A stretch of DNA of 59,068 bases from Frigidibacter sp. (GTDB lineage Bacteria; Pseudomonadota; Alphaproteobacteria; Rhodobacterales; Rhodobacteraceae). A model generated the notes under the pieces. It saw nothing but the letters and a program-made list of their open reading frames with translations, searched no databases and was not told where the DNA came from. Shown here piece after piece: positions 1 to 59,068 of this stretch; positions within the stretch are counted from its first letter, which is position 1, and each line of letters starts with the position of its first letter. The DNA lies in the NCBI RefSeq assembly GCF_030695035.1, contig NZ_JAUYTT010000016.1:1-59068 (forward strand), in the 5' to 3' direction. Position numbers and translations under genes: made by a program.

Positions 1-4
1 AGAC

Positions 5-1135
<1,131 letters not shown>

Positions 1136-1214
1136 CCTACCCCCGGGGCGGACGGGTCTTGTCCTTCCACCCGGGTTGACCGATGACAGACGTGCGGGCC
1201 GCACCGGCCCCCAG

Positions 1215-1259
1215 CGACATGATCCCATGTCAAAAACCGAACGACATGATCCCATGTCA
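1215..1259. promoter_or_regulatory. Two tandem copies of a palindromic 18-bp element
   Basis: The 18-mer CGACATGATCCCATGTCA occurs exactly twice, at 1215-1232 and 1242-1259, 27 bp apart. Each copy contains a perfect 6-bp inverted repeat (GACATG/CATGTC) around ATCC. The second copy ends directly against the AGGAG ribosome-binding sequence (1259-1263) of the NYN-domain gene. They could be paired operators, about 2.5 helical turns apart, or two RNA hairpins in the 5' leader. Which one cannot be decided from sequence alone, and I do not recognise the binding factor. Confidence 0.6.
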
Positions 1260-1271
1260 GGAGACCGAATG

Positions 1272-2027
1272 ATGGCTGACCACCGCGCCCCCCGCCTTTG
1301 TGTGCTGATCGACGCGGACAACGTGCCCGCCCACTATGCCGGCGCGATCTTCGATGAGGTCGCGAGCCTTGGCGAAGCCTCGGTCCGGCGGATCTATGGC
1401 GACTGGTCGGCGGTGCGGCTGAACCGTTGGGCCGAGAAGGTCGCGGCGTTGGGTCTGGTCGCCGACCAGCAGTTTTCCAACACCAAGGGCAAGAACGCCT
1501 CGGATATCGGGCTGGTGATCGCCGCGATGGATTTCCTGCATTCGCGGCTGTTCGACGGGTTCGTGCTGGTCAGCTCTGACAGCGATTTCACCCGGCTGGC
1601 GGCGCGGATCCGCGAGCAGGGGCTGGATGTCTATGGCATCGGTGAGAAGAAGACGCCCGAGGCCTTCCGCATGGCCTGCAAGCGCTTCATCTATGTGGAG
1701 AACCTTGGCGCCGATGACGCCGCGCCCGAGCCCGCCGAAGCCCAGGGCGACGCCGCCCCCGCGGTGCGGCAGGGCGAGCCGGCGCGGCGCGGCAAGGAAG
1801 CGCCGGCGATGGCGATCCCGCTGATCATCGCAGCGATGCGGGCGATCGATCCCGATGGCGAGTGGTATTCGCTGGGGCCGATCGGGCAGTTCATCACGCA
1901 AGCGAACCCGGACTTCGACGTGCGCAGCTATGGCGCGTCGAAGTTCAGCGATCTGGTGAAGAAGACCGGCCGGTTCGAGGTGAAGCAGGGCCCCGGCAAC
2001 ACGCTGCTGGCCCGCGATCTTGCGTAG
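1272..2027 (+). CDS. NYN-domain (LabA/PIN-like) protein with C-terminal OST-HTH/LOTUS domain
   Basis: A 251-residue protein. Residues about 8-150 form a NYN/LabA-type PIN-like nuclease fold, with the acidic motif LIDADN near the N-terminus and SSDSDF in the middle, consistent with a metal-dependent ribonuclease. After an Ala/Pro-rich linker, the last ~75 residues resemble an OST-HTH/LOTUS RNA-binding domain (LIIAAMRAIDPDGEWYSLG region). RNA targets are unknown. I chose the ATG at 1272, 8 bases after AGGAG; an adjacent ATG at 1269 is equally possible. Upstream in-frame ATGs exist but would run through the twin palindromes. Confidence 0.85.
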   Translation: MADHRAPRLCVLIDADNVPAHYAGAIFDEVASLGEASVRRIYGDWSAVRLNRWAEKVAALGLVADQQFSNTKGKNASDIGLVIAAMDFLHSRLFDGFVLVSSDSDFTRLAARIREQGLDVYGIGEKKTPEAFRMACKRFIYVENLGADDAAPEPAEAQGDAAPAVRQGEPARRGKEAPAMAIPLIIAAMRAIDPDGEWYSLGPIGQFITQANPDFDVRSYGASKFSDLVKKTGRFEVKQGPGNTLLARDLA

Positions 2028-2030
2028 GGC

Positions 2031-2648
2031 TCACTTCACCCCGTAGCGCGCCATGAACATCTCCACCGCGCCGTCGATGGTGCGGCGGGCGTCGGCGGGG
2101 GTGCCGGCCTCGCCGATGCCATAGATCATCCGGTCATGGATGCCAGCCTTGCACAGCTCGGCGAATTGCTCCGCCGCCAGCTCGATATCGTCAATGCGCA
2201 GCTGTCCGCGGTCTGTCGCCAGCCGCAGGTAACGGGCCAGCCGGTCGCGGACCAGCTGCGGGCCCGAGCAGTAGAATTGCGGGCCAAGCTGCGGGAAGCG
2301 GTCGCCCTCGGCCACGCAGATGCGGAACACCCGCTGCCCGAACTCGGATGAGATGAAGGCCACGATGCGTTCAGCCGCACCGCGCAGCACGGTTTCGGGC
2401 GCCGCGGTCAGGTCCAGCACCTCCATCGCCTCATCGGCCTGGCGGGCGCATTCGCATTTGGCCACTTCCATGAACAGCAGGCGCTTGTCCGGGAAGTAGC
2501 TGTAGAGCGTGGCCTTGGACACGCCCGCCTCGCGCGCGATGTCATCGACGCTGGCGCCTTCGAACCCGTCGCGCAGAAAGACCGTTCGGGCGCCGTCCAG
2601 CACCTGATCGAACTTGCGGCCTCTCTTGATTTCCTGCCCGTCGGCCAT
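2031..2648 (-). CDS. TetR/AcrR family transcriptional regulator
   Basis: A 205-residue one-component repressor-type protein. The N-terminal helix-turn-helix is clear (DDIAREAGVSKATLYSYFPDK, written here in part), followed by a variable ligand-binding region. The start at 2648 has AAGGA about 9 bases upstream; a longer start at ~2678 is possible. It lies downstream of, and on the same strand as, a 56-aa secreted peptide gene. Upstream of that gene are three TetR-style palindromes (2934-3012), so autoregulation is likely. The ligand is not predictable. It ends 3 bp from the convergent NYN gene. Confidence 0.9.
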   Translation of the reverse strand: MADGQEIKRGRKFDQVLDGARTVFLRDGFEGASVDDIAREAGVSKATLYSYFPDKRLLFMEVAKCECARQADEAMEVLDLTAAPETVLRGAAERIVAFISSEFGQRVFRICVAEGDRFPQLGPQFYCSGPQLVRDRLARYLRLATDRGQLRIDDIELAAEQFAELCKAGIHDRMIYGIGEAGTPADARRTIDGAVEMFMARYGVK

Positions 2649-2740
2649 GGAGCCATCCTTCCCTGCGCTGGCGATCATAGACGCAGCGCGCGGCGAACAG
2701 CAAGGCGGCCCGGCCTCAGGGCGCAGTGGGGGGCGTAGGG

Positions 2741-2911
2741 TCAGCGAGTCGCCTCGGTGGCGGGGGATTGGTCGCCACGGGTGGTGTGCCCGTCCGTGGT
2801 CGGCGCGGGGAAGTCGAGCCGCGGCAGGTCGAAGCCGATGGATCCGGCGGCAGCGGGGAGGGCCGATAGAGTGGTCAGGACAAGGGCGGCAGCAAGAGCA
2901 AGGCGTTTCAT
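2741..2911 (-). CDS. Small secreted peptide, 56 aa, unknown function
   Basis: A short gene, readable as ATG to TGA, with GGAG 7 bases before the ATG. The first ~22 residues are a textbook signal peptide: MKR, a Leu/Ala core, then a cleavage-like AAA-G. The mature part is ~34 residues, rich in Pro, Thr and Asp, with no cysteines. It is the first gene downstream of the three palindromic operators and is followed by the tetR gene on the same strand, so the two probably form one transcript. I recognise no family. It may be a real exported peptide or the remnant of a longer envelope protein. Confidence 0.6.
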   Translation of the reverse strand: MKRLALAAALVLTTLSALPAAAGSIGFDLPRLDFPAPTTDGHTTRGDQSPATEATR

Positions 2912-2933
2912 GGGTTAGCTCCAAGATTGAAAC

Positions 2934-3012
2934 TGAACTGATCGGTTCAGATAAGGATGATCTAAACCTATCGGTTCAGATTCGCAAGCCAGAAAATGAA
3001 CCGATCAGTTCA
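2934..3012. promoter_or_regulatory. Three TetR-type palindromic operators
   Basis: Three 16-bp near-palindromes of the form TRAACYKATCRGTTCA: TGAACTGATCGGTTCA at 2934-2949, TAAACCTATCGGTTCA at 2963-2978 and TGAACCGATCAGTTCA at 2997-3012. The third is the exact reverse complement of the first, and its symmetry extends outward (AGAAAA...TTTTCT). They fill the space between the minus-strand peptide/tetR pair and the plus-strand mbfA. This is what a TetR autoregulatory region normally looks like; that this TetR protein binds them is inference. Confidence 0.75.
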
Positions 3013-3066
3013 TTTTCTCGTCTGCGGCACCATGTGACCTTGCCGCCGCCGCAGCGGAGCGATAGA

Positions 3067-3081
3067 TTGGAATCATTCTAA
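3067..3081 (+). promoter_or_regulatory. Irr-type iron-control box upstream of mbfA
   Basis: TTGGAATCATTCTAA is a 7-1-7 palindrome with a single mismatch and closely follows the alphaproteobacterial Irr/ICE consensus TTTAGAANNNTTCTAAA. It lies 16 bases before the mbfA ATG, between the presumed promoter and the ribosome-binding site AAGGAG. In Agrobacterium and Bradyrhizobium, mbfA is a known Irr target, repressed under iron limitation. That supports the same regulation here. Confidence 0.75.
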
Positions 3082-3097
3082 ACAAGGAGTTCCCCCG

Positions 3098-4075
3098 ATG
3101 ATCCCCGGCCTTGCCTCGCGGCGAAAATTCAGTGATCTCAGCGAGCGTGAGATCCTTGCGCTGGCGATCTTTTCCGAGGAAGACGACGCGCGCATCTATC
3201 GCAGCTATGCCGAAGGCCTGCGCGCCGATTATCCCGCCTCGGCATCGGTCTTTGACGAGATGGCGGCGGAAGAGGATGAGCATCGCCAGCGGCTGATCGA
3301 GGCGTTCCGCACCCGCTTTGGCGAGGTGATCCCGCTGATCCGACGTGAGCATGTGGCGGGCTATTACGCCCGCCGCCCGGTCTGGCTGGTCGAGGGGCTG
3401 GGGCTGGACCGCATCCGCGCCGAAGCCTCGGCGATGGAGCAGGATGCGGCGCGCTTCTACACCGCCGCGGCGCAGGCCAGCACCGATGCCGCCACGCGCA
3501 AGCTGCTGGGGGATCTGGCGGCGGCTGAGGCCGGGCACAAGGCTCAGGCCGATGCGCTGACCGCCGAGCATCTGGAGCCGGACGCGCGCGAGGTCGAGGA
3601 CAAGGTGGCACATCGGCAATTCCTGCTGACCTGGGTGCAGCCGGGGCTGGCGGGGCTGATGGATGGGTCGGTTTCCACCCTCGCGCCGATTTTCGCCACT
3701 GCCTTCGCTACCCGCGATCCGCATACCACGCTGCTTGTGGGGCTTGCGGCGTCGATCGGTGCCGGGATCAGCATGGGCTTCACCGAGGCCGCGCATGATG
3801 ACGGGGTGCTGTCGGGGCGCGGTGCGCCTTGGAAGCGCGGCCTCGCTTCGGGCGTGATGACGACGCTGGGCGGACTGGGGCACGCGCTGCCCTATCTGAT
3901 CACCGACTTCTGGACAGCGACGATCATCGCCTTCATCGTGGTCTTCGTCGAGCTCTGGGCCATTGTCTGGATCCAGAACCGCTTCATGGACACGCCCTTC
4001 CTGCGCGCGACCTTCCAGGTGGTTCTGGGCGGCGCGCTGGTTTTTGCCGCGGGGGCGTTGATCGGGGCGGGGTAG
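3098..4075 (+). CDS. mbfA: Membrane-bound ferritin MbfA (ferritin-like domain fused to VIT1/CCC1 transporter)
   Basis: A 325-residue two-part protein. The first ~160 residues are a rubrerythrin/ferritin-like four-helix domain with iron-ligand-type acidic and His residues (EEDEH at 58-62, a later EAGH). The C-terminal ~150 residues carry several hydrophobic segments typical of the vacuolar iron transporter family (GLMDGSVSTLAP, GISMGF). In relatives the protein exports iron from the cytoplasm and protects against iron-driven oxidative and acid stress. The Irr-like box at 3067 and a good AAGGAG before the ATG support expression when iron is plentiful. Confidence 0.92.
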   Translation: MIPGLASRRKFSDLSEREILALAIFSEEDDARIYRSYAEGLRADYPASASVFDEMAAEEDEHRQRLIEAFRTRFGEVIPLIRREHVAGYYARRPVWLVEGLGLDRIRAEASAMEQDAARFYTAAAQASTDAATRKLLGDLAAAEAGHKAQADALTAEHLEPDAREVEDKVAHRQFLLTWVQPGLAGLMDGSVSTLAPIFATAFATRDPHTTLLVGLAASIGAGISMGFTEAAHDDGVLSGRGAPWKRGLASGVMTTLGGLGHALPYLITDFWTATIIAFIVVFVELWAIVWIQNRFMDTPFLRATFQVVLGGALVFAAGALIGAG

Positions 4076-4094
4076 GCACCGCCACTAGCTTTTT

Positions 4095-4184
4095 TCAGAA
4101 TTTCGGCCGTCGACGAAATTCTGATGTGCCCGCCCCCCCTTGGCGGGCACATTCGTGCCCACCGGGGCGGACACATCAGAATTT
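4095..4184. repeat. Interlocking inverted repeats with mutually exclusive pairings
   Basis: Hairpin 1: TCAGAATTTCG (4095-4105) pairs perfectly with 4114-4124. Hairpin 2: ATGTGCCCGCC (4124-4134) pairs perfectly with 4142-4152. A third arm, CACATCAGAATTT (4172-4184), is the exact complement of 4116-4128, so it can displace parts of both hairpins. A T-rich run (4090-4095) lies just before hairpin 1. The stretch follows mbfA and precedes the AEC permease gene. It may be a bidirectional terminator, an attenuator-like switch or a repetitive palindromic element. Confidence 0.65.
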
Positions 4185-4251
4185 GGCACCGTCCGGGTAG
4201 GCGGCACCCCCCTTGCCCTGCGGCTTGCGCCTCCGGGCAACCGACGCGGGT

Positions 4252-4270
4252 GACTTGCCACTGGCAAGTC
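4252..4270. repeat. Perfect 9-1-9 palindrome
   Basis: GACTTGCCA and TGGCAAGTC flank a single C at 4261, giving a perfect 19-bp inverted repeat 78 bp before the AEC permease start. Its size suits a dimeric regulator operator; it could also fold as an RNA hairpin. The factor is unknown. Confidence 0.55.
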
Positions 4271-4348
4271 CCCTGATCGCGCCGGAAGAACCGGCCGCCG
4301 CACAGCCGCATATGGCACGCGGCAGCGCGGCGTGCTACGCCTTGCGCG

Positions 4349-5281
4349 ATGCTGGCGATATTCCTGAAAACCCTGCCCTTCTTCGCGTTGATCGGCCTTG
4401 GCTGGGTCGCCGGCCGCACCCGCTTTTTCCCCGAGGAAGCAACGGCCTGGCTGACGAAGTTCGTGTTCTATTTCGCGCTGTCGGCCATGCTGTTCCGCTT
4501 TGCCGCCAACCTGTCGCTGGCCGAGATCTTCGATACCGGATTCGTGCTGGCCTACCTCTGCGGATCGGCCGTCGTCTGGGTGCTGGCGATGGCCGTGGCC
4601 CGGTTTCGCGGCGAGCCGCTGGCCCCCGCGGCGATGGAGGCACATACCGCCATGACCGGCAATACCGGCTTCCTGGGTGTGCCGATGCTGGTGGTGCTGC
4701 TGGGGGTGCAGGCGGCGGGGCCGGTGCTGATGGTGCTGACCATCGACATGATCGTGTTCTCGACGCTGGTCACCATGCTTGTCACTGGGGCGCGTCAGGG
4801 GCGGGTTTCGGTCGCCCTTCTGGGCGCGCTGGCGATGGGCCTGCTGCGCAACCCGATGATCATGTCGATGCTGGCGGGGCTGGCCTGGTCCGGCCTGCAC
4901 CTGCCGATGCCGGCGCCGCTGGACGAGTTCACCCAGATCCTCGGCGCCGCTGCCACGCCCGGCGCGCTCTTTGCCATCGGCGCCTCGCTGGCAGCGCGGC
5001 GCGCGGCGGAGCGGGTGGCGCCGGCCCTCTGGCTGTCCTTCGCCAAGCTGGTGCTGCATCCGGCGGCGGTCGCTGTCGCGGCGCTGTGGGTGTTTCAGGT
5101 GGACGCCTATGCCGCCGGCGTGATGATCGCCGCGGCGGCGCTTCCGGTTGCCGGTAATGTCTATATCCTCGCCCATCATTACGGGGTCGCGCAGGCACGG
5201 GTGTCTGCCGCGATCCTGATCTCGACCGCGGCCAGCATCCTCACGGTGCCCGCGGTCATCGCCTGGGTCACGGGCGTCTGA
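4349..5281 (+). CDS. AEC-family (auxin efflux carrier-like) permease
   Basis: A 310-residue integral membrane protein with about ten hydrophobic segments and the family's two-fold organisation: NTGFLGVPM in the first half and the matching ALPVAGNVYILAHHYG near the end. Bacterial AEC proteins move small carboxylates such as malate or malonate, but the substrate cannot be read from sequence. No strong ribosome-binding site precedes the ATG. The gene lies 18 bp upstream of fghA on the same strand, so they may be cotranscribed. Confidence 0.88.
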   Translation: MLAIFLKTLPFFALIGLGWVAGRTRFFPEEATAWLTKFVFYFALSAMLFRFAANLSLAEIFDTGFVLAYLCGSAVVWVLAMAVARFRGEPLAPAAMEAHTAMTGNTGFLGVPMLVVLLGVQAAGPVLMVLTIDMIVFSTLVTMLVTGARQGRVSVALLGALAMGLLRNPMIMSMLAGLAWSGLHLPMPAPLDEFTQILGAAATPGALFAIGASLAARRAAERVAPALWLSFAKLVLHPAAVAVAALWVFQVDAYAAGVMIAAAALPVAGNVYILAHHYGVAQARVSAAILISTAASILTVPAVIAWVTGV

Positions 5282-5299
5282 AACCTTAGGAGCAGAACC

Positions 5300-6133
5300 A
5301 TGCGGACGATTTCGGAAAACAAGAGCTTCGGCGGCGTGCAAGGCGTCTATGCCCACGAGTCAGAGGCCTGCGGCTGCGAGATGACCTTTGGCCTGTTCCT
5401 GCCCGAAGAGGCAGAGGAGCATCCGGTGCCGATGCTGTGGTACCTCTCAGGCCTGACCTGCACCCATGAGAATGCGATGGTGAAGGCCGGCGCGCAGCAA
5501 TGGGCGGCGGAATACGGGGTGGCGCTGGTCTTCCCCGACACCTCGCCCCGCGGCAAGGGCGTGGCCGATGACGAGGCCTTTGACCTCGGCCAGGGCGCGG
5601 GCTTCTACCTGAACGCGGTGCAGGACCCCTGGGCCAAGCATTACAAGATGTGGGACTATATCGCCGACGAACTGCCGCGCATCGTGACCGCGAATTTCGA
5701 GGTGGATGATGAACGCCAGTCGATCACCGGCCATTCCATGGGCGGCCACGGCGCGCTGACGCTGGCGATGCGGCTGCAGGGCCGCTTCCGCTCCGTCTCG
5801 GCCTTTGCGCCGATTGCCAGCCCCACAACATCGGACTGGGGCCGCAAGCAGTTCGCGGCCTATCTCGGCCCCGACGAGAGCACCTGGGCCGACCATGACG
5901 CCAGCCTGCGGATGCGCGCCGTGGGGTTCGACGGCCCGGTGCTGATCGACCAGGGCGCCAAGGACCAGTTCCTGCACCTCTTGAAGCCCGAGGCGCTGGC
6001 CGAGGCGATGATGGCCCGCCGCCAGCCCGGCCAGATGCGGATGCAGCCGGGCTATGACCACAGCTATTACTTCGTCTCGACCTTCATGGCCGATCACGTC
6101 GCCTTCCACGCCGAAAACCTCTACGCGCGCTGA
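5300..6133 (+). CDS. fghA: S-formylglutathione hydrolase
   Basis: A 277-residue serine hydrolase of the esterase D family that cleaves S-formylglutathione to formate and glutathione, the second step of glutathione-dependent formaldehyde oxidation. The nucleophile elbow is GHSMGG with S146. The catalytic Asp and His are expected in [10 protein letters not shown] and GYDHSYYF near the C-terminus. The start has AGGAG 8 bases upstream. It overlaps the next ATG by one base (TGATG) and heads a tightly packed run of four genes. Its partner frmA is at the window start. Confidence 0.95.
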
Positions 6134-6600
6134 TGACCGCGCTCTACATCGACGCCGATGCCTGCCCGGTGAAGGACGAGGCGCTGCGGGTGGCCGAACG
6201 CCTTGGCGTGCGGATGCTGCTCGTCTCCAACGGGGGCCTGCGCATCTCGCCGCATCCGCTGGTGGAGATGGTGTTCGTGCCCGATGGCCCCGATCTGGCG
6301 GACATCTGGATCGCAGAGCGGGCGGGGCGCGGCGATGTGGTGGTGACCGGGGATATTCCGCTGGCCGCCAAATGCGTGGCGGCGGGGGCGCGGGTGCTGA
6401 AGCACAATGGCGAGGCGCTGACCCCGGCCAATATCGGCAACGTTCTGGCGACACGCGATCTGATGGCCGATCTGCGCGCCGCCGATCCGTTCCGGCAGGG
6501 CGGGGGCAAGGGCTTTACAAAGGCCGACCGCTCCCGTTTTCTCGATGCGCTGGACCGGATGCTGCGGGCGGCGATCAAAGAGGGCGCAGATGACAGCTGA
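6133..6600 (+). CDS. YaiI/YqxD family (DUF188) protein
   Basis: A 155-residue protein of the conserved DUF188/YaiI family, of normal length. It opens with the family signature [13 protein letters not shown] and contains [10 protein letters not shown] and the late [17 protein letters not shown] region. A PIN-like nucleic-acid-acting fold has been proposed for the family, but no function is established. It overlaps fghA by one base and the HAD gene by 11 bases, so translation is coupled. Confidence 0.9.
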
Positions 6601-7210
6601 GGCAGTGGTCTTCGACATCGGCAATGTGCTGATCGAATGGAACCCCGAGCGGCACTATGACACGCTGATGGACCCGGCCGAGCGCGCCCGGATGTTCGCC
6701 GCCGTCGATCTGCACGCGATGAATGATGAGGTGGACCGCGGCGCCCCGTTCCAGGCCACGATCTACGCCCATGCCGAGCTGTACCCGGAATGGCGCGACG
6801 CCATCCGCCGTTGGCATGACGACTGGATCCACATGGCCAGCCCGGCGATCCCCCACTCCGTCCGCCTGCTGCGCAAGCTGCGCGAGAAGGGCGTGCCGGT
6901 CTTCGCGCTGACCAATTTCGGCATCGACAGCTTCGCCTATGCGCAGACGCAGTATGACTTCCTGTCGGAGTTCGACCGCGCCTATGTCAGCGGGCACATG
7001 GGCCTGATCAAGCCCGACCCCGCGATCTATGCCGCGGTGGAGGCCGATTGCGGCCTGCCCCCCGCCGCGCTGATCTTTGCCGATGACCGCGCTGACAATA
7101 TCGCGGCGGCGCAGGCGCGCGGCTGGCAGACCCACCATTTCACCGGCCCCGAAGGCTGGGCCGCGCGTCTGGTCGCCGAGGGCTTCCTGACCACCGAGGA
7201 GGCAGCATGA
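6590..7210 (+). CDS. HAD-superfamily hydrolase (subfamily IA)
   Basis: A 206-residue haloacid dehalogenase-like phosphatase. Motif I is DIGNVLIEW, where Gly-Asn follows the nucleophile in place of the usual second Asp, as in the YihX-type sugar-phosphate phosphatases. Motif II is TNFG, the motif III Lys is in KPDPAIY, and motif IV is FADDRADN. The substrate is unknown. I chose the ATG at 6590, which overlaps the end of the DUF188 gene; the longer in-frame start lies inside that gene. It overlaps the next ATG by four bases (ATGA). Confidence 0.9.
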
Positions 7211-8130
7211 CCCAGATCATCGGACCCGAGGCAGAGGCGCATCTGGACTGGATCGCCCTGACGGATGCGCTCGCGGCCGGCCACGCCCTGCCGCGCGCCG
7301 AGGTGGCCGACACCTTCCTCTACCGCGGCAAGGACACACTGCTGACCCGCTCTGCCTGGATCGACGGGCTGGGGCTGGCGATCAAGGGCGCGACGGTGAT
7401 GCCGGGCAATCCGGGCGCGGGCATCCCGATGGTCAATGGTGCGGTGAACCTGTTTGACGATGCGCATGGAAGGCTGGAGGCGATCGTCGATTTCCATCTG
7501 GTGACCAAGTGGAAGACCGCGGGCGACTCGCTGCTCGCCGCCCGCCGCCTCGCCCGCCCGGACTCGCGCCGCATCCTGATCGTCGGCGCCGGCAACGTCG
7601 CCCGCTCGATGATCGAGGCCTATGGCGCCGCCTTCCCCGAGGCGCGTTTCGAGGTCTGGAACCGCACCGCCACCGCCGCCGATGCGCTGGCCGAGGCCTT
7701 TGCCGGCATCGCCCCGGTCACCGCCGTGACCGACCTGCCCGAAGCGGTCGCCCGCGCCGAGATCATCGCCACCACCACCATGGCCACCACCCCGGTGATC
7801 AATGGCGACTGGCTGTCACCCGGCACCCATCTCGACCTGATCGGCGCCTACCGCCCCGACATGCGCGAGGCCGATGATGCGGTCCTGCGCCGCGCACGGA
7901 TCTTCGTCGATGCCCGCGCCACCACGATGGGCCATATCGGAGAGCTGAAGCAGCCGCTGGCGGAGGGCGTCATCACGCCCGCGGACGTGATTGCCGATTT
8001 CTACGACCTGCCCGCCGGCACCTATGCCCGCGGGTCCGAGGATGAGATCACCCTGTCCAAGAACGGCGGCGGCGCGCATCTGGACCTGATGACGGCAAAA
8101 TACATCCTCGCGGCGTGGCAGGGGCGGTGA
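7207..8130 (+). CDS. Ornithine cyclodeaminase / mu-crystallin family protein
   Basis: A 307-residue NAD(P)-binding protein of the OCD family. The Rossmann motif ILIVGAGNVARS is central, and the N-terminal substrate region contains NLFDDAHGRLEAIVD and LVTKWKTAGDS. Family members include ornithine cyclodeaminase, alanine dehydrogenase and cyclic-imine (ketimine) reductases, so the exact reaction is open. It overlaps the HAD gene by the ATGA junction and ends this four-gene run. A broad amino acid or imine metabolic role is likely. Confidence 0.88.
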   Translation: MTQIIGPEAEAHLDWIALTDALAAGHALPRAEVADTFLYRGKDTLLTRSAWIDGLGLAIKGATVMPGNPGAGIPMVNGAVNLFDDAHGRLEAIVDFHLVTKWKTAGDSLLAARRLARPDSRRILIVGAGNVARSMIEAYGAAFPEARFEVWNRTATAADALAEAFAGIAPVTAVTDLPEAVARAEIIATTTMATTPVINGDWLSPGTHLDLIGAYRPDMREADDAVLRRARIFVDARATTMGHIGELKQPLAEGVITPADVIADFYDLPAGTYARGSEDEITLSKNGGGAHLDLMTAKYILAAWQGR

Positions 8131-8250
8131 GCCGCGCACAAAATGTACTGCGGCTATAGCTCTCAACTGGAACTAAGTTATTGAAGTGAGACTCAATTTT
8201 CGTTGCCTAAGCAGTTGAAAGATTTACTTGAATCGCATGTGGCCGTATGA
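8131..8250. other. A+T-rich intergenic patch
   Basis: About 120 bases visibly richer in A/T than the surrounding chromosome (runs such as AAGTTATTGAAG and CAATTTTCG). It has no open frame with a ribosome-binding site and no repeat I can support. It lies beyond the terminator of the 40-codon gene and after the OCD gene stop. Together with that small gene it looks compositionally foreign. Confidence 0.4.
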
Positions 8251-8291
8251 AATAAACAGGGTGGCTGGTCCTCTCACAGATAGCCACCCTG
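8251..8291 (-). terminator. Intrinsic terminator of the 40-codon gene
   Basis: CAGGGTGGCT (8257-8266) and AGCCACCCTG (8282-8291) form a perfect 10-bp stem. Read on the minus strand, it begins 8 bases after the TAA of the small gene and is followed by TTTATTT. This is a standard rho-independent terminator for the leftward gene. Confidence 0.85.
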
Positions 8292-8299
8292 AAGCCTAG

Positions 8300-8422
8300 T
8301 TACTTGCTGGGCTTTTTGATCGTTTCCACAACGTGCGTTTTGGGCGCCTGTTGTGCCTTCTTGACCGTTGTGAACTTACCGGTGCCGGCATTTCTCCCGA
8401 TCTTCTGCGTCGCTTTTGCCAC
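8300..8422 (-). CDS. Small basic protein, 40 aa, unknown function
   Basis: A GTG-initiated 40-residue protein, lysine-rich (about 10 Lys), with no hydrophobic segment and no cysteine. Key pieces are KATQKIGRNAGTGKF near the N-terminus and a VVETIKKP tail. The gene is supported by an exceptional ribosome-binding site, AAGGAGGTGAT at 8427-8437 (minus strand), an 11-base perfect complement of the 16S rRNA tail, and by a clean intrinsic terminator just after the stop. I have a vague sense that similar RxAGTGxF...VET proteins recur in proteobacteria, but I know no function. The local base composition is A/T-rich, suggesting transfer. Confidence 0.75.
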   Translation of the reverse strand: MAKATQKIGRNAGTGKFTTVKKAQQAPKTHVVETIKKPSK

Positions 8423-8570
8423 TTAAATCACCTCCTTCCCGGGCATTGCCTACTGGCTTCAGTCTAGGGCTAGGGGCTCCAGGTGATTCCAGCGCAAGAT
8501 AAGGCTACCGGCATTGCTATTGCCGAGTCTAGCCCCACCATACCGCGCCCGTTCTCCTTTTGTCCGCGCC

Positions 8571-9809
8571 TCAGGCTGGCAGCGCCGCCAATGGCCGCTC
8601 GCGCACCGGCAGATGCACGATGGCCGAGAAGGCGCCGACGCCGACCCCGATCCACCACACGGCGTTGTAATTGCCATAGGCGTCGTACAGTCGCCCGCCC
8701 AGCCAGACGCCCATGAAGCTGCCGATCTGGTGGCTGAGGAACACGAAGCCATAGAGCGTGCCCATGTAGCGCAGCCCGTAGATATGCGCGACGAGGCCCG
8801 AGGTCAGCGGCACTGTCGCCAGCCACAGCGAGCCCATCACCACCGAGAACAGCAGCACCGAGGTCGGCGTGATCGGCATCAGGATGAAGACCGCCGAGGC
8901 GATGGTGCGGCCGACATAGATCCAGGCCAGCAGGTATTTCTTGGTATGCCGCCGCCCCAGCCAGCCCGCAGTGATGGTGCCGACGATGTTGGCGAGACCG
9001 ATCACCGAGATGGCGATGGCCCCGAGCGCCGAGGTCGTGGAGACGCCAAGCGAGGCGAGGGTGCCCGACGGGTCGATGGCGCCGCACATCTCGGTCACGA
9101 AGGCGGGGAAATGGGCGGTGATGAAGCCCAGCTGATAGCCGCAGGAAAAGAACCCGACGAAGATCAGGATGAAGGACGGGTCGCGGAAGGCGCGGTTCAG
9201 GACTGATCCGAGGCTTTCCTCGAGCTCTGCCTTGCTGGCGGGGGCGGGGGAGCGCATGAACGGCAGGGCGAAGATCACGCACAGGATCACGCCCGCGAAG
9301 ATCACGAACACCGTCTGCCATGTGTAGATCGACAGCAGCGCCTCGGCCACCGGGGCGCCGAAGACCTGCCCGGCCGAACCGGCCGCAGTGGCGATGCCGA
9401 GCGCCAGCGAGCGGTTCTCGGCACTCGCGGCGCGGCCAACGACGGCCAGGATAACCCCGAACCCGGTGCCGGCGATGCCGAAGCCCACCAGGATCTCCAG
9501 CAGCTGATGTTGCAGCGGCGTCACCGCCAGCGAAGACAGCACCAGCCCGGCGGCGTAGAGGATCGCCCCGGCGATGATCGCGCGGCGGTCGCCGAACTTT
9601 TCGGCCACCGCGCCGAAGATCGGCTGGCCGATGCCCCAGGCGAGGTTCTGGATGGCGATGGCCAGCGAGAAATCGGCCCGCGGCCAGCCGAATTCATTGG
9701 CGATAGGCAGCTGGAACACGCCGAAACTGGCGCGGATGGCGAAGCTGAGCATGATGACCACGCAGCCTGAGATCAGCACGGATGTGAACAGCGGGGTGCG
9801 CGCCTGCAT
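8571..9809 (-). CDS. Major facilitator superfamily transporter
   Basis: A 412-residue membrane protein with about 12 hydrophobic segments. It has the MFS-type loop-2/3 region (GAVAEKFGDRRAIIAGA) and its pseudo-repeat in the second half. The nearest broad resemblance is to the oxalate/formate-antiporter-like or monocarboxylate group (FRDPSFILIFVGFFSCGYQLGFI). The substrate is not predictable. It is a single gene divergent from zapE, with a hairpin-forming palindrome (9847-9888) in between. Confidence 0.88.
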   Translation of the reverse strand: MQARTPLFTSVLISGCVVIMLSFAIRASFGVFQLPIANEFGWPRADFSLAIAIQNLAWGIGQPIFGAVAEKFGDRRAIIAGAILYAAGLVLSSLAVTPLQHQLLEILVGFGIAGTGFGVILAVVGRAASAENRSLALGIATAAGSAGQVFGAPVAEALLSIYTWQTVFVIFAGVILCVIFALPFMRSPAPASKAELEESLGSVLNRAFRDPSFILIFVGFFSCGYQLGFITAHFPAFVTEMCGAIDPSGTLASLGVSTTSALGAIAISVIGLANIVGTITAGWLGRRHTKKYLLAWIYVGRTIASAVFILMPITPTSVLLFSVVMGSLWLATVPLTSGLVAHIYGLRYMGTLYGFVFLSHQIGSFMGVWLGGRLYDAYGNYNAVWWIGVGVGAFSAIVHLPVRERPLAALPA

Positions 9810-9846
9810 GGGGAAACTCCGGATTGCGGAGCCTCAAGGTGCCGGA

Positions 9847-9888
9847 AATTGTGCCGCCGTCAAATTCCGTTTTGTGACGGGCACAATT
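9847..9888. promoter_or_regulatory. Long imperfect palindrome between the MFS gene and zapE
   Basis: AATTGTGCC (9847-9855) and GGCACAATT (9880-9888) are perfect complements. The pairing continues inward through CGTCA/TGACG with a two-base bulge, leaving a 12-base loop. It lies in the divergent promoter region, 38 bp from the MFS start and 62 bp from zapE. It may be an operator for either gene. Confidence 0.5.
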
Positions 9889-9950
9889 GCGTTTCGTGCT
9901 GGGGCCGACGCGGCTTCCCTTGCCCCGGCCTGCGCGCTATTTCGGTCGGC

Positions 9951-11027
9951 ATGACAGAGACGCTGACCCAGATCTATGACCGGCTGTGCAAGGACGGCAC
10001 CCTGCGCCCCGACCCGGCGCAGCGCGCGGCCCTGCCTTTGCTGCAAGCGGTGCGCGAGGCGTTGGAGGCGGAGCCGCCCAAGCGCGGGCTGTTCGGCTTT
10101 CTGGCCAAGCCGCCGGCGCCGCCCAAGGGGCTCTACCTCTGGGGCGGGGTCGGGCGCGGCAAGTCGATGCTGATGGACCTGTTCATGGAACATGTGGCGA
10201 TCAGCGCCAAGCGCCGGGTGCATTTCCACGCCTTCATGCAGGAAATCCAGAACCGCCTGCATGAGGTGCGCAAGACCGGCGTGCAGGACGCGATCCGCCC
10301 GGTGGCCGTGGCCGTCGCCGAACAGGCCAAGCTGCTGTGCTTTGACGAGATGCAGATCACCGACATCGCCGATGCGATGATCGTCGGGCGGCTGTTCCAG
10401 TACCTGTTCGAGATGGGGGTGGTCGTCGTCACCACCTCGAACCGGGTGCCGGAGGATCTGTACAAGGACGGGCTGAACCGGCCGCTGTTCCTGCCTTTCA
10501 TCGCGCTGATCGAAGACAACATGGACGTGCATGAGCTGGAGAGCGAGACCGATTACCGCCAGCACCGGCTGGCCGGGACGCCGGTCTATTTCTGCCCCGC
10601 CGATGCCAAGGCGTCGCGCGCCATCGAGGCGATCTGGCAGGAGCTGACGGGCGGCGGCGGCGAGGGGCCCTTGGTGCTGAAGGTCAAGGGCCGTGACGTG
10701 GTGCTGCCCGATGCGCGGTCGGGCGTGGCGCGCGCCAGCTTCTGGGATCTGTGTGCCAAGCCGCTTGGCCCCGCCGATTATCTGGCGATCGCGGGCGCGG
10801 TGCGGGTACTGATCGTCGAGGAGGTGCCGCTGCTGTCGTCGTCGAACTTCAACGAGGCCAAGCGCTTCGTGACGCTGATCGACGCGCTCTATGAGGCGAA
10901 GGTGCGGCTGATCTGCTCGGCCGCGGCCAGCCCCGAGAACCTCTATATCGAGGGCGAGGGCAGCTTCGAATTCGTGCGCTCTGCCAGCCGCCTGCGCGAG
11001 ATGCAGAGCGAGGGCTGGGGCGCCTGA
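9951..11027 (+). CDS. zapE: Cell division protein ZapE / AFG1-family ATPase
   Basis: A 358-residue AAA-type ATPase of the AFG1/ZapE family. Walker A is GGVGRGKS (65-72) and Walker B is LLCFDEMQITD. The family's ITDIADAM, TTSNRVPEDLY and DYRQ motifs are present. In E. coli ZapE interacts with the Z ring; mitochondrial AFG1 assists turnover of respiratory-chain subunits. The ATG at 9951 gives the normal family length; an upstream in-frame ATG lies inside the palindrome region and is less likely. Confidence 0.92.
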   Translation: MTETLTQIYDRLCKDGTLRPDPAQRAALPLLQAVREALEAEPPKRGLFGFLAKPPAPPKGLYLWGGVGRGKSMLMDLFMEHVAISAKRRVHFHAFMQEIQNRLHEVRKTGVQDAIRPVAVAVAEQAKLLCFDEMQITDIADAMIVGRLFQYLFEMGVVVVTTSNRVPEDLYKDGLNRPLFLPFIALIEDNMDVHELESETDYRQHRLAGTPVYFCPADAKASRAIEAIWQELTGGGGEGPLVLKVKGRDVVLPDARSGVARASFWDLCAKPLGPADYLAIAGAVRVLIVEEVPLLSSSNFNEAKRFVTLIDALYEAKVRLICSAAASPENLYIEGEGSFEFVRSASRLREMQSEGWGA

Positions 11028-12059
11028 TCAGCCCGCGCGCCGCGCCTTGCGCCAGGCGTCGGGCGTCAGCCCCTCGGCCTCGCGGAACACCCGGATCAGG
11101 TGCGAGGCATCGCAGAACCCGGTCTGCAGTGCGATCTGGGTGATAGGCACATCCCCGCGCTCCAGCAGGTGCCGCGCCTGCGACAGCCGCATCCGCCGCG
11201 CCGCCTCGGTTGGCGTCAGATCCAGCGCGGCGGCGAAGTGGCGTTCCAGCTTGCGGCGGCTGACGCCCAGTTGCTCGGCCAGCCGCGCCACCGGCAAGGG
11301 CGTGTCCAGCGCCTGCTGGATCCGCAGCAGGGCGCGCTTCACCAGCGGGTCGGCGGTGGTCAGCTCCAGCGGCAGGCCCGGCTGGGGGCGATCGGCGGCC
11401 ATCGCCTCATCGAAGATCATGATCGCCAGGCTTTTGCGCGCCGCTGCCGCGCCGATGTGACGGTCCACCAGAAACGCCGCCAGATGCGCCGAACTGGCGC
11501 CGCCCGAACAGGTGATACGGTCGCGGTCCACCACGAAGATGCGGTCGGACACCGGGGTCAGCCCCTCGAACTCATCGCGGAAATCGTCGTGGTGGAACCA
11601 GTTCACGCAGCAGCGATAGCCCTGCATCAGCCCGGCGCGGTGCAAGATGAAGGCGCCGGTGCAGATTCCGATCAGCGGCACGCGTGCCGCGGCCGCCTGA
11701 TGCAAGAAGCGGGTCAGGTCGGGATGCAGGCTCTGGTTCTCATCGATCAGCCCCCCGATCACCGCGATATAATCAAAGCGGCGCGGGTCGCCGAGGCGCT
11801 CTTCGGGCTGTACGCTCAGCCCGCAGCTGGACTCGATGGGCTCGCCCGCCTGCGACAGCAGCCGCCAGCGGCACAGAATCGGGCGGGATCGGTCGCCCTC
11901 ATCTGCGGCAAGGCGCAGCACATCGACGAAATTGGCCAGCGCACACAGGGTAAAGCGGCGCGCGAGGATGATGCCGACGCGCAGGCGGGGTTCCGAGGCA
12001 GGTTCCGGAGTGTGTTTCACGGGCGTGACGCAATCATGATGGTCTGGTGACGCATCCAT
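11028..12059 (-). CDS. GlxA-type transcriptional regulator (GATase-1-like + AraC HTH)
   Basis: A 343-residue regulator with a DJ-1/PfpI-type class I amidotransferase-like N-terminal domain (about 30-210; GICTGAFIL at the nucleophile-elbow position) and a C-terminal AraC double helix-turn-helix. Such proteins often control glycine betaine, carnitine or arginine catabolism (GbdR/CdhR/ArgR type), but no target genes adjoin it. I chose the ATG at 12059; an in-frame TTG at 12086 would extend it by nine residues. It is divergent from a second protein of the same architecture, only ~60 bp away. Confidence 0.85.
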   Translation of the reverse strand: MDASPDHHDCVTPVKHTPEPASEPRLRVGIILARRFTLCALANFVDVLRLAADEGDRSRPILCRWRLLSQAGEPIESSCGLSVQPEERLGDPRRFDYIAVIGGLIDENQSLHPDLTRFLHQAAAARVPLIGICTGAFILHRAGLMQGYRCCVNWFHHDDFRDEFEGLTPVSDRIFVVDRDRITCSGGASSAHLAAFLVDRHIGAAAARKSLAIMIFDEAMAADRPQPGLPLELTTADPLVKRALLRIQQALDTPLPVARLAEQLGVSRRKLERHFAAALDLTPTEAARRMRLSQARHLLERGDVPITQIALQTGFCDASHLIRVFREAEGLTPDAWRKARRAG

Positions 12060-12120
12060 ACAGTGCGGCGCGGCGGATTTCGACAATCATTCTTGCTTCA
12101 CCCTCTTGCCCGGAGTGCCC

Positions 12121-13128
12121 ATGACCAGCCACAGCCCGATCCGCGCCGCCAGCAAGATCAGCCCTCAGCCAGTCGGCGAGGCGCGCTTTGCCTTCCTGCT
12201 GCTGGACGGCTTCACCCATCTGGCCTTCGCCTCGGCGCTGGAGCCGCTGCGCGTGGCGAATGAGGCGCTTGGCCGCCCCGCCTATGGCTGGCGGCTGCTG
12301 AGCGAAACGGGCGGGCCGGTCACCTGCTCCAACGGCATGACCATTCTGGCCGATGGCCCGATGCAGCCGATGGGCCGGGGCGAAACTCTGATCGTGGTCG
12401 GCGGGCGCGGGGCGCGGCGGCAGGCCAGCGACCGGCTGCTGGGGCAATTGCGGCGCGAGGCGGTGCGCGGCACCCGTATCGGCGCGCTGTGCATGGGCAG
12501 CTATATCCTCGCGCGGGCGGGGCTGCTGGAGGGCGAGGAGTGCGCGGTGCATTGGGAGCTTGCCGATGCCTTCGCCGAGGAGTTTCCGCGCATCAACGTC
12601 ACCCGCGCCGCCTTCACCCTTGGTCGCCGGCCGACGGCACCGGGCGGGGCGGTGGCGGCAGACATGATGCTGCACCTGATCGCCGCCGATCATGGCGCCG
12701 AGCTGCCGGCGCGGCTGGCGGACCTGATGGTCTGCAACGGCGTGCGCAGCCCACAATCGGATCAGACCGTGTCGCTGCAATCGCGCTACGGGATGCGCAA
12801 TCCGCGTCTGGTGAAGGTGCTGCGCTTCATGGAGCAGACGCTGGAACAGCCGCTGACCGCGGCCGAGATCGCAGAGGCGGCGGGCATGTCGATCCGCCAG
12901 ACCGAACGGCTGTTCACCCGCTATGTGAAGATGACGCCGATGGCCTTCTACGCGCGGTTGCGGCTGGACAAGGCGCATAGCCTGCTGATGCAGACCGAAC
13001 TGTCGATCACCGAGGTGGCGGTGGCCTGCGGGTTCCAGTCCTCCTCGCATTTTGCCAAACGCTATCGCGCCGCCTTTGGCGTGAACCCGCGGCATATGCG
13101 GGTGGTGGGTGCCCCCGCCGCCGCGTGA
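12121..13128 (+). CDS. GlxA-type transcriptional regulator (GATase-1-like + AraC HTH), second copy
   Basis: A 335-residue protein with the same two-domain plan as its divergent neighbour: DJ-1/PfpI-like part (FLLLDGFTHLAFASALEPLRVAN, split here by function; GALCMGSYILARAGLL at the elbow) and a C-terminal AraC HTH (ITEVAVACGFQSSSHFAKRYR region). The two proteins are clearly different in sequence, so this is an old pair rather than a recent duplication. The ATG at 12121 has a weak GGAG upstream. The divergent arrangement suggests shared or cross regulation. Confidence 0.86.
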   Translation: MTSHSPIRAASKISPQPVGEARFAFLLLDGFTHLAFASALEPLRVANEALGRPAYGWRLLSETGGPVTCSNGMTILADGPMQPMGRGETLIVVGGRGARRQASDRLLGQLRREAVRGTRIGALCMGSYILARAGLLEGEECAVHWELADAFAEEFPRINVTRAAFTLGRRPTAPGGAVAADMMLHLIAADHGAELPARLADLMVCNGVRSPQSDQTVSLQSRYGMRNPRLVKVLRFMEQTLEQPLTAAEIAEAAGMSIRQTERLFTRYVKMTPMAFYARLRLDKAHSLLMQTELSITEVAVACGFQSSSHFAKRYRAAFGVNPRHMRVVGAPAAA

Positions 13129-13137
13129 CGGCAGGGG

Positions 13138-13153
13138 CCGTTTTTAGAAACGG
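13138..13153. terminator. Bidirectional terminator between convergent genes
   Basis: CCGTTT (13138-13143) and AAACGG (13148-13153) form a 6-bp stem around TTAG. It lies exactly between the stops of the convergent regulator and LLM genes and gives short T runs in both directions. Confidence 0.55.
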
Positions 13154-13159
13154 TGGCGT

Positions 13160-14188
13160 TCAGGCCAGCATGTCGCGGACCATCGGGATCACCTTGGTCC
13201 CGTAAAGCTCGACCCCGTCCAGCAGCACGCTCGGTTGCTGCGGGCCTGCCGAATATTTCAGGTCGAACCGCTGCACGCCCAGCTTGCGCACCGTGGCGGC
13301 GATCTTCTTCGCCACCGTCTCGGGGCTGCCGACGTACAGCGAGCCATGGTCGATCTCGCGCTCGAAATCCTGGATCCGCAGCGGGGCCCAACCGCGCGAG
13401 CCGCCGATCAGGTCATGCATCACCTTGTAGGCCGGCCAGAACCGCGCGCGCGCCTCGGCATCGGTGGGGCCGACATGGCCGGGGGAATGCACGCCGATGG
13501 GAAGGGCGGGGGTGCCCACCTGCTCCCAGGCCTGATGGTAGAGATCGACATAGGGTTTGAACCGCGCCGGATCGCCGCCGATGATCGCCAGCATCATCGG
13601 CAAGCCGTGGCTGACCGCGCGCAGCACCGATTCCGGGCTGCCGCCGACGCCGATCCAGGCCTTTAGGGGGCGCTCGGGGCGCGGATAGACCACCTGCGCC
13701 TTCAGCTCCGCCCGGGTGCGGCCGTGCCAGCTGACCTTCTCATCGCGCAGCAGGCGGGTCAGCAGGTCCAGCTTCTCCTCGAACAGCACCTCGTAATCGC
13801 GCATCGCAAAGCCGAACAGCGGGAAGCTTTCGGTGAAGGACCCGCGCCCCAGGATCAGCTCTGCCCGCCCGTCCGACAGCGCATCCAGCGTGGCGAAACG
13901 CTGGAACAGCCGCACCGGATCATCCGAGGACAGCACGGTCACGGCGGTGCCGATGCGCAGCCGCCGGGTCTTGGCGGCAATCGCCGCCATCACGATCTCC
14001 GGGGCCGAGACGGCAAAGTCGGCACGGTGATGCTCGCCGATGCCGATGAAGTCGACTCCGGTCTGGTCGGCGATCACCGCCTCGGCGACGACATTGCGCA
14101 GGGTTTCGGCATGGGATTGCAGCGTGCCATCCGGGTTTCCGGTGACATCGCCAAAGGTGTCGAGGCCGAGTTCGATCTGGGTGGTCAT
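13160..14188 (-). CDS. LLM-class flavin-dependent oxidoreductase (luciferase-like)
   Basis: A 342-residue TIM-barrel protein of the bacterial luciferase-like monooxygenase family, flavin-dependent and probably using FMNH2 from a separate reductase. Recognisable parts are GVDFIGIGEHHRADFAVSAP, the RLRIGTAVTVLSSDDPVR strand and GRGSFTESFPLFG. The group-specific substrate is unknown. It is a single gene on the minus strand, with its own ~100-bp upstream region before folC. The ATG at 14188 is preceded by GGAGG. Confidence 0.88.
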   Translation of the reverse strand: MTTQIELGLDTFGDVTGNPDGTLQSHAETLRNVVAEAVIADQTGVDFIGIGEHHRADFAVSAPEIVMAAIAAKTRRLRIGTAVTVLSSDDPVRLFQRFATLDALSDGRAELILGRGSFTESFPLFGFAMRDYEVLFEEKLDLLTRLLRDEKVSWHGRTRAELKAQVVYPRPERPLKAWIGVGGSPESVLRAVSHGLPMMLAIIGGDPARFKPYVDLYHQAWEQVGTPALPIGVHSPGHVGPTDAEARARFWPAYKVMHDLIGGSRGWAPLRIQDFEREIDHGSLYVGSPETVAKKIAATVRKLGVQRFDLKYSAGPQQPSVLLDGVELYGTKVIPMVRDMLA

Positions 14189-14288
14189 GGGAATGCCTCC
14201 TGTTCAGCGTTGCCGCAAAGGTAAGGCTGCGGGGCCGCCGCCACAACGGCCAGCCCTGTGCGCCCGCGCCCCGGCCCTGTGCGCTGCC

Positions 14289-15566
14289 TCAGCCGTTCTC
14301 GCGCAGGATGCTGCCGGCGAGGTAGAGCGAGCCGCAGATCAGCACCCGCGCCCCGGCATCCGCCGCCACGATCCGCTGCACGGCCTCCAGCACCGAGGGC
14401 GCGGTGGTCGCCGCCAGCCCGGCGGCATGGGCGGCGGCCTCGGTTTCCTCGGCGCTCAGCGTGTTCGCCTCGCCGGGGATCGACACGGCGATCAGGCTGT
14501 CGGCATGGGCAGCCAGCGGGCGCAGGTAGCCGCCGATATCCTTAGTGTTCAGCATCCCCACCACCAGATGCGTCGCCCGCCGCGGCATCGCCGCCAGCGT
14601 TTCCGCCAGAGCCTCGCCCGCCGCGGGGTTGTGCCCACCGTCGAGCCACAGCTCCGCCTCGGGTGCCGCCATCGGCAGCGGGCCCCGGCGCAAGCGCTGC
14701 ATGCGCGCGGGCCAGTCGGCGCGGGTCACTGCTGCCTCGCAGGCCGCCTCATCGGCCCCCAGATGGCGCAAAGCGGCCAACGCGGACCCGGCATTGTGGA
14801 TCTGGTGGGGGCCGGGCAGGTTCGGCAGCGGCAGGTCCAGAAGGCCGGTCTCGTCCTGATAGACCAGCCGGCCTCCTTCTGCCTGCACATGCCAGTGCTG
14901 GCCATGCACCAGCAGCGGCGCGCCCAGCCTTGCCGCCCGCCGCTCGATCACCTCCAGCGCGTCATCCTGCTGCGGGCCGACGATGCAGGGGACGCCGCGT
15001 TTCAGGATGCCCGCCTTCTCGCCCGCGATCTCGGCCAGTGTTTCGCCCAGATATTGCTGATGGTCGATCGACACCGGGGTGATGATGGTTAGCCGCGGCG
15101 CCTCAATCACGTTGGTCGCATCCAGCCGCCCGCCAAGCCCCACCTCCAGCAGTGTCCAGTCGGCATGGGTGCGGGCGAATCCCAGCAAGGCGGCGCAGGT
15201 GGTGATCTCGAAGAAGGTGATGTTCTGCCCGTCATTGGCGCGCCAGCATTCCTCCAGCAGAGCGGTCAGGTCGGCCTCGGGGATGGTCCGGCCGGCGATG
15301 CGGATGCGCTCATGGAACCAGGCCAGATGCGGCGAGGTATAGGCGTGGACCTTCTCCCCCCGCGATTCGAGCCCGGCCCGGATCATCGCCTGCGTCGAGC
15401 CCTTGCCGTTGGTTCCGGCGACATGGATCACCGGCGGCAGGCGCTGCTCGGGGTTGCCAAGCGCGCCGAGCAGGCGCCAGACCCTGTCCAGCGTCAGGTC
15501 GATGATCTTGGGATGCAGCGCCATCATCCGCGCGAGGATGGCGTCGGATCCGGCGGGCCGCGTCAC
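14289..15566 (-). CDS. folC: Bifunctional dihydrofolate / folylpolyglutamate synthase
   Basis: A 425-residue Mur-ligase-like enzyme. It adds L-glutamate to dihydropteroate and then further glutamates to folates, using ATP. The P-loop is GTNGKGS (51-57), and the ligase signature region [17 protein letters not shown] is present. It overlaps the end of accD by four bases (ATGA), so it is translationally coupled to it. This accD-folC order is typical of proteobacteria. Confidence 0.95.
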
Positions 15567-16543
15567 GGTTTGGCGGCGGGCTTGGGGTCTGCGGCCTTAA
15601 CAGCGGGTGCCGGTTCCATAGCGGCTGCCGGAACGGGTTCTGCGATGGCCTTCACCTCGGGCTTGGGCGCGGGCAGGTCGCCCTTCACTGCGGGCGGCTG
15701 CCCGGTCAGCATCCGCAGCACCGTGACCAGTTCCTCGCGCAGCTTCTTGCGGTGGGTCACCCGGTCCAGCATCCCGTGATCCAGCAGGTATTCGGCGCGC
15801 TGGAAGCCTTCGGGCAACTTTTCACGGATCGTCTGTTCGATCACCCGCGGCCCGGCGAAGCAGATCAGCGCGTTCGGCTCGGCAATATGCACATCGCCCA
15901 GCATCGCATAGCTGGCGGTTACGCCGCCGGTGGTCGGATGGGTCAGCACCACGATATAGGGCAGGCCCGCTTCCTTCAGCATCTGCACGGCAACGGTCGT
16001 GCGCGGCATCTGCATCAGGCTCAGGATCCCTTCCTGCATCCGCGCGCCGCCCGCGGCCGAGAACAACACCAGCGGCCGTTTGAGCGCCACGGCGCGCTGC
16101 GCGGCGGCGATGATCGCGTTGCCGACATACATGCCCATCGAGCCGGCCATGAAGCTGAAGTCCTGCGCGGCGACCACCACCGGCGTGCGGGCAATCTCGC
16201 CCTCGGCCACCAGCATCGCCTCTTTCTCGCCCGTGGCCTTCTGCGCGCCGCGCATCCGGTCGGGGTATTTCTTCTGGTCGCGGAATTGCAGCGGGTCGAT
16301 CACCGGTTCCGGCACCTTCACCTCGGTGAAGATCCCGCCATCGAACAGCGCGTGAAAGCGGGCGCGGGGCGTGATGCCCATGTGATGTTCGCAATTGGTG
16401 CAGACGTTCAGGTTGTCGGCCAGCTCGCGGTGGAACAGCATGGTCCCGCATTCGGGGCATTTGGTCCACAGGTTCTCGGGCACCTCGCGGCGAGAGAACA
16501 GCGAGTTGATCTTGGGTCGGACGTAGTTCGAGATCCAGTTCAT
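15563..16543 (-). CDS. accD: Acetyl-CoA carboxylase carboxyltransferase subunit beta
   Basis: A 326-residue subunit that, with AccA, transfers carboxyl from carboxybiotin to acetyl-CoA in fatty acid synthesis. The N-terminal zinc ribbon has C29, C32, C48 and C51. The crotonase-like carboxyltransferase core follows ([22 protein letters not shown]). An Ala/Pro/Lys-rich tail of ~45 residues extends beyond the catalytic core and is probably disordered. The start at 16543 gives the family N-terminus MNWISNYV. It is first in a pair with folC and divergent from ilvD. Confidence 0.95.
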
Positions 16544-16808
16544 CGCGCGCTCCCGCTCGGCCGTGTGTCTGCCGGCCACCTGTCTGCCTTGCTGCGCCCC
16601 GAAATAAGCGGCAAGGGCAGGAAATGCAATCGCAGGCATGGGCCGCAGCCGGCCAAATGGCGCCGCCACCCGCGACCTGCCCCCACCAAAGCAGGGCCGC
16701 GCGACATTTCCGCAAAGCTGGGGCGCCTGCTGCGGCAGAATCCTGCCTTGCCCCGGCCCGATCTGGACACTATTCCCTTGGCCCAGCCAATTCCGGGAGG
16801 ACAGCCCC

Positions 16809-18542
16809 ATGAAGAACACCCGTTTCGACAAGTCCCGGCTTCCCAGCCGCCATGTCACCGAAGGGCCGGAGCGCGCGCCGCACCGCAGCTACTTCTATGC
16901 GATGGGCATCACGGAAGAAGAGATTCACCAGCCCTGGGTCGGCGTTGCCACCTGCTGGAACGAGGCGGCGCCCTGCAACATCGCGCTGAACCGTCAGGCA
17001 CAGTCGGTGAAGATGGGCGTGAAGAAGGGCGGCGGCACCCCGCGCGAGTTCACCACCATCACCGTCACCGATGGCATCGCCATGGGGCATGAGGGGATGC
17101 GCTCGTCGCTCGCCAGCCGCGATGCGATTGCGGACACGGTCGAGCTGACCATGCGCGGCCATTGCTATGACGCCATCGTCGGCCTTGCCGGCTGCGACAA
17201 GTCGCTGCCGGGGATGATGATGGCCATGGTGCGGCTGAACACCCCCTCGGTCTTCATCTATGGCGGGTCGATCCTGCCGGGCCGGCTGAACGGCAAGGAC
17301 GTCGTGGTGCAGGACGTGTTCGAGGCGGTCGGCCAGCACGCCGCCGGCAACATGACCGATGCGGAACTGGCGATCCTCGAGCGGGTGGCCTGCCCCTCTG
17401 CCGGGGCCTGCGGCGGGCAATATACCGCCAACACCATGGCCTGCGTGTCCGAAGCCATCGGCCTTGCACTGCTGAACTCCTCGGGGGCGCCCGCGCCCTA
17501 CGAGTCGCGCGACCAGTATGGCGATGCCTCGGGTCAGGCGATCATGCACCTGATCGAAAAGAACATCCGCGCCCGCGACATCGTCACCCTCAAGTCGCTG
17601 GAGAATGCCGCCCGCGTCGTGGCCTGCACCGGCGGATCGACCAATGCCGGGTTGCACCTGCCCGCCATCGCGCATGAGGCGGGGATCGATTTCGACCTGT
17701 TCGACGTCTGCGACATCTTCCGCGACACGCCCTATTTTGTCTCGCTGCGCCCGGGCGGCGAGTATGTGGCGAAGGATCTTTACGAGGCTGGCGGTGTGCC
17801 GGTGGTGATGAAGGAACTGCGCAAGGCCGGCCTGCTGCATGAAGAGTGCATGACCGCCTCTGGTCGCGCGCTTGGCGAAGAGCTGGACCTGATCGAGCGT
17901 GAGGCGGACGGCAAGGTCATCTACCCGATCAGCACCCCGATCACCGCCACCGGCGGCGTCGTCGGCCTGCGCGGCAACCTTGCGCCCGATGGGGCCATCG
18001 TGAAGGTCGCCGGCATGGCGCCCGAGCAGCAGGTCTTCACCGGCCCGGCACGCGTGTTCGAGTGCGAGGAAGAGGCGTTCGAGGCGGTGCAGAACCGCGG
18101 CTATGCCGAAGGCGATGTGATCGTCATCCGCAACGAGGGCCCCGCTGGCGGGCCGGGGATGCGCGAGATGCTGTCCACCACTGCCGCGCTCTCGGGCCAG
18201 GGCATGGGCAAGAAGGTGGCGCTGATCACCGATGGCCGCTTCTCGGGTGCGACCCGGGGCTTCTGCATCGGCCATGTCGGGCCCGAGGCGGCGCATGGCG
18301 GGCCGATTGCCCTGCTGAAGAACGGCGACATGATCACCATCGACGCGATCAAGGGCGAGATTTCCGTCGCGCTCAGCGATGAGGAACTGGCGGCGCGCAA
18401 GGCTGTCTGGGCCGGTCCGCGCAAGAACGACTATGCCAGTGGCGCGCTGTGGAAATACGCGCAGTTGGTCGGCGTGGCCCGCTATGGCGCCGTCACCCAT
18501 CCCGGCACCAAAGCCGAAACGCATGTCTATATGGACCAATGA
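16809..18542 (+). CDS. ilvD: Dihydroxy-acid dehydratase
   Basis: A 577-residue IlvD/Edd-family dehydratase carrying an Fe-S cluster, catalysing the third step of valine/isoleucine (and pantothenate) synthesis. Typical motifs: [35 protein letters not shown] and [16 protein letters not shown]. The ATG at 16809 follows GGGAGGA and gives the expected N-terminus [15 protein letters not shown]. It is a monocistronic start, but the next gene overlaps its 3' end. Confidence 0.96.
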
Positions 18543-19191
18543 CCGCCGCAGTTGCAGTCTCAGGGCCGTGCTGAAAGGCGCGGCCCTGTTGCTTGCGGCC
18601 CTGCTGGCGCTGGCGTCGCCCGCCTCCGCCCAAAGCGGCGCGCCGCTGCGGGTGACGGTGGATGGCCGCGCCGTCGTCGTCACCGGGCCGCCGGGCTATT
18701 GCGTGGACCGCAGCGCCTCGCGCGAGGGGCCCGAGGGCGCGTTCGTCCTTCTGGGCAGCTGCGCGGCGCTTGGCGGTGGCCGGGCGGCGCCCAAGGACGC
18801 GCCGGCCGTGCTGATCGCCACCATCGCCCCCGGCGCCTCGGGCGAGGGGCTGGGCCCCGAAGGCTTCGCGGGCCTTGCCACCTTCTTCACCTCGGAACCC
18901 GGCCGCGCCGCGCTCAGCCGTGCCGGGGACGCGGGCAGCGTGCAGGTGCTCGAGGCGCTGTCGGTCGGCGACGTGCTCTACCTGCGCATCGCCGATCAGG
19001 CCGCCGCCGAGGGGCAGGCGCTCGATCCGGAATACTGGCGCGCCATCCTGCCCCTGCGCGGGCGCATGGTTACGCTCTCGGTGCTGTCCGAGGCGGGCAG
19101 TCCGCTGCCACCGGGCGGCGCACGCGCGGCGCTGGACACATTCGTGGCGCGGATGCAGGCCGCCAACCCGTCGCGCCCGTCAGATCCCTAA
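18523..19191 (+). CDS. Exported protein of unknown function
   Basis: About 222 residues. After a short charged leader there is a strong signal peptide (KGAALLLAALLALASPASA), then a mature domain of ~185 residues with two cysteines near its start (YCVDRS and GSCAAL), likely disulfide-bonded. The ATG at 18523 overlaps ilvD by 20 bases. A GTG at 18568 would start right at the signal peptide and is a reasonable alternative. I recognise no family. Location after ilvD may mean cotranscription, but nothing suggests a functional link. Confidence 0.75.
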   Translation: MSIWTNDRRSCSLRAVLKGAALLLAALLALASPASAQSGAPLRVTVDGRAVVVTGPPGYCVDRSASREGPEGAFVLLGSCAALGGGRAAPKDAPAVLIATIAPGASGEGLGPEGFAGLATFFTSEPGRAALSRAGDAGSVQVLEALSVGDVLYLRIADQAAAEGQALDPEYWRAILPLRGRMVTLSVLSEAGSPLPPGGARAALDTFVARMQAANPSRPSDP

Positions 19192-19330
19192 CTTGTGCCG
19201 CATTGCAGCGCGTGGGGGCTTTTCCTTTGCGGCCGGACGTGAAACCATCTGCGTTAACCGTTTCCATGCTAAGGCGACCCCCACGGCCCGGTGCGATTCC
19301 CTGCCGCCAAGCCGCTGCCCGGATTGAAAA

Positions 19331-20104
19331 ATGAGCGACCAGATCGACTCCCTGTTCGACCGTCTCATGCATCGGCGCGTGCTGCGCCGCTGGGGCAGGG
19401 CCGCGACCGAGGCGGAAGAGATCGACCTGGACAGCCTGCGCGCCCTGCGTGGTCGCGCCCGCCAGATCCGGCGAGAGCTGGACCGGCTTTTGCATGTGGC
19501 TGAAGGCCGGCTGACCCTGCCGCTGATCGGGTCCAACGCCATCCGCACCCCGCTTGGCACCGACTGGTCCTGGCGACCTGACCTGTGGTCCGGCCCCGTC
19601 AATCCCGCCGGCCATGCCGGGGTTGAAACCCGCACCCAGCTGGGCAGCGGGCTGACCGTGTTCCATGACTGCCGCGAAAGCGAGCTGACCCTGCGCCAGG
19701 TGCGCAACACGCGCGAGGCGGACCTTGCCCCTTTCGGCCTGCGCATGGACGTGTTCCATTTCGACGGCTCGTTCCTCAGCCTGGTGATCGACCTGCCGGA
19801 AGCTGCGGCGCAGGGGCTTAAGCTGCGGCACCTGGTGCGGCTGGAGGCGGTGATCGAGACGGAAAAGCCGGTGGAGATCTTCGCGCGGCTGAACGTCAAG
19901 CACGGGCCGAACACCGAACAGGTGGTGCGCGAGCTGCCGCTGAACGACCCGCATGTGATGGTCGAGTTCGACCTCGCCTATACCAAGCTGAACGAAAAAC
20001 GGGTGGAGCGCGCCTGGGTGGACCTGATCTTCGAAGGCCCGCAGCAGAATGAAATCGTGCTGCGCGACATCACCTTCAGCCGCCGGCCGCGGGCAGAGCT
20101 TTAA
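19331..20104 (+). CDS. DUF6478-like protein of unknown function
   Basis: A 257-residue soluble protein that I place, with moderate confidence, in a family mostly seen in Rhodobacterales (DUF6478). The N-terminal ~55 residues are charged and helical; the rest looks like a beta-rich sandwich (TVFHDCRESELTLRQVRN, VFHFDGSFLSLVIDLPEAA). There is no signal peptide or membrane span. It is followed 9 bp later by another conserved hypothetical gene, so the two probably act together. Function is unknown. Confidence 0.7.
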   Translation: MSDQIDSLFDRLMHRRVLRRWGRAATEAEEIDLDSLRALRGRARQIRRELDRLLHVAEGRLTLPLIGSNAIRTPLGTDWSWRPDLWSGPVNPAGHAGVETRTQLGSGLTVFHDCRESELTLRQVRNTREADLAPFGLRMDVFHFDGSFLSLVIDLPEAAAQGLKLRHLVRLEAVIETEKPVEIFARLNVKHGPNTEQVVRELPLNDPHVMVEFDLAYTKLNEKRVERAWVDLIFEGPQQNEIVLRDITFSRRPRAEL

Positions 20105-20113
20105 GAGGGCGCT

Positions 20114-20494
20114 ATGGGCGAGATGATCCTGACCAAGACGCGCATCCACGGGGGCAAGTGGGAAGGCGTGCTCAAGGCCCCCGCGGCGGATGAGCAGCCG
20201 CGGCTGGCCGTCTGGCATCTGGAAGCCGCGCTGCCGGGGGTGGAGCTGGCGTCGATCCCCGACCGCCCTGGCCGCTGGCGCGTCAGCGTACCGATCCCGG
20301 CCGACCTGCTGTCGGACGGGGTGCAGAGCTTCGTGATCCGCGACGAGGGCAGCGGCGACACGCTGGGGCATTTCACCATCGTCACCGGCGTGCCGCTGGA
20401 GGATGACATCCGCGCCGAGGTCGACCTGCTGCGGGCAGAGCTTGACCTGCTGAAGAAGGCCTTCCGCCGCCATGTGGTGCAGACCGCGGGCTAA
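20114..20494 (+). CDS. Conserved hypothetical protein, 126 aa, C-terminal coiled coil
   Basis: A small soluble protein. The first ~95 residues look like a compact beta domain. The last ~30 form an amphipathic helix with heptad-like Leu (AEVDLLRAELDLLKKAF), probably a coiled coil. It follows the DUF6478-like gene by 9 bp with a GAGG ribosome-binding sequence, pointing to a two-gene operon. I do not recognise its function. A short hairpin including the stop region (CGGGCT/AGCCCG at 20487-20500) may help end the transcript. Confidence 0.7.
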   Translation: MGEMILTKTRIHGGKWEGVLKAPAADEQPRLAVWHLEAALPGVELASIPDRPGRWRVSVPIPADLLSDGVQSFVIRDEGSGDTLGHFTIVTGVPLEDDIRAEVDLLRAELDLLKKAFRRHVVQTAG

Positions 20495-20503
20495 AGCCCG
20501 TGA

Positions 20504-22591
<2,088 letters not shown>

Positions 22592-22789
22592 TTTGTTAGC
22601 TTCGCCCCGCAAGATGCTGTAATGTAAACGAAACGCCTTGCAGCGCTGCCCCCCTCGCGCCCCCTGCACCGTTTCCACCCCATTTACGATCTGTCACAAT
22701 ACCCGACATTTGCCGGACCCTCTCCGCATTCCTGCCCGATTTGGCACCGATACAGGCTGACACAAGCGAGTGTCTTGCAGAGGTGCACA

Positions 22790-23696
22790 ATGGACCGATT
22801 GACCGAAATGGAGGCCTTCGCCACGGTGGTGGACCAAGGGGGGGTTTACCGACGCGGCCAAGAAGATGGGGATCTCCAAATCCGCCGTGTCCAAGCATGT
22901 GTCTGCCTTGGAGGCGCGGCTGGGGGCACGGCTGCTGAACCGCACCACCCGCCGTGTCAGCCCGACGGAAATCGGGCTGGCCTATTACGACCGGGCCCGG
23001 CGGGTCCTGAACGATGCGGGCGAGGCGGATGCGCTGGTCACCTCGATGCAATCGGCACCCTCGGGCCTGCTGCGCATCTCGGTGGCGACCGATTTCGGGG
23101 TGAACCTGCTGTCCCCCGTTCTGGGCGATTTCCTGCAGGAATATCCAGACATTACCGTCAACATGGTGCTGAACAACCGCTATGTGGAGCTGATTTCCGA
23201 AGGCTTCGACATGGCGATCCGCATCGGCGAGCTGGAGGACAGCACGCTGCGCGCCCGCAAGCTGACCGATACCGCCAAGCGGATGATCGGCGCGCCGGAG
23301 TATTTCCAGAAATACGGCCATCCGCAAAAGATCGACGATCTCAACGATCACAAGCTGCTGCATTACTCCAACCAGTCGAGCGCCAACGTCTGGCGCATCT
23401 CGGCCCCCTCGGGCGAGAAGCGGCAGGTCCGGACGGCAGGCTGGCTGACGGTGAATGACGGGCAATCGCTGCTGAACGCCGCGGTGTCGGGGCTGGGGAT
23501 CGCCTATCTGCCGTCGTTCCTGTATGCCGAGGCAATGCGCAGGGGGCAGGTCGAGGATGCGATCCCGGAACTGCCGCTGGAGACGCTGGGGATCTATGCC
23601 GTCTATCCGCCGGGGCGATTCACCCAGCCGAAGGTGCGCGCCTTCATCGATTTCCTGACCCGGACCTTTGCCGACAAGGGCCCCGATAACTGGTGA
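22790..23696 (+). pseudogene. LysR-family regulator interrupted by a one-base frameshift in a G run
   Basis: Both halves are a clean LysR-type regulator of ~301 residues. The start (MDRLTEMEAFATVVDQGG) is in one frame; the rest (KKMGISKSAVSKHVSALEAR onward through the effector domain) is in another. The join falls in a run of seven G at 22838-22844; six G would restore VDQGGFTDAAKKMG, the expected helix-turn-helix. As written, the N-terminal frame runs on without LysR similarity. This may be a sequencing error, a real mutation or a slippage-prone phase switch. The rest of the gene shows no decay, which argues for a recent or artefactual change. Confidence 0.85.
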
Positions 23697-23721
23697 CAAA
23701 CTTCTGCTAATTCAACAAGGG

Positions 23722-23740
23722 CGGCGCGCCACGCGCGCCG
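23722..23740. terminator. G+C-rich hairpin between convergent genes
   Basis: CGGCGCG (23722-23728) and CGCGCCG (23734-23740) pair perfectly, and a second GGGCGC/GCGCCC hairpin follows at about 23752-23766. They lie between the LysR and OmpA-like stops. There is no T run, so termination is plausible but unproven. Confidence 0.4.
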
Positions 23741-23782
23741 TGAACCAAACTGGGCGCCGTGCGCCCGCGCGCCAAAATGGCG

Positions 23783-24748
23783 CTACTGGGTCGGGGTCAA
23801 CATGGCCTCGACCCTTCTGTTTCTGGCGCGCCCTTCATCCGTCAGGTTCGAGGCGCGCGGGGCCAGATAGCCCGCCCCCTCTGCCGCCAACTGCGCCGGG
23901 TCCGTGCCATGCAAGCTGACCAGCCTGTCGAGCACCGAGGCTGCACGGCTGCGCGACAGGGTGATATTCGCGTCGATGCTGCCCACCGCGTCCGTATGGC
24001 CGACAAGGGTGATCCGCTGGTCCGAATTCGCCGCAAGATAGGCGGCAAGGTCGGCGAGTGAGGCATAGGTGCCGTCGCCGAGGTTCGACGAGTTGGTCGC
24101 GAAGTCCAGATCGTCCAGCGCCACCACGCCCGACGATTGAAGGGCGCTGGCGATGTCGCTGGCGGTATCGCTGAAGGGGCTGGATGCCGCGGGCGCCTTG
24201 GCAGAGCCGGTCACCGCCAGCGGCGCGGCATCGGCGGGCCGGATATGGGTGATCTGCACGAAGCCATGCTCGCTGGACCGGCTGACCCACAGCTCCAGAT
24301 ACTCTGCCGCCGCGCCCTCGCCCTTCTGTGCCGACAGGAAGCGGTAGTCGCCCAGATCGAGATGCATGTCGGGCTCTGGCAGCAGCGCGGCGGCATAGCG
24401 GAAGTCGAAGCCGCCGCAGATGTCATCCTCGCACTCATAAAGTGGCGTGAAGCCGGTGGCATCCAGCTGCTCGCGCAGCGGCGCCAGCAGTTGCAGCGTG
24501 GTGGCCCCGGGGGCATGCAGGCGCCACGCACTCTGGCTGATCGCGCCCTCGACGGGCAGCATCCGCACTGCACCGTCCATGTAGGGGCCAAGCGGCAGCG
24601 CATGGCTTCCAAGCGCCTCGATCCGCTCGGCGCTGCGCTCCGCCGCGGCTGGTAGGGTCAGCGGCGCGCCCTGGGCTGCAAGGGATTGCGCGCCGGCTGC
24701 AAGCGGATGTGCCAGCGCCAGCGCCAGCAGGGCGGCGGCGCGGATCAT
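23783..24748 (-). CDS. OmpA-family cell-envelope protein
   Basis: A 321-residue exported protein. It has a signal peptide (ALLALALAHPLAAGAQS), an uncharacterised ~170-residue domain with a CEDDICGG cysteine pair, and a C-terminal OmpA/MotB peptidoglycan-binding domain (~205-318) containing the conserved LVGHTDAVGS and NLTDEGRARNRRVE. It probably anchors something to peptidoglycan in the periplasm. Its ATG overlaps the stop of the 74-codon gene upstream by four bases (ATGA). Confidence 0.9.
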   Translation of the reverse strand: MIRAAALLALALAHPLAAGAQSLAAQGAPLTLPAAAERSAERIEALGSHALPLGPYMDGAVRMLPVEGAISQSAWRLHAPGATTLQLLAPLREQLDATGFTPLYECEDDICGGFDFRYAAALLPEPDMHLDLGDYRFLSAQKGEGAAAEYLELWVSRSSEHGFVQITHIRPADAAPLAVTGSAKAPAASSPFSDTASDIASALQSSGVVALDDLDFATNSSNLGDGTYASLADLAAYLAANSDQRITLVGHTDAVGSIDANITLSRSRAASVLDRLVSLHGTDPAQLAAEGAGYLAPRASNLTDEGRARNRRVEAMLTPTQ

Positions 24749-24969
24749 AGGGCCGCGCCGTGATGGTCGGGGTCAGGGTGCATTCCGGTGGCCAAGGCGA
24801 TGCGGGTGGTCATGTCGTACAAGTCGGTCACGGCGGCGATGTTCCCGACGCCGGCATCGCGCGGCCCTTGCGCAGTGGGGCGGGCCGAGACAAGAAAGCA
24901 GGCAGGCGTCGCCGCGGGAAGCGGCCTGGCCATCAGGTCAAGCGCTGTCGGGCTGCGCGATGGGTCCAC
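24745..24969 (-). CDS. Hypothetical protein, 74 aa
   Basis: A small open frame between the GNAT gene (18 bp downstream of its stop) and the OmpA-like gene (ATGA overlap). The packing is what supports it. It has no signal peptide, membrane span or cysteine pair; the second half (NIAAVTDLYDMTTRIALATGMH) looks like ordinary folded protein. No family is recognised. It could be a shadow frame, since a longer open frame lies on the other strand, but that one lacks neighbours in register. Confidence 0.5.
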   Translation of the reverse strand: MDPSRSPTALDLMARPLPAATPACFLVSARPTAQGPRDAGVGNIAAVTDLYDMTTRIALATGMHPDPDHHGAAL

Positions 24970-24987
24970 TGCTCTGGCCTTTGCGGC

Positions 24988-25689
24988 TCATTTCATTCGG
25001 TAGTGATACTGTCCCACGATTTGCATCCCCAAGGAAGCATAGAGCGCGCAGGCAGGCGCATTCTCGCGCGTGACCACCAAGGACAGGTTAACCGCGCCCC
25101 GGTCCTGCGCCCAGAAGGCAGCGGCGCGCATCATATGGGCACCAAGTCCGTTCCGCTGCTGTTCGGGCAGGATGTGCAGGGCGTGCAGCATCGCCGTGTC
25201 CCCGTGCATCGCGACGAAGGCGCTGCCCGCGGCGCGGTCGTTGATGCGCCCCAGAAGTGAGGTGCGGTCCGACGCGCGCGCCATCACCGCCAGCCGCTCG
25301 GGCCCGATGCCGCCCTCGGCCCAGATGTCGGTCTGGATCGCCAGAGGCGGCCAGATGGGGAAGACGCGGATGGGCGGGACGGGAACGGTTGTCAGCTGTG
25401 CGAGGGGGGCGGCGTAGGCGATGACAGGGTCCACGATGCGGTAGCCCCGGGCGTCCAGCTCGGCATCCAGCGCCTCCTCGCCCTCGCGCAGCAGGAACAG
25501 CGAGGGCTGGCCGAGGGAGGCTTGCGTGTCTTCAGCCAGCGCAATGTCTGCGGGCTGCCACGGCGCCCCGGCGCTGGCGGCAGAGACGCGCTTGCCGCCG
25601 CCCTGTCCCTCGCGCACCAGCCAGGGGCCGGCACGGTGGAGGGCGGCCGCGGGCCACGTCGCGTCCATCACGCCCGGCAGGTCGATCAT
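24988..25689 (-). CDS. GNAT-family N-acetyltransferase
   Basis: A 233-residue protein. The C-terminal ~110 residues carry the GNAT acetyl-CoA motif (ILPEQQRNGLGAHMMRAAAFWA, given in part; the turn is QRNGLG) and end with the common YxSLGMQIVGQYHYR region. The N-terminal half is divergent. The acceptor substrate is unknown. It overlaps the CinA-like gene by ATGA, so four genes from 26417 down to 23783 are packed as one operon. Confidence 0.88.
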   Translation of the reverse strand: MIDLPGVMDATWPAAALHRAGPWLVREGQGGGKRVSAASAGAPWQPADIALAEDTQASLGQPSLFLLREGEEALDAELDARGYRIVDPVIAYAAPLAQLTTVPVPPIRVFPIWPPLAIQTDIWAEGGIGPERLAVMARASDRTSLLGRINDRAAGSAFVAMHGDTAMLHALHILPEQQRNGLGAHMMRAAAFWAQDRGAVNLSLVVTRENAPACALYASLGMQIVGQYHYRMK

Positions 25690-26417
25690 TCCGGCGCGCC
25701 TGCGAACGCGGCGCTCATCGCGGCCATGGCGGCATCGACCTCTGCCGCCACCGGACCGCGCACCACGAGGCTGGTGCCATAGGTGCCGTCCTGCGAGAAC
25801 GGGTAGGAGCCGATGCTGACGCCGGGATGGGCCGCCGCCAGTGCGCCAAGCGCCTCGGCCACCGCGCCTTCGGGGCGCATCACCCGCAGCGATTGCGACA
25901 GCAGCGGCTGCCCGCCAGTCAGCGTGGGCAGGACCGAGGCGACCATCGCCTGAAACACGTTCGGCACCCCGGCCATCACATGCACATTGCCAAGGGTGAA
26001 GCCGGGGGCAATCGACACCGGGTTCTCGATCAGCGCGGCGCCATCGGGGATCCGCGCCATCCGCATCCGCGCGGCGTTGAACTCCACCCCCCGCGCCTCG
26101 TAATGCGCGGCCATCAGCGCGCGGGCATCTGCGCGCACGTCGATCGGCACGCCAAAGGCGGCGGCGACGGCATCGGCGGTGATGTCGTCATGGGTGGGAC
26201 CGATGCCGCCCGAGGTGAAGAGGTGGTCATGGGCGGCGCGCAGCGCATTCACCGCAGCGGCGATGCCGTCATGATCGTCCGGCACCACCCGGATCTCGCG
26301 CAGGTCGATGCCGGCGCGGGTCAGCTCACCGGCCAGATAATGGGCATTCCCCTCGCGGGTGCGGCCCGACAGGATCTCGTCTCCGATGACCAGAATTGCG
26401 GCGGTGGGGTTGGGCAT
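25686..26417 (-). CDS. CinA N-terminal / MoaB-like molybdopterin-binding domain protein
   Basis: A 243-residue protein related to the N-terminal half of CinA (COG1058). It has the molybdopterin-binding fold signatures ILVIGDEILSGRTREGN and LFTSGGIGPTHDDITADAVA and no C-terminal nicotinamide-nucleotide amidase domain. Stand-alone forms are common in alphaproteobacteria; roles in nucleotide-metabolite repair are proposed. I set the start at 26417 because AAGGAG lies 7 bases upstream and the family N-terminus follows. It is first in a four-gene minus-strand operon. Confidence 0.9.
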   Translation of the reverse strand: MPNPTAAILVIGDEILSGRTREGNAHYLAGELTRAGIDLREIRVVPDDHDGIAAAVNALRAAHDHLFTSGGIGPTHDDITADAVAAAFGVPIDVRADARALMAAHYEARGVEFNAARMRMARIPDGAALIENPVSIAPGFTLGNVHVMAGVPNVFQAMVASVLPTLTGGQPLLSQSLRVMRPEGAVAEALGALAAAHPGVSIGSYPFSQDGTYGTSLVVRGPVAAEVDAAMAAMSAAFAGAPE

Positions 26418-26541
26418 GGCGGGCTCCTTCGCGGGTTGGAACAGGTATAGGCCCGCGCCCGGGGGCCGGAAAGGCCGCAGGTCTGGCCAAGGCGGGAATT
26501 TGTTACTATCTAGAGGCCATTCACGAATGAGGTGGCACGGC

Positions 26542-27363
26542 ATGAGGGGTAGCGGTGTGGACGATCCGCGCGGCAGGCTGACCAAGGACGGCATCCGGAT
26601 TCACGAGGCCAGCGACTTCGCCGGAATGCAGGCGGCCGGACAGGTCGCGGCGCGGATTCTGGACGAGGTGGCGGCGCTGGTCGAACCCGGGGTCACGACC
26701 GAGGCCATCGATGATTTCATCACCCGGCGGGTGGTGGAGCTTGGCACCGTGTCGGCCACCATCGGCTATCGCGGTTATCGCCATGCCAGCTGCATCAGCG
26801 TCAACCATGTCGTCTGCCACGGAATCCCGGGGCCGAAGACGCTGAAGGACGGCGATATCCTGAACATCGACGTGACGGTGATCCTGGATGGCTGGTTTGG
26901 GGATTCGAGCCGCATGTATGTGGCCGGTAATCTGGCCCGCAAGGCCGAGCGGTTGATCCAGGTGACGCATGACGCGCTGATGCTGGGGATCGAGGCGGTT
27001 CGGCCCGGCAATACCTTCGGCGATATCGGATTTGCCATCCAGAGCTATGTCGAGGCGCAGCGGATGAGCGTGGTGCGCGATTTCTGCGGCCACGGTCTTG
27101 GCCGGGTGTTCCACGCGCCGCCGAACGTGCTGCATTACGGGCGGCAGGGGAAGGGCGCGGTGCTGGAGGAAGGCATGTTCTTCACCATCGAGCCGATGGT
27201 GAACCTGGGGCGCCCCGAGACCAAGGTGCTGGCCGATGACTGGACCGCCGTGACCCGCGACAAGTCGCTGTCGGCGCAGTTCGAGCATTCGGTGGGGGTG
27301 ACGGCGGATGGCTGCGAGATCTTCACGCTGAGCCCGGCGGGGCGGTTTCACCCGACCTGGTGA
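26542..27363 (+). CDS. map: Methionine aminopeptidase type I
   Basis: A 273-residue metallo-aminopeptidase that removes the initiator Met from new proteins. The five metal ligands sit in the expected motifs: NIDVTVILDGWFGDSSRMY (two Asp), the GHGLGRVFHAPP His, the FTIEPM Glu and the later QFEHSVGVT Glu. HASCISVNHVVCHGIPG is the type I substrate-side motif. I chose the ATG at 26542, with GAGGTGG at a good distance; one at 26527 adds five residues. Confidence 0.95.
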   Translation: MRGSGVDDPRGRLTKDGIRIHEASDFAGMQAAGQVAARILDEVAALVEPGVTTEAIDDFITRRVVELGTVSATIGYRGYRHASCISVNHVVCHGIPGPKTLKDGDILNIDVTVILDGWFGDSSRMYVAGNLARKAERLIQVTHDALMLGIEAVRPGNTFGDIGFAIQSYVEAQRMSVVRDFCGHGLGRVFHAPPNVLHYGRQGKGAVLEEGMFFTIEPMVNLGRPETKVLADDWTAVTRDKSLSAQFEHSVGVTADGCEIFTLSPAGRFHPTW

Positions 27364-27380
27364 GGTGCCCTTGGCCGGCC

Positions 27381-27428
27381 GCCGGGGGCGCTGCCCCCGG
27401 ACCCCCGGGATATTTGGACCAAAACGAA
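27381..27428. repeat. 48-bp intergenic repeat, copy 1
   Basis: This block is identical over 48 bases to 51839-51886. It contains a G/C palindrome (CCGGGGGC-GCT-GCCCCCGG), then ACCCCCGGGATATTTGG and an A-rich tail. It lies just after map. Similar palindromes ending in GGGATATTT are scattered through Rhodobacterales genomes between genes; a role in transcription termination or as a mobile palindromic unit is plausible but unproven. Confidence 0.7.
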
Positions 27429-27460
27429 TTGGAAGGTGTGCGCGGGGCCGCTTTCGGCAA

Positions 27461-27492
27461 AGAAAAACCCCCGGACTTGCGCCCTGGGGGTT
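27461..27492 (-). terminator. Intrinsic terminator of rpsU
   Basis: AACCCCC (27466-27472) and GGGGGTT (27486-27492) pair. Read leftward, the stem is followed by TTTCTTT. It lies 83 bp after the rpsU stop on the minus strand. Confidence 0.8.
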
Positions 27493-27574
27493 GATCGTGA
27501 CGCGGGTTTCCCCGCCAGCGAAACAGGACCCGAAAGACCTTGAAGGGCTCAGAGAGCGCCTTCGCAAAAGACGC

Positions 27575-27781
27575 TTAGAGAGCGCCTTCGCGCTGGGCCT
27601 TCTTGCGCGCCAGTTTACGGGCACGCCGGACGGCTTCGGCTTTCTCGCGGGCTTTCTTCACGGACGGCTTCTCGAAATGTTGCTTGAGCTTCATTTCACG
27701 AAACACACCCTCGCGCTGAAGTTTTTTCTTCAGGGCACGAAGCGCCTGTTCGACATTGTTGTCGCGAACGCTGACCTGCAT
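27575..27781 (-). CDS. rpsU: 30S ribosomal protein S21
   Basis: A 68-residue, strongly basic ribosomal protein beginning [20 protein letters not shown], which is diagnostic of bS21. It sits near the anti-Shine-Dalgarno helix of 16S rRNA and helps initiation. The length is normal for alphaproteobacteria. An AAGG ribosome-binding sequence precedes it. Its last codons overlap one copy of a 15-bp direct repeat (27551-27565 and 27577-27591) whose other copy lies beyond the stop, a small 3'-end duplication. It is divergent from the COQ9 gene. Confidence 0.97.
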
Positions 27782-27890
27782 GTGGTTGTCACCACCTTCC
27801 TAGGTTAAAGTTGCAAGTATTTGCAGGAGCCGGTCCTATATCAGGGGCGGGGCATCTTGTCCACCATGCGGAACGGAGGCTGCGAGTGCG

Positions 27891-28592
27891 ATGGAAAACA
27901 ACGGCTTGAACCCGGCGGCAGTGCAAGAATCGTTGCTGGAGGCGGCTTTGGCGCATGTGCCTTTCGATGGCTGGTCGGATGCGACCTTTCAGGCGGCGGC
28001 GCAGGATGCGGGCGTGGACCTGCCACTGGCAAAGGTGATCTGCCCGCGCGGGGCGGTGGATCTGGCGGCGGCCTATCACCGGCGCGGCGATGCCGAGATG
28101 CGGCTGCGGCTGGCGCAGCAGGATCTTGCGGCGCTGCGCTTTCGCGACCGGGTGGCGTTGGCGGTACGGCTGCGGCTGGAGGTGGCGGACCGCGAGCTGG
28201 TGCGGCGCGGGGCGGCGCTGTCGGCGCTGCCGCAGAATGCAGGGACTGGATCGAAGCTGATCTGGGGCACGGCGGATGCGATCTGGGAAGCACTTGGCGA
28301 CACCTCGGATGACCTCAACTGGTATTCCAAGCGCACGACGCTGGCGGCGGTCTATTCGGCGACGGTGCTGTATTGGCTGGGCGATACCAGCGAGGGCGAT
28401 GCCGCGACCTGGGAGTTTCTGGACCGGCGCATCGACAATGTGATGCAGGTCGAGAAGCTGAAGGCGCAGGTGCGCGAGAACAAGGTGCTGCGGACGGTGT
28501 TTGCCGGGCCGATGTGGCTGGCGGGCAAGGTGAAGGCGCCGGGGGCGCGGGCCGAGGATCTGCCGGGGCAGACCAAGGACCCGGTGGCATGA
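27891..28592 (+). CDS. COQ9-family protein
   Basis: A 233-residue protein with the COQ9 lipid-binding helical domain (GWSDATFQAAAQDAG near the N-terminus; SKRTTLAAVYSATVLYWLGD in the C-terminal half). In eukaryotes COQ9 binds lipids and delivers ubiquinone precursors to COQ7. The alphaproteobacterial homologue is presumed to act in ubiquinone synthesis at the membrane. It overlaps the following quinone oxidoreductase by ATGA, so the two are coupled. Confidence 0.9.
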   Translation: MENNGLNPAAVQESLLEAALAHVPFDGWSDATFQAAAQDAGVDLPLAKVICPRGAVDLAAAYHRRGDAEMRLRLAQQDLAALRFRDRVALAVRLRLEVADRELVRRGAALSALPQNAGTGSKLIWGTADAIWEALGDTSDDLNWYSKRTTLAAVYSATVLYWLGDTSEGDAATWEFLDRRIDNVMQVEKLKAQVRENKVLRTVFAGPMWLAGKVKAPGARAEDLPGQTKDPVA

Positions 28593-29584
28593 GCGCCGAT
28601 CTCCCTACGATGATGCGCGCGGTCGAGATTTCGGCGCCGGGCGGGCCTGAGGTATTGGCGCCCTGCACGCGGCCGGTGCCGGTGCCGGGCCACGGCCAGA
28701 TCCTGATCCGCGTGGCCTATGCCGGGGTGAACCGGCCCGATGCGCTGCAACGCGCGGGCAGCTATGCGCCGCCTCCGGGAGCCTCGCCGCTGCCGGGGCT
28801 GGAGGCTTCGGGGCATGTTGCCGCCGTGGGGCCGGGCGTGACTGGCTGGCAGGTTGGCGACGCGGTCTGCGCGCTGCTGCCGGGCGGCGGCTATGCCGAA
28901 TATGTGGTGACGCCCGCGGCCCATGCGCTGCCGGTGCCGGAGGGGATGGCGCTGCGCGAGGCGGCCTGCCTGCCGGAGACCTTCTTTACCGTCTGGTCCA
29001 ATGTCTTCATGCGCGGCGGGCTGAAGGCGGGCGAGCGGTTCCTGGTGCAGGGTGGATCGTCGGGCATCGGCACCACGGCGATCCAGTTGGCGCGGGCGTT
29101 CGGGGCGAGGGTCTTTGCCACCGCCGGATCGGCGGAGAAATGCGCGGCTTGCGAGGGGCTGGGGGCCACCGCGATCAACTACCGCGAGGCGGATTTCGTG
29201 CAGGTGCTGGCGGCGGAAGGCGGGGCGAACCTGATCCTCGACATGGTGGGCGGCAGCTACATCCCGCGCAACATCAAGGCCCTCGCCGATGACGGGAGGC
29301 TGGTGATGATCGCCTTTCTGGAGGGCCCGAAGGCCGAGCTGAACTTTGCCCAGATCATGGCGCGGCGGCTGCTGGTGACCGGCTCCACGCTGCGGCCCCA
29401 GTCCGATCTGGCGAAGGCGCGCATTGCGGGCGAGCTGCGCGAGAAGGTCTGGCCGCTGCTGGCGGCGGGCACGGTCGCGCCGGTAATGGACAGCGAGTTC
29501 GCGCTGGAAGAGGCCGCCGCCGCCCATGCGCGGATGGAAGGCTCCACCCATGTCGGCAAGATCGTGCTGCGGGTGGCGGGTTAG
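28589..29584 (+). CDS. NAD(P)H-quinone oxidoreductase, PIG3/zeta-crystallin type
   Basis: A 331-residue zinc-free medium-chain dehydrogenase family member. It has the PIG3-type N-terminus (MRAVEISAPGGPEVL), GVNRPDALQR, the nucleotide-binding GGSSGIGTTAIQLA and a late AHARMEGSTHVGKIVL. It probably reduces quinones with NADPH. The ATG at 28589 overlaps the COQ9 stop. The coupling with COQ9 suggests a quinone-related role. Its stop codon lies inside a tandem 18-bp duplication shared with the convergent RNase gene. Confidence 0.92.
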   Translation: MSADLPTMMRAVEISAPGGPEVLAPCTRPVPVPGHGQILIRVAYAGVNRPDALQRAGSYAPPPGASPLPGLEASGHVAAVGPGVTGWQVGDAVCALLPGGGYAEYVVTPAAHALPVPEGMALREAACLPETFFTVWSNVFMRGGLKAGERFLVQGGSSGIGTTAIQLARAFGARVFATAGSAEKCAACEGLGATAINYREADFVQVLAAEGGANLILDMVGGSYIPRNIKALADDGRLVMIAFLEGPKAELNFAQIMARRLLVTGSTLRPQSDLAKARIAGELREKVWPLLAAGTVAPVMDSEFALEEAAAAHARMEGSTHVGKIVLRVAG

Positions 29585-29606
29585 CGAAGGGTGGCGGGTT
29601 AGCGAA
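29571..29606. repeat. Perfect tandem duplication of 18 bp containing both stop codons
   Basis: GGGTGGCGGGTTAGCGAA occurs at 29571-29588 and again at 29589-29606. The rightward oxidoreductase gene stops (TAG, 29582-29584) in the first copy, and the leftward RNase T2 gene stops (TAA, read from 29601-29599) in the second. A duplication at the boundary has therefore separated the two 3' ends, which in a single-copy ancestor would overlap by three bases' distance. Confidence 0.85.
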
Positions 29607-30246
29607 CCGCCCCCATCAGCGCATTCGGCAGCGTGCAGTCGCGGGACACATCGGCCCCGCAGGCGCGGAACTCCAGATCCTTGGTCAGGCAGATCCGCGC
29701 CTCGCGGATCATGCCTTGGGCGCAGGTGATGGTGATGGCCTGCGGTGTCAGGCCCGGGTTCGCCTCAATAAACGCATCCTCCACCACCTTGGCGGGCAGG
29801 GTCACGTCACGGTTCAGCCGGGCGAGGACCGGGGGGATCGTCACCGCCTCGTAGGCATCGCGCGACGCGTCCAGATACTCCGCAGCCGGAAGCCCCGAGC
29901 AGCGGCCATGCTTCTTCCACTGGTGCCAGGCCAGCCCGCCCGAGCCCATGATGTCGGCCATCGCGGCAGTTTCGCGGCGCGAGGGATCGCGGGCGGCGCT
30001 GGGGCAATAGCTGGGCCAGCCGCGTTCATTCTGCGGCCAAAGCCCGTGCAGGGTGAAGGAATGATCATGCCGCGGATCGCACTGATCCTCGCCCCGAGCA
30101 TCGCCTTCCAGCGTGCAGAAGCTGGAGGACCAACTGAGCGCCAGTACGTAATAGTCGAACGCGCCGGCCCGCTCGCCCTCGGCCGCCGCGGGCGTTGCGG
30201 CAAGAACCAGCGCCAGCAGCGCGGCAGATAGGGACAATTGGCGCAT
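29599..30246 (-). CDS. Ribonuclease T2-family protein, exported
   Basis: A 215-residue periplasmic or secreted ribonuclease. A signal peptide (LSLSAALLALVLAATPAAA) precedes the RNase T2 core. The first catalytic segment is FTLHGLWP with its His. The second is WHQWKKHGRC, with the catalytic Lys-His but Gln where many family members have Glu. Several cysteines would form disulfides. GGAGGAAAGAG before the ATG supports the start at 30246. It probably scavenges RNA for phosphate or nucleotides. Confidence 0.9.
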   Translation of the reverse strand: MRQLSLSAALLALVLAATPAAAEGERAGAFDYYVLALSWSSSFCTLEGDARGEDQCDPRHDHSFTLHGLWPQNERGWPSYCPSAARDPSRRETAAMADIMGSGGLAWHQWKKHGRCSGLPAAEYLDASRDAYEAVTIPPVLARLNRDVTLPAKVVEDAFIEANPGLTPQAITITCAQGMIREARICLTKDLEFRACGADVSRDCTLPNALMGAVR

Positions 30247-30372
30247 TTTCTCTTTCCTCCGCCCGGTATCGGCACTATATCGGCCGATGACTTCCCCGAA
30301 AACGTGGAAAGGCGGACCTCCGGGCCGCAGCCGTTTTCCCGGCGCGGGAGAGATTTGTAAAGGAGTGATCCG

Positions 30373-31137
30373 ATGACGAAACCTCTGATGGCCAAGGCAA
30401 CTGCCGTCTGGCTCGTCGACAACACCACGCTCAGCTTCAAGCAGATCGCCGATTTCTGCGGGATGCACGAGCTTGAGGTGCAGGGGATCGCGGATGGCGA
30501 CGTGGCCACCGGCGTGAAGGGCTTCGACCCTGTCGCTTCCAGCCAGCTTGATCAGGGCGAGATCGAGAAGGGCGAGAAGGATCCGGGCTACAAGCTGAAG
30601 CTGAAGTTCAACGCCGCCGCCACCGGCGAGGAAAAACGCCGCGGCCCGCGCTATACCCCGCTGTCCAAGCGCCAGGACCGGCCCGCCGCGATCCTGTGGC
30701 TGGTGCGGTTCCACCCGGAACTGGCCGATGCGCAGATCGCCAAGCTGGTCGGCACCACCAAGCCGACCATCGCCACGATCCGCGAGCGGACGCACTGGAA
30801 CATCCAGAACATCCAGCCGATCGACCCGGTGGCGCTTGGCCTGTGCCGGCAGACCGAACTGGATGCGGCCGTGCAGAAGGCCGCCAAGAAGAAGGCCGCC
30901 GAGGGCGGGCTGATGACCGATGACGAGCGGCGCAAGCTGGTCTCGACCGAGCAGTCGCTGGGGATGGGCACCGAGCCGCGGATGCCGTCCTCGATTGCCG
31001 GGCTGGAAAACTTCTCGCTGTCGCAGAGCGACGCGGATGAGCGGCCGGCGAAGGACTTCTCGGATGCCGAGAGCTTCTTCAACCTGCCCGACGCGGATGA
31101 TGAAGACGACGAGGACGAAGACGACAACAAGCGCTGA
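30373..31137 (+). CDS. trcR: DUF1013/TrcR cell-cycle transcriptional regulator
   Basis: A 254-residue protein of the alphaproteobacteria-specific DUF1013 family, named TrcR after the Caulobacter cell-cycle factor. Conserved parts are the N-terminal FKQIADFCGMHELEVQGIADG and the central SKRQDRPAAILWLVRFHPELAD (each given only in part as key residues), with HTH-like TKPTIATIRERTHW. The C-terminus is an acidic run of Asp/Glu. AAAGGAG precedes the ATG. A clean terminator follows, so it is monocistronic. Confidence 0.9.
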   Translation: MTKPLMAKATAVWLVDNTTLSFKQIADFCGMHELEVQGIADGDVATGVKGFDPVASSQLDQGEIEKGEKDPGYKLKLKFNAAATGEEKRRGPRYTPLSKRQDRPAAILWLVRFHPELADAQIAKLVGTTKPTIATIRERTHWNIQNIQPIDPVALGLCRQTELDAAVQKAAKKKAAEGGLMTDDERRKLVSTEQSLGMGTEPRMPSSIAGLENFSLSQSDADERPAKDFSDAESFFNLPDADDEDDEDEDDNKR

Positions 31138-31160
31138 TTGCGGCGCAAGGCGGATGAGGG

Positions 31161-31189
31161 GGCTCCGGTCGGAAGACCGGGGCCTTTTT
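31161..31189 (+). terminator. Intrinsic terminator of trcR
   Basis: GGCTCCGGTC (31161-31170) and GACCGGGGCC (31174-31183) form a strong stem with a GGAA tetraloop, one T-G pair, and are followed by TTTTT. It starts 23 bp after the trcR stop. Confidence 0.88.
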
Positions 31190-31203
31190 GCTTGGGGTCG
31201 GAC

Positions 31204-32439
31204 TCAGGTGCCCAGGCTGGCAAGCATCCGTTGCAGGAACAGCGCCTCGGCCGGTCCGGGTGCGAGGGCGATGGCCTGTTGGTAGGCGCTGGCGGCCGCG
31301 GCGCGGTCGCCCGTCATGGCAAGAAGGGCGGCGCGCGCCGCGTGCCAGGGCTGGTAGCCGGCAAGATGCCCCTCGAGGCTTTCGACAATCGCCAGCCCAC
31401 GGGCCGGCTCCCCCGCTTCGGCCAGGGCGACGGCGGCGTTGAGGCTGACCACCGGCGTCGGCTCGTGGCGCCATAGCGCGCCATAGAGCGCGGCGATCTG
31501 CGGCCAGTCGGGGCCGGGCTCGGCCATTTGGCAATCGGCAATGGCGGCCTTGATCTGGAATGGCCCCGGTCGGCGGCGGGCGACCGCTGCGGCGAGGATG
31601 GCGCGGCCCTCGGCCAGGCGGGCGCCATCCCACAGGCTGCGATCCTGCACGGCGGGCGGCAGGCTGGCCCCATCCGCCCCGATCCGGGCGGCACGGCGGG
31701 CGGCGGTCAGCAGCATCATTGCCAGCGCGCCCTCGATTTCCGGGTCTTCGGGCCTCAGCCGGTCGATCAGGCGCATCAGATATTCGGCCTCATGGCACAG
31801 ATCCCGCGGCTCGCCGGGCCCCGCGACATAGCCGGTGGTGAAGATCAGGTAGACCGTCGTCAGCACCGCCTCCAGTCGCGCGGGCCAAAGCTCTGCCTCG
31901 GGCACGGCGAAGGGGATGCCCGCCGCGGCGATCTTGGCCTTGGCGCGGCTGAGGCGCTGGCCCATCGTCGGTTCGGCATCCAGGAAGGCGCGGGCGATCT
32001 CGGGCGTGGTCAGCCCGCAGACCGTGCGCAGCGTCAGCGCCACCCGCGACTTCATCTCCAGCGAGGGGTGGCAGCAGGCGAAGATCAGGCGCAGGCGCTC
32101 GTCGGGGATGGCCTCGGGCTCGGGCGCGGCCTCATCCACCACCAGCCTTGCCAGCGCCTCGGCCTTGCGGGCATCGCGGCCAGCACCGCGCAGCCGGTCA
32201 ATGGCCTTGCGCCGCGCCACCTGCAGCAGCCATCCCTGAGGCGAGCGGGGCAGGCCCGACCGCGCCCAATGCCCCAGTGCCGAGATCGCGGCCTCTTGAA
32301 GCGCCTCTTCCGCCAGCGACAGGTCGCGCAGCCCGGCGGCAAGGGCGGCCAGCAGCCGCCCCCGGTCTGACCGCATCACGCGGTCAAGCTCCCTCGCCAC
32401 CGCGATGGCAGCTGCAGGCCCGGGGGCGGCGGGGCTCAT
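31204..32439 (-). CDS. ECF42-type RNA polymerase sigma factor with C-terminal TPR-like extension
   Basis: A 411-residue extracytoplasmic-function sigma factor. Sigma region 2 (RLLAALAAGLRDLSLAEEALQEA area) and region 4 (LTLRTVCGLTTPEIARAFL) occupy the first ~170 residues. A long C-terminal extension has TPR-like helices (VVSLNAAVALAEAGEPARGL, ALLAMTGDRAAAASAYQQAIAL). This is the ECF42 architecture, which lacks a separate anti-sigma factor and controls an adjacent DGPF/YCII gene. Here that gene is 4 bp upstream in the same operon. Confidence 0.92.
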   Translation of the reverse strand: MSPAAPGPAAAIAVARELDRVMRSDRGRLLAALAAGLRDLSLAEEALQEAAISALGHWARSGLPRSPQGWLLQVARRKAIDRLRGAGRDARKAEALARLVVDEAAPEPEAIPDERLRLIFACCHPSLEMKSRVALTLRTVCGLTTPEIARAFLDAEPTMGQRLSRAKAKIAAAGIPFAVPEAELWPARLEAVLTTVYLIFTTGYVAGPGEPRDLCHEAEYLMRLIDRLRPEDPEIEGALAMMLLTAARRAARIGADGASLPPAVQDRSLWDGARLAEGRAILAAAVARRRPGPFQIKAAIADCQMAEPGPDWPQIAALYGALWRHEPTPVVSLNAAVALAEAGEPARGLAIVESLEGHLAGYQPWHAARAALLAMTGDRAAAASAYQQAIALAPGPAEALFLQRMLASLGT

Positions 32440-32443
32440 GGGC

Positions 32444-32803
32444 TCAGGACGCGGGGTTGTAGTCCATCAGCGGGCGCAGCTCGATGGTGCCGAAATGCGC
32501 CGAGGGGATCAGCGCGGCATAGGTCAGCGCCGCATCCAGATCGGGCACGTCGATCACATAATACCCGCCCAGATGCTCGCGGGTTTCGGCGAAGGGGCCG
32601 TCCATCGTCTCGACCTTGCCCGATTTGATGCGCAGCGAGGTGGCAGTTTCCACCCCCTGCAGCCCCTCGCCGCCGCGCAGCACGCCATCGGCCTTCATCC
32701 GCTCGTTCGCGGCGAAATAGCCGCCCATCATCTCGTTGAACTCGGGCGTGCCATAGGCGGGTTCCAGCGCGGGGTCGTTGTAGATCAGCAGCATGTATTG
32801 CAT
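32444..32803 (-). CDS. YCII-related DGPF-domain protein
   Basis: A 119-residue ferredoxin-like-fold protein. It starts MQYMLLIYNDP, contains the diagnostic MDGPFAETREHLGGYYVID and ends with a family-typical tail. DGPF proteins are the usual partners of ECF42 sigma factors; their biochemical function is unknown. I set the start at 32803, since the longer frame lacks a ribosome-binding site. It lies 4 bp before the sigma-factor gene and 13 bp after the MAPEG gene. Confidence 0.9.
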   Translation of the reverse strand: MQYMLLIYNDPALEPAYGTPEFNEMMGGYFAANERMKADGVLRGGEGLQGVETATSLRIKSGKVETMDGPFAETREHLGGYYVIDVPDLDAALTYAALIPSAHFGTIELRPLMDYNPAS

Positions 32804-32816
32804 GGGATTTGTCCTG

Positions 32817-33209
32817 TCAGAGGCCAAGGATGTGGATGCCGATGCAGACCATCGCATTCAGCGCGGCCAGCAGGTTGGTGCCGTTGCCGACATAGCGCAG
32901 CGGGTGCCCGGCATTGCCCGGCAGCAGGCCGAAGGGATGCGCGATGCGCCCGATCAGCAGCAGCGCGCCCGAGGCATGTAGCCAGATCGCGGGCGTGCCC
33001 ATGCCTTCGGCCAGCATCATCAGGATCAGCACGAAGGCCGACCATTCGGCGCAGTTCCCGTGCTGGCGCATCCGCTGCAGCAGCCGGGCGTCGCCGCCAT
33101 CGCCGAAGGACACGCCCGTGGCCGAGCGCAGCGACGAGACGCGGAACCACAGGACCAGATAGATCACCGCCACCGGCAGCGCGTAGAGGGGGGTTGTTGC
33201 GAAAACCAT
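32817..33209 (-). CDS. MAPEG-family membrane protein
   Basis: A 130-residue protein with four hydrophobic segments (PLYALPVAVIYLVLWF; FVLILMMLAEGM; AIWLHASGALLLIGRIAHPFG; LNAMVCIGIHILGL), matching bacterial MAPEG proteins (glutathione- and eicosanoid-associated membrane proteins). The RMRQHGNCAEW stretch and RIAHPFG motif are typical. It may be a glutathione-linked detoxification enzyme. It is first in the operon with DGPF and ECF42 genes, so it may be a stress-output gene. The start at 33209 has AAGG upstream. Confidence 0.88.
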   Translation of the reverse strand: MVFATTPLYALPVAVIYLVLWFRVSSLRSATGVSFGDGGDARLLQRMRQHGNCAEWSAFVLILMMLAEGMGTPAIWLHASGALLLIGRIAHPFGLLPGNAGHPLRYVGNGTNLLAALNAMVCIGIHILGL

Positions 33210-33345
33210 GAGCCTTCCTTTGCATGTGAGGTTTCGATACCCCAAGGACGCCCAAGGTTTGCAGATTTCGACAGGGTTCAGAAAAATTTCACATGCCGCG
33301 ACCGATTTTGTCGATGGCGGTGTGCTGGTGGCACGCCTCGCCCGC

Positions 33346-33945
33346 TCAGAACCGCTTCCGCGCCCTCAGTGCCGCCTGAATGGTCCCGTCATCCAGATAG
33401 TCCAGCTCTCCGCCAATCGGCACGCCCTGGGCGAGGCTGGTGACCTGCACCCCCGAGGCCTCCAGCGCCTCGGCGATGTAATGGGCGGTGGTCTGGCCAT
33501 CGACGGTGGCGTTCAGCGCGAGGATGACCTCGGTGACGCCTTCCTCGGCGATCCGGTCCAGCAGGCGGGGGATGTGCAGCTCGTCCGGCCCCACGGCATC
33601 CAGCGCCGACAGGGTGCCGCCCAGAACGTGATAGCGGCCGCGGAAGGCCTGCCCACGCTCCATTGCCCAGAGGTCGGCGACATCCTCGACCACGCAGATT
33701 TCGCCGGTCTGGCGGGCGGGGTTGGCGCAGATGGCGCAGATATCTTCGGTGCCGATATTGCCGCAGCGGCTGCATTCGCGGGCACTGGCGGCGACATGGC
33801 CCATGATCGTGGCCAGCGGCGCCATCAGCGCCGCGCGCTTCTTGATCAGATGCAGCACCGCGCGCCGGGCCGAGCGCGGGCCGAGGCCGGGCAGCCGCGC
33901 CATCGTCTCGATCAATGCCTCGATGTCGCGGGTGCCCTGGCTCAT
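33346..33945 (-). CDS. recR: Recombination mediator RecR
   Basis: A 199-residue protein with helix-hairpin-helix ([18 protein letters not shown]), a four-Cys zinc finger ([16 protein letters not shown]) and a Toprim domain ([14 protein letters not shown]). RecR acts with RecF and RecO to load RecA on gapped DNA. The start at 33945 gives the family length. It follows the ybaB gene by 7 bp, so dnaX-ybaB-recR form one transcript, the conserved order in many bacteria. Confidence 0.96.
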
Positions 33946-33952
33946 GCCTGCA

Positions 33953-34297
33953 TCAGAACGGCAGCTTGATGTCGGCCGGCAGGCCAAGCTCGGCGGACAG
34001 CTTCTGCATCTCGTCCTGCGCCCGGTCGGTGGCGCGTTTCTGCGCGTCCTTCACCGCGGCGAGGATCAGATCCTCGACCACTTCCTTGTCTTCGGGCTTG
34101 AAGATCGACGCGTCGATGCTGAGCGCGGTGAGGTCGCCCTTCGCCGTCGCCTCGACCTTCACCAGCCCGCCGCCGGCCTCGCCGGTGACGATGGTGCTGG
34201 CGAGCTGCTCTTGCATCTCGGCCATGCGGGTCTGCATCTGCTGCGCGGCCTTGACCATCTTGGCCATGTCGCCCATTCCGCCCAAACCTTTGAACAT
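33953..34297 (-). CDS. YbaB/EbfC nucleoid-associated protein
   Basis: A 114-residue DNA-binding protein of the YbaB/EbfC family. It has an N-terminal helix with Gln/Met repeats ([20 protein letters not shown], given to 20), then a beta-strand core ([21 protein letters not shown]). Members dimerise and bind DNA as nucleoid-associated regulators. It sits between dnaX (12 bp) and recR (7 bp), the usual place. Confidence 0.95.
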
Positions 34298-34309
34298 GCG
34301 TCTTTCTCC

Positions 34310-36067
34310 TCAGTTGTCCTCGAACGGATCCCATTCATCCTCGACCTCGGGTAGCGCTTCCACGGCAGCCTCGGCCGATTTTGCATCGGGTGTTCTGATG
34401 TCGGTAATTTTCGCACCGGGGAAGGCGGCGAAGACCGCCTGCACCAGCGGGTTCTTCTGCGCCTCGGCCTCGGCGGCAAGGCGGCCTTCGTCGCGGCGTT
34501 CGGCGATGGTCGCGGCGCCGCCCTGGCCGACGACGGACACGGCCCACCGGGCATTGGTCCAGAGCTGCAGGCGCTGCGCCAGCATCGAGGCGAGGTCGCG
34601 GGGGGCGGCGGGACCGGGTTCGAACTCGATCCGGCCGGGGCTGTAGCGGGCGAGGCGGAGGTTGGTTTCCACCTCGACCAGCAGCTTCATGTCGCGGCGC
34701 TCGCGGATCAGGTCGACCACACCGTCGAAGCTGGCATAGCGGGCGAGGCCGATATCGGGCGCGGTGGCGAGGGCGGTGGCGGCGCCTGAGCCAGAGACGG
34801 CGACAGTGTTGATCGGGGCGCTGGCGATGGCGCGGGGCGGGGCGTGGACGGGGCTGCCGCCGGGGGTGGGGCCGCGGCCTTGCGGCGGGGCGGAGGCGGG
34901 CGGCGCGTCTTGCAACCGGCGCAGCAGCGCCTCGGGGTCGGGGAGTTCAGCGACATGGGTCAGGCGGATGATCGCCATTTCCGCGGCCATCATCGCATTG
35001 GGGGCTTGGGCCACTTCTTCCAGCGATTTCAGCAGCATCTGCCACATCCGCGTCAGGGCGCGCATGGGCAAAGCCGTCGCCATCTGCTGGCCGCGGCTGC
35101 GTTCATCGGGGGTCACGGTCGGGTCTTCGGCGGCGTCCGGGGTGATCTTCACCACGGAAATCCAATGGGTTACCTCAGCCAGATCGCGCAGCACGGCCAT
35201 CGGGTCGGCGCCGTCGGCATATTGGCCCGAGAGTTCCGACAGGGCGGCGGCGGCGTCGCCGCGCATGATGAGGTCGAAGAGGTCCAGCACCCGGCCGCGA
35301 TCGGCGAGGCCGAGCATGGCGCGGACCTGTTCGGCGGTGGTCTCACCCGCACCATGGGCGATGGCCTGGTCCATCAGGGACATGGCATCGCGGGCCGAGC
35401 CTTCGGCGGCGCGGGTGATCAGGGCGAGCGCGTCAGGGGCGAGGGAGGCGCCTTCCAGCCCGGCGATGCGGGCGAGGTGGGCGATCATCACCTCTGGCTC
35501 AATCCGTTTAAGATCAAAGCGTTGGCAGCGCGAAAGGACGGTCACGGGGACCTTGCGGATCTCGGTCGTGGCGAAGATGAACTTCACATGGGCGGGGGGT
35601 TCCTCAAGCGTTTTCAGCAGCGCGTTGAACGCGTTGGTGGACAGCATGTGGACTTCGTCGATGATGTAGACCTTGTAGCGCGCCGAGGCGGCCCGGTAGT
35701 GGACGCTTTCGATGATCTCGCGGATATCGCCGACGCCGGTGCGGCTGGCGGCGTCCATTTCCATCACGTCGACATGGCGGCTGTCGGCGATGGCGCGGCA
35801 GTTCTCGCAGACGTCGCACGGCTCTGTCGTCGGCCCGCCGGTGCCGTCTTTTCCGATACAGTTCAAGCCCTTGGCAATGATCCGTGCCGTCGTGGTCTTG
35901 CCCACCCCGCGCACGCCGGTCATCACGAAGGCATGGGCGATGCGGTCGGCGGCGAAGGCGTTGCGCAGGGTGCGCACCATCGCCTCTTGCCCGATCAGGT
36001 CGGCGAAGGTGGCCGGCCGATACTTGCGCGCAAGAACCTGATAGCCGGTGGCTTGGGTTTCGGACAT
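34310..36067 (-). CDS. dnaX: DNA polymerase III subunit gamma/tau
   Basis: A 585-residue AAA+ clamp-loader subunit. It starts with the family segment YQVLARKYRPATFADLIGQ, Walker A GVRGVGKT (51-58), a zinc-binding set of cysteines C70, C84, C87 and C90, and Walker B IIDEVHML. The C-terminal ~220 residues are the tau-specific region, with a Pro/Ala-rich linker. I see no A-rich slippery site for programmed frameshifting to gamma. The start at 36067 (GAGG upstream) is preferred over 36088. First gene of dnaX-ybaB-recR. Confidence 0.94.
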   Translation of the reverse strand: MSETQATGYQVLARKYRPATFADLIGQEAMVRTLRNAFAADRIAHAFVMTGVRGVGKTTTARIIAKGLNCIGKDGTGGPTTEPCDVCENCRAIADSRHVDVMEMDAASRTGVGDIREIIESVHYRAASARYKVYIIDEVHMLSTNAFNALLKTLEEPPAHVKFIFATTEIRKVPVTVLSRCQRFDLKRIEPEVMIAHLARIAGLEGASLAPDALALITRAAEGSARDAMSLMDQAIAHGAGETTAEQVRAMLGLADRGRVLDLFDLIMRGDAAAALSELSGQYADGADPMAVLRDLAEVTHWISVVKITPDAAEDPTVTPDERSRGQQMATALPMRALTRMWQMLLKSLEEVAQAPNAMMAAEMAIIRLTHVAELPDPEALLRRLQDAPPASAPPQGRGPTPGGSPVHAPPRAIASAPINTVAVSGSGAATALATAPDIGLARYASFDGVVDLIRERRDMKLLVEVETNLRLARYSPGRIEFEPGPAAPRDLASMLAQRLQLWTNARWAVSVVGQGGAATIAERRDEGRLAAEAEAQKNPLVQAVFAAFPGAKITDIRTPDAKSAEAAVEALPEVEDEWDPFEDN

Positions 36068-36107
36068 GGGCGCCTCAGGGTCATTCACGGACCCAATCTA
36101 GGCGCTT

Positions 36108-36134
36108 GCGGGGGCGGCGTAAACCAGCCCCCGC
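36108..36134. repeat. Hairpin in the macB-dnaX interval
   Basis: GCGGGGGC (36108-36115) and GCCCCCGC (36127-36134) form a perfect 8-bp stem. It follows the leftward macB gene (stop at 36193) and precedes the leftward dnaX start. There is no T run in that direction, so it may be a weak terminator or part of the dnaX leader. Confidence 0.45.
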
Positions 36135-36192
36135 GAATATGGAAATCATGCAGAACCCATGCGCATGTCATACATACGATTTGCCACAGGTC

Positions 36193-38172
36193 TTACTCCC
36201 GCGTCAGCGCCACCACCGGGTCCAGCCGGGCGGCAGACCTTGCGGGAAGATAACCGAAGGTGACGCCGATCGCGGTGGAGGAGGCGAAGGCCAGCACCAC
36301 GGTCGAGGCCGAATAGGTCAGGCGCATGGTGTCTTGCAGGCTGCCGATCAGCCAGCCGGAGCCGAGGGCCAGCAAGACGCCGATGATGCCGCCCAGAAGG
36401 CAGACCAGAATCGCCTCGGTCAGGAACTGCGCGATGATGTCGGAGCGTCGGGCGCCGACGGCGATGCGCACGCCGATCTCCTTGGTGCGTTCGGTGACGG
36501 ACACCAGCATGATGTTCATCACCCCGATGCCGCCGACCAGCAACGAGATCACCGCGATGGCCGAGACCAGCAGGGTCAGCGTTTGGGCAGTGGAGGTGAT
36601 GCTGTCGCGGATGCTGTCGGAGTTGGTGAGGAAGAAGTCCTTGGTGCCGCCGTGGCGCGAGCGCAGCAGCGCGTCGATCTGCGCCTCGGCGGCGTCGATG
36701 TCGTAGTCGTCGCCGACGCGGACGGTGATGGCATCGACGGTGTTGCCGCCGGTGATGCGCAGCACGGCGGTGGTGTAGGGCAGGAAGACGCGGATCGATT
36801 GAGGGCCGAAGCTGGCGCCCGAGGATTCGACGACGCCGATCACCCGCAGTGGCACCCGGCCGACCTGCACGGTCTTGCCCACCGGGTTTTCGCCATCCGG
36901 GAAGAAGGTGCTGGCGGCATCGGCATCGAGCACCGCCACCTGATCGCGGGCCTGCAAGGACGCATCCGTGAACAGCTGACCTTGCGTGACGGTATAGGCG
37001 CCCACATCGAAATAGGCGATGCCGACGCCGAGCACCGAGGCGGAGGCGGAGACAGAGCCGCGGGTGACATTGGAGGTTGTATTGACCTCGGGCGAGACCG
37101 AGGCCGCATAGGGCTGGAGGGCCAGCGCATCGGCATCGGCAGAGATCAGCGTGTCGATGGCGCCGGCCCGCCTGTCGCCAAAGCCGGTGCCGGGGCGGAT
37201 AGTGATGGTGCTGGTGCCGAGCGAGGAGATGTTTTCCAGCACCTTTTCCTGGCTGCCGGTGCCGAGTGCCACCACGGACACCACCGAGGCGATGCCGATG
37301 ATGATGCCCAGCATGGTCAGGAAACTGCGCATCCGGTGGGCGTTGAGCGCGCGCACCGCCATGATGAACGCCTCGGACATGCGGCCACCAAGCGCGGCGA
37401 GGCCGGACTTTTCGGGCGGCACCGGGTCTGGCGTGGCGATTGGCGGAGTTTCAGGCGGGCCGCTGCGGCTGTCGGAGGTGATGCGGCCATCGCGCAGTTC
37501 CACCACGCGCTGTGCGCGGGCGGCGACGGCGGCGTCATGGGTGATGATGACGATGGTATGGCCGCGGGCATGCAGGTCGTCGAGCAGGGCGAGGAGTTCG
37601 GCCCCCGATTTCGAATCGAGCGCGCCGGTGGGTTCATCGGCCAGGATCACCTCGCCGCCATTCATCAGCGCCCGCGCGACGGAGACGCGCTGCTGCTGGC
37701 CGCCCGACAGCGCGCCGGGGCGGTGGCTTTTGCGGTCGCCGAGGCCGAGCCGGTCGAGAAGGGCGGTGGCGCGGACACGGCGCTCGGCCCGGGCGGCGCC
37801 GGCATAGATGGCGGGCACCTCGACATTCGAGACGGCGTCGAGATCGGGCAGCAACTGGTAGCGCTGGAAGATGAAGCCGAAATGCGCACGGCGCAGGCGG
37901 GCACGGTCTTCCTCGGGCATTTGCGCCACGTCCTGCCCGGCATAGTGGTACTGGCCGGCGGTGGGGCGGTCGAGGCAGCCGATGAGGTTCATCAGCGTGG
38001 ACTTGCCTGAGCCGGAGGCGCCCATGATTGCGATCATCTCACCGGGCCAGATATCAAGGTCGATATCGTCGAGGACGGTGATGCGTTGGTCACCGGCGGT
38101 AAATTCGCGGCGGATATCGCGCATCGAGATCAGTGGGGCGGTTGGGTCGGGGGCCCGATCGGAGCTGGCCAT
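36193..38172 (-). CDS. macB: MacB-type ABC transporter (fused ATPase and permease)
   Basis: A 659-residue fusion. The N-terminal ATPase (1 to ~230) has Walker A GASGSGKST, the signature LSGGQQQRVSVARAL and Walker B VILADEPTGALD. The C-terminal part is a FtsX/MacB permease with one TM near 285, a large periplasmic domain, and three TMs at the end (VISLLVGGIGVMNIMLVSV). MacB-type pumps export macrolides, peptides or lipophilic compounds from the periplasm through an outer-membrane channel. It begins 2 bp after the adaptor gene stop. No TolC-like gene is in the window. Confidence 0.93.
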   Translation of the reverse strand: MASSDRAPDPTAPLISMRDIRREFTAGDQRITVLDDIDLDIWPGEMIAIMGASGSGKSTLMNLIGCLDRPTAGQYHYAGQDVAQMPEEDRARLRRAHFGFIFQRYQLLPDLDAVSNVEVPAIYAGAARAERRVRATALLDRLGLGDRKSHRPGALSGGQQQRVSVARALMNGGEVILADEPTGALDSKSGAELLALLDDLHARGHTIVIITHDAAVAARAQRVVELRDGRITSDSRSGPPETPPIATPDPVPPEKSGLAALGGRMSEAFIMAVRALNAHRMRSFLTMLGIIIGIASVVSVVALGTGSQEKVLENISSLGTSTITIRPGTGFGDRRAGAIDTLISADADALALQPYAASVSPEVNTTSNVTRGSVSASASVLGVGIAYFDVGAYTVTQGQLFTDASLQARDQVAVLDADAASTFFPDGENPVGKTVQVGRVPLRVIGVVESSGASFGPQSIRVFLPYTTAVLRITGGNTVDAITVRVGDDYDIDAAEAQIDALLRSRHGGTKDFFLTNSDSIRDSITSTAQTLTLLVSAIAVISLLVGGIGVMNIMLVSVTERTKEIGVRIAVGARRSDIIAQFLTEAILVCLLGGIIGVLLALGSGWLIGSLQDTMRLTYSASTVVLAFASSTAIGVTFGYLPARSAARLDPVVALTRE

Positions 38173-38173
38173 G

Positions 38174-39352
38174 TCAGAAGCCCATCATCGGCGGGCCACC
38201 CATGCCGCCAGAGCTGCCGGTTGCGGCGGCAGCGGCGCCAGCCGAGGCGACGACGCGCTCGCCCTCCTCCAGCCCCGAGGTGATCTCGGCGGTGACATTG
38301 GTGTTGAGCCCGACCTTGACCGCCCGTTCCGCGACCGCGCCGGTGGCGGGGTCATAGACACTGACAGAGCGGGTTCCATCCTCGGCGCGAGGGCCCAGGG
38401 CGGTGGAGGGGATGGTCAGCACGTCTGTCGCCTGCGCCAGCAGGATGCGGACCTCGGCGGTCATGCCGATGCGCAGGATGCCGTCGGGATTGTCCACGTC
38501 AAGGAGGGCATTGTAGTAGATCGCGGTATCGGTCGAGACGGTATCGCTTTCCTCGATGGTGGCGGGGGCGGGTTCGATGGCGCGGAGCGTCGCGTCGAAC
38601 TGCAGGTCGGGCGCGCCCGAGAGGGTGAAGCTGACGGTCTGGCCGGGGGCGACCTGGACCACATCCGCCTCGGAAATCTCGGCCTTGATCACCATCTTGT
38701 CGAGTGCGGCGAGCTTGACCAGCGTCGGCGAGGAGGTGTTGGCGTTCACCGTCACGCCTTCATCGGTGACGATGGCGACGACGGTGCCGGTGATCGGTGC
38801 GGTGATCCGGGTACGGTCGAGTTCGGTGCGGGCCGAGGAGAGCGAGACCTCGGCCTGCGCCTTCTCGGCCTCGATCTGGTCCAGTTCCGCCTCGGCGACG
38901 GTCAGCCCGGCCTCGGCGGCCTGCAGATCCTCGCTGGAGGTCAGGTTCTTTTCGTTGAGGGTGCGGCGACGCTCCAGCAGCAGATCGGCCTGCAGGATCG
39001 AGGCGCGCTTGGCGGCGATCTGCGCCTCGATCTGCTTCAGCGTGGCTTCGGCCTGCAGGACGGCGTTCTTCTGGTCGTCGGAATCGATCTGGGCGATCAG
39101 GTCGCCCTTCTGCACCAGTTGCCCCAGCTCCACCGCCAGCGTTTCCACCTGCCCCGAGACGCGGGCGCCGACCGACACGAGCTGCGAAGCCTCGATGGCG
39201 CCAGTCGCGAGCACGCTGCGTTCCACGGTGCCGCGGGTCACGGCGACGGTGACCGGCGGGGCGGCGGTGTCGCCTGAGTAGGTTTGCCACCCCCACCAGC
39301 CGCCGCCGAGGGCAAGCGCGGCGATCAGTGCGATCATGAGGGGTTTCTTCAT
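38174..39352 (-). CDS. macA: MacA-type periplasmic adaptor (membrane fusion protein)
   Basis: A 392-residue adaptor. It has an N-terminal signal anchor (MIALIAALALGGGWWGW), a split lipoyl domain (GTVERSVLATGAI and ITAPITGTVVAIVTDEG), a long coiled coil between them (~95-165, Glu/Ala-rich), then beta-barrel and membrane-proximal domains. The C-terminus ends in a Gly/Met-rich GGMGGPPMMG tail. It bridges the MacB-type pump to an outer-membrane channel. The start at 39352 precedes the signal anchor. Cotranscribed with macB. Confidence 0.92.
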   Translation of the reverse strand: MKKPLMIALIAALALGGGWWGWQTYSGDTAAPPVTVAVTRGTVERSVLATGAIEASQLVSVGARVSGQVETLAVELGQLVQKGDLIAQIDSDDQKNAVLQAEATLKQIEAQIAAKRASILQADLLLERRRTLNEKNLTSSEDLQAAEAGLTVAEAELDQIEAEKAQAEVSLSSARTELDRTRITAPITGTVVAIVTDEGVTVNANTSSPTLVKLAALDKMVIKAEISEADVVQVAPGQTVSFTLSGAPDLQFDATLRAIEPAPATIEESDTVSTDTAIYYNALLDVDNPDGILRIGMTAEVRILLAQATDVLTIPSTALGPRAEDGTRSVSVYDPATGAVAERAVKVGLNTNVTAEITSGLEEGERVVASAGAAAAATGSSGGMGGPPMMGF

Positions 39353-39522
39353 TGCGGGGCTCCTGCAGATAAGGCCGCGGATGATACGCGGCAGCGCAGC
39401 GGTTCCGTCGGTCGGGCGCCCGCACGAGCGGCAATACTGGGAGAGAGGGTGAGAGGGAACCATCCTCTGGCGAGGTGTTCGAGAGAAGTCCTTTACCTTG
39501 ACTGTGCCGGCATCGTCCGCTT

Positions 39523-40944
39523 CTAGGCTTTGTCGCGGGCGTTGGCGCGCCGGGCATCGGCTGACAGCAAGGCGAGAACAGCGGCCAGGCGTGAGGTCTG
39601 TTCGCGGATATCCGGAATTGCGGTGATCTCCCAGAACGCTGCGCGAGAGACGGGGCCGATGGCGAACAGTTTGCCCGAGGCCCAGTCATCCTTGCCAAGC
39701 AAGCGACAGGATGACCCGACATCGAGCCCGATGTTCAGAGGATCCACCCGGGCGCTTCCGCGGCGCAGCAGATCGGCGATGAGCGGCGAGGCATGGCGCG
39801 CAGGGTCGCGCCGGATGCCGCGACAGTCGAAGATCAGGGTCGCTGGAAGGATCAGCGGAGTTGCGGACCCTGAGGGCAGGATGCGGGCACCCGCCTGTCC
39901 ACCGGGCAGACGCTCGGCGCGCAGAAAGCTGCCCCGCATTACCCGCATCTGACCCGTAGCCATCGCTTGCTGAAGTGTCGCCTCGGACGCGGGCGGAATG
40001 CGATGACGATGGACGTCCCACCAGGTCGCCGCGTGGCGCAGGAAACGGGATCGCTCTGCCAGTGGCAGGTTTCTCCAGATCGCCTTGACGTGGGGCCTGA
40101 TGCCATCCACGGCATCCCGCCAGGTGCCGCCTTGCTGTTCGGCCTGTCTGGCAAGACCGCGGGCCCAACCAATCAGCACTGTCATCGGTGCTCCCAGCGG
40201 AATCTCCGCCAAGGTCAGCGCCAACGGTTTGGTCGGCCGGTGGGTTCGGGGTAACTGGCCGCGGCGCGACACGCAGAGGATCTCGCCGCGATGGCCTGCC
40301 TTCAGCAAGGTGATGACCCGGTCCACCATCGACAGGCCGGACCCGATGATAACGACGCGGGCGCCCCTGTCAAAATCATCCGGATCGTCCCATGCACCAA
40401 GCAGCAGGCCTTGGGGATCCGGCGCTTCGAGCACATGGCCGGTGGCGAGAACCGCGATATCGCCGATCACGCTTTGCCCGTCGCCCAGATGCACCACGAC
40501 ACCCGCCGGGGTCTCTTGCAGGCGCAAGGCGGTCTGGTGGACGAACCTGAGGCGCTGCGGCCCGGCTCCCTGCAGCCACGGGGAGATGAGGCTGGACAGG
40601 TAGCTGCCATAGGTCGATCTGCTGACGAAACACTGGCCGGTCACGCCCCGACCGTCCGACCGTGTCCGCAGCCAATTCAGGAAATGCCCCGGGTCATTCG
40701 GAAACGCGCTCATGTTGTGGGCGCGGGTGTTGAGCAGGTGGTCCGGATCATCGGTGGAATAGGCCACCCCGCGCCCGGGTGCATGCCGCCCCTCGATGAT
40801 CGTGACCCGGAAGGCGACATCTTGCCGCGAGAGCAGGTGCGTGGCCATCAGCACACCGCTGGCCCCGCCGCCGATGACCACGACATGGGGGCCATGCAGC
40901 TTGGGGCTTGCTGAGGGGCTCTGGATAACCTGGTGATCCATCAT
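39523..40944 (-). CDS. FAD/NAD(P)-binding protein (YdhS-like)
   Basis: A 473-residue flavoprotein-like enzyme of the NAD-binding-9/YdhS type. It has an N-terminal dinucleotide motif VVVIGGGASGVLMATHL, the family's GRGVAYSTDDPDHLLNTRA and a second Rossmann motif VVIIGSGLSMVD. There is no membrane segment. Substrate and role are unknown; relatives act on small organic compounds. Its ATG overlaps the stop of a 52-aa membrane peptide gene (ATGA), and it is the last gene of a four-gene coupled operon led by an alpha/beta hydrolase. Confidence 0.85.
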   Translation of the reverse strand: MMDHQVIQSPSASPKLHGPHVVVIGGGASGVLMATHLLSRQDVAFRVTIIEGRHAPGRGVAYSTDDPDHLLNTRAHNMSAFPNDPGHFLNWLRTRSDGRGVTGQCFVSRSTYGSYLSSLISPWLQGAGPQRLRFVHQTALRLQETPAGVVVHLGDGQSVIGDIAVLATGHVLEAPDPQGLLLGAWDDPDDFDRGARVVIIGSGLSMVDRVITLLKAGHRGEILCVSRRGQLPRTHRPTKPLALTLAEIPLGAPMTVLIGWARGLARQAEQQGGTWRDAVDGIRPHVKAIWRNLPLAERSRFLRHAATWWDVHRHRIPPASEATLQQAMATGQMRVMRGSFLRAERLPGGQAGARILPSGSATPLILPATLIFDCRGIRRDPARHASPLIADLLRRGSARVDPLNIGLDVGSSCRLLGKDDWASGKLFAIGPVSRAAFWEITAIPDIREQTSRLAAVLALLSADARRANARDKA

Positions 40945-41099
40945 CCGAGGACCAGCATGGAGAAGACCGCTGCGAGCCCAAGTGCAGCCGCGAACAGCGC
41001 TGCCATTGCCGGGCCCGTCATGTCACCGTGTCCTTCATTTGCCAGCGAGGCTGCGAATATCTCGGCGAAGTCCTGGTCGAAGCGTCCGTCGATCATCAT
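40941..41099 (-). CDS. Small single-span membrane protein, 52 aa
   Basis: A short gene with AGGAG 7 bases before an ATGATG start. The N-terminal ~28 residues are polar and acidic (DGRFDQDFAEIFAASLANEG). A single hydrophobic helix follows (MAALFAAALGLAAVFSMLVL) right to the C-terminus, so a C-tail-anchored membrane peptide is likely. It overlaps the flavoprotein start by four bases, which strongly supports expression. No family is recognised. It may tether the soluble flavoprotein to the membrane. Confidence 0.7.
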   Translation of the reverse strand: MMIDGRFDQDFAEIFAASLANEGHGDMTGPAMAALFAAALGLAAVFSMLVLG

Positions 41100-41135
41100 G
41101 GTCGGCTCCTGTTGGGACTGGGGGTCTGGGGGCTG

Positions 41136-41291
41136 TCAGTCAAAGGTCCGGTGCGCGGACGCGTCAAAGGCCGACTTGACCGCATCGGGCGCGATCACCA
41201 CGGCGATGACTGCGAGATACGCCGCGGCGAACAGCGCCAGTGCGGCGTAACCGGACAGGCCGGAATCGGGGCGGCGGAACAGATGTTTCAC
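41136..41291 (-). CDS. Small single-span membrane protein, 51 aa
   Basis: A GTG-started 51-residue protein whose first codon overlaps the hydrolase stop (GTGA); the GGAGG for it lies inside the hydrolase 3' end. It has a basic N-terminus (MKHLFRRPDS), a central hydrophobic helix (YAALALFAAAYLAVIAVVIA) and a ~20-residue polar C-terminus. The layout predicts N-in, C-out. It is followed by the second membrane peptide gene 36 bp on. No family is recognised. The pairing of two different tiny membrane proteins resembles small subunits of a membrane complex. Confidence 0.7.
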   Translation of the reverse strand: MKHLFRRPDSGLSGYAALALFAAAYLAVIAVVIAPDAVKSAFDASAHRTFD

Positions 41292-41857
41292 AGGGCGAAC
41301 CTCCGAGCTGGCCTTTGCTGGGACAGCGATCCGGCAGAGCGCCCGAGCAGGTTATCCCGCAGGGCCTTCCCGCTGGCCCACGGACCGAAGCCCGAGGCGA
41401 CGTTGATATGGCCGGCGTTCCCAAGATCGACGAGGTTGCTGCCCCATGCCTGCGTTAGGTGTCTTGCGCGATCGAAGTGCATCCACGGGTCATTGCGGCT
41501 GGCGACTACCGTGGCCGGGATGTCGAGCCGAAGCTCGGGTATGGGGCCGAAATGGCCGATTCGGTCATTGCCCCGGGTCTCGGCCGGGGCCACCAGCAAC
41601 GCAGCCCGCACGCGAAGGTGGGGCCAGGCCGCCAGCAACCGGGCGATCAGCACGGCTCCTAGCGAGTGGCCGACAAGGACGCAGTCGGGGTGGCGCAGGA
41701 TCATCGAGGCCAGCTCGATTTCCCACACCGCGGGAACCGGATGCGCCGGATCCGCCAGATCGACCATCAGCGCGCCGTGCTCGGTTGCGGCCCACCAGTG
41801 CTGCCAATGCGGCGCCGGGGATCCGTCCAGGCCGGGGACGATCAATGTCTTGGTCAT
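41288..41857 (-). CDS. RBBP9/YdeN-type alpha/beta hydrolase
   Basis: A 189-residue serine hydrolase of the RBBP9/YdeN family. It begins with TLIVPGLDGSPAPHWQHWW, has the nucleophile motif GHSLGA, an Asp in ASRNDPW and the catalytic His in GNAGHINV. Substrates of bacterial members are unknown. The start at 41857 has AAGGAAC upstream. It is first in the coupled operon with two tiny membrane proteins and a flavoprotein. A motif shared with the Rrf2 and sulfate-transporter promoters lies 34 bp upstream of its ATG. Confidence 0.88.
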   Translation of the reverse strand: MTKTLIVPGLDGSPAPHWQHWWAATEHGALMVDLADPAHPVPAVWEIELASMILRHPDCVLVGHSLGAVLIARLLAAWPHLRVRAALLVAPAETRGNDRIGHFGPIPELRLDIPATVVASRNDPWMHFDRARHLTQAWGSNLVDLGNAGHINVASGFGPWASGKALRDNLLGRSAGSLSQQRPARRFAL

Positions 41858-41890
41858 GTCCGTGTTCCTTCGACTCGTGTCCCACATAAT

Positions 41891-41912
41891 CTAGCAAGAT
41901 TGTCGTGATTAA
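41891..41912. promoter_or_regulatory. Candidate Rrf2-regulon motif upstream of the hydrolase operon
   Basis: This 22-bp block matches the motif at 43163-43184 (opposite strand) in 15 of 22 positions, including ATTGTCGTG. It shares the core TCGTG and following TTA with the copy at 42492. It lies in the upstream region of the leftward hydrolase operon. Weaker than the other two copies; functional status is inferred. Confidence 0.4.
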
Positions 41913-41963
41913 TGCTTCCAAAGATCAGGTGCAGAAGGGAAGGCCCTTCTCTCTGGTGCGCCT

Positions 41964-42437
41964 TCAGCGCGAGTTTGTGTCCACGGGATAGGCCGTCGTG
42001 AACTTCATCCGCTCCATCGCGAAGTAGCTGGTGACGTTCTTGATCGGCACGGCATCTGTCAGGCGTTTGTAGAGCCTGTCGAAGCCTGCCATGTCGGACA
42101 CGGCGATGCGCAGCAGGTAGTCCATCTCTCCGGCCATGCGGTAGGCTTCCATGATCTCGGGGATGGTTTGCGTGGCGGTGGCGAAGGCCTCGCGCCACTC
42201 TGCCGAGTGGTCGGGCGCCTCGATGCCGACAAAGACCGTGAGGCCGAAGCCCAGCCTTGCCGGGTCGGCGAGGGCAACCCGGCCGGTGAGCACGCCCGCT
42301 GCCTCCAGCTTCTGAATCCGCTTCCAGCAGGGGGTCTGGGACAGGCCGGCCTTGTCGGCGATCTGGGCAACGGGCTGGGTGGCGTCGCGCATCAGCTCTG
42401 CGAGGATCTTGCGGTCTATGAGGTCAAGCTCTGTCAT
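41964..42437 (-). CDS. Lrp/AsnC-family transcriptional regulator
   Basis: A 157-residue regulator with an N-terminal winged helix-turn-helix (LDLIDRKILAELMRDATQPV; then ADKAGLSQTPCWKRIQKLE) and a C-terminal RAM effector domain (LLRIAVSDMAGFDRLYKRL). Such proteins sense amino acids or related metabolites. It is divergent from the Rrf2 gene and followed by the hydrolase operon. The proximity suggests, but does not prove, a role in sulfur amino acid control. Confidence 0.92.
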   Translation of the reverse strand: MTELDLIDRKILAELMRDATQPVAQIADKAGLSQTPCWKRIQKLEAAGVLTGRVALADPARLGFGLTVFVGIEAPDHSAEWREAFATATQTIPEIMEAYRMAGEMDYLLRIAVSDMAGFDRLYKRLTDAVPIKNVTSYFAMERMKFTTAYPVDTNSR

Positions 42438-42491
42438 CTGCTCAAGGCTCCGTGCGGGGCGGGAGGGCTGTCCTTAGAATGCACCAAAGCG

Positions 42492-42513
42492 CGCTAAAGT
42501 CTATCGTGTTTAT
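42492..42513. promoter_or_regulatory. Candidate Rrf2 operator upstream of the Rrf2 gene
   Basis: The 22-bp sequence starts CGCTAAA and ends TCGTGTTTAT. It matches the reverse complement of 43163-43184 in 18 of 22 positions, with the end blocks of 7 and 10 bases identical. A second TCGTG follows directly (TCGTGTATTTACG). It lies in the divergent lrp/rrf2 region and would allow autoregulation. Confidence 0.6.
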
Positions 42514-42624
42514 CGTGTATTTACGAGCCGGCGTTTTACCGCTGTTTTGAAGGGTGCGCGCCGGCCGACGGGCCCAGACAATCACGACATTGATTCTCGC
42601 CATTCGGTCGCGTATCGCTGGGGG

Positions 42625-43089
42625 ATGATCACGCAGAAGATGAAATACGCCCTCAAGGCGCTTCTGGCCCTCGCGGATGAGGCGGCGCAGGAGCAGCCGA
42701 GGGCGTTGACCATCGAGGAGATCGCCAAGCGGTCGGGCACGCCCAAGCGGTTCCTGGAGCACATCCTGCTCGAGGTGCGCAATGCGGGCGTGATCGCCTC
42801 GACCCGCGGGCGTTCGGGCGGCTACAGCCTGATCAAGCCGCCGGCCGAGGTGTCGATCTCGGCGCTGCTGCGCACGATAGATGGGCCGATTGCGCCGCTG
42901 CCCTGCCTCTCGCGCAGTGCCTATCAGCGCTGCGAGGATTGCACGGATGAGGCAAGCTGCCGGATCCGCAAGATCTTTGCCGAGGTGTTCTGGTCCTATC
43001 TGGTGCTGATCGACTCGCTGACCCTGGCCGACATGCTGCGGTCGGACGCGGTGGCGGAGCAGGTCATGGGCGAGGCGGCGCAAGCCTAA
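42625..43089 (+). CDS. Rrf2-family transcriptional regulator with clustered cysteines
   Basis: A 154-residue Rrf2 regulator. It has a winged HTH (MKYALKALLALADEA; IAKRSGTPKRFLEHILLEVR, recognition helix) and the family segment RGRSGGYSLIKPPAEVS. Four cysteines, C94, C103, C106 and C112, could bind an Fe-S cluster or sense redox or sulfur state. The start at 42625 gives the family N-terminus. It lies upstream of a sulfate importer operon, and a shared motif is present upstream of both. In CymR/CysR-like regulators this arrangement goes with control of sulfur assimilation; that role here is inference. Confidence 0.9.
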   Translation: MITQKMKYALKALLALADEAAQEQPRALTIEEIAKRSGTPKRFLEHILLEVRNAGVIASTRGRSGGYSLIKPPAEVSISALLRTIDGPIAPLPCLSRSAYQRCEDCTDEASCRIRKIFAEVFWSYLVLIDSLTLADMLRSDAVAEQVMGEAAQA

Positions 43090-43162
43090 TTAGCTGATAA
43101 TTATCGGTTTTTCTACCGCAGGACAGGCGTGACAGCCTCCTGCGGCCGGAGAATTTTCTTCT

Positions 43163-43184
43163 ATAAACACGACAATATTTAGCG
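43163..43184. promoter_or_regulatory. Candidate Rrf2 operator upstream of the first sulfate importer
   Basis: This 22-bp block (plus strand begins ATAAACACGAC, ends TTTAGCG) is, in reverse, an 18/22 match to 42492-42513. It lies 90 bp before the first gene of the sulfate operon in a visibly A/T-rich promoter region. Nearby are GATAATTATC (43097-43106) and CGACA/TGTCG (about 43206-43220) palindromes. Confidence 0.6.
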
Positions 43185-43273
43185 TGAATTTGCTTTTGCA
43201 ATACTCGACAAGTCGTGTCGTTATTACGGTCATGGCAGGGACGGATCCTTGCCGGCACCGAAGGAGAACGACG

Positions 43274-43525
43274 ATGACCGCTTTCGCCTTTCACCCTTTC
43301 GCGCAGGCCGGGCTGGCGATGCCTGTTGCCGCCCCCCCGATGCCGCGTGCCTGCGCCGTCCGCCTGATCGACCGTCGCACCGGCGCCGCGCATCGGATCA
43401 ACGGCCGGCCGCTGACGCTGTTCACCCGCCGCCCGCAGGAGGCTGCGGCCGAGCTGCTGGAGGGGCGCGATGCCTCGCTCTGGGAGGTGCGGATCGATCC
43501 CATTGAGCCGGAGGTGCGGCAATGA
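43274..43525 (+). CDS. Small conserved-looking protein ahead of sulfate importer, 83 aa
   Basis: An 83-residue soluble protein with AAGGAG 7 bases before its ATG, the strongest ribosome-binding site in this operon. The first ~25 residues are hydrophobic/Pro-rich; the rest ([40 protein letters not shown]) looks like a small alpha/beta domain. No family recognised. It is the first gene after the putative Rrf2 operator, so it is probably part of the sulfate regulon. Its stop overlaps an upstream start of the next reading frame (ATGA at 43522). Confidence 0.65.
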
Positions 43526-43623
43526 CCCCCTTTGGCCACCCCCCGATGCTCCACGGCCTCGTGCCGTTGCTTCCCCGCTTTCTGGCCGCCCGCACGGCGC
43601 GCCCCGCTTCCACGGAGACTACC

Positions 43624-44739
43624 ATGCAGACCACGATTTTGCTGTCCGGCAACGCCACGGCCCAGGGCCTGAAGGTCGCCGAGCTGACCGATGGCCGCGT
43701 CACCATCGAGACGGGGCGCGAGCGGGTGACCGGCTGGCCGGTGCCGGCCTTTGCCCGGGGCGCGCTGCCCGTGCTGGCGCTGGCGCTGACCCTTGGTGCC
43801 GCACCGGCCCCGGTTCAGGCAGAAACGCTGCTGAATGTCAGCTATGACCCGACGCGCGAGCTGTATCGCGAGGTGAACGAGGCCTTTGCCGACTGGTGGG
43901 TGGCGCAGGGCAATGAGGCGCCAATCCTCGAGACCTCGCATGGCGGGTCGGGGAGTCAGGCGCGCGCGGTGATCGACGGGCTTGAGGCGCAGGTGGTGAC
44001 GCTGGCGCTGGCCTCGGACATCGACAGGATCGCACAGGCGGGCAAGCTGCCGGCGGGTTGGCAGGGCACGCTGCCGCACAACTCCTCGCCCTATGCCTCG
44101 ACGATCGTGTTCCTGGTGCGGGAAGGGAACCCCAAGGGGCTGGCCGACTGGGGAGATCTGGTGGCGGAGGGGGTGGAGGTGATCACGCCCAACCCGAAAA
44201 CCTCAGGCGGGGCACGGTGGAACTACCTTGCCGCCTGGGCCTGGGCCGAGAAGAACGGGCAGGACCCGCAGGAGTTCGTCGGCAAGCTCTACAAGAACGT
44301 GCCGGTGCTGGACAGCGGCGCGCGCGGGTCCACCACCACCTTCGCGCAGCGCGGGATCGGCGATGTACTGCTGGCCTGGGAGAATGAGGCGTATCTGGCG
44401 CTGAAGGAGCTGGGGGAGGATCAGTTCGACATCGTGGTGCCCTCGGTCTCGGTGCTGGCCGAACCGCCGGTGGCGCTGGTGGAGGGGAACATCAAGTCGG
44501 GTGCGCAGCGCGAGTTGGCGACGGCGTATCTGAACTTCCTCTACACGCCCGAAGGGCAGGCGCTGGCCTTCAAGCACTTTTACCGGGCGTGGGATGCTTC
44601 GGCCGCCGCGCCGGAAGATGTCGCCCGCTTCCCCGATCTGGAGCTGGTGGACATCGCCAGCTTCGGCGGTTGGGCAAAGGTGCAGCCCGAGCATTTCGGC
44701 GATGGCGGCATCTTCGACCAGATCTACGTGGCGAAGTGA
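43624..44739 (+). CDS. Sulfate/thiosulfate-binding periplasmic protein, system 1
   Basis: A 371-residue solute-binding protein of the CysP/Sbp family. The binding motifs [12 protein letters not shown] and NPKTSGGAR are clear, and the C-terminus ends FDQIYVAK. Oddly, from the ATG at 43624 (GGAG upstream) there are ~45 residues before the hydrophobic signal core ([21 protein letters not shown]). From the ATGA-coupled start at 43522 there are ~80. Normal members begin with the signal. Either the true start is later, or a small N-terminal segment has been fused on. First transporter gene of operon 1. Confidence 0.9.
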
Positions 44740-44747
44740 GGCTGGCG

Positions 44748-45584
44748 ATGGGCAGGCCCCTTGTTCACCGCTCCCCCATGCCCGGCCTCGGCCTCAGCAT
44801 GGGGATCACCCTGACGATGCTGTCGCTCGTCGTGCTGCTGCCCATCGGCGCCCTTCTTCTGAAGGGCGCCAGCTACGGGATCGAGGGGATCTGGGAGACA
44901 GTCAACCGCGAGAGGGTCTGGGCGGCGCTGTTCCTGTCGTTCCGCCTGTCGCTGTTCGCGGCGGTGTTCAACCTGATCTTCGGGGTGCTGCTGGCCTGGG
45001 TGCTGGTGCGCTACCGCTTCCCCGGCAGGCGGATTCTGGACGCCTCCGTGGACCTGCCCTTCGCGCTGCCGACCGCAGTGGCGGGCATCGCACTGACCGC
45101 GCTTTATGCCCCGAACGGGGCCTTTGGCTCGCTCGCGGCCAGCATCGGTTGGAAGATCGCCTATAGCCAATGGGGCATCCTCCTGGCGCTGGTCTTCGTG
45201 GGACTGCCCTTCGTCACCCGCACCGTGCAGCCGGTGGTGGAGGAGATCGAGCGCGAGGTCGAGGAGGCATCCGCCACGCTTGGCGCCACGCGCCTGCACA
45301 CCCTGCGCCATGTGATCGCGCCGATGCTGGCCCCGGCAGCGCTGACCGGCTTCGCGCTGGCGCTGGCGCGGGCGGTGGGGGAATATGGGTCGGTCATCTT
45401 CATCGCCGGGAACATCCCGCTGGTGACCGAGATCGCGCCGCTGCTGATCGTGATCCAGCTGGAAGAGTTCAACTATGACGCCGCCGCCGCCATCGGCATC
45501 GCCATGCTGCTGATCAGCTTTGCGATGCTGCTGGTGATCAACCTGATCCAGGTCTGGAGCCGCCGGAGGATTGGCTATGTCTGA
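44748..45584 (+). CDS. cysT: Sulfate ABC transporter permease CysT, system 1
   Basis: A 278-residue inner-membrane permease with six hydrophobic segments and the ABC EAA-loop (EVEEASATLGATRLHTLRHV). DLPFALPTAVAGIALTALY is the CysT hallmark. It pairs with CysW to form the channel for sulfate or thiosulfate. It begins 9 bp after the binding-protein stop with GAGG in between and overlaps cysW by 8 bases. Confidence 0.93.
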   Translation: MGRPLVHRSPMPGLGLSMGITLTMLSLVVLLPIGALLLKGASYGIEGIWETVNRERVWAALFLSFRLSLFAAVFNLIFGVLLAWVLVRYRFPGRRILDASVDLPFALPTAVAGIALTALYAPNGAFGSLAASIGWKIAYSQWGILLALVFVGLPFVTRTVQPVVEEIEREVEEASATLGATRLHTLRHVIAPMLAPAALTGFALALARAVGEYGSVIFIAGNIPLVTEIAPLLIVIQLEEFNYDAAAAIGIAMLLISFAMLLVINLIQVWSRRRIGYV

Positions 45585-46437
45585 TATCGCACAGGTCCGT
45601 TTCCGGTCCGCCACCGAGGAAACCCCGCTGGCGCGCCGGGCGCTGATCGCCGTCGCCGTCCTTGGCCTTGGCATCCTTGTCGCCGCGCCGCTGATCGTGG
45701 TCTTCGCCGAGGCGCTGGCGCAGGGATGGGCTGCCGCTGTTGCCTCGCTGGGAAACCGCGACGCGCTGTCGGCGATAAGGCTGACGCTGACCATCGCCGG
45801 CATCTCGGTGCCGCTGACCGCCGGTTTCGGCATCGCCGCAGCCTGGTTCATCACCAAGTTCGACTTCCGCGGCAAGGCCTTCCTGATCACGCTGATCGAC
45901 CTTCCATTCTCGGTCAGCCCGGTGGTCGCGGGCCTGTGCATCGTGCTGATGTTCGGCACCAACAGCCTTGTCGGCGGCTGGCTGGTGGCCAGCGGTTATC
46001 CCATCGTCTTCGCGCTGCCGGGCATCGTGCTGGCGACGATGTTCGTGACCTTCCCCTTCGTCGCGCGCGAGCTGATCCCGGTGATGATCGAGCAGGGCCG
46101 CGCCGAGGAGGAGGCGGCGCTGACGCTTGGCGCCTCGGGCTGGCGGGTGTTCTGGACGGTGACGCTGCCGAACATCCGGTGGGCGCTGCTTTATGGCGTG
46201 CTGCTGTGCAACGCCCGCGCGATGGGGGAGTTCGGGGCGGTTGCCGTCGTGTCGGGCAAGATCCGCGGCCAGACCGCAACCATGCCGATCACCATCGAGA
46301 TGTTCTACAACGAATACCTCTCGGTCGCGGCCTTCAGCCTGGCCGCCGTGCTGACCCTGCTCGCCCTCGTCACCCTGCTGCTGAAAACCGCGCTGGAGAT
46401 CCGCCATGCGGACCAGCTTGCCGCCCTGCATCCTTAG
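45577..46437 (+). CDS. cysW: Sulfate ABC transporter permease CysW, system 1
   Basis: A 286-residue permease, partner of CysT. It has the family's [18 protein letters not shown], the EAA loop ([19 protein letters not shown]) and [20 protein letters not shown] near the end. GGAGGA precedes the ATG at 45577 by 6 bases and sits inside cysT, coupling the two. It is followed 10 bp later by cysA. Confidence 0.93.
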
Positions 46438-46447
46438 GAGGCCGCCC

Positions 46448-47179
46448 ATGCATATCGAGATCGACGAAATCGCCAAGACCTTCGGCACCACCGCGGCGCT
46501 GCATCCGGTGTCGCTGTCGCTGCCCTCGGGCGCCTTGGTAGCGCTGCTTGGCCCCTCCGGTTCCGGCAAGACCACGCTGCTGCGCATTTTGGGGGGCCTC
46601 GAGTTCCCCACCTCCGGCCGCGTGCTCTTTGACGGGCAGGACGCCACGGGGCTGAGCGTGCAGGAGCGGCGGGCGGGCTTCGTGTTCCAGAGCTATGCGC
46701 TGTTCCGGCACATGACCGTCTTTGACAACATCGCCTATGGCCTGAACGCCCGGCCGCGTGCCAGCCGCCCGAACAAGGTGGAGGTGGCGCGGCGGGTGAC
46801 CAGGCTGCTGGATCTGATCCAACTGCCGGATATCGGCGCGCGCTATCCCAGCCAGCTGTCGGGCGGCCAGCGCCAGCGGGTGGCGCTGGCCCGGGCGCTG
46901 GCGATCGAGCCGCGGATGCTGTTGCTGGACGAACCCTTCGGCGCCCTCGACGCCAAGGTCCGCAAGGAGCTGCGGCAAGGCCTGCGCGACATCCATGACG
47001 AGACCGGGTTGACGACGGTGTTCGTGACCCATGATCAGGACGAGGCGATGGAGCTGGCCGACCTCGTGGTGGTGATGTCCGGATCGCAATCGGGGGGCCG
47101 GATCGAGCAGATCGGCAAGCCGCAGGATATTCGCAGCAAGCCTGCGTCGGCCTTTGTGCGGGAGTTCATCGCGGCATGA
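46448..47179 (+). CDS. cysA: Sulfate ABC transporter ATPase CysA, system 1, short form
   Basis: A 243-residue ATPase. Walker [10 protein letters not shown], signature [15 protein letters not shown] and Walker [12 protein letters not shown] are intact. Full-length CysA proteins run to about 340-365 residues with a C-terminal TOBE-like regulatory domain; this one stops after the nucleotide-binding domain (ends VREFIAA). System 2 next door has the long form. The stop seems natural, with no remnant of the missing domain that I can see downstream. AGGAGG precedes the ATG. Confidence 0.92.
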
Positions 47180-47227
47180 CCCCGGCAGGGGATCTGCGCG
47201 TGTGAAAAGAACCCCCTCTCGGCGACT

Positions 47228-47316
47228 CTGTGCGGGGAAGCACAGTGTTCCGCCGCGCCGTTCGGAGGACGGACGGCAGCCGGGTGGCCCGGGCGCGAAC
47301 GGAACAACGTTCGCGC
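47228..47316. other. Hairpins between the two sulfate importers
   Basis: CTGTGC/GCACAG (47228-47233 and 47240-47245) and GCGCGAACG/CGTTCGCGC (47293-47301 and 47308-47316) are perfect stems in the 227-bp gap between cysA of system 1 and cysA of system 2. They may end transcript 1 or fold in the leader of transcript 2. No T run follows either. No copy of the TCGTG motif is evident in this gap. Confidence 0.5.
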
Positions 47317-47406
47317 TCGTAGTCAAGACTGGCTTGGTACCCGGCATTTTCGGATTGAATCCGCCCCGATTTGGAACCATTTCCCGGGGGCAACAGGAAT
47401 CCCGCC

Positions 47407-48504
47407 ATGACCATCGCCATCTCATCGCTGACCAAGAGCTTCGGGCCCACACATGTCCTGCGCGGCATCGACCTTGGCATCGAGGCCGGGGAGCTGGTGG
47501 CGCTGCTGGGCCCCTCGGGTTCGGGCAAGACGACGCTGCTGAAGATCATCGCCGGGCTCGATTGGCCGGACGCGGGCGCACTGGCGGTGGACGGGCAGGA
47601 CTGGCTGGCCCTGCCGGCGCAGAAGCGGCGCATCGGGTTCGTGTTCCAGAGCTATGCCCTGTTCCCGCACATGACCGTGCGCGACAACATCGCCTTCGGT
47701 CTGACCGTGCGGCCCCGGGCCGAGCGCCCCGGCAAGTCTGTCATCGCGGCGCGGGTCGATCAGCTCCTCGGCCTGCTGCAGATCCCGCATCTGGCGGACC
47801 GCTTTCCCACCCAGCTGTCGGGTGGCCAGCGCCAGCGCGTGGCGCTGGGGCGGGCGTTGGCCATCGAGCCGTCGGTGCTGCTGCTGGACGAGCCCTTCGG
47901 CGCGCTGGATGCCGCCATCCGCCGCGACCTGCGGCGCTGGTTGCGCGAGGTGCATGAGGCGACGAAATCCACCACCATCTTCGTCACGCACGATCAGGAA
48001 GAGGCTTTCGAGATGGCCGACCGCGTGGTGGTGATGGGCGAGGGGCGGATCGAGCAGATCGGCACCGCCGACCAGATCCATGACCATCCTGCCTCGCCTT
48101 TCGTCGCCCGCTTCATGGGCGCGGTGGTCGAACTGCCAGTGGCCCTGCGCGCCGGCCGGGTCGAGGCTGCGGGGCTGGACGCAAGCGCGCTGGAGCGCCG
48201 CGCCATGGCCGATGGTCCGGCCCGGCTGTTCCTGCGCCCCGACGCCATCGCGCTGGAGCCGGATGCGGCCAGCCCGTGGGTCCTGTCGCACAAGGCCAGC
48301 AACGGCGCCGTCATCCGCGCCACGCTGCGCCGCGAGGACGGCACGGAACTGCCCGTCGACCTGCTGCGCCATTCCGCGCCCGAGGTCACCCTCGGCGCTG
48401 CCTATCGTCTGCGTCCGCTGACCGGCGCAGTCTTCTCCGCTGAGGGTGCCGCGCAGAGCGGCGGCCCAAGCCCGCTTCCCCTTCTCAAGGAACACCGCAA
48501 ATGA
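47407..48504 (+). CDS. cysA: Sulfate ABC transporter ATPase CysA, system 2, full length
   Basis: A 365-residue ATPase with Walker [36 protein letters not shown] and a C-terminal TOBE-like domain (~240-350; LFLRPDAIALEPDAAS). The long form differs from the truncated cysA of system 1. It is the first gene of operon 2 and overlaps the binding-protein ATG by four bases. The gene order here (A-SBP-T-W) is a permutation of system 1 (SBP-T-W-A). Confidence 0.93.
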   Translation: MTIAISSLTKSFGPTHVLRGIDLGIEAGELVALLGPSGSGKTTLLKIIAGLDWPDAGALAVDGQDWLALPAQKRRIGFVFQSYALFPHMTVRDNIAFGLTVRPRAERPGKSVIAARVDQLLGLLQIPHLADRFPTQLSGGQRQRVALGRALAIEPSVLLLDEPFGALDAAIRRDLRRWLREVHEATKSTTIFVTHDQEEAFEMADRVVVMGEGRIEQIGTADQIHDHPASPFVARFMGAVVELPVALRAGRVEAAGLDASALERRAMADGPARLFLRPDAIALEPDAASPWVLSHKASNGAVIRATLRREDGTELPVDLLRHSAPEVTLGAAYRLRPLTGAVFSAEGAAQSGGPSPLPLLKEHRK

Positions 48505-49502
48505 AACACGGATTGATCAAGGCGACCTTTCTGGCCGTCGGCCTCGGCGCCGCTGCCCCGGCCGCCGCGCAGGACAGCCTGCTGAACGTCAGCTACGACA
48601 TCGCGCGCGAGCTGTTCGAGGCGCTGAACCCGGCCTTCGTGGCGACCTGGAAGGCCGAGAGCGGCCGCGATGTGACCATCGACCAGAGTCACGGCGGATC
48701 GTCGCGCCAGGCACGCGCCATTCTGGAAGGCCTCGCCGCCGATGTGGTGACCTTCAATCAGGAGACCGACATTGACGTGCTGGCCGAGGGCGGCCTTGTC
48801 GATCCGGCATGGCGCGACGCGCTGCCCAACGGCGCCTCGCCCTATTACTCGCTGCCCGCCTTCCTGGTGCGCGAGGGCAACCCCAAGAACATTCAGGACT
48901 GGTCTGATCTGGCGCGCGAAGACGTGGCGCCGGTCTTCCCGAACCCGAAAACCAGCGGCAATGCGCGCTACACCTATCTGGCCGCCTATGCCTATGGGCT
49001 GGAGCAGAACAACGGCGACGAGGCCAAGGCGCAGGAGTTCGTGAAGGCGATCCTGTCCTCGGTTCCGGTCTTCGACACTGGCGGGCGCGCCGCGACCCAG
49101 ACCTTTGCCGAACGCGAGATCGGCGACGTTCTGGTGACCTTCGAGGCGGAAACCGGCCAGATCGCCGCGGAATATGCCGACAAGGGCTTTGTCCGCGTGA
49201 CGCCGAGCCTGTCGCTGTTTGCCGCCTTCCCGGTGGCGGTGGTGACCGAGAATGCCGAGAAGAACGGCACGGCCGAGGTGGCGACCGCCTATCTCGAATG
49301 GCTCTATTCGCCCGAGGCGCAGGAGATCCTGGCGCAGCATGACTACCGGGTGACCGATGCCGAGGTGGCGGCGAAATACGCGGCGGACTTCCCCGAGGTC
49401 CGGCTGGTCACGGTGGATGAGGTCTTCGGCGGCTGGGATGCCGTGCGCGAAGAGCATCTGGCCGATGGCGCCATTCTGGATCAGGTCTTCGTCAACCAAT
49501 GA
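48501..49502 (+). CDS. Sulfate/thiosulfate-binding periplasmic protein, system 2
   Basis: A 333-residue solute-binding protein with a normal signal peptide (ATFLAVGLGAAAPAAAQ) and the family motifs SHGGSSRQARAI and NPKTSGNAR. It is the same family as the system 1 protein but well diverged and lacking its N-terminal extension, so the two may differ in preference (sulfate versus thiosulfate or another oxyanion). ATGA overlaps join it to cysA before and cysT after. Confidence 0.93.
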   Translation: MKHGLIKATFLAVGLGAAAPAAAQDSLLNVSYDIARELFEALNPAFVATWKAESGRDVTIDQSHGGSSRQARAILEGLAADVVTFNQETDIDVLAEGGLVDPAWRDALPNGASPYYSLPAFLVREGNPKNIQDWSDLAREDVAPVFPNPKTSGNARYTYLAAYAYGLEQNNGDEAKAQEFVKAILSSVPVFDTGGRAATQTFAEREIGDVLVTFEAETGQIAAEYADKGFVRVTPSLSLFAAFPVAVVTENAEKNGTAEVATAYLEWLYSPEAQEILAQHDYRVTDAEVAAKYAADFPEVRLVTVDEVFGGWDAVREEHLADGAILDQVFVNQ

Positions 49503-50341
49503 TCGCTGCCGCGGCACCCATCCGCGCGAAACGCGTCCTGCCGGGGTTCACGCTGAGCCTCGGCACGACGCTGCTGTATCTCACCGTGGTCATCCTGATC
49601 CCGGTTCTGGCGCTGATCCTGAAGGGGGCCGAGATCGGCCCCGCAAGGTTCTGGGCCATCGTCACGGCACCCCGCGCGGTGGCTGCGTTTCAGGTGACGA
49701 TCACCGCCGCGGTGATCGCCACGGTGTTCAACGCGGTCTATGGCCTGCTGATGGCCTGGGTGCTTGTGCGCTATGAGTTTCCGGGCAAGCGGCTGCTGGA
49801 TGCGCTGATGGACATTCCCTTTGCCTTGCCCACGGCGGTGGCCGGCCTGTCGCTGACGGCCCTCTTCTCGGCCAATGGCTGGATCGGGGCCTGGCTGGAG
49901 CCGCAGGGTATTTCCGTCGTCTACACGATCTGGGGCATTGCGCTGGCCATGGCCTTCACTTCGGTGCCCTTCGTCGTGCGCACGGTCCAGCCGGTGCTGG
50001 AGGACCTTGACCCGGCCTATGAGCAGGCGGCGCGCACGCTGGGAGCCTCCGAGGTCACCATCTTCACGCGGGTGATCTTCCCGCAGATCCTGCCGGCCTG
50101 GCTGGCGGGCTGCACCATCGCCTTTGCCCGGTCCTTGGGTGAGTTCGGGGCCATCGTCTTCATCGCTGGCAACCTGCCGATGAAGACCGAGATCGCGGCG
50201 CTGCTGGCCTTCATCCGGCTGGAGGAGTTCGACTACAACGGCGCCTCGGCGATTGCGCTGGTGCTGCTGGTCTTCGCGCTGGTGCTGCTGTTCGTGTCGA
50301 ACCGGCTGCAGGCCTGGGCGATGCGGCACAAGGGGGTGTGA
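49499..50341 (+). CDS. cysT: Sulfate ABC transporter permease CysT, system 2
   Basis: A 280-residue permease with six hydrophobic segments, MDIPFALPTAVAGLSLTALF and an EAA-type loop (YEQAARTLGASEVTIFTRV). It is clearly homologous to the system 1 CysT. It overlaps the binding-protein gene by ATGA and its last base is the first base of the cysW ATG (TGATG). Confidence 0.93.
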   Translation: MIAAAAPIRAKRVLPGFTLSLGTTLLYLTVVILIPVLALILKGAEIGPARFWAIVTAPRAVAAFQVTITAAVIATVFNAVYGLLMAWVLVRYEFPGKRLLDALMDIPFALPTAVAGLSLTALFSANGWIGAWLEPQGISVVYTIWGIALAMAFTSVPFVVRTVQPVLEDLDPAYEQAARTLGASEVTIFTRVIFPQILPAWLAGCTIAFARSLGEFGAIVFIAGNLPMKTEIAALLAFIRLEEFDYNGASAIALVLLVFALVLLFVSNRLQAWAMRHKGV

Positions 50342-51165
50342 TGCAGGCTGCCACCTTCAACCCTACGCAGACGTCGCTTGTGCCCCGGCTGCTGATCGGG
50401 CTGGCCGTCGCGCTGACGCTGCTGATCGTCGTGGCGCCGCTGGTCTATATCTTCGCCCGCGCCTTCGGTGAGGGTTGGCGGGTCTATGCAGAGAACCTGC
50501 TGAACCCCGCGACGCTGCACGCGGTCTGGCTGACCACGATCACCGCGCTGATCGTGGTGCCGGTGAACATCGCCTTCGGCATCTCTGCCGCCTGGGTCGT
50601 CGCGCGCTTCCGCTTTCCGGGGCGGAGCCTGCTGGTCACCGCCATCGAGATCCCCTTCTCGATCTCGCCGATCATCGCGGGCATCTGCTACCTGCTGCTG
50701 TACGGGCGGCAGGGGCTGCTGGGGCCGTGGCTGGCGGACAATGACCTGCAGGTGATGTTCGCGCTGCCGGGCATCGTGCTGGTGACCATGTTCGTCACCG
50801 CGCCGTTTGTCGCGCGCGAGGTGCTGCCGCTGATGCAGGCGCAGGGGTCGGATCAGGAGCAGGCTGCCGTAACCCTTGGCGCCAGCGGCTGGCAGGTCTT
50901 CCGCCGCGTGACGCTGCCCAACATCAAATGGGCGCTGCTGTATGGCGCGGTCCTGTGCACGGCGCGGGCGGTGGGCGAGTTTGGCGGGGTGTCGGTCGTG
51001 TCGGGCAACATTCGCGGCCAGACCAACACCTTGCCGCTGCATGTAGAGCTGCTGTTCAACGACCTGAACGCGACAGGCGCCTTTGCCGCAGCCTCGGTGC
51101 TGACGCTGCTGGCCCTCGTGGCGCTGGTCGCCAAGACCGTGCTGGAGGCGCGGAAGGCGCGGTAG
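50341..51165 (+). CDS. cysW: Sulfate ABC transporter permease CysW, system 2
   Basis: A 274-residue permease, partner of CysT, with IEIPFSISPIIAGICYLLLY, EQAAVTLGASGWQVFRRV and VGEFGGVSVVSGNIRGQTNT. The ATG at 50341 overlaps the cysT stop; a GTG directly before it (50338) would add one residue. Last gene of operon 2. A hairpin at 51190-51225 follows. Confidence 0.93.
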   Translation: MQAATFNPTQTSLVPRLLIGLAVALTLLIVVAPLVYIFARAFGEGWRVYAENLLNPATLHAVWLTTITALIVVPVNIAFGISAAWVVARFRFPGRSLLVTAIEIPFSISPIIAGICYLLLYGRQGLLGPWLADNDLQVMFALPGIVLVTMFVTAPFVAREVLPLMQAQGSDQEQAAVTLGASGWQVFRRVTLPNIKWALLYGAVLCTARAVGEFGGVSVVSGNIRGQTNTLPLHVELLFNDLNATGAFAAASVLTLLALVALVAKTVLEARKAR

Positions 51166-51189
51166 CTTCGGCGTGAGTCTGGCCGGCGT

Positions 51190-51225
51190 GCACCCTGGTT
51201 TCAGGTGCCGCGCAAATCAGGGTGC
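51190..51225. terminator. Hairpin between cysW and the SRP RNA gene
   Basis: GCACCCT (51190-51196) and AGGGTGC (51219-51225) form a 7-bp stem, extended by partial GTTT/AAAT pairing. It lies between the convergent cysW and SRP RNA genes and may end either transcript. No clear T run. Confidence 0.45.
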
Positions 51226-51240
51226 TGAAGGGGGAGGGGT

Positions 51241-51340
51241 GAGAGGCTGGACAACGACCCAAGCGGGGCTCGTTACGGCTGCTTCCTTCCGGACCTGACC
51301 GGGTTGGCGAGGCGCTCGCCCGCGCCAACCTCTCGCGGAG
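51241..51340 (-). ncRNA. ffs: Small bacterial signal recognition particle RNA (4.5S)
   Basis: The minus strand contains the universal SRP core GGTCAGGTCCGGAAGGAAGC followed by AGCC, which forms the Ffh-binding internal loops and GGAA tetraloop. Flanking arms pair: GAGAGG (51334-51329) with CCTCTC (51246-51241), plus the inner GGTTGGCG-type stem. The ~100-base size fits the gamma/alphaproteobacterial short form without an Alu domain. With Ffh it targets nascent membrane proteins to FtsY. Exact ends are estimates. Confidence 0.95.
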
Positions 51341-51342
51341 GG

Positions 51343-51370
51343 ATATAAGACGGGGCGATGCGCGATGCAA
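51343..51370 (-). promoter_or_regulatory. Sigma-70-type promoter of the SRP RNA
   Basis: Read on the minus strand, TTGCAT (51370-51365) is followed after 16 bases by TTATAT (51348-51343). That puts the start of transcription near 51335, matching the estimated 5' end of the RNA. A readable -35/-10 pair is what a strongly expressed housekeeping RNA should have. Confidence 0.7.
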
Positions 51371-51406
51371 GTGGGGCGAAGGCTGCCCCGCGAGGCGAGG
51401 CCCCGG

Positions 51407-51751
51407 TCAGTTCGCCAGCAGGTCCTTGCAGAAGAAGCGGCCGAAGGCGCCGGTGCAGGTGGCGGAGCGGTTCAAACCTTCCACCGTGACGCGGGTGGTG
51501 AAGGGGCGGTCCTCGAAGGTGACATCGAGGCTGTCGCGCACCAGGCGGATGCAGTCGGAGGGGCGGAGCTTGCAGCCGACCAGGGCGATCTGCGCGAAGG
51601 GATCGCTGCCCTCCCCGACATCGGTATTGGCGACGCGGTCGCGGATCGCGGCTTCGAGCGTCGCGTCGAACTCGGCGGGGCCGGGGCGGGTGGCAAAGGC
51701 GGCGATGCCGACCCCGGCGAGGAGCAGGACGAGCAGGGTGAGCAGGCGCAT
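51407..51751 (-). CDS. Small exported or membrane-anchored Cys-containing protein, 114 aa
   Basis: The first ~20 residues are a signal peptide or anchor (LLTLLVLLLAGVGIAAFA). The mature ~90 residues contain four cysteines (VGCKLRPSDC; SATCTGAFGRFFC), enough for two disulfides. The ending TCTGAFGRFFCKDL somewhat resembles DUF4359-type proteins, but that is a weak call. The start at 51751 has GGAGG upstream. Function unknown. Confidence 0.75.
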   Translation of the reverse strand: MRLLTLLVLLLAGVGIAAFATRPGPAEFDATLEAAIRDRVANTDVGEGSDPFAQIALVGCKLRPSDCIRLVRDSLDVTFEDRPFTTRVTVEGLNRSATCTGAFGRFFCKDLLAN

Positions 51752-51838
51752 TGGGAACCTCCGGGGGGCGCGGGATCTGGCCTGCGGTATGCCCTGCGGA
51801 GCGCCGGTTGTCGAGCGCTGCGCCTGGACCAGCCCAAG

Positions 51839-51886
51839 GCCGGGGGCGCTGCCCCCGGACCCCCGGGATATTTGGACCAAAACGAA
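51839..51886. repeat. 48-bp intergenic repeat, copy 2
   Basis: Identical over 48 bases to 27381-27428: a G/C palindrome (CCGGGGGC-GCT-GCCCCCGG), then the GGGATATTTGG segment. It lies between the 114-aa exported protein gene and the end of the ABC permease gene. Two perfect copies 24 kb apart argue for sequence-level constraint or recent spread. Confidence 0.7.
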
Positions 51887-51897
51887 GGAGAAGTAGG

Positions 51898-52665
51898 TCA
51901 GTGCGCGGGGCGTTCGGCCCAGCCTGCGAAGGTCTTTTCTAGCGCGACGACGCCGTAGTAGAGGACGATGCCGAGGAAGGCGAGGGCGATGAGGACGGCG
52001 AACATCAGCGGGTAGTCGCCATTGGTCTCGCCCGACTTGAACAGGGCGCCGAGGCCGCGGCCGTGGGGGGAGACGATCTCTACCAGGTTGGTGCCGATGA
52101 AGGCGAGAGTGACCGAGACCTTCAGGGCGCCGAAGAACTCCGGTAGCGTCTTGGGCAGCGCGATCTTGCGGAAGATGGTGATCTTGGAGGCGCCGAGCGA
52201 GCGCAGGATGTCGCGGTATTCGGGTTCCAGCGTCGAGAGGCCGATGCCGACGGAGACGGCGATGGGGAAGAAGCTGATCAGGAAGGCCATCAGCACGGTG
52301 TTGAAATCATGCTGGCCGATGAAGAGGAGGGCGAGCACCGGCACCAGCGTGGCCTTGGGGATGGCGTTGAAGCCGACCAGCAGCGGGTAGAGCGCGTCGC
52401 GGGCGATGCGGGAGAAGCCCATCATCATGCCGAGGAAGGTGCCGAAGACCACCGCCAGCGCAAGGCCGGCGATGGTGCGCCACAGCGTCTGCCAGCCCAT
52501 TTCCAGGAACAGCGGCCAGAAGCGGATATAGGCGGCGGGCAGGTCGGAGGGCGAGGCCATGACGTAGTTGGGCCAGTCATTGACCCAAACGATCCCCTCC
52601 CACAGCAGCAGGAAGCCGAGGATGGCGCCAAGCGGGACAGCGAATTTCTGCAGGTTGTCCATCAA
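51898..52665 (-). CDS. ABC transporter permease, SsuC/TauC/ThiX type
   Basis: A 255-residue inner-membrane permease with about six hydrophobic segments and the binding-protein-dependent EAA loop (YRDILRSLGASKITIFRKIA, key part LGASK). It belongs to the nitrate/sulfonate/taurine/pyrimidine importer group. It overlaps the ATPase gene by ATGA. The substrate depends on the binding protein and cannot be fixed. Confidence 0.9.
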   Translation of the reverse strand: MMDNLQKFAVPLGAILGFLLLWEGIVWVNDWPNYVMASPSDLPAAYIRFWPLFLEMGWQTLWRTIAGLALAVVFGTFLGMMMGFSRIARDALYPLLVGFNAIPKATLVPVLALLFIGQHDFNTVLMAFLISFFPIAVSVGIGLSTLEPEYRDILRSLGASKITIFRKIALPKTLPEFFGALKVSVTLAFIGTNLVEIVSPHGRGLGALFKSGETNGDYPLMFAVLIALAFLGIVLYYGVVALEKTFAGWAERPAH

Positions 52666-53450
52666 TGCACCGCCCCGTCGCGGCCCTGGGCGATGCGGAT
52701 CTGGTCGCGCAGGATATGCAGCATGTCGGCCACCTCGGGCGTGTAGAGGATGTCGAGGGTGCGGTCTGCGGGCAGGGTCACGTCCATCACATATTGCGTG
52801 GTGGCGGGGCGGCCCGAGAGCACGATGACCTGATCGCCGAGGAAGACGCTTTCGCGCAGGTCATGGGTGATCAGGACGCAGGTGAAGGGTTCCTTGGCGC
52901 GCAGGTCGCGCATGGTCTGCCACAGATCCTCGCGCGTGAAATTGTCGAGCGCGCCGAAGGGTTCGTCCATGATCAGCACATCGGGCTTGTGGACGATGGC
53001 GCGGCAGAGGCTGGCGCGCTGGCGCATCCCGCCCGAAAGCTGGCTGGGGGTCTTGTTCTCGAAGCCGGCGAGGCCGACCATCTCCAGCAGTTCCATCGCG
53101 CGGGCTTCTTTCTTGGCGCGGGGCATGGAGGGGGCCACGATTTCCAGCGGCAGGATCACGTTCTGCAGGATCGTGCGCCATTCCAGCATCACCGGGTTCT
53201 GGAAGGCCATGCCCACGGTCTTGCGCGGCGATTTCACCAGCTCGCCATGCAACCAGACCTCGCCCGTGTCAGGCTTCATCAGCCCGGCGACAAGGCGGGT
53301 GAGGGTGGACTTGCCGCAGCCCGACGGGCCGACGACGGCGCAGAACTCGCCTTCGGGCACCGCGATATTGAGGTCGCGCAGCACCGGAAGCGGGCCCGCC
53401 TTGGTACGATAGGCGTGCGTGACGCCCTTGATGTCGATCAGATTTGCCAC
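52662..53450 (-). CDS. ABC transporter ATP-binding protein, SsuB/TauB type
   Basis: A 262-residue ATPase. Walker A VGPSGCGKST, signature LSGGMRQRASLCRAI and Walker [14 protein letters not shown] place it in the nitrate/sulfonate/taurine family. It energises the adjoining permease. It is separated from the upstream binding-protein gene by a 62-bp gap holding a very strong hairpin. Confidence 0.92.
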   Translation of the reverse strand: MANLIDIKGVTHAYRTKAGPLPVLRDLNIAVPEGEFCAVVGPSGCGKSTLTRLVAGLMKPDTGEVWLHGELVKSPRKTVGMAFQNPVMLEWRTILQNVILPLEIVAPSMPRAKKEARAMELLEMVGLAGFENKTPSQLSGGMRQRASLCRAIVHKPDVLIMDEPFGALDNFTREDLWQTMRDLRAKEPFTCVLITHDLRESVFLGDQVIVLSGRPATTQYVMDVTLPADRTLDILYTPEVADMLHILRDQIRIAQGRDGAVH

Positions 53451-53469
53451 TGTTCCCCGCCCCGCCTTT

Positions 53470-53493
53470 GCACCGGGCGCGGGCGCCCGGTGC
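53470..53493 (-). repeat. Strong hairpin between binding-protein and ATPase genes
   Basis: GCACCGGGCGC and GCGCCCGGTGC are perfect complements, separated by two G. There is no T run on the transcribed side. Stem-loops placed after the binding-protein gene of ABC operons often protect the upstream mRNA and give more binding protein than membrane components; that is the likely role here. Confidence 0.7.
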
Positions 53494-53512
53494 GGTTGTT
53501 CAGATCGCCGGC

Positions 53513-54529
53513 TTATTCCAGCATCAGGCTGCCATCGGTGGGCAGGTAGCTGCTGTCGAAATACATCGCGGCATCGGGGGCGTTGACGAAGCTGTAGACG
53601 GTCCCGGTCTGCTCGATGGCCTTGGCCATGCGTTCGGCGTCGATGCCGCCGAGGCCGTTGGCCTTGACCCAGTCGGTCAGCACATTGTCCTCGATCGACA
53701 TCTGCAGGCGCTCGGTCTCCAGCGCGGGATCGGCGGCGGGGTTACGTTCGATTAGCCCCTCGATGGCCTTCGCGGGGTCGGCGATGGCGTCTTTCCAGCC
53801 AAGGGCGACGGCTTTGAGGAAGCCGGTGACCAGTTCTGGGTTGGCTTCGGCGAAGTCGGTGTTGACGATAACCGCGTTGCCGTAAAGCGCGACGCCGTGG
53901 TCGGCCATCAGGATCACCGAGATGTCGTCGGCCGGGACGCCAAGCCGCTTGACGTTCAGCGTGGAGGTGAAGCTGAAGCCGGTGACGGACGCGACCTTGC
54001 CTTCGGCCAGCATCGGCTCGCGCACCGGGAAGCCAAGCGGCTCGACGGTGATCGAGGCCATGTCGAGGCCGTTTTCGGCGGCGAAGATCGGGAATTGCGC
54101 CCAGGCGCCGTCGGGCGGCGGCGCGCCGAGCACCTTGCCGGCGAGGTCGGCGGGGGCCTCGACGCCAAGCGACTTGCGGCCGATGACGGCGAAGGGCGGC
54201 TTGTCATAGATCATCATCACGGCGGTGACGGGCGCGCCGGGGTTCTGGTCGAGGAACTTCATCAGGCTGTTGATATCGGCAAAGCCCACCGGATAGGCGC
54301 CGGTGGCGACCTTCGGGATCGCGTCGAGCGAGCCGGCGCCTTCGGAGATTTCAACCTCGAGCCCCGCAGCGGCAAAGTGACCATTGTCGATGGCGGCGAA
54401 GTAGGGCGCGGCGGGGCCCTCGAACTTCCAGTCGAGCGCGAAGGGCATGGCGGTTTCAGCATGGGCGGGCGCGGCCAGCGTGGCGACAAGGGCGCCGGCG
54501 GCGAGAATGGCGGAGCTGCGGTGGAACAC
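53513..54529 (-). CDS. ABC transporter substrate-binding protein, NMT1/THI5-like
   Basis: A 338-residue periplasmic protein with a signal peptide (AGALVATLAAPAHAE) and an NMT1/SsuA-type fold: FALDWKFEGPAAPYFAAIDNGHF, GLEVEISEGAG, GFADINSLMKF. The family binds pyrimidine precursors, sulfonates, nitrate or riboflavin-like compounds. DWKFEGPAAPYF is reminiscent of pyrimidine-type binders, but no riboswitch or biosynthetic neighbour settles it. First gene of the three-gene importer operon. Confidence 0.9.
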   Translation of the reverse strand: MFHRSSAILAAGALVATLAAPAHAETAMPFALDWKFEGPAAPYFAAIDNGHFAAAGLEVEISEGAGSLDAIPKVATGAYPVGFADINSLMKFLDQNPGAPVTAVMMIYDKPPFAVIGRKSLGVEAPADLAGKVLGAPPPDGAWAQFPIFAAENGLDMASITVEPLGFPVREPMLAEGKVASVTGFSFTSTLNVKRLGVPADDISVILMADHGVALYGNAVIVNTDFAEANPELVTGFLKAVALGWKDAIADPAKAIEGLIERNPAADPALETERLQMSIEDNVLTDWVKANGLGGIDAERMAKAIEQTGTVYSFVNAPDAAMYFDSSYLPTDGSLMLE

Positions 54530-54681
54530 GGATCTCTCTCCCGGTTAATGACCGGATGACACTGTCTTGTGTGCCGGGCGGGGGGGAGAGGGCGGGGGCT
54601 GCGGCAAATCGGCGACGCGGTGTGGCGCCCGAATTGCGGGCAGATCGTCGCGAGTTGCGCGAAAACTGGGCGGCGCGAAGC

Positions 54682-55323
54682 TTAGATGTCGAACAGCGCC
54701 AGCGCCTCGATCAGGCTGGCGGCTTGATGATGGGCGAGGCGTTCGCGGCTGGGATGCATGTCGGGGATCTGCACCACGGTCATGCCGGCGGCATGGGCCG
54801 CCCGCACGCCGGTGTCGCTGTCCTCCAATGCGAGGCAGCGGGCGGGGTCGGCGCCCAGGCGGCGGGCGGCTTCCAGATACACGTCGGGGGCGGGCTTGCC
54901 TCGGGGGACGGCGTCGAAGCCGACGACGGTGGCAAAGCGCCCGCCGAGGCCGGCGGCGGCGAGTTTGGCGGTGGCGCGGGCGGTGGCACTGTTGGTGGCG
55001 ACGGCGCGGGGCAGAGCGCGGGCATCAAGCGCGGCGAGGGTGGCGTGGACGCCGGGGCGCAATGGCACGCCGTCCAGCATCCGCGCCTCCATCGCCTGCA
55101 GCCAGGCCTCATCGAGTGCGGCGGCGTCGAGCGTGCAGCCGAGATGGTCGCAGAGCATCCGGTGCCCCTCAACCGCGTCGATGCCGATCAACGAGATGAA
55201 CACTTCTTCGGGAACGGCATGGCCAAGGCTGGCCAGCGCCTCGACCCCGGATTGCAGCGCAAGGCGTTCGGTATCCAGCAACAGGCCATCGAGGTCGAAG
55301 ATCACGGCGTCGAAAGATGTCAT
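54682..55323 (-). CDS. HAD-superfamily phosphatase (beta-phosphoglucomutase-like)
   Basis: A 213-residue HAD IA phosphatase. Motif I is FDLDGLLLDTE (two catalytic Asp), motif II AVATNSA, the motif III Lys is in RGKPAPDVYLEAA, and motif IV LEDSDTGVRAA. It resembles sugar-phosphate phosphatases or phosphoglucomutase-type enzymes; the substrate is not predictable. I chose the second ATG (55323); the first at 55329 adds two residues. It lies 23 bp after the CpdB-like gene stop, so possibly cotranscribed. Confidence 0.9.
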   Translation of the reverse strand: MTSFDAVIFDLDGLLLDTERLALQSGVEALASLGHAVPEEVFISLIGIDAVEGHRMLCDHLGCTLDAAALDEAWLQAMEARMLDGVPLRPGVHATLAALDARALPRAVATNSATARATAKLAAAGLGGRFATVVGFDAVPRGKPAPDVYLEAARRLGADPARCLALEDSDTGVRAAHAAGMTVVQIPDMHPSRERLAHHQAASLIEALALFDI

Positions 55324-55352
55324 AGGCATTCCAGTCAGGGGTTTTGGGCCAG

Positions 55353-57257
55353 TCAGAAGCGGATGCGGAAGCGGGCAAAGCCGTTCTCGCCCGGGCTGAC
55401 CAGTTCGATGCGCCGGTCGCTGACCTCGGCCAGATGGTCGGGCGCATGGGGGCTGCTGTCGAAAATCGCGCTGGTGCCTTCGGGTGCGGTCAGCCGCCAG
55501 GTCCCGCCGGCGCAGGGGCAGATCGTGCCCTGCCAGGCGATGTAGCGCAGCAGCACGTCGCGGTTGGTGTTGCGGCCCTCATAGACGATGCTCTCTGGCC
55601 CCGTGCCGCGGAAGCCGCCGCCGCCGCTGGCACGATAGCTGTTGGTGGCGACAACGAAGGACTGATCGGGGTGCACCGGCATGCCGCCATGGCTGAGGTT
55701 GCGGATGCGGCGGCCATCCGGGTCGCGCAGCCGCCCGTGATCGTCGAAGCGCGAAGGTTGGGTCGGGTCGATCTCATAGCTGAGGCCGGAGATCACGTCG
55801 AAATTGTAGCTGGGAAACTCGGGGTCCAGCAGTGGCTGATCGGGCTGGCCGGGTTGCAGTTGCCGGTAGACCCCTGCCGCCCGCTCCAGCCAGTCGGCCA
55901 GATCGGCGCCGGTGACCCGCACCGCGCGGATGGTGTTGGGGAAGACGTAAAGGTCGGCCACGTTGCGCAGGGCGATGCCGCCGGCCGGCACCTCGGTGAA
56001 GTGGGCAGGACCGGAGCGGCCGCCGGCGCGGAACGGGGCCGCGGCCGACAGCAGCGGCACGTCCTGCCATTCGGTATCTTGCAGCGCCTGCGCGACATGC
56101 CAGCGCTGCGCGGCGCAGACCAGTTGCAGGGCCGGGTCATCGGCGACCAGCGCAAAATAGCTGTTCAGCGGCCGCGAGCTGTGCCCGACCGGGCGCCGGA
56201 CATAGGCCAGAGTCGCGGTATGCTCGGCTCGCGCCGCCTCGAGCACCGGGGTGCTCTCTTGCGCGCTGGAGGCAGGGGATTGCGGCGGGGGGCAGACCTG
56301 CCGGGCCTCGGCGGTGAAGTCGAGCACTTGCCAGCCCGCCTCGCCGCGTTCCAGCAGCAGGTCGATCAGGCCCAGATGCGAGCCCCAGAAGCCGGCCATC
56401 ACCGCCGGCTTGCCTGCCAGAGTGCCACGCGCCACATCGACATCTGGCAGCCCGTCGAAGGCGGGCGAGGGGAAGACCAGATGGCTGTGTCCTGTCATCA
56501 CCGCGTCAATCCCGGGCACCCGTGCCAAGGGCACCGAGGCATGTTCCATGTCCGTGGCCCAGTCGGACGCGCCGATGCCGGAATGGCTCAGCGCCAGCAC
56601 AAGATCGCAGCCCGCTGCCCGCATCTGTGGCACCCAGGACTGCGCTGCGGTCACGATGTCCCGCATTGCCAGCTGCCCATTCAGCACATGCTGGTCCCAG
56701 GTCAGGATCTGAGGCGGGGCAAAGCCAATCACGCCAATGCGGATCGGGTGCGGCGCGCCGGTGCCATCGGTCAGGGTCCGCTCAAGGATAATATAGGGCG
56801 GCAGCAGCGTTTCATCGTCGGTCGGGGCGTCGCCCAGCCGGGTTGCCACATTCGCCGACACCACCGGAAACTCGGCCCCCGCAAGCGCATTGGCCAGGAA
56901 ATCGAGCCCATAGTTGAATTCGTGATTGCCGACGGTTCCGGCATCATACCCAACGGCATTCATCGCCGAGATGATCGGATGGGCGTCGCCGGGCTGCATC
57001 CCGCGTTCATAGGCGATGTAGTCGCCCATCGGATTGCCCTGCAGGAAATCGCCATTGTCGAACAGCAGGGCATTCGCCGCCTCGGCCCGGCACTCCTCGA
57101 TCACGCCAGCGGTGCGGGCAAGACCCACGGCCTCGGACGCATGGTCGCCATAGTAGTCGTAGGGATAGACATGGACGTGAAGGTCAGTCGTTTCCATCAA
57201 CCGCAGATGCGCCTGATTTCGGGCTGCCTGCGCAGTGAAAGGATGCAGCTTCGTCAA
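55353..57257 (-). CDS. cpdB: 2',3'-cyclic-nucleotide 2'-phosphodiesterase / 3'-nucleotidase (CpdB-like)
   Basis: A 634-residue enzyme with an N-terminal metallophosphatase domain (METTDLHVHVYPYDYY; DNGDFLQGNP; GNHEFNYG; GHSHLVFP) and a C-terminal 5'-nucleotidase-type substrate domain (TNSYRASGGGGF). CpdB is normally periplasmic, but there is no signal peptide here: a stop codon lies directly upstream of the TTG at 57257, and an alternative ATG at 57197 would cut into the conserved start. So it is probably cytoplasmic or exported by another route. It may turn over cyclic nucleotides from RNA decay. Confidence 0.9.
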   Translation of the reverse strand: MTKLHPFTAQAARNQAHLRLMETTDLHVHVYPYDYYGDHASEAVGLARTAGVIEECRAEAANALLFDNGDFLQGNPMGDYIAYERGMQPGDAHPIISAMNAVGYDAGTVGNHEFNYGLDFLANALAGAEFPVVSANVATRLGDAPTDDETLLPPYIILERTLTDGTGAPHPIRIGVIGFAPPQILTWDQHVLNGQLAMRDIVTAAQSWVPQMRAAGCDLVLALSHSGIGASDWATDMEHASVPLARVPGIDAVMTGHSHLVFPSPAFDGLPDVDVARGTLAGKPAVMAGFWGSHLGLIDLLLERGEAGWQVLDFTAEARQVCPPPQSPASSAQESTPVLEAARAEHTATLAYVRRPVGHSSRPLNSYFALVADDPALQLVCAAQRWHVAQALQDTEWQDVPLLSAAAPFRAGGRSGPAHFTEVPAGGIALRNVADLYVFPNTIRAVRVTGADLADWLERAAGVYRQLQPGQPDQPLLDPEFPSYNFDVISGLSYEIDPTQPSRFDDHGRLRDPDGRRIRNLSHGGMPVHPDQSFVVATNSYRASGGGGFRGTGPESIVYEGRNTNRDVLLRYIAWQGTICPCAGGTWRLTAPEGTSAIFDSSPHAPDHLAEVSDRRIELVSPGENGFARFRIRF

Positions 57258-57527
57258 TTATGCGCCCTGGCCGCTGCCCCTGCCGGTGGAGGCTTGTGTC
57301 GATTTCTGTTGCTTCTGTTAGCGTCTGCTCGCCCAGGCCGCCAGTGCTGGCACCCAAGGGCTTTGGCCGACCCTAGCCTGCAGGTGATTCGACGAAAAGC
57401 GTAACGCTATGTCACAAGACAATTTCGCGCGTTGGTTGTATTCCGGCCACGGCTTTGGAGTGGTGGCGCCGATTGCGCGACCGGGCCTGCCGTGGCAGAG
57501 CTTGCAGCGGCAAGAGCGGAGAGCGGA

Positions 57528-58490
57528 ATGCGGCAGGACGAGCGGGATCTGGCCTTTGCGGGCGGCGGGCTGGACCGTGCCGCCCATCTGCGCGGCGATG
57601 TGGCGACGCTGCTTGCGGACCCCGCAACGCTGATGCTGCCATTCTGGCGGGGCAAGCCATTGCTGGTGGATGTTGCGACGGGCGGCCGGCGGCTGGGGCT
57701 GCTGGCACCCGGGCATCCGGCGCTGGCCGGCGGCGGGGAACCGCTGTTGCTGGGGCTGGCGAACGGGGCCGCGCGGTTTGCCGTGGACATCTCGGGCTGG
57801 GAGCCGGTGGGCGAGGTCGCGATGCCCGGCAGCTTTTTCGACCCGACCGAGCAGCGCCACCCGGACCTGCCGGACGACCACCGCTTTGCCGAGCTGCGCG
57901 GCGTGATGCTGGCGCTGGACCCGCTGGAGGCGGAACTGGCGGCGACGGGGCGGTCCTTGCTGGCCTGGCATGGCACGCACGGGTTCTGCTCGGCCTGTGG
58001 CGCCGCATCCGAGGTGGCGAAGGCCGGATGGCAGCGCAGCTGCCCCGCCTGCGCCGCGCAGCATTTCCCGCGCACCGACCCGGTGGTGATCATGCTGGTG
58101 ACGCGCGGCAACCGCACGCTGATCGGCCGCAGCCCGGGCTGGCCCGAGGGGATGTATTCCTGCCTTGCCGGTTTCATGGAACCCGGCGAGACGATGGAGG
58201 CCGCGGTGCGGCGCGAGGTGGCTGAGGAGACGGGCGTGCAGGTCGGGGCGGTGCGCTTCGTCGCCAGCCAGCCCTGGCCCTTCCCCGCCTCGCTGATGCT
58301 GGGCTGCCGGGGCGAGGCGCTGACCGAAGAGATGGTGCTCGATCCGGTCGAGATCGAGGATGCAATCTGGCTGACGCGCGAGGAGATGGCGGACGTCTTC
58401 GCCGGTTCGCACCCTGTGGTGCGGCCGCCGCGGCGGGGGGCGATTGCGGCGCATCTTCTGCGCATGTGGCTTGCAGACCGTCTGGATTGA
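57528..58490 (+). CDS. nudC: NAD+ diphosphatase (NADH pyrophosphatase)
   Basis: A 320-residue Nudix hydrolase that cleaves NAD(H) to NMN(H) and AMP and removes NAD caps from RNA. It has a zinc ribbon (CSACGAASEVAKAGWQRSC then AC), a perfect Nudix box (GFMEPGETMEAAVRREVAEE, then TG) and the NADH-specific SQPWPFPASLM. The start at 57528 (GGAG upstream) gives normal length. It is divergent from the CpdB-like gene. Confidence 0.94.
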   Translation: MRQDERDLAFAGGGLDRAAHLRGDVATLLADPATLMLPFWRGKPLLVDVATGGRRLGLLAPGHPALAGGGEPLLLGLANGAARFAVDISGWEPVGEVAMPGSFFDPTEQRHPDLPDDHRFAELRGVMLALDPLEAELAATGRSLLAWHGTHGFCSACGAASEVAKAGWQRSCPACAAQHFPRTDPVVIMLVTRGNRTLIGRSPGWPEGMYSCLAGFMEPGETMEAAVRREVAEETGVQVGAVRFVASQPWPFPASLMLGCRGEALTEEMVLDPVEIEDAIWLTREEMADVFAGSHPVVRPPRRGAIAAHLLRMWLADRLD

Positions 58491-58524
58491 CGCCAGAAAT
58501 GATCGGAAATTCGAAGGGGCAGGC

Positions 58525-58995
58525 ATGAAATTTTCGACCAAGGAAGACATCGAGGCGCCGGTGGCTTTCGTTTTTGCCGAACTGTCCGATTTCGACGGGT
58601 TCGAACGGGGCGCGATGCGCCGCGGCGCCACGGTCAAGCGGCTGGACCGACGCACCGAGCCCGGGGCGGGCATGTCCTGGGCGCTGGAGTTCCGCTGGCG
58701 GGGGCGCGAGCGCAAGATGGTCACCGACATGACGGCCTATGACCCGCCGCACGCAATGGCATTTCTGGCGGAATCGGCCGGCTTCGAGATGGTGCTGGGG
58801 ATGAACTTTCTGGAAATGTCGCGCCGCCGCACGCGGCTGGCGATCGAGCTGGAGATCAAGCCGCGCACGCTGGCTTCGCGGATCATGCTGCAGTCGCTCA
58901 AGCTGGGCAAAGCCAAGCTGACGCGGAAATTCGTGGCGCGGGTGCGGGTGGCGGCGGAAGAGATCGAGGCGCGGCATCTGAAGCAGCAGGGGTGA
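58525..58995 (+). CDS. SRPBCC-family protein
   Basis: A 156-residue START/SRPBCC-like protein (KFSTKEDIEAPVAFVFAELS at the N-terminus; C-terminal long helix RKFVARVRVAAEEIEARHL). It has the fold of small hydrophobic-ligand-binding proteins. Ligand and role are unknown. It follows nudC by 34 bp on the same strand, with AAGGGG before the ATG, and is probably cotranscribed. Confidence 0.85.
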   Translation: MKFSTKEDIEAPVAFVFAELSDFDGFERGAMRRGATVKRLDRRTEPGAGMSWALEFRWRGRERKMVTDMTAYDPPHAMAFLAESAGFEMVLGMNFLEMSRRRTRLAIELEIKPRTLASRIMLQSLKLGKAKLTRKFVARVRVAAEEIEARHLKQQG

Positions 58996-59002
58996 CAGAA
59001 GC

Positions 59003-59022
59003 AGGGGGGCCTTCTGCCCCCT
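59003..59022 (+). terminator. Terminator-like hairpin after the SRPBCC gene
   Basis: AGGGGG (59003-59008) pairs with CCCCCT (59017-59022), followed by ATTTGCT. It lies 7 bp after the stop. A second G/C run pair (GGGGGGGC/GCCCCCCC) comes just after. Confidence 0.55.
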
Positions 59023-59052
59023 ATTTGCTAAAAAGAAGCGGGGGGGCGTATG

Positions 59053-59068
59053 CCCCCCCCCCCCCCCC
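59053..59068. other. Terminal run of 16 C
   Basis: The window ends in an uninterrupted homopolymer. Together with the abrupt end this looks like an assembly edge rather than biological sequence. Confidence 0.7.

Follow-up and report, generated by a model that had tools for sequence, protein, structure and literature searches.

Gene content of the locus

The window analyzed here (the whole stretch of Frigidibacter sp. DNA, 59,068 nucleotides) contains a sulfate importer operon and a leftward operon for a hydrolase and a flavoprotein, with two divergent regulator genes, rrf2 and lrp, lying between them. The following genes and promoters were delineated, bit scores being given against the respective thresholds.

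39523..40944, minus strand: FAD/NAD(P)-binding protein of 473 aa, encoded at the end of the leftward operon (139.7 bits for Pfam NAD_binding_9, cut-off 21.8)
40941..41099, minus strand: mp1, small membrane-type peptide, 52 aa (ORF; homologues adjoin hyd, the hydrolase gene, in some relatives)
41136..41291, minus strand: mp2, small membrane-type peptide, 51 aa, GTG start (ORF; homologues adjoin hyd or lrp in relatives)
41288..41857, minus strand: hyd, serine hydrolase of the RBBP9/YdeN type, encoded at the start of the leftward operon (156.3 bits for Pfam Ser_hydrolase, cut-off 22)
41964..42437, minus strand: lrp, Lrp/AsnC-family regulator, complete gene (PF13404, HTH_AsnC-type, 58.8 against 27; PF01037, AsnC_trans_reg, 68.1 against 25)
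42590..42618, plus strand: probable sigma-70 promoter of rrf2 (TTGATT-N17-TATCGC, read by eye)
42625..43089, plus strand: rrf2, Rrf2-family regulator, 154 aa, with C94, C103, C106 and C112 (Pfam Rrf2, PF02082, 112.8 bits against a cut-off of 30; TIGR00738, 94.9 against 73.3)
43196..43225, plus strand: probable cysP promoter (TTGCAA-N18-GTTATT, read by eye; similar in relatives)
43274..43525, plus strand: short conserved ORF of 83 aa that opens the cys operon (in many relatives, homologues lie between rrf2 and cysP)
43522..44739, plus strand: cysP1, substrate-binding protein of the sulfate ABC transporter (409.3 bits for NCBIfam NF008022, cut-off 288)
44748..45584, plus strand: cysT1, permease (TIGR02139, 372.1 bits against 246.1)
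45577..46437, plus strand: cysW1, permease (ORF; 77% identical to CysW as annotated on C. sphaeroides plasmid pA)
46406..47179, plus strand: cysA1, ATPase (TIGR00968, 342.4 bits, slightly below the cut-off of 342.75)

Both curated cut-offs place the product of rrf2 in the Rrf2 superfamily, and phmmer matches it to the structures 2y75 and 3t8r. Its four cysteines, correctly picked out in an earlier sequence-only reading of this DNA, have the spacing C94-X8-C103-X2-C106-X5-C112 and are conserved in every one of the 89 Rrf2 proteins aligned. The scores against the NCBIfam equivalogs of CymR (59.6, cut-off 195), IscR (59.5, cut-off 207.55), RirA (45, cut-off 193) and NsrR (42.3, cut-off 182) are all below threshold. 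Among 80 relatives, 64 have the hexamer TTGATT in the 60 bp 5' of rrf2; with a promoter ending 6 bp before the ATG, the rrf2 mRNA would be leaderless. The neighboring lrp gene was overlooked in the sequence-only reading; two of the three 22-mers reported there flank it. Its HTH and ligand-binding domains assign the product to the Lrp/AsnC family, with 3i4p as the nearest solved structure by sequence, and its score against the Lrp equivalog NF008370 is 95.9 (cut-off 233).

The importer is of the CysPTWA type, as CysP and CysT exceed their curated cut-offs; cysP1 may instead start at ATG 43624. The 83-aa ORF, mp1 and mp2 have no matches in Pfam or NCBIfam. The start of the hydrolase was placed at ATG-ACC-AAG, which is conserved in relatives; its nearest solved structure by sequence is 3bdv (DUF1234), and among 80 relatives fetched, 29 have it next to lrp or rrf2. 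A sequence search of the PDB with the flavoprotein gave no match at E<=0.01. Its AlphaFold model (mean pLDDT 75.6) has a predicted fold like that of the N-hydroxylating flavin monooxygenases: the best Foldseek match is the aspartate N-hydroxylase FzmM (TMq 0.66, yet only 18% identity), and the ornithine hydroxylase PvdA gives TMq 0.57-0.58, yet 13-14% identity.

A conserved dyad at four promoter regions

On comparative sequence evidence, a motif with copies at four promoter regions within 1.3 kb is genuine. In relatives it is conserved as a 25-bp dyad, AATCACGAC-N7-GTCGTGATT (9+7+9), with the 15-bp core CGAC-N7-GTCG, and in each of five site classes the 7-bp center is less conserved than the halves. 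The window has five copies, two at the cysP promoter and one each at lrp, the rrf2 -35 box and the hydrolase gene.

41886..41910: O-hyd, putative operator upstream of the hydrolase gene, ATAATCTAGCAAGATTGTCGTGATT, 14.6 bits
42496..42520: O-lrp, putative operator between the divergent lrp and rrf2, AAAGTCTATCGTGTTTATCGTGTAT, 11.9 bits
42580..42604: O-rrf2, putative operator over the rrf2 -35 box, AATCACGACATTGATTCTCGCCATT, 16.4 bits
43165..43189: O-cys distal, putative operator, AAACACGACAATATTTAGCGTGAAT, 24.7 bits
43201..43225: O-cys proximal, putative operator from the -35 end through the -10 box, ATACTCGACAAGTCGTGTCGTTATT, 28.2 bits, the best copy in the window

The three 22-mers of the sequence-only reading (41891, 42492 and 43163) are present as reported, with 18/22 identities between the copies at 42492 and 43163 and 15/22 between those at 43163 and 41891; the copies at 41891 and 42492 agree at just 13 of 22 positions. 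However, relatives conserve the 25-bp dyad rather than a 22-bp unit, and the 22-mer on the rrf2 side is 9 bp out of register, because the left TCGTG was taken whereas relatives conserve the right one. The list also lacked the copies at 43201-43225 (cysP promoter) and 42580-42604 (rrf2 -35 box).

A matrix derived from 91 sites at cysP promoters, including the window's own two cysP copies, found six positions of at least 11.5 bits in the window, two of them above 24, compared with a mean of 0.15 sites of at least 11.5 and none of at least 20 in 60 dinucleotide shuffles. The sixth position, beyond the five described sites, is 58486-58510. Model R1, built from 59 sites of relatives and none from the window, gave six matches (five sites) at E<=10 in the 4.3-Mb genome, all at 41886-43227, and none at this threshold in the rest of the genome. 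The matrix scan of the window showed no site belonging to the second sulfate importer (from 47410), and the direct link would therefore be restricted to the first.

Sites in related genomes

Motif models from relatives' promoters and genome scans showed that the motif is kept at orthologous promoters in numerous purple and soil relatives. The cysP site occurs at 14 bits or more in 52 of 52 loci of relatives, partly by construction since these promoters were the training set. The same cysP-trained matrix also detects sites of at least 7.5 bits upstream of lrp (48 of 53 divergent loci) and upstream of hyd (26 of 29 hyd loci), as well as sites at the rrf2 promoter; these occur in 27 of the 52 loci where rrf2 is linked to cys and in 1 of the 20 where it has neither cys nor lrp as a neighbor. 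A distal cysP copy was identified in 43 loci, and in 41 of these its center lies 36 bp from that of the proximal copy. Away from the cys operon, sites precede hyd-fad in genome G064 (loci L159/L181), the flavoprotein gene fad in G047 (L137) and G036 (L167), and hyd in G011 (L184); the hydrolase homologue of G310 has no site. In G218, the only genome of the same genus sampled, Rrf2, Lrp and the motif were all unmatched at the cut-offs used. Co-regulation of the hydrolase/flavoprotein operon with sulfate import, proposed in the sequence-only reading, is thus strongly supported by conservation at both promoters, including several genomes where the modules lie apart.

The sulfur role suggested there for the module gains indirect support from other genes behind sites in relatives. 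These encode an MsuE-type FMN reductase (L006, L021, L046, L065, L123 and L138/L167), which points towards sulfur acquisition, a DmoA-type monooxygenase next to that reductase in L123, and a MetQ-like protein in L125. From its sequence, Cereibacter sphaeroides 2.4.1 is seen to have a similar circuit, with a 14.1-bit site at the promoter of an rrf2 gene that adjoins neither cysP nor lrp.

Candidate DNA-binding regulators

We favor the Rrf2 protein, named in the sequence-only reading, as the binder, since genomes that lack an Lrp orthologue still have sites and the motif is concentrated in genomes with Rrf2 (counts below), although Lrp/AsnC is a live alternative with roughly one chance in five by our estimate. 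In that case the Lrp protein would be an autoregulated sensor, perhaps of cysteine, acting on its own gene as well as on cysP and the hydrolase operon, with rrf2 a mere target or neighbor. It is a serious rival because the site is found more consistently at lrp promoters than at those of rrf2. Moreover, lrp adjoins sites even where rrf2 lies elsewhere (L108, L111, L113, L114 and L143) and is the last gene of the cysPTWA operon in L162, L169, L170 and C. sphaeroides. Cysteine-responsive Lrp proteins, DecR and CyuR, are known, and the CGAC-N7-GTCG core would also fit Lrp-type dyads. Genomes G003 and G009 carry Rrf2 genes without a close Lrp and have no motif match at E<=1; the 9-kb region retrieved around rrf2 in G104 shows no site, and G276 has a 15.7-bit site together with an Lrp (52%) and a flavoprotein (31%) but no close Rrf2. 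On the other hand, sites occur where the best Lrp match is at paralogue level (44% or less), namely the tandem sites by rrf2 in G304, hyd-fad in G064, and the incomplete G034, and G356 keeps tandem sites although its only better Lrp match is broken. None of 46 motif genomes has Lrp without Rrf2, the sample containing just one Lrp-only genome, and rrf2 promoters of C. sphaeroides, G316 and G297 have sites with no lrp adjacent.

A third, unlinked regulator, for example of the LysR type, with both Rrf2 and Lrp as regulon members, seems improbable to us. It would account for the R1 matches in genomes without a close Rrf2, among them G213 at 29.3 bits; but the motif is concentrated in genomes with Rrf2 (36 of 47, against 10 of 347 without a close Rrf2, raw counts uncorrected for relatedness), eight of these ten extra matches have best E values of 0.04-0.1, and the genes by the G213 site, read by eye, have no evident link to sulfur. 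We give very little credence to ordinary promoter conservation or chance in place of a shared operator. Some sites do overlap core elements, TTGCAA and TTGATT, that are themselves conserved, but a single matrix fits unlinked promoters, the tandem copies are spaced by 36 bp, all genome-wide model matches fall in one locus, and of 600 column-permuted matrices only one attained the hyd count and none the lrp count.

Comparison with known Rrf2 regulators

CymR is the Rrf2-family master regulator of cysteine metabolism in Bacillus and Staphylococcus; it works in complex with the O-acetylserine thiol-lyase CysK, and its operator sequence differs from the dyad found here. The window's protein has the Rrf2 fold in common with CymR and likely a role in sulfur supply, but it is alphaproteobacterial and has four invariant cysteines. 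IscR, RirA and NsrR, Fe-S regulators of the same superfamily, have cysteines in the same protein region; the C-X8-C-X2-C-X5-C arrangement sets the window's protein apart, as do the putative targets, which are sulfate-import and organosulfur genes and not iron or NO genes. An excerpt of PMC9338935 states that B. subtilis CymR binds no Fe-S cluster, and describes Rrf2-type operators as two recognition sites around a central 7-bp region that is not a key determinant, the ScNsrR site being 23 bp long. The 9+7+9 dyad shares this layout with the operators of IscR, RirA and NsrR as characterized there, and its degenerate center is consistent with binding by Rrf2.

In the same bacterial group, the Rrf2-family repressor IscR of Rhodobacter sphaeroides likewise has operators overlapping or near the -35/-10 boxes; the relevant part of PMC4618611 describes a 19-bp palindrome, the Iron-Rhodo-box, upstream of iron-uptake and storage genes, and a single cysteine ligating the cluster. 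Outside the Firmicutes, IGTS8_peg394 of Rhodococcus is a CymR/Rrf2 candidate proposed to regulate sulfur metabolism; it differs in being actinobacterial and in the absence of sulfur genes from its immediate neighborhood, and the excerpt of PMC8557817 describes no operator for it.

A putative sulfur-acquisition regulon

From these sequence data, we consider it likely, at about two chances in three, that the locus is a compact sulfur-acquisition regulon, in which an Rrf2 homodimer binds the dyad as a sulfur-dependent repressor of sulfate import, Lrp and the hydrolase/flavoprotein module. Under sulfur sufficiency, Rrf2 would repress cysP, rrf2 and the hydrolase operon by occupying the core promoter of the first, the -35 box of the second and the promoter of the third; at cysP, the proximal operator would place it over the -35/-10 spacer and the distal one 36 bp upstream. 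When sulfur is short, Rrf2 would be released from the dyads, the signal probably being sensed by the four cysteines, which would coordinate an Fe-S cluster or act as a thiol/persulfide switch. Sulfate import would then rise, as would the levels of the Lrp-type regulator, a target and perhaps a second-layer regulator, and of the hydrolase/membrane-peptide/flavoprotein module. The module would most likely oxidize and hydrolyze an organic sulfur compound, thereby freeing sulfur, a role proposed because of the predicted monooxygenase-like fold of the flavoprotein. A single protein probably switches on sulfate import, two regulator genes and a small enzyme set upon sulfur shortage.

More tentatively, many Rhodobacteraceae, including C. 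sphaeroides, might possess a two-layer circuit, in which a four-cysteine Rrf2 protein, through its own Fe-S or persulfide state, and a subordinate Lrp-type partner would govern sulfate import and, in carriers, a new route for scavenging organosulfur compounds that comprises a flavin monooxygenase, a serine hydrolase and two very small membrane proteins; we regard this as possible but doubtful. In searches of open-access literature, we found no paper on the regulation of this sulfate importer and its linked genes in Rhodobacteraceae. Sulfur acquisition would be the first functional lead for the uncharacterized flavoprotein/serine-hydrolase module, and the question lends itself to direct testing, given that the operator is defined, the targets are few and C. 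sphaeroides 2.4.1 has a related locus.

Gene arrangement and form of the motif

The genes around the motif include two putative regulators.

Genes of the cys locus and its surroundings
39523-40944, leftward: FAD/NAD(P)-binding protein (flavoprotein), in the same gene group as the hydrolase and two small peptides
41288-41857, leftward: serine hydrolase, with the two small peptides and then the flavoprotein downstream
41964-42437, leftward: Lrp/AsnC regulator (lrp), overlooked in the sequence-only reading
42625-43089, rightward: Rrf2 regulator (rrf2), followed by an 83-aa ORF and the sulfate import operon cysPTWA
43274-43525: 83-aa ORF with no assigned function, which many relatives also have between rrf2 and cysP
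47180-49502, start 47410: second sulfate importer (cysA2-cysP2), directly after the first

The CysP1 protein apparently has a long extension ahead of its signal peptide.

The sequence-only reading had described a 22-bp motif with a TCGTG core upstream of rrf2 (42492-42513), of the first importer (43163-43184, 18/22 matches) and, more weakly, of the hydrolase (41891-41912, 15/22). The positions and match counts are reproduced; the hydrolase-side copy has 15 matches with the cysP copy, but only 13/22 with the rrf2 copy. As a motif unit the 22-mer was replaced by a 25-bp dyad, and relatives do not conserve the CGCTAAA of its rrf2-side copy at the corresponding position. The dyad, derived from intergenic regions of relatives, has the form AATCACGAC-N7-GTCGTGATT with degenerate half-sites, a 9+7+9 layout that resembles the operators of Rrf2 regulators. 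For one of these, NsrR, a published study describes the central 7 bp of the operator as changeable without clear loss of binding (PMC9338935).

Relatives were represented by loci L006-L085, fetched in one scan as the best 80 of 219 loci encoding an Rrf2 relative. Among these 80, a sulfate operon lies at most 700 bp after rrf2 in 52 loci, a close lrp is found on the opposite strand in 53, and the hydrolase is present in 29, including L081 from the cultured strain Fuscovulum blasticum DSM 2131. The cysP promoter contains two dyad copies: a pattern picked the distal copy in 43 of 50 loci with a proximal one, and the centres are exactly 36 bp apart in 41 of these 43. The proximal dyad spans the spacer of the probable promoter TTGCAA-N18-GTTATT. 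The probable promoter of rrf2 itself, TTGATT-N17-TATCGC (42590-42625), has its TTGATT element at most 60 bp upstream of rrf2 in 64/80 relatives; since it ends 6 bp before the ATG, the rrf2 mRNA is probably leaderless.

Occurrence of the dyad in relatives and in the genome

A matrix was constructed from 91 cysP-promoter copies, two of them from the window's own genome, ignoring the 7-bp centre, and was then run on unseen promoters (loci L001-L005 being excluded from these counts in relatives). At a threshold of at least 7.5 bits, sites were found upstream of lrp in 48/53 loci, upstream of the hydrolase in 26/29, and in the rrf2 promoter in 27/52 cys-linked loci; the cysP site, present at 14 bits or more in 52/52 loci, is recovered partly by construction. 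When the matrix columns were permuted 600 times, ten matrices reached at least 15/29 hydrolase loci, a single one reached 26 (with 37/53 at lrp), and none attained the lrp count; in a smaller control of 200 permutations the maxima were 26 and 37, respectively. The five sites of the window score 28.2, 24.7, 16.4, 14.6 and 11.9 bits, and shuffled windows contain on average 0.15 sites of at least 11.5 bits and none of at least 20. A sixth dyad-like position (58486-58510, 12.3 bits) lies near the window end. No dyad was found in the 230 bp before the second importer.

For genome-wide searches we used R1, a sequence-only covariance model of 59 relatives' sites, none from the window; alignment A1 was hand-picked, with 29 of 88 listed site references dropped, including shifted rrf2-promoter hits and doubtful sites. 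In the 4.3-Mb genome, R1 at E<=10 gave six matches corresponding to five sites, all within 41886-43227, and nothing outside the locus; scoring covered 150 of the 191 first-look candidates, so that weak sites could be missed. A consensus pattern with up to two mismatches matched 34 places, compared with 38 for the reversed control, and was thus at noise level apart from the two operators recovered; a wider regulon in this genome was rejected on these counts.

Among the open-access papers listed, titles and abstract openings yielded no description of this regulon, so that an earlier description elsewhere is possible; the main text of a Cereibacter sphaeroides network paper (PMC4344238) lacks the word "sulfate".

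Candidate regulator of the dyad

The Rrf2 protein belongs to the Rrf2 superfamily, scores far below the equivalog cut-offs for CymR, IscR, RirA and NsrR, and has the BadM/Rrf2 protein 4cic as its nearest solved relative by sequence. The four clustered cysteines pointed out from the sequence (C94, C103, C106 and C112) proved invariant in 89/89 aligned Rrf2 proteins, as well as in a nine-sequence alignment with members down to 57% identity.

Co-occurrence was analyzed in a sample of 394 genomes of the family, related genomes being counted individually, with the motif defined by R1 at E<=0.1; stricter filters were applied here and at most 18 candidates per genome were scored, so that real sites were missed. 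The motif was detected in 30/37 genomes with both a close Rrf2 and a close Lrp, in 6/10 with Rrf2 only, in 0/1 with Lrp only, and in 10/346 with neither. Among the Rrf2-only genomes, G304 carries a tandem pair of sites beside rrf2 with a 36-bp spacing (27.8 and 24.2 bits); R1 did not recover this pair, which was detected only when the matrix was applied to fetched DNA, so R1 misses real sites. Tandem sites also occur before cysP in G356 (36 bp apart) and in the incomplete genome G034, single sites upstream of rrf2 in G316 and G297, and no site in the stretch of G104 read with the matrix. Ten Rrf2-positive genomes were searched once more for Lrp. The best matches in the closely checked Rrf2-only genomes are paralogue-like (at most 44%), with the exception of a broken 53% match in G356; G036 is Rrf2-only by the cut-off, yet has an Lrp of 57%. 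On plasmid pA of C. sphaeroides 2.4.1, an rrf2 (DQL45_RS20505) encoding a protein 74% identical over the aligned part carries a 14.1-bit site, even though three genes lie between it and cysP. Two sites, of 10.6 and 22.4 bits, are found in the cysP promoter there, and lrp (DQL45_RS20545) lies at the end of the cys operon.

Taken together, the co-occurrence counts, the sites in Rrf2-only genomes and the C. sphaeroides rrf2 site make Rrf2 the likely dyad-binding protein. Several observations speak against Rrf2: the frequency of sites at lrp promoters (48/53, versus 1/20 for rrf2 loci adjoining neither cys nor lrp); the genomes G003 and G009, where Rrf2 is present but a close Lrp and a motif match are both missing; and G276, in which a 15.7-bit site occurs together with Lrp and a flavoprotein homologue but no close Rrf2. 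However, dyad sites persist in Rrf2-only genomes whose best Lrp matches are paralogue-like, and we consider binding by Lrp a serious but less likely alternative, retaining Rrf2 as the favoured binder. Genome G218, of the same genus as the window, has no Rrf2, Lrp or motif match at the cut-offs used, so that some members of the genus may lack the circuit.

Two further observations concern individual loci. The tandem operators of G304 (L164, 4418-4729) precede a short ORF that is not a tblastn-recognised cysP; a conserved mini-protein before CysP, hinted at by this locus, was discarded, as the pattern matched only in L028 and L164 (L001-L005 and L086-L156 excluded). In G213, which lacks a close Rrf2 or Lrp, an almost perfect dyad of 29.3 bits (L160, 4949-4973) has neighbouring genes that, inspected by eye, show no evident connection to sulfur.

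Functional content of the proposed regulon

In some relatives the pieces of the locus are scattered, which makes regulation separable from mere neighbourhood. In particular, G064 has a hydrolase-flavoprotein module with a 21.5-bit site and non-adjacent rrf2 and lrp; in G047 a flavoprotein with a 20.1-bit site lies about 2 Mb from the cys operon, and rrf2 at yet another place; in G036 a flavoprotein and an FMN reductase flank two sites apart from the rrf2-cys locus; and in G011 the hydrolase has a 12.0-bit site, with cys on a different contig. Twelve hydrolase homologues were identified in 11/29 genomes, ten with an upstream site; the two without are one in G310 and the paralogue in the window's own genome (C4:546232, 51% identical). 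In G001, an 18.7-bit site (L129, 1502-1526) immediately precedes a gene whose product is weakly homologous to the small membrane peptide mp2 (35% over 37 residues) and which is separate from hydrolase and flavoprotein.

The hydrolase of the window resembles DUF1234/YdeN hydrolases. The flavoprotein has no sequence relative in PDB at E<=0.01. Its structural model, built from six sequences (alignment A3, which omits the L082 protein because of an internal stop) with a mean pLDDT of 75.6, best matches the aspartate N-hydroxylase FzmM (TMq 0.66), followed by the ornithine hydroxylase PvdA; these matches, at up to 18% identity and indicating a broad fold class, suggest a flavin monooxygenase.

Other genes behind the sites include an MsuE-type FMN reductase, which has a site at its start in L006, L021, L046, L065, L123 and L138/L167 (the L021 protein scores 234.1 bits versus a cut-off of 212.5) and is followed in L123 by an NtaA/DmoA-type monooxygenase. 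The latter scores below its curated cut-off, as do two other proteins encoded downstream of sites, one MetQ/NlpA-like (L125) and the other weakly assigned as a DASS-type anion symporter (L136). In L118, an SfnB-family sulfur-acquisition gene (580.6 versus 430.9) is followed by a site and then by a flavoprotein paralogue (32% identical); SfnB is therefore counted as a neighbour and not among the direct targets.

Because cysPTWA, the FMN reductase and these other genes stand behind the sites, we infer from gene content that the regulon would serve sulfur acquisition; the flavoprotein module may constitute a pathway of sulfur-releasing oxidation and hydrolysis.
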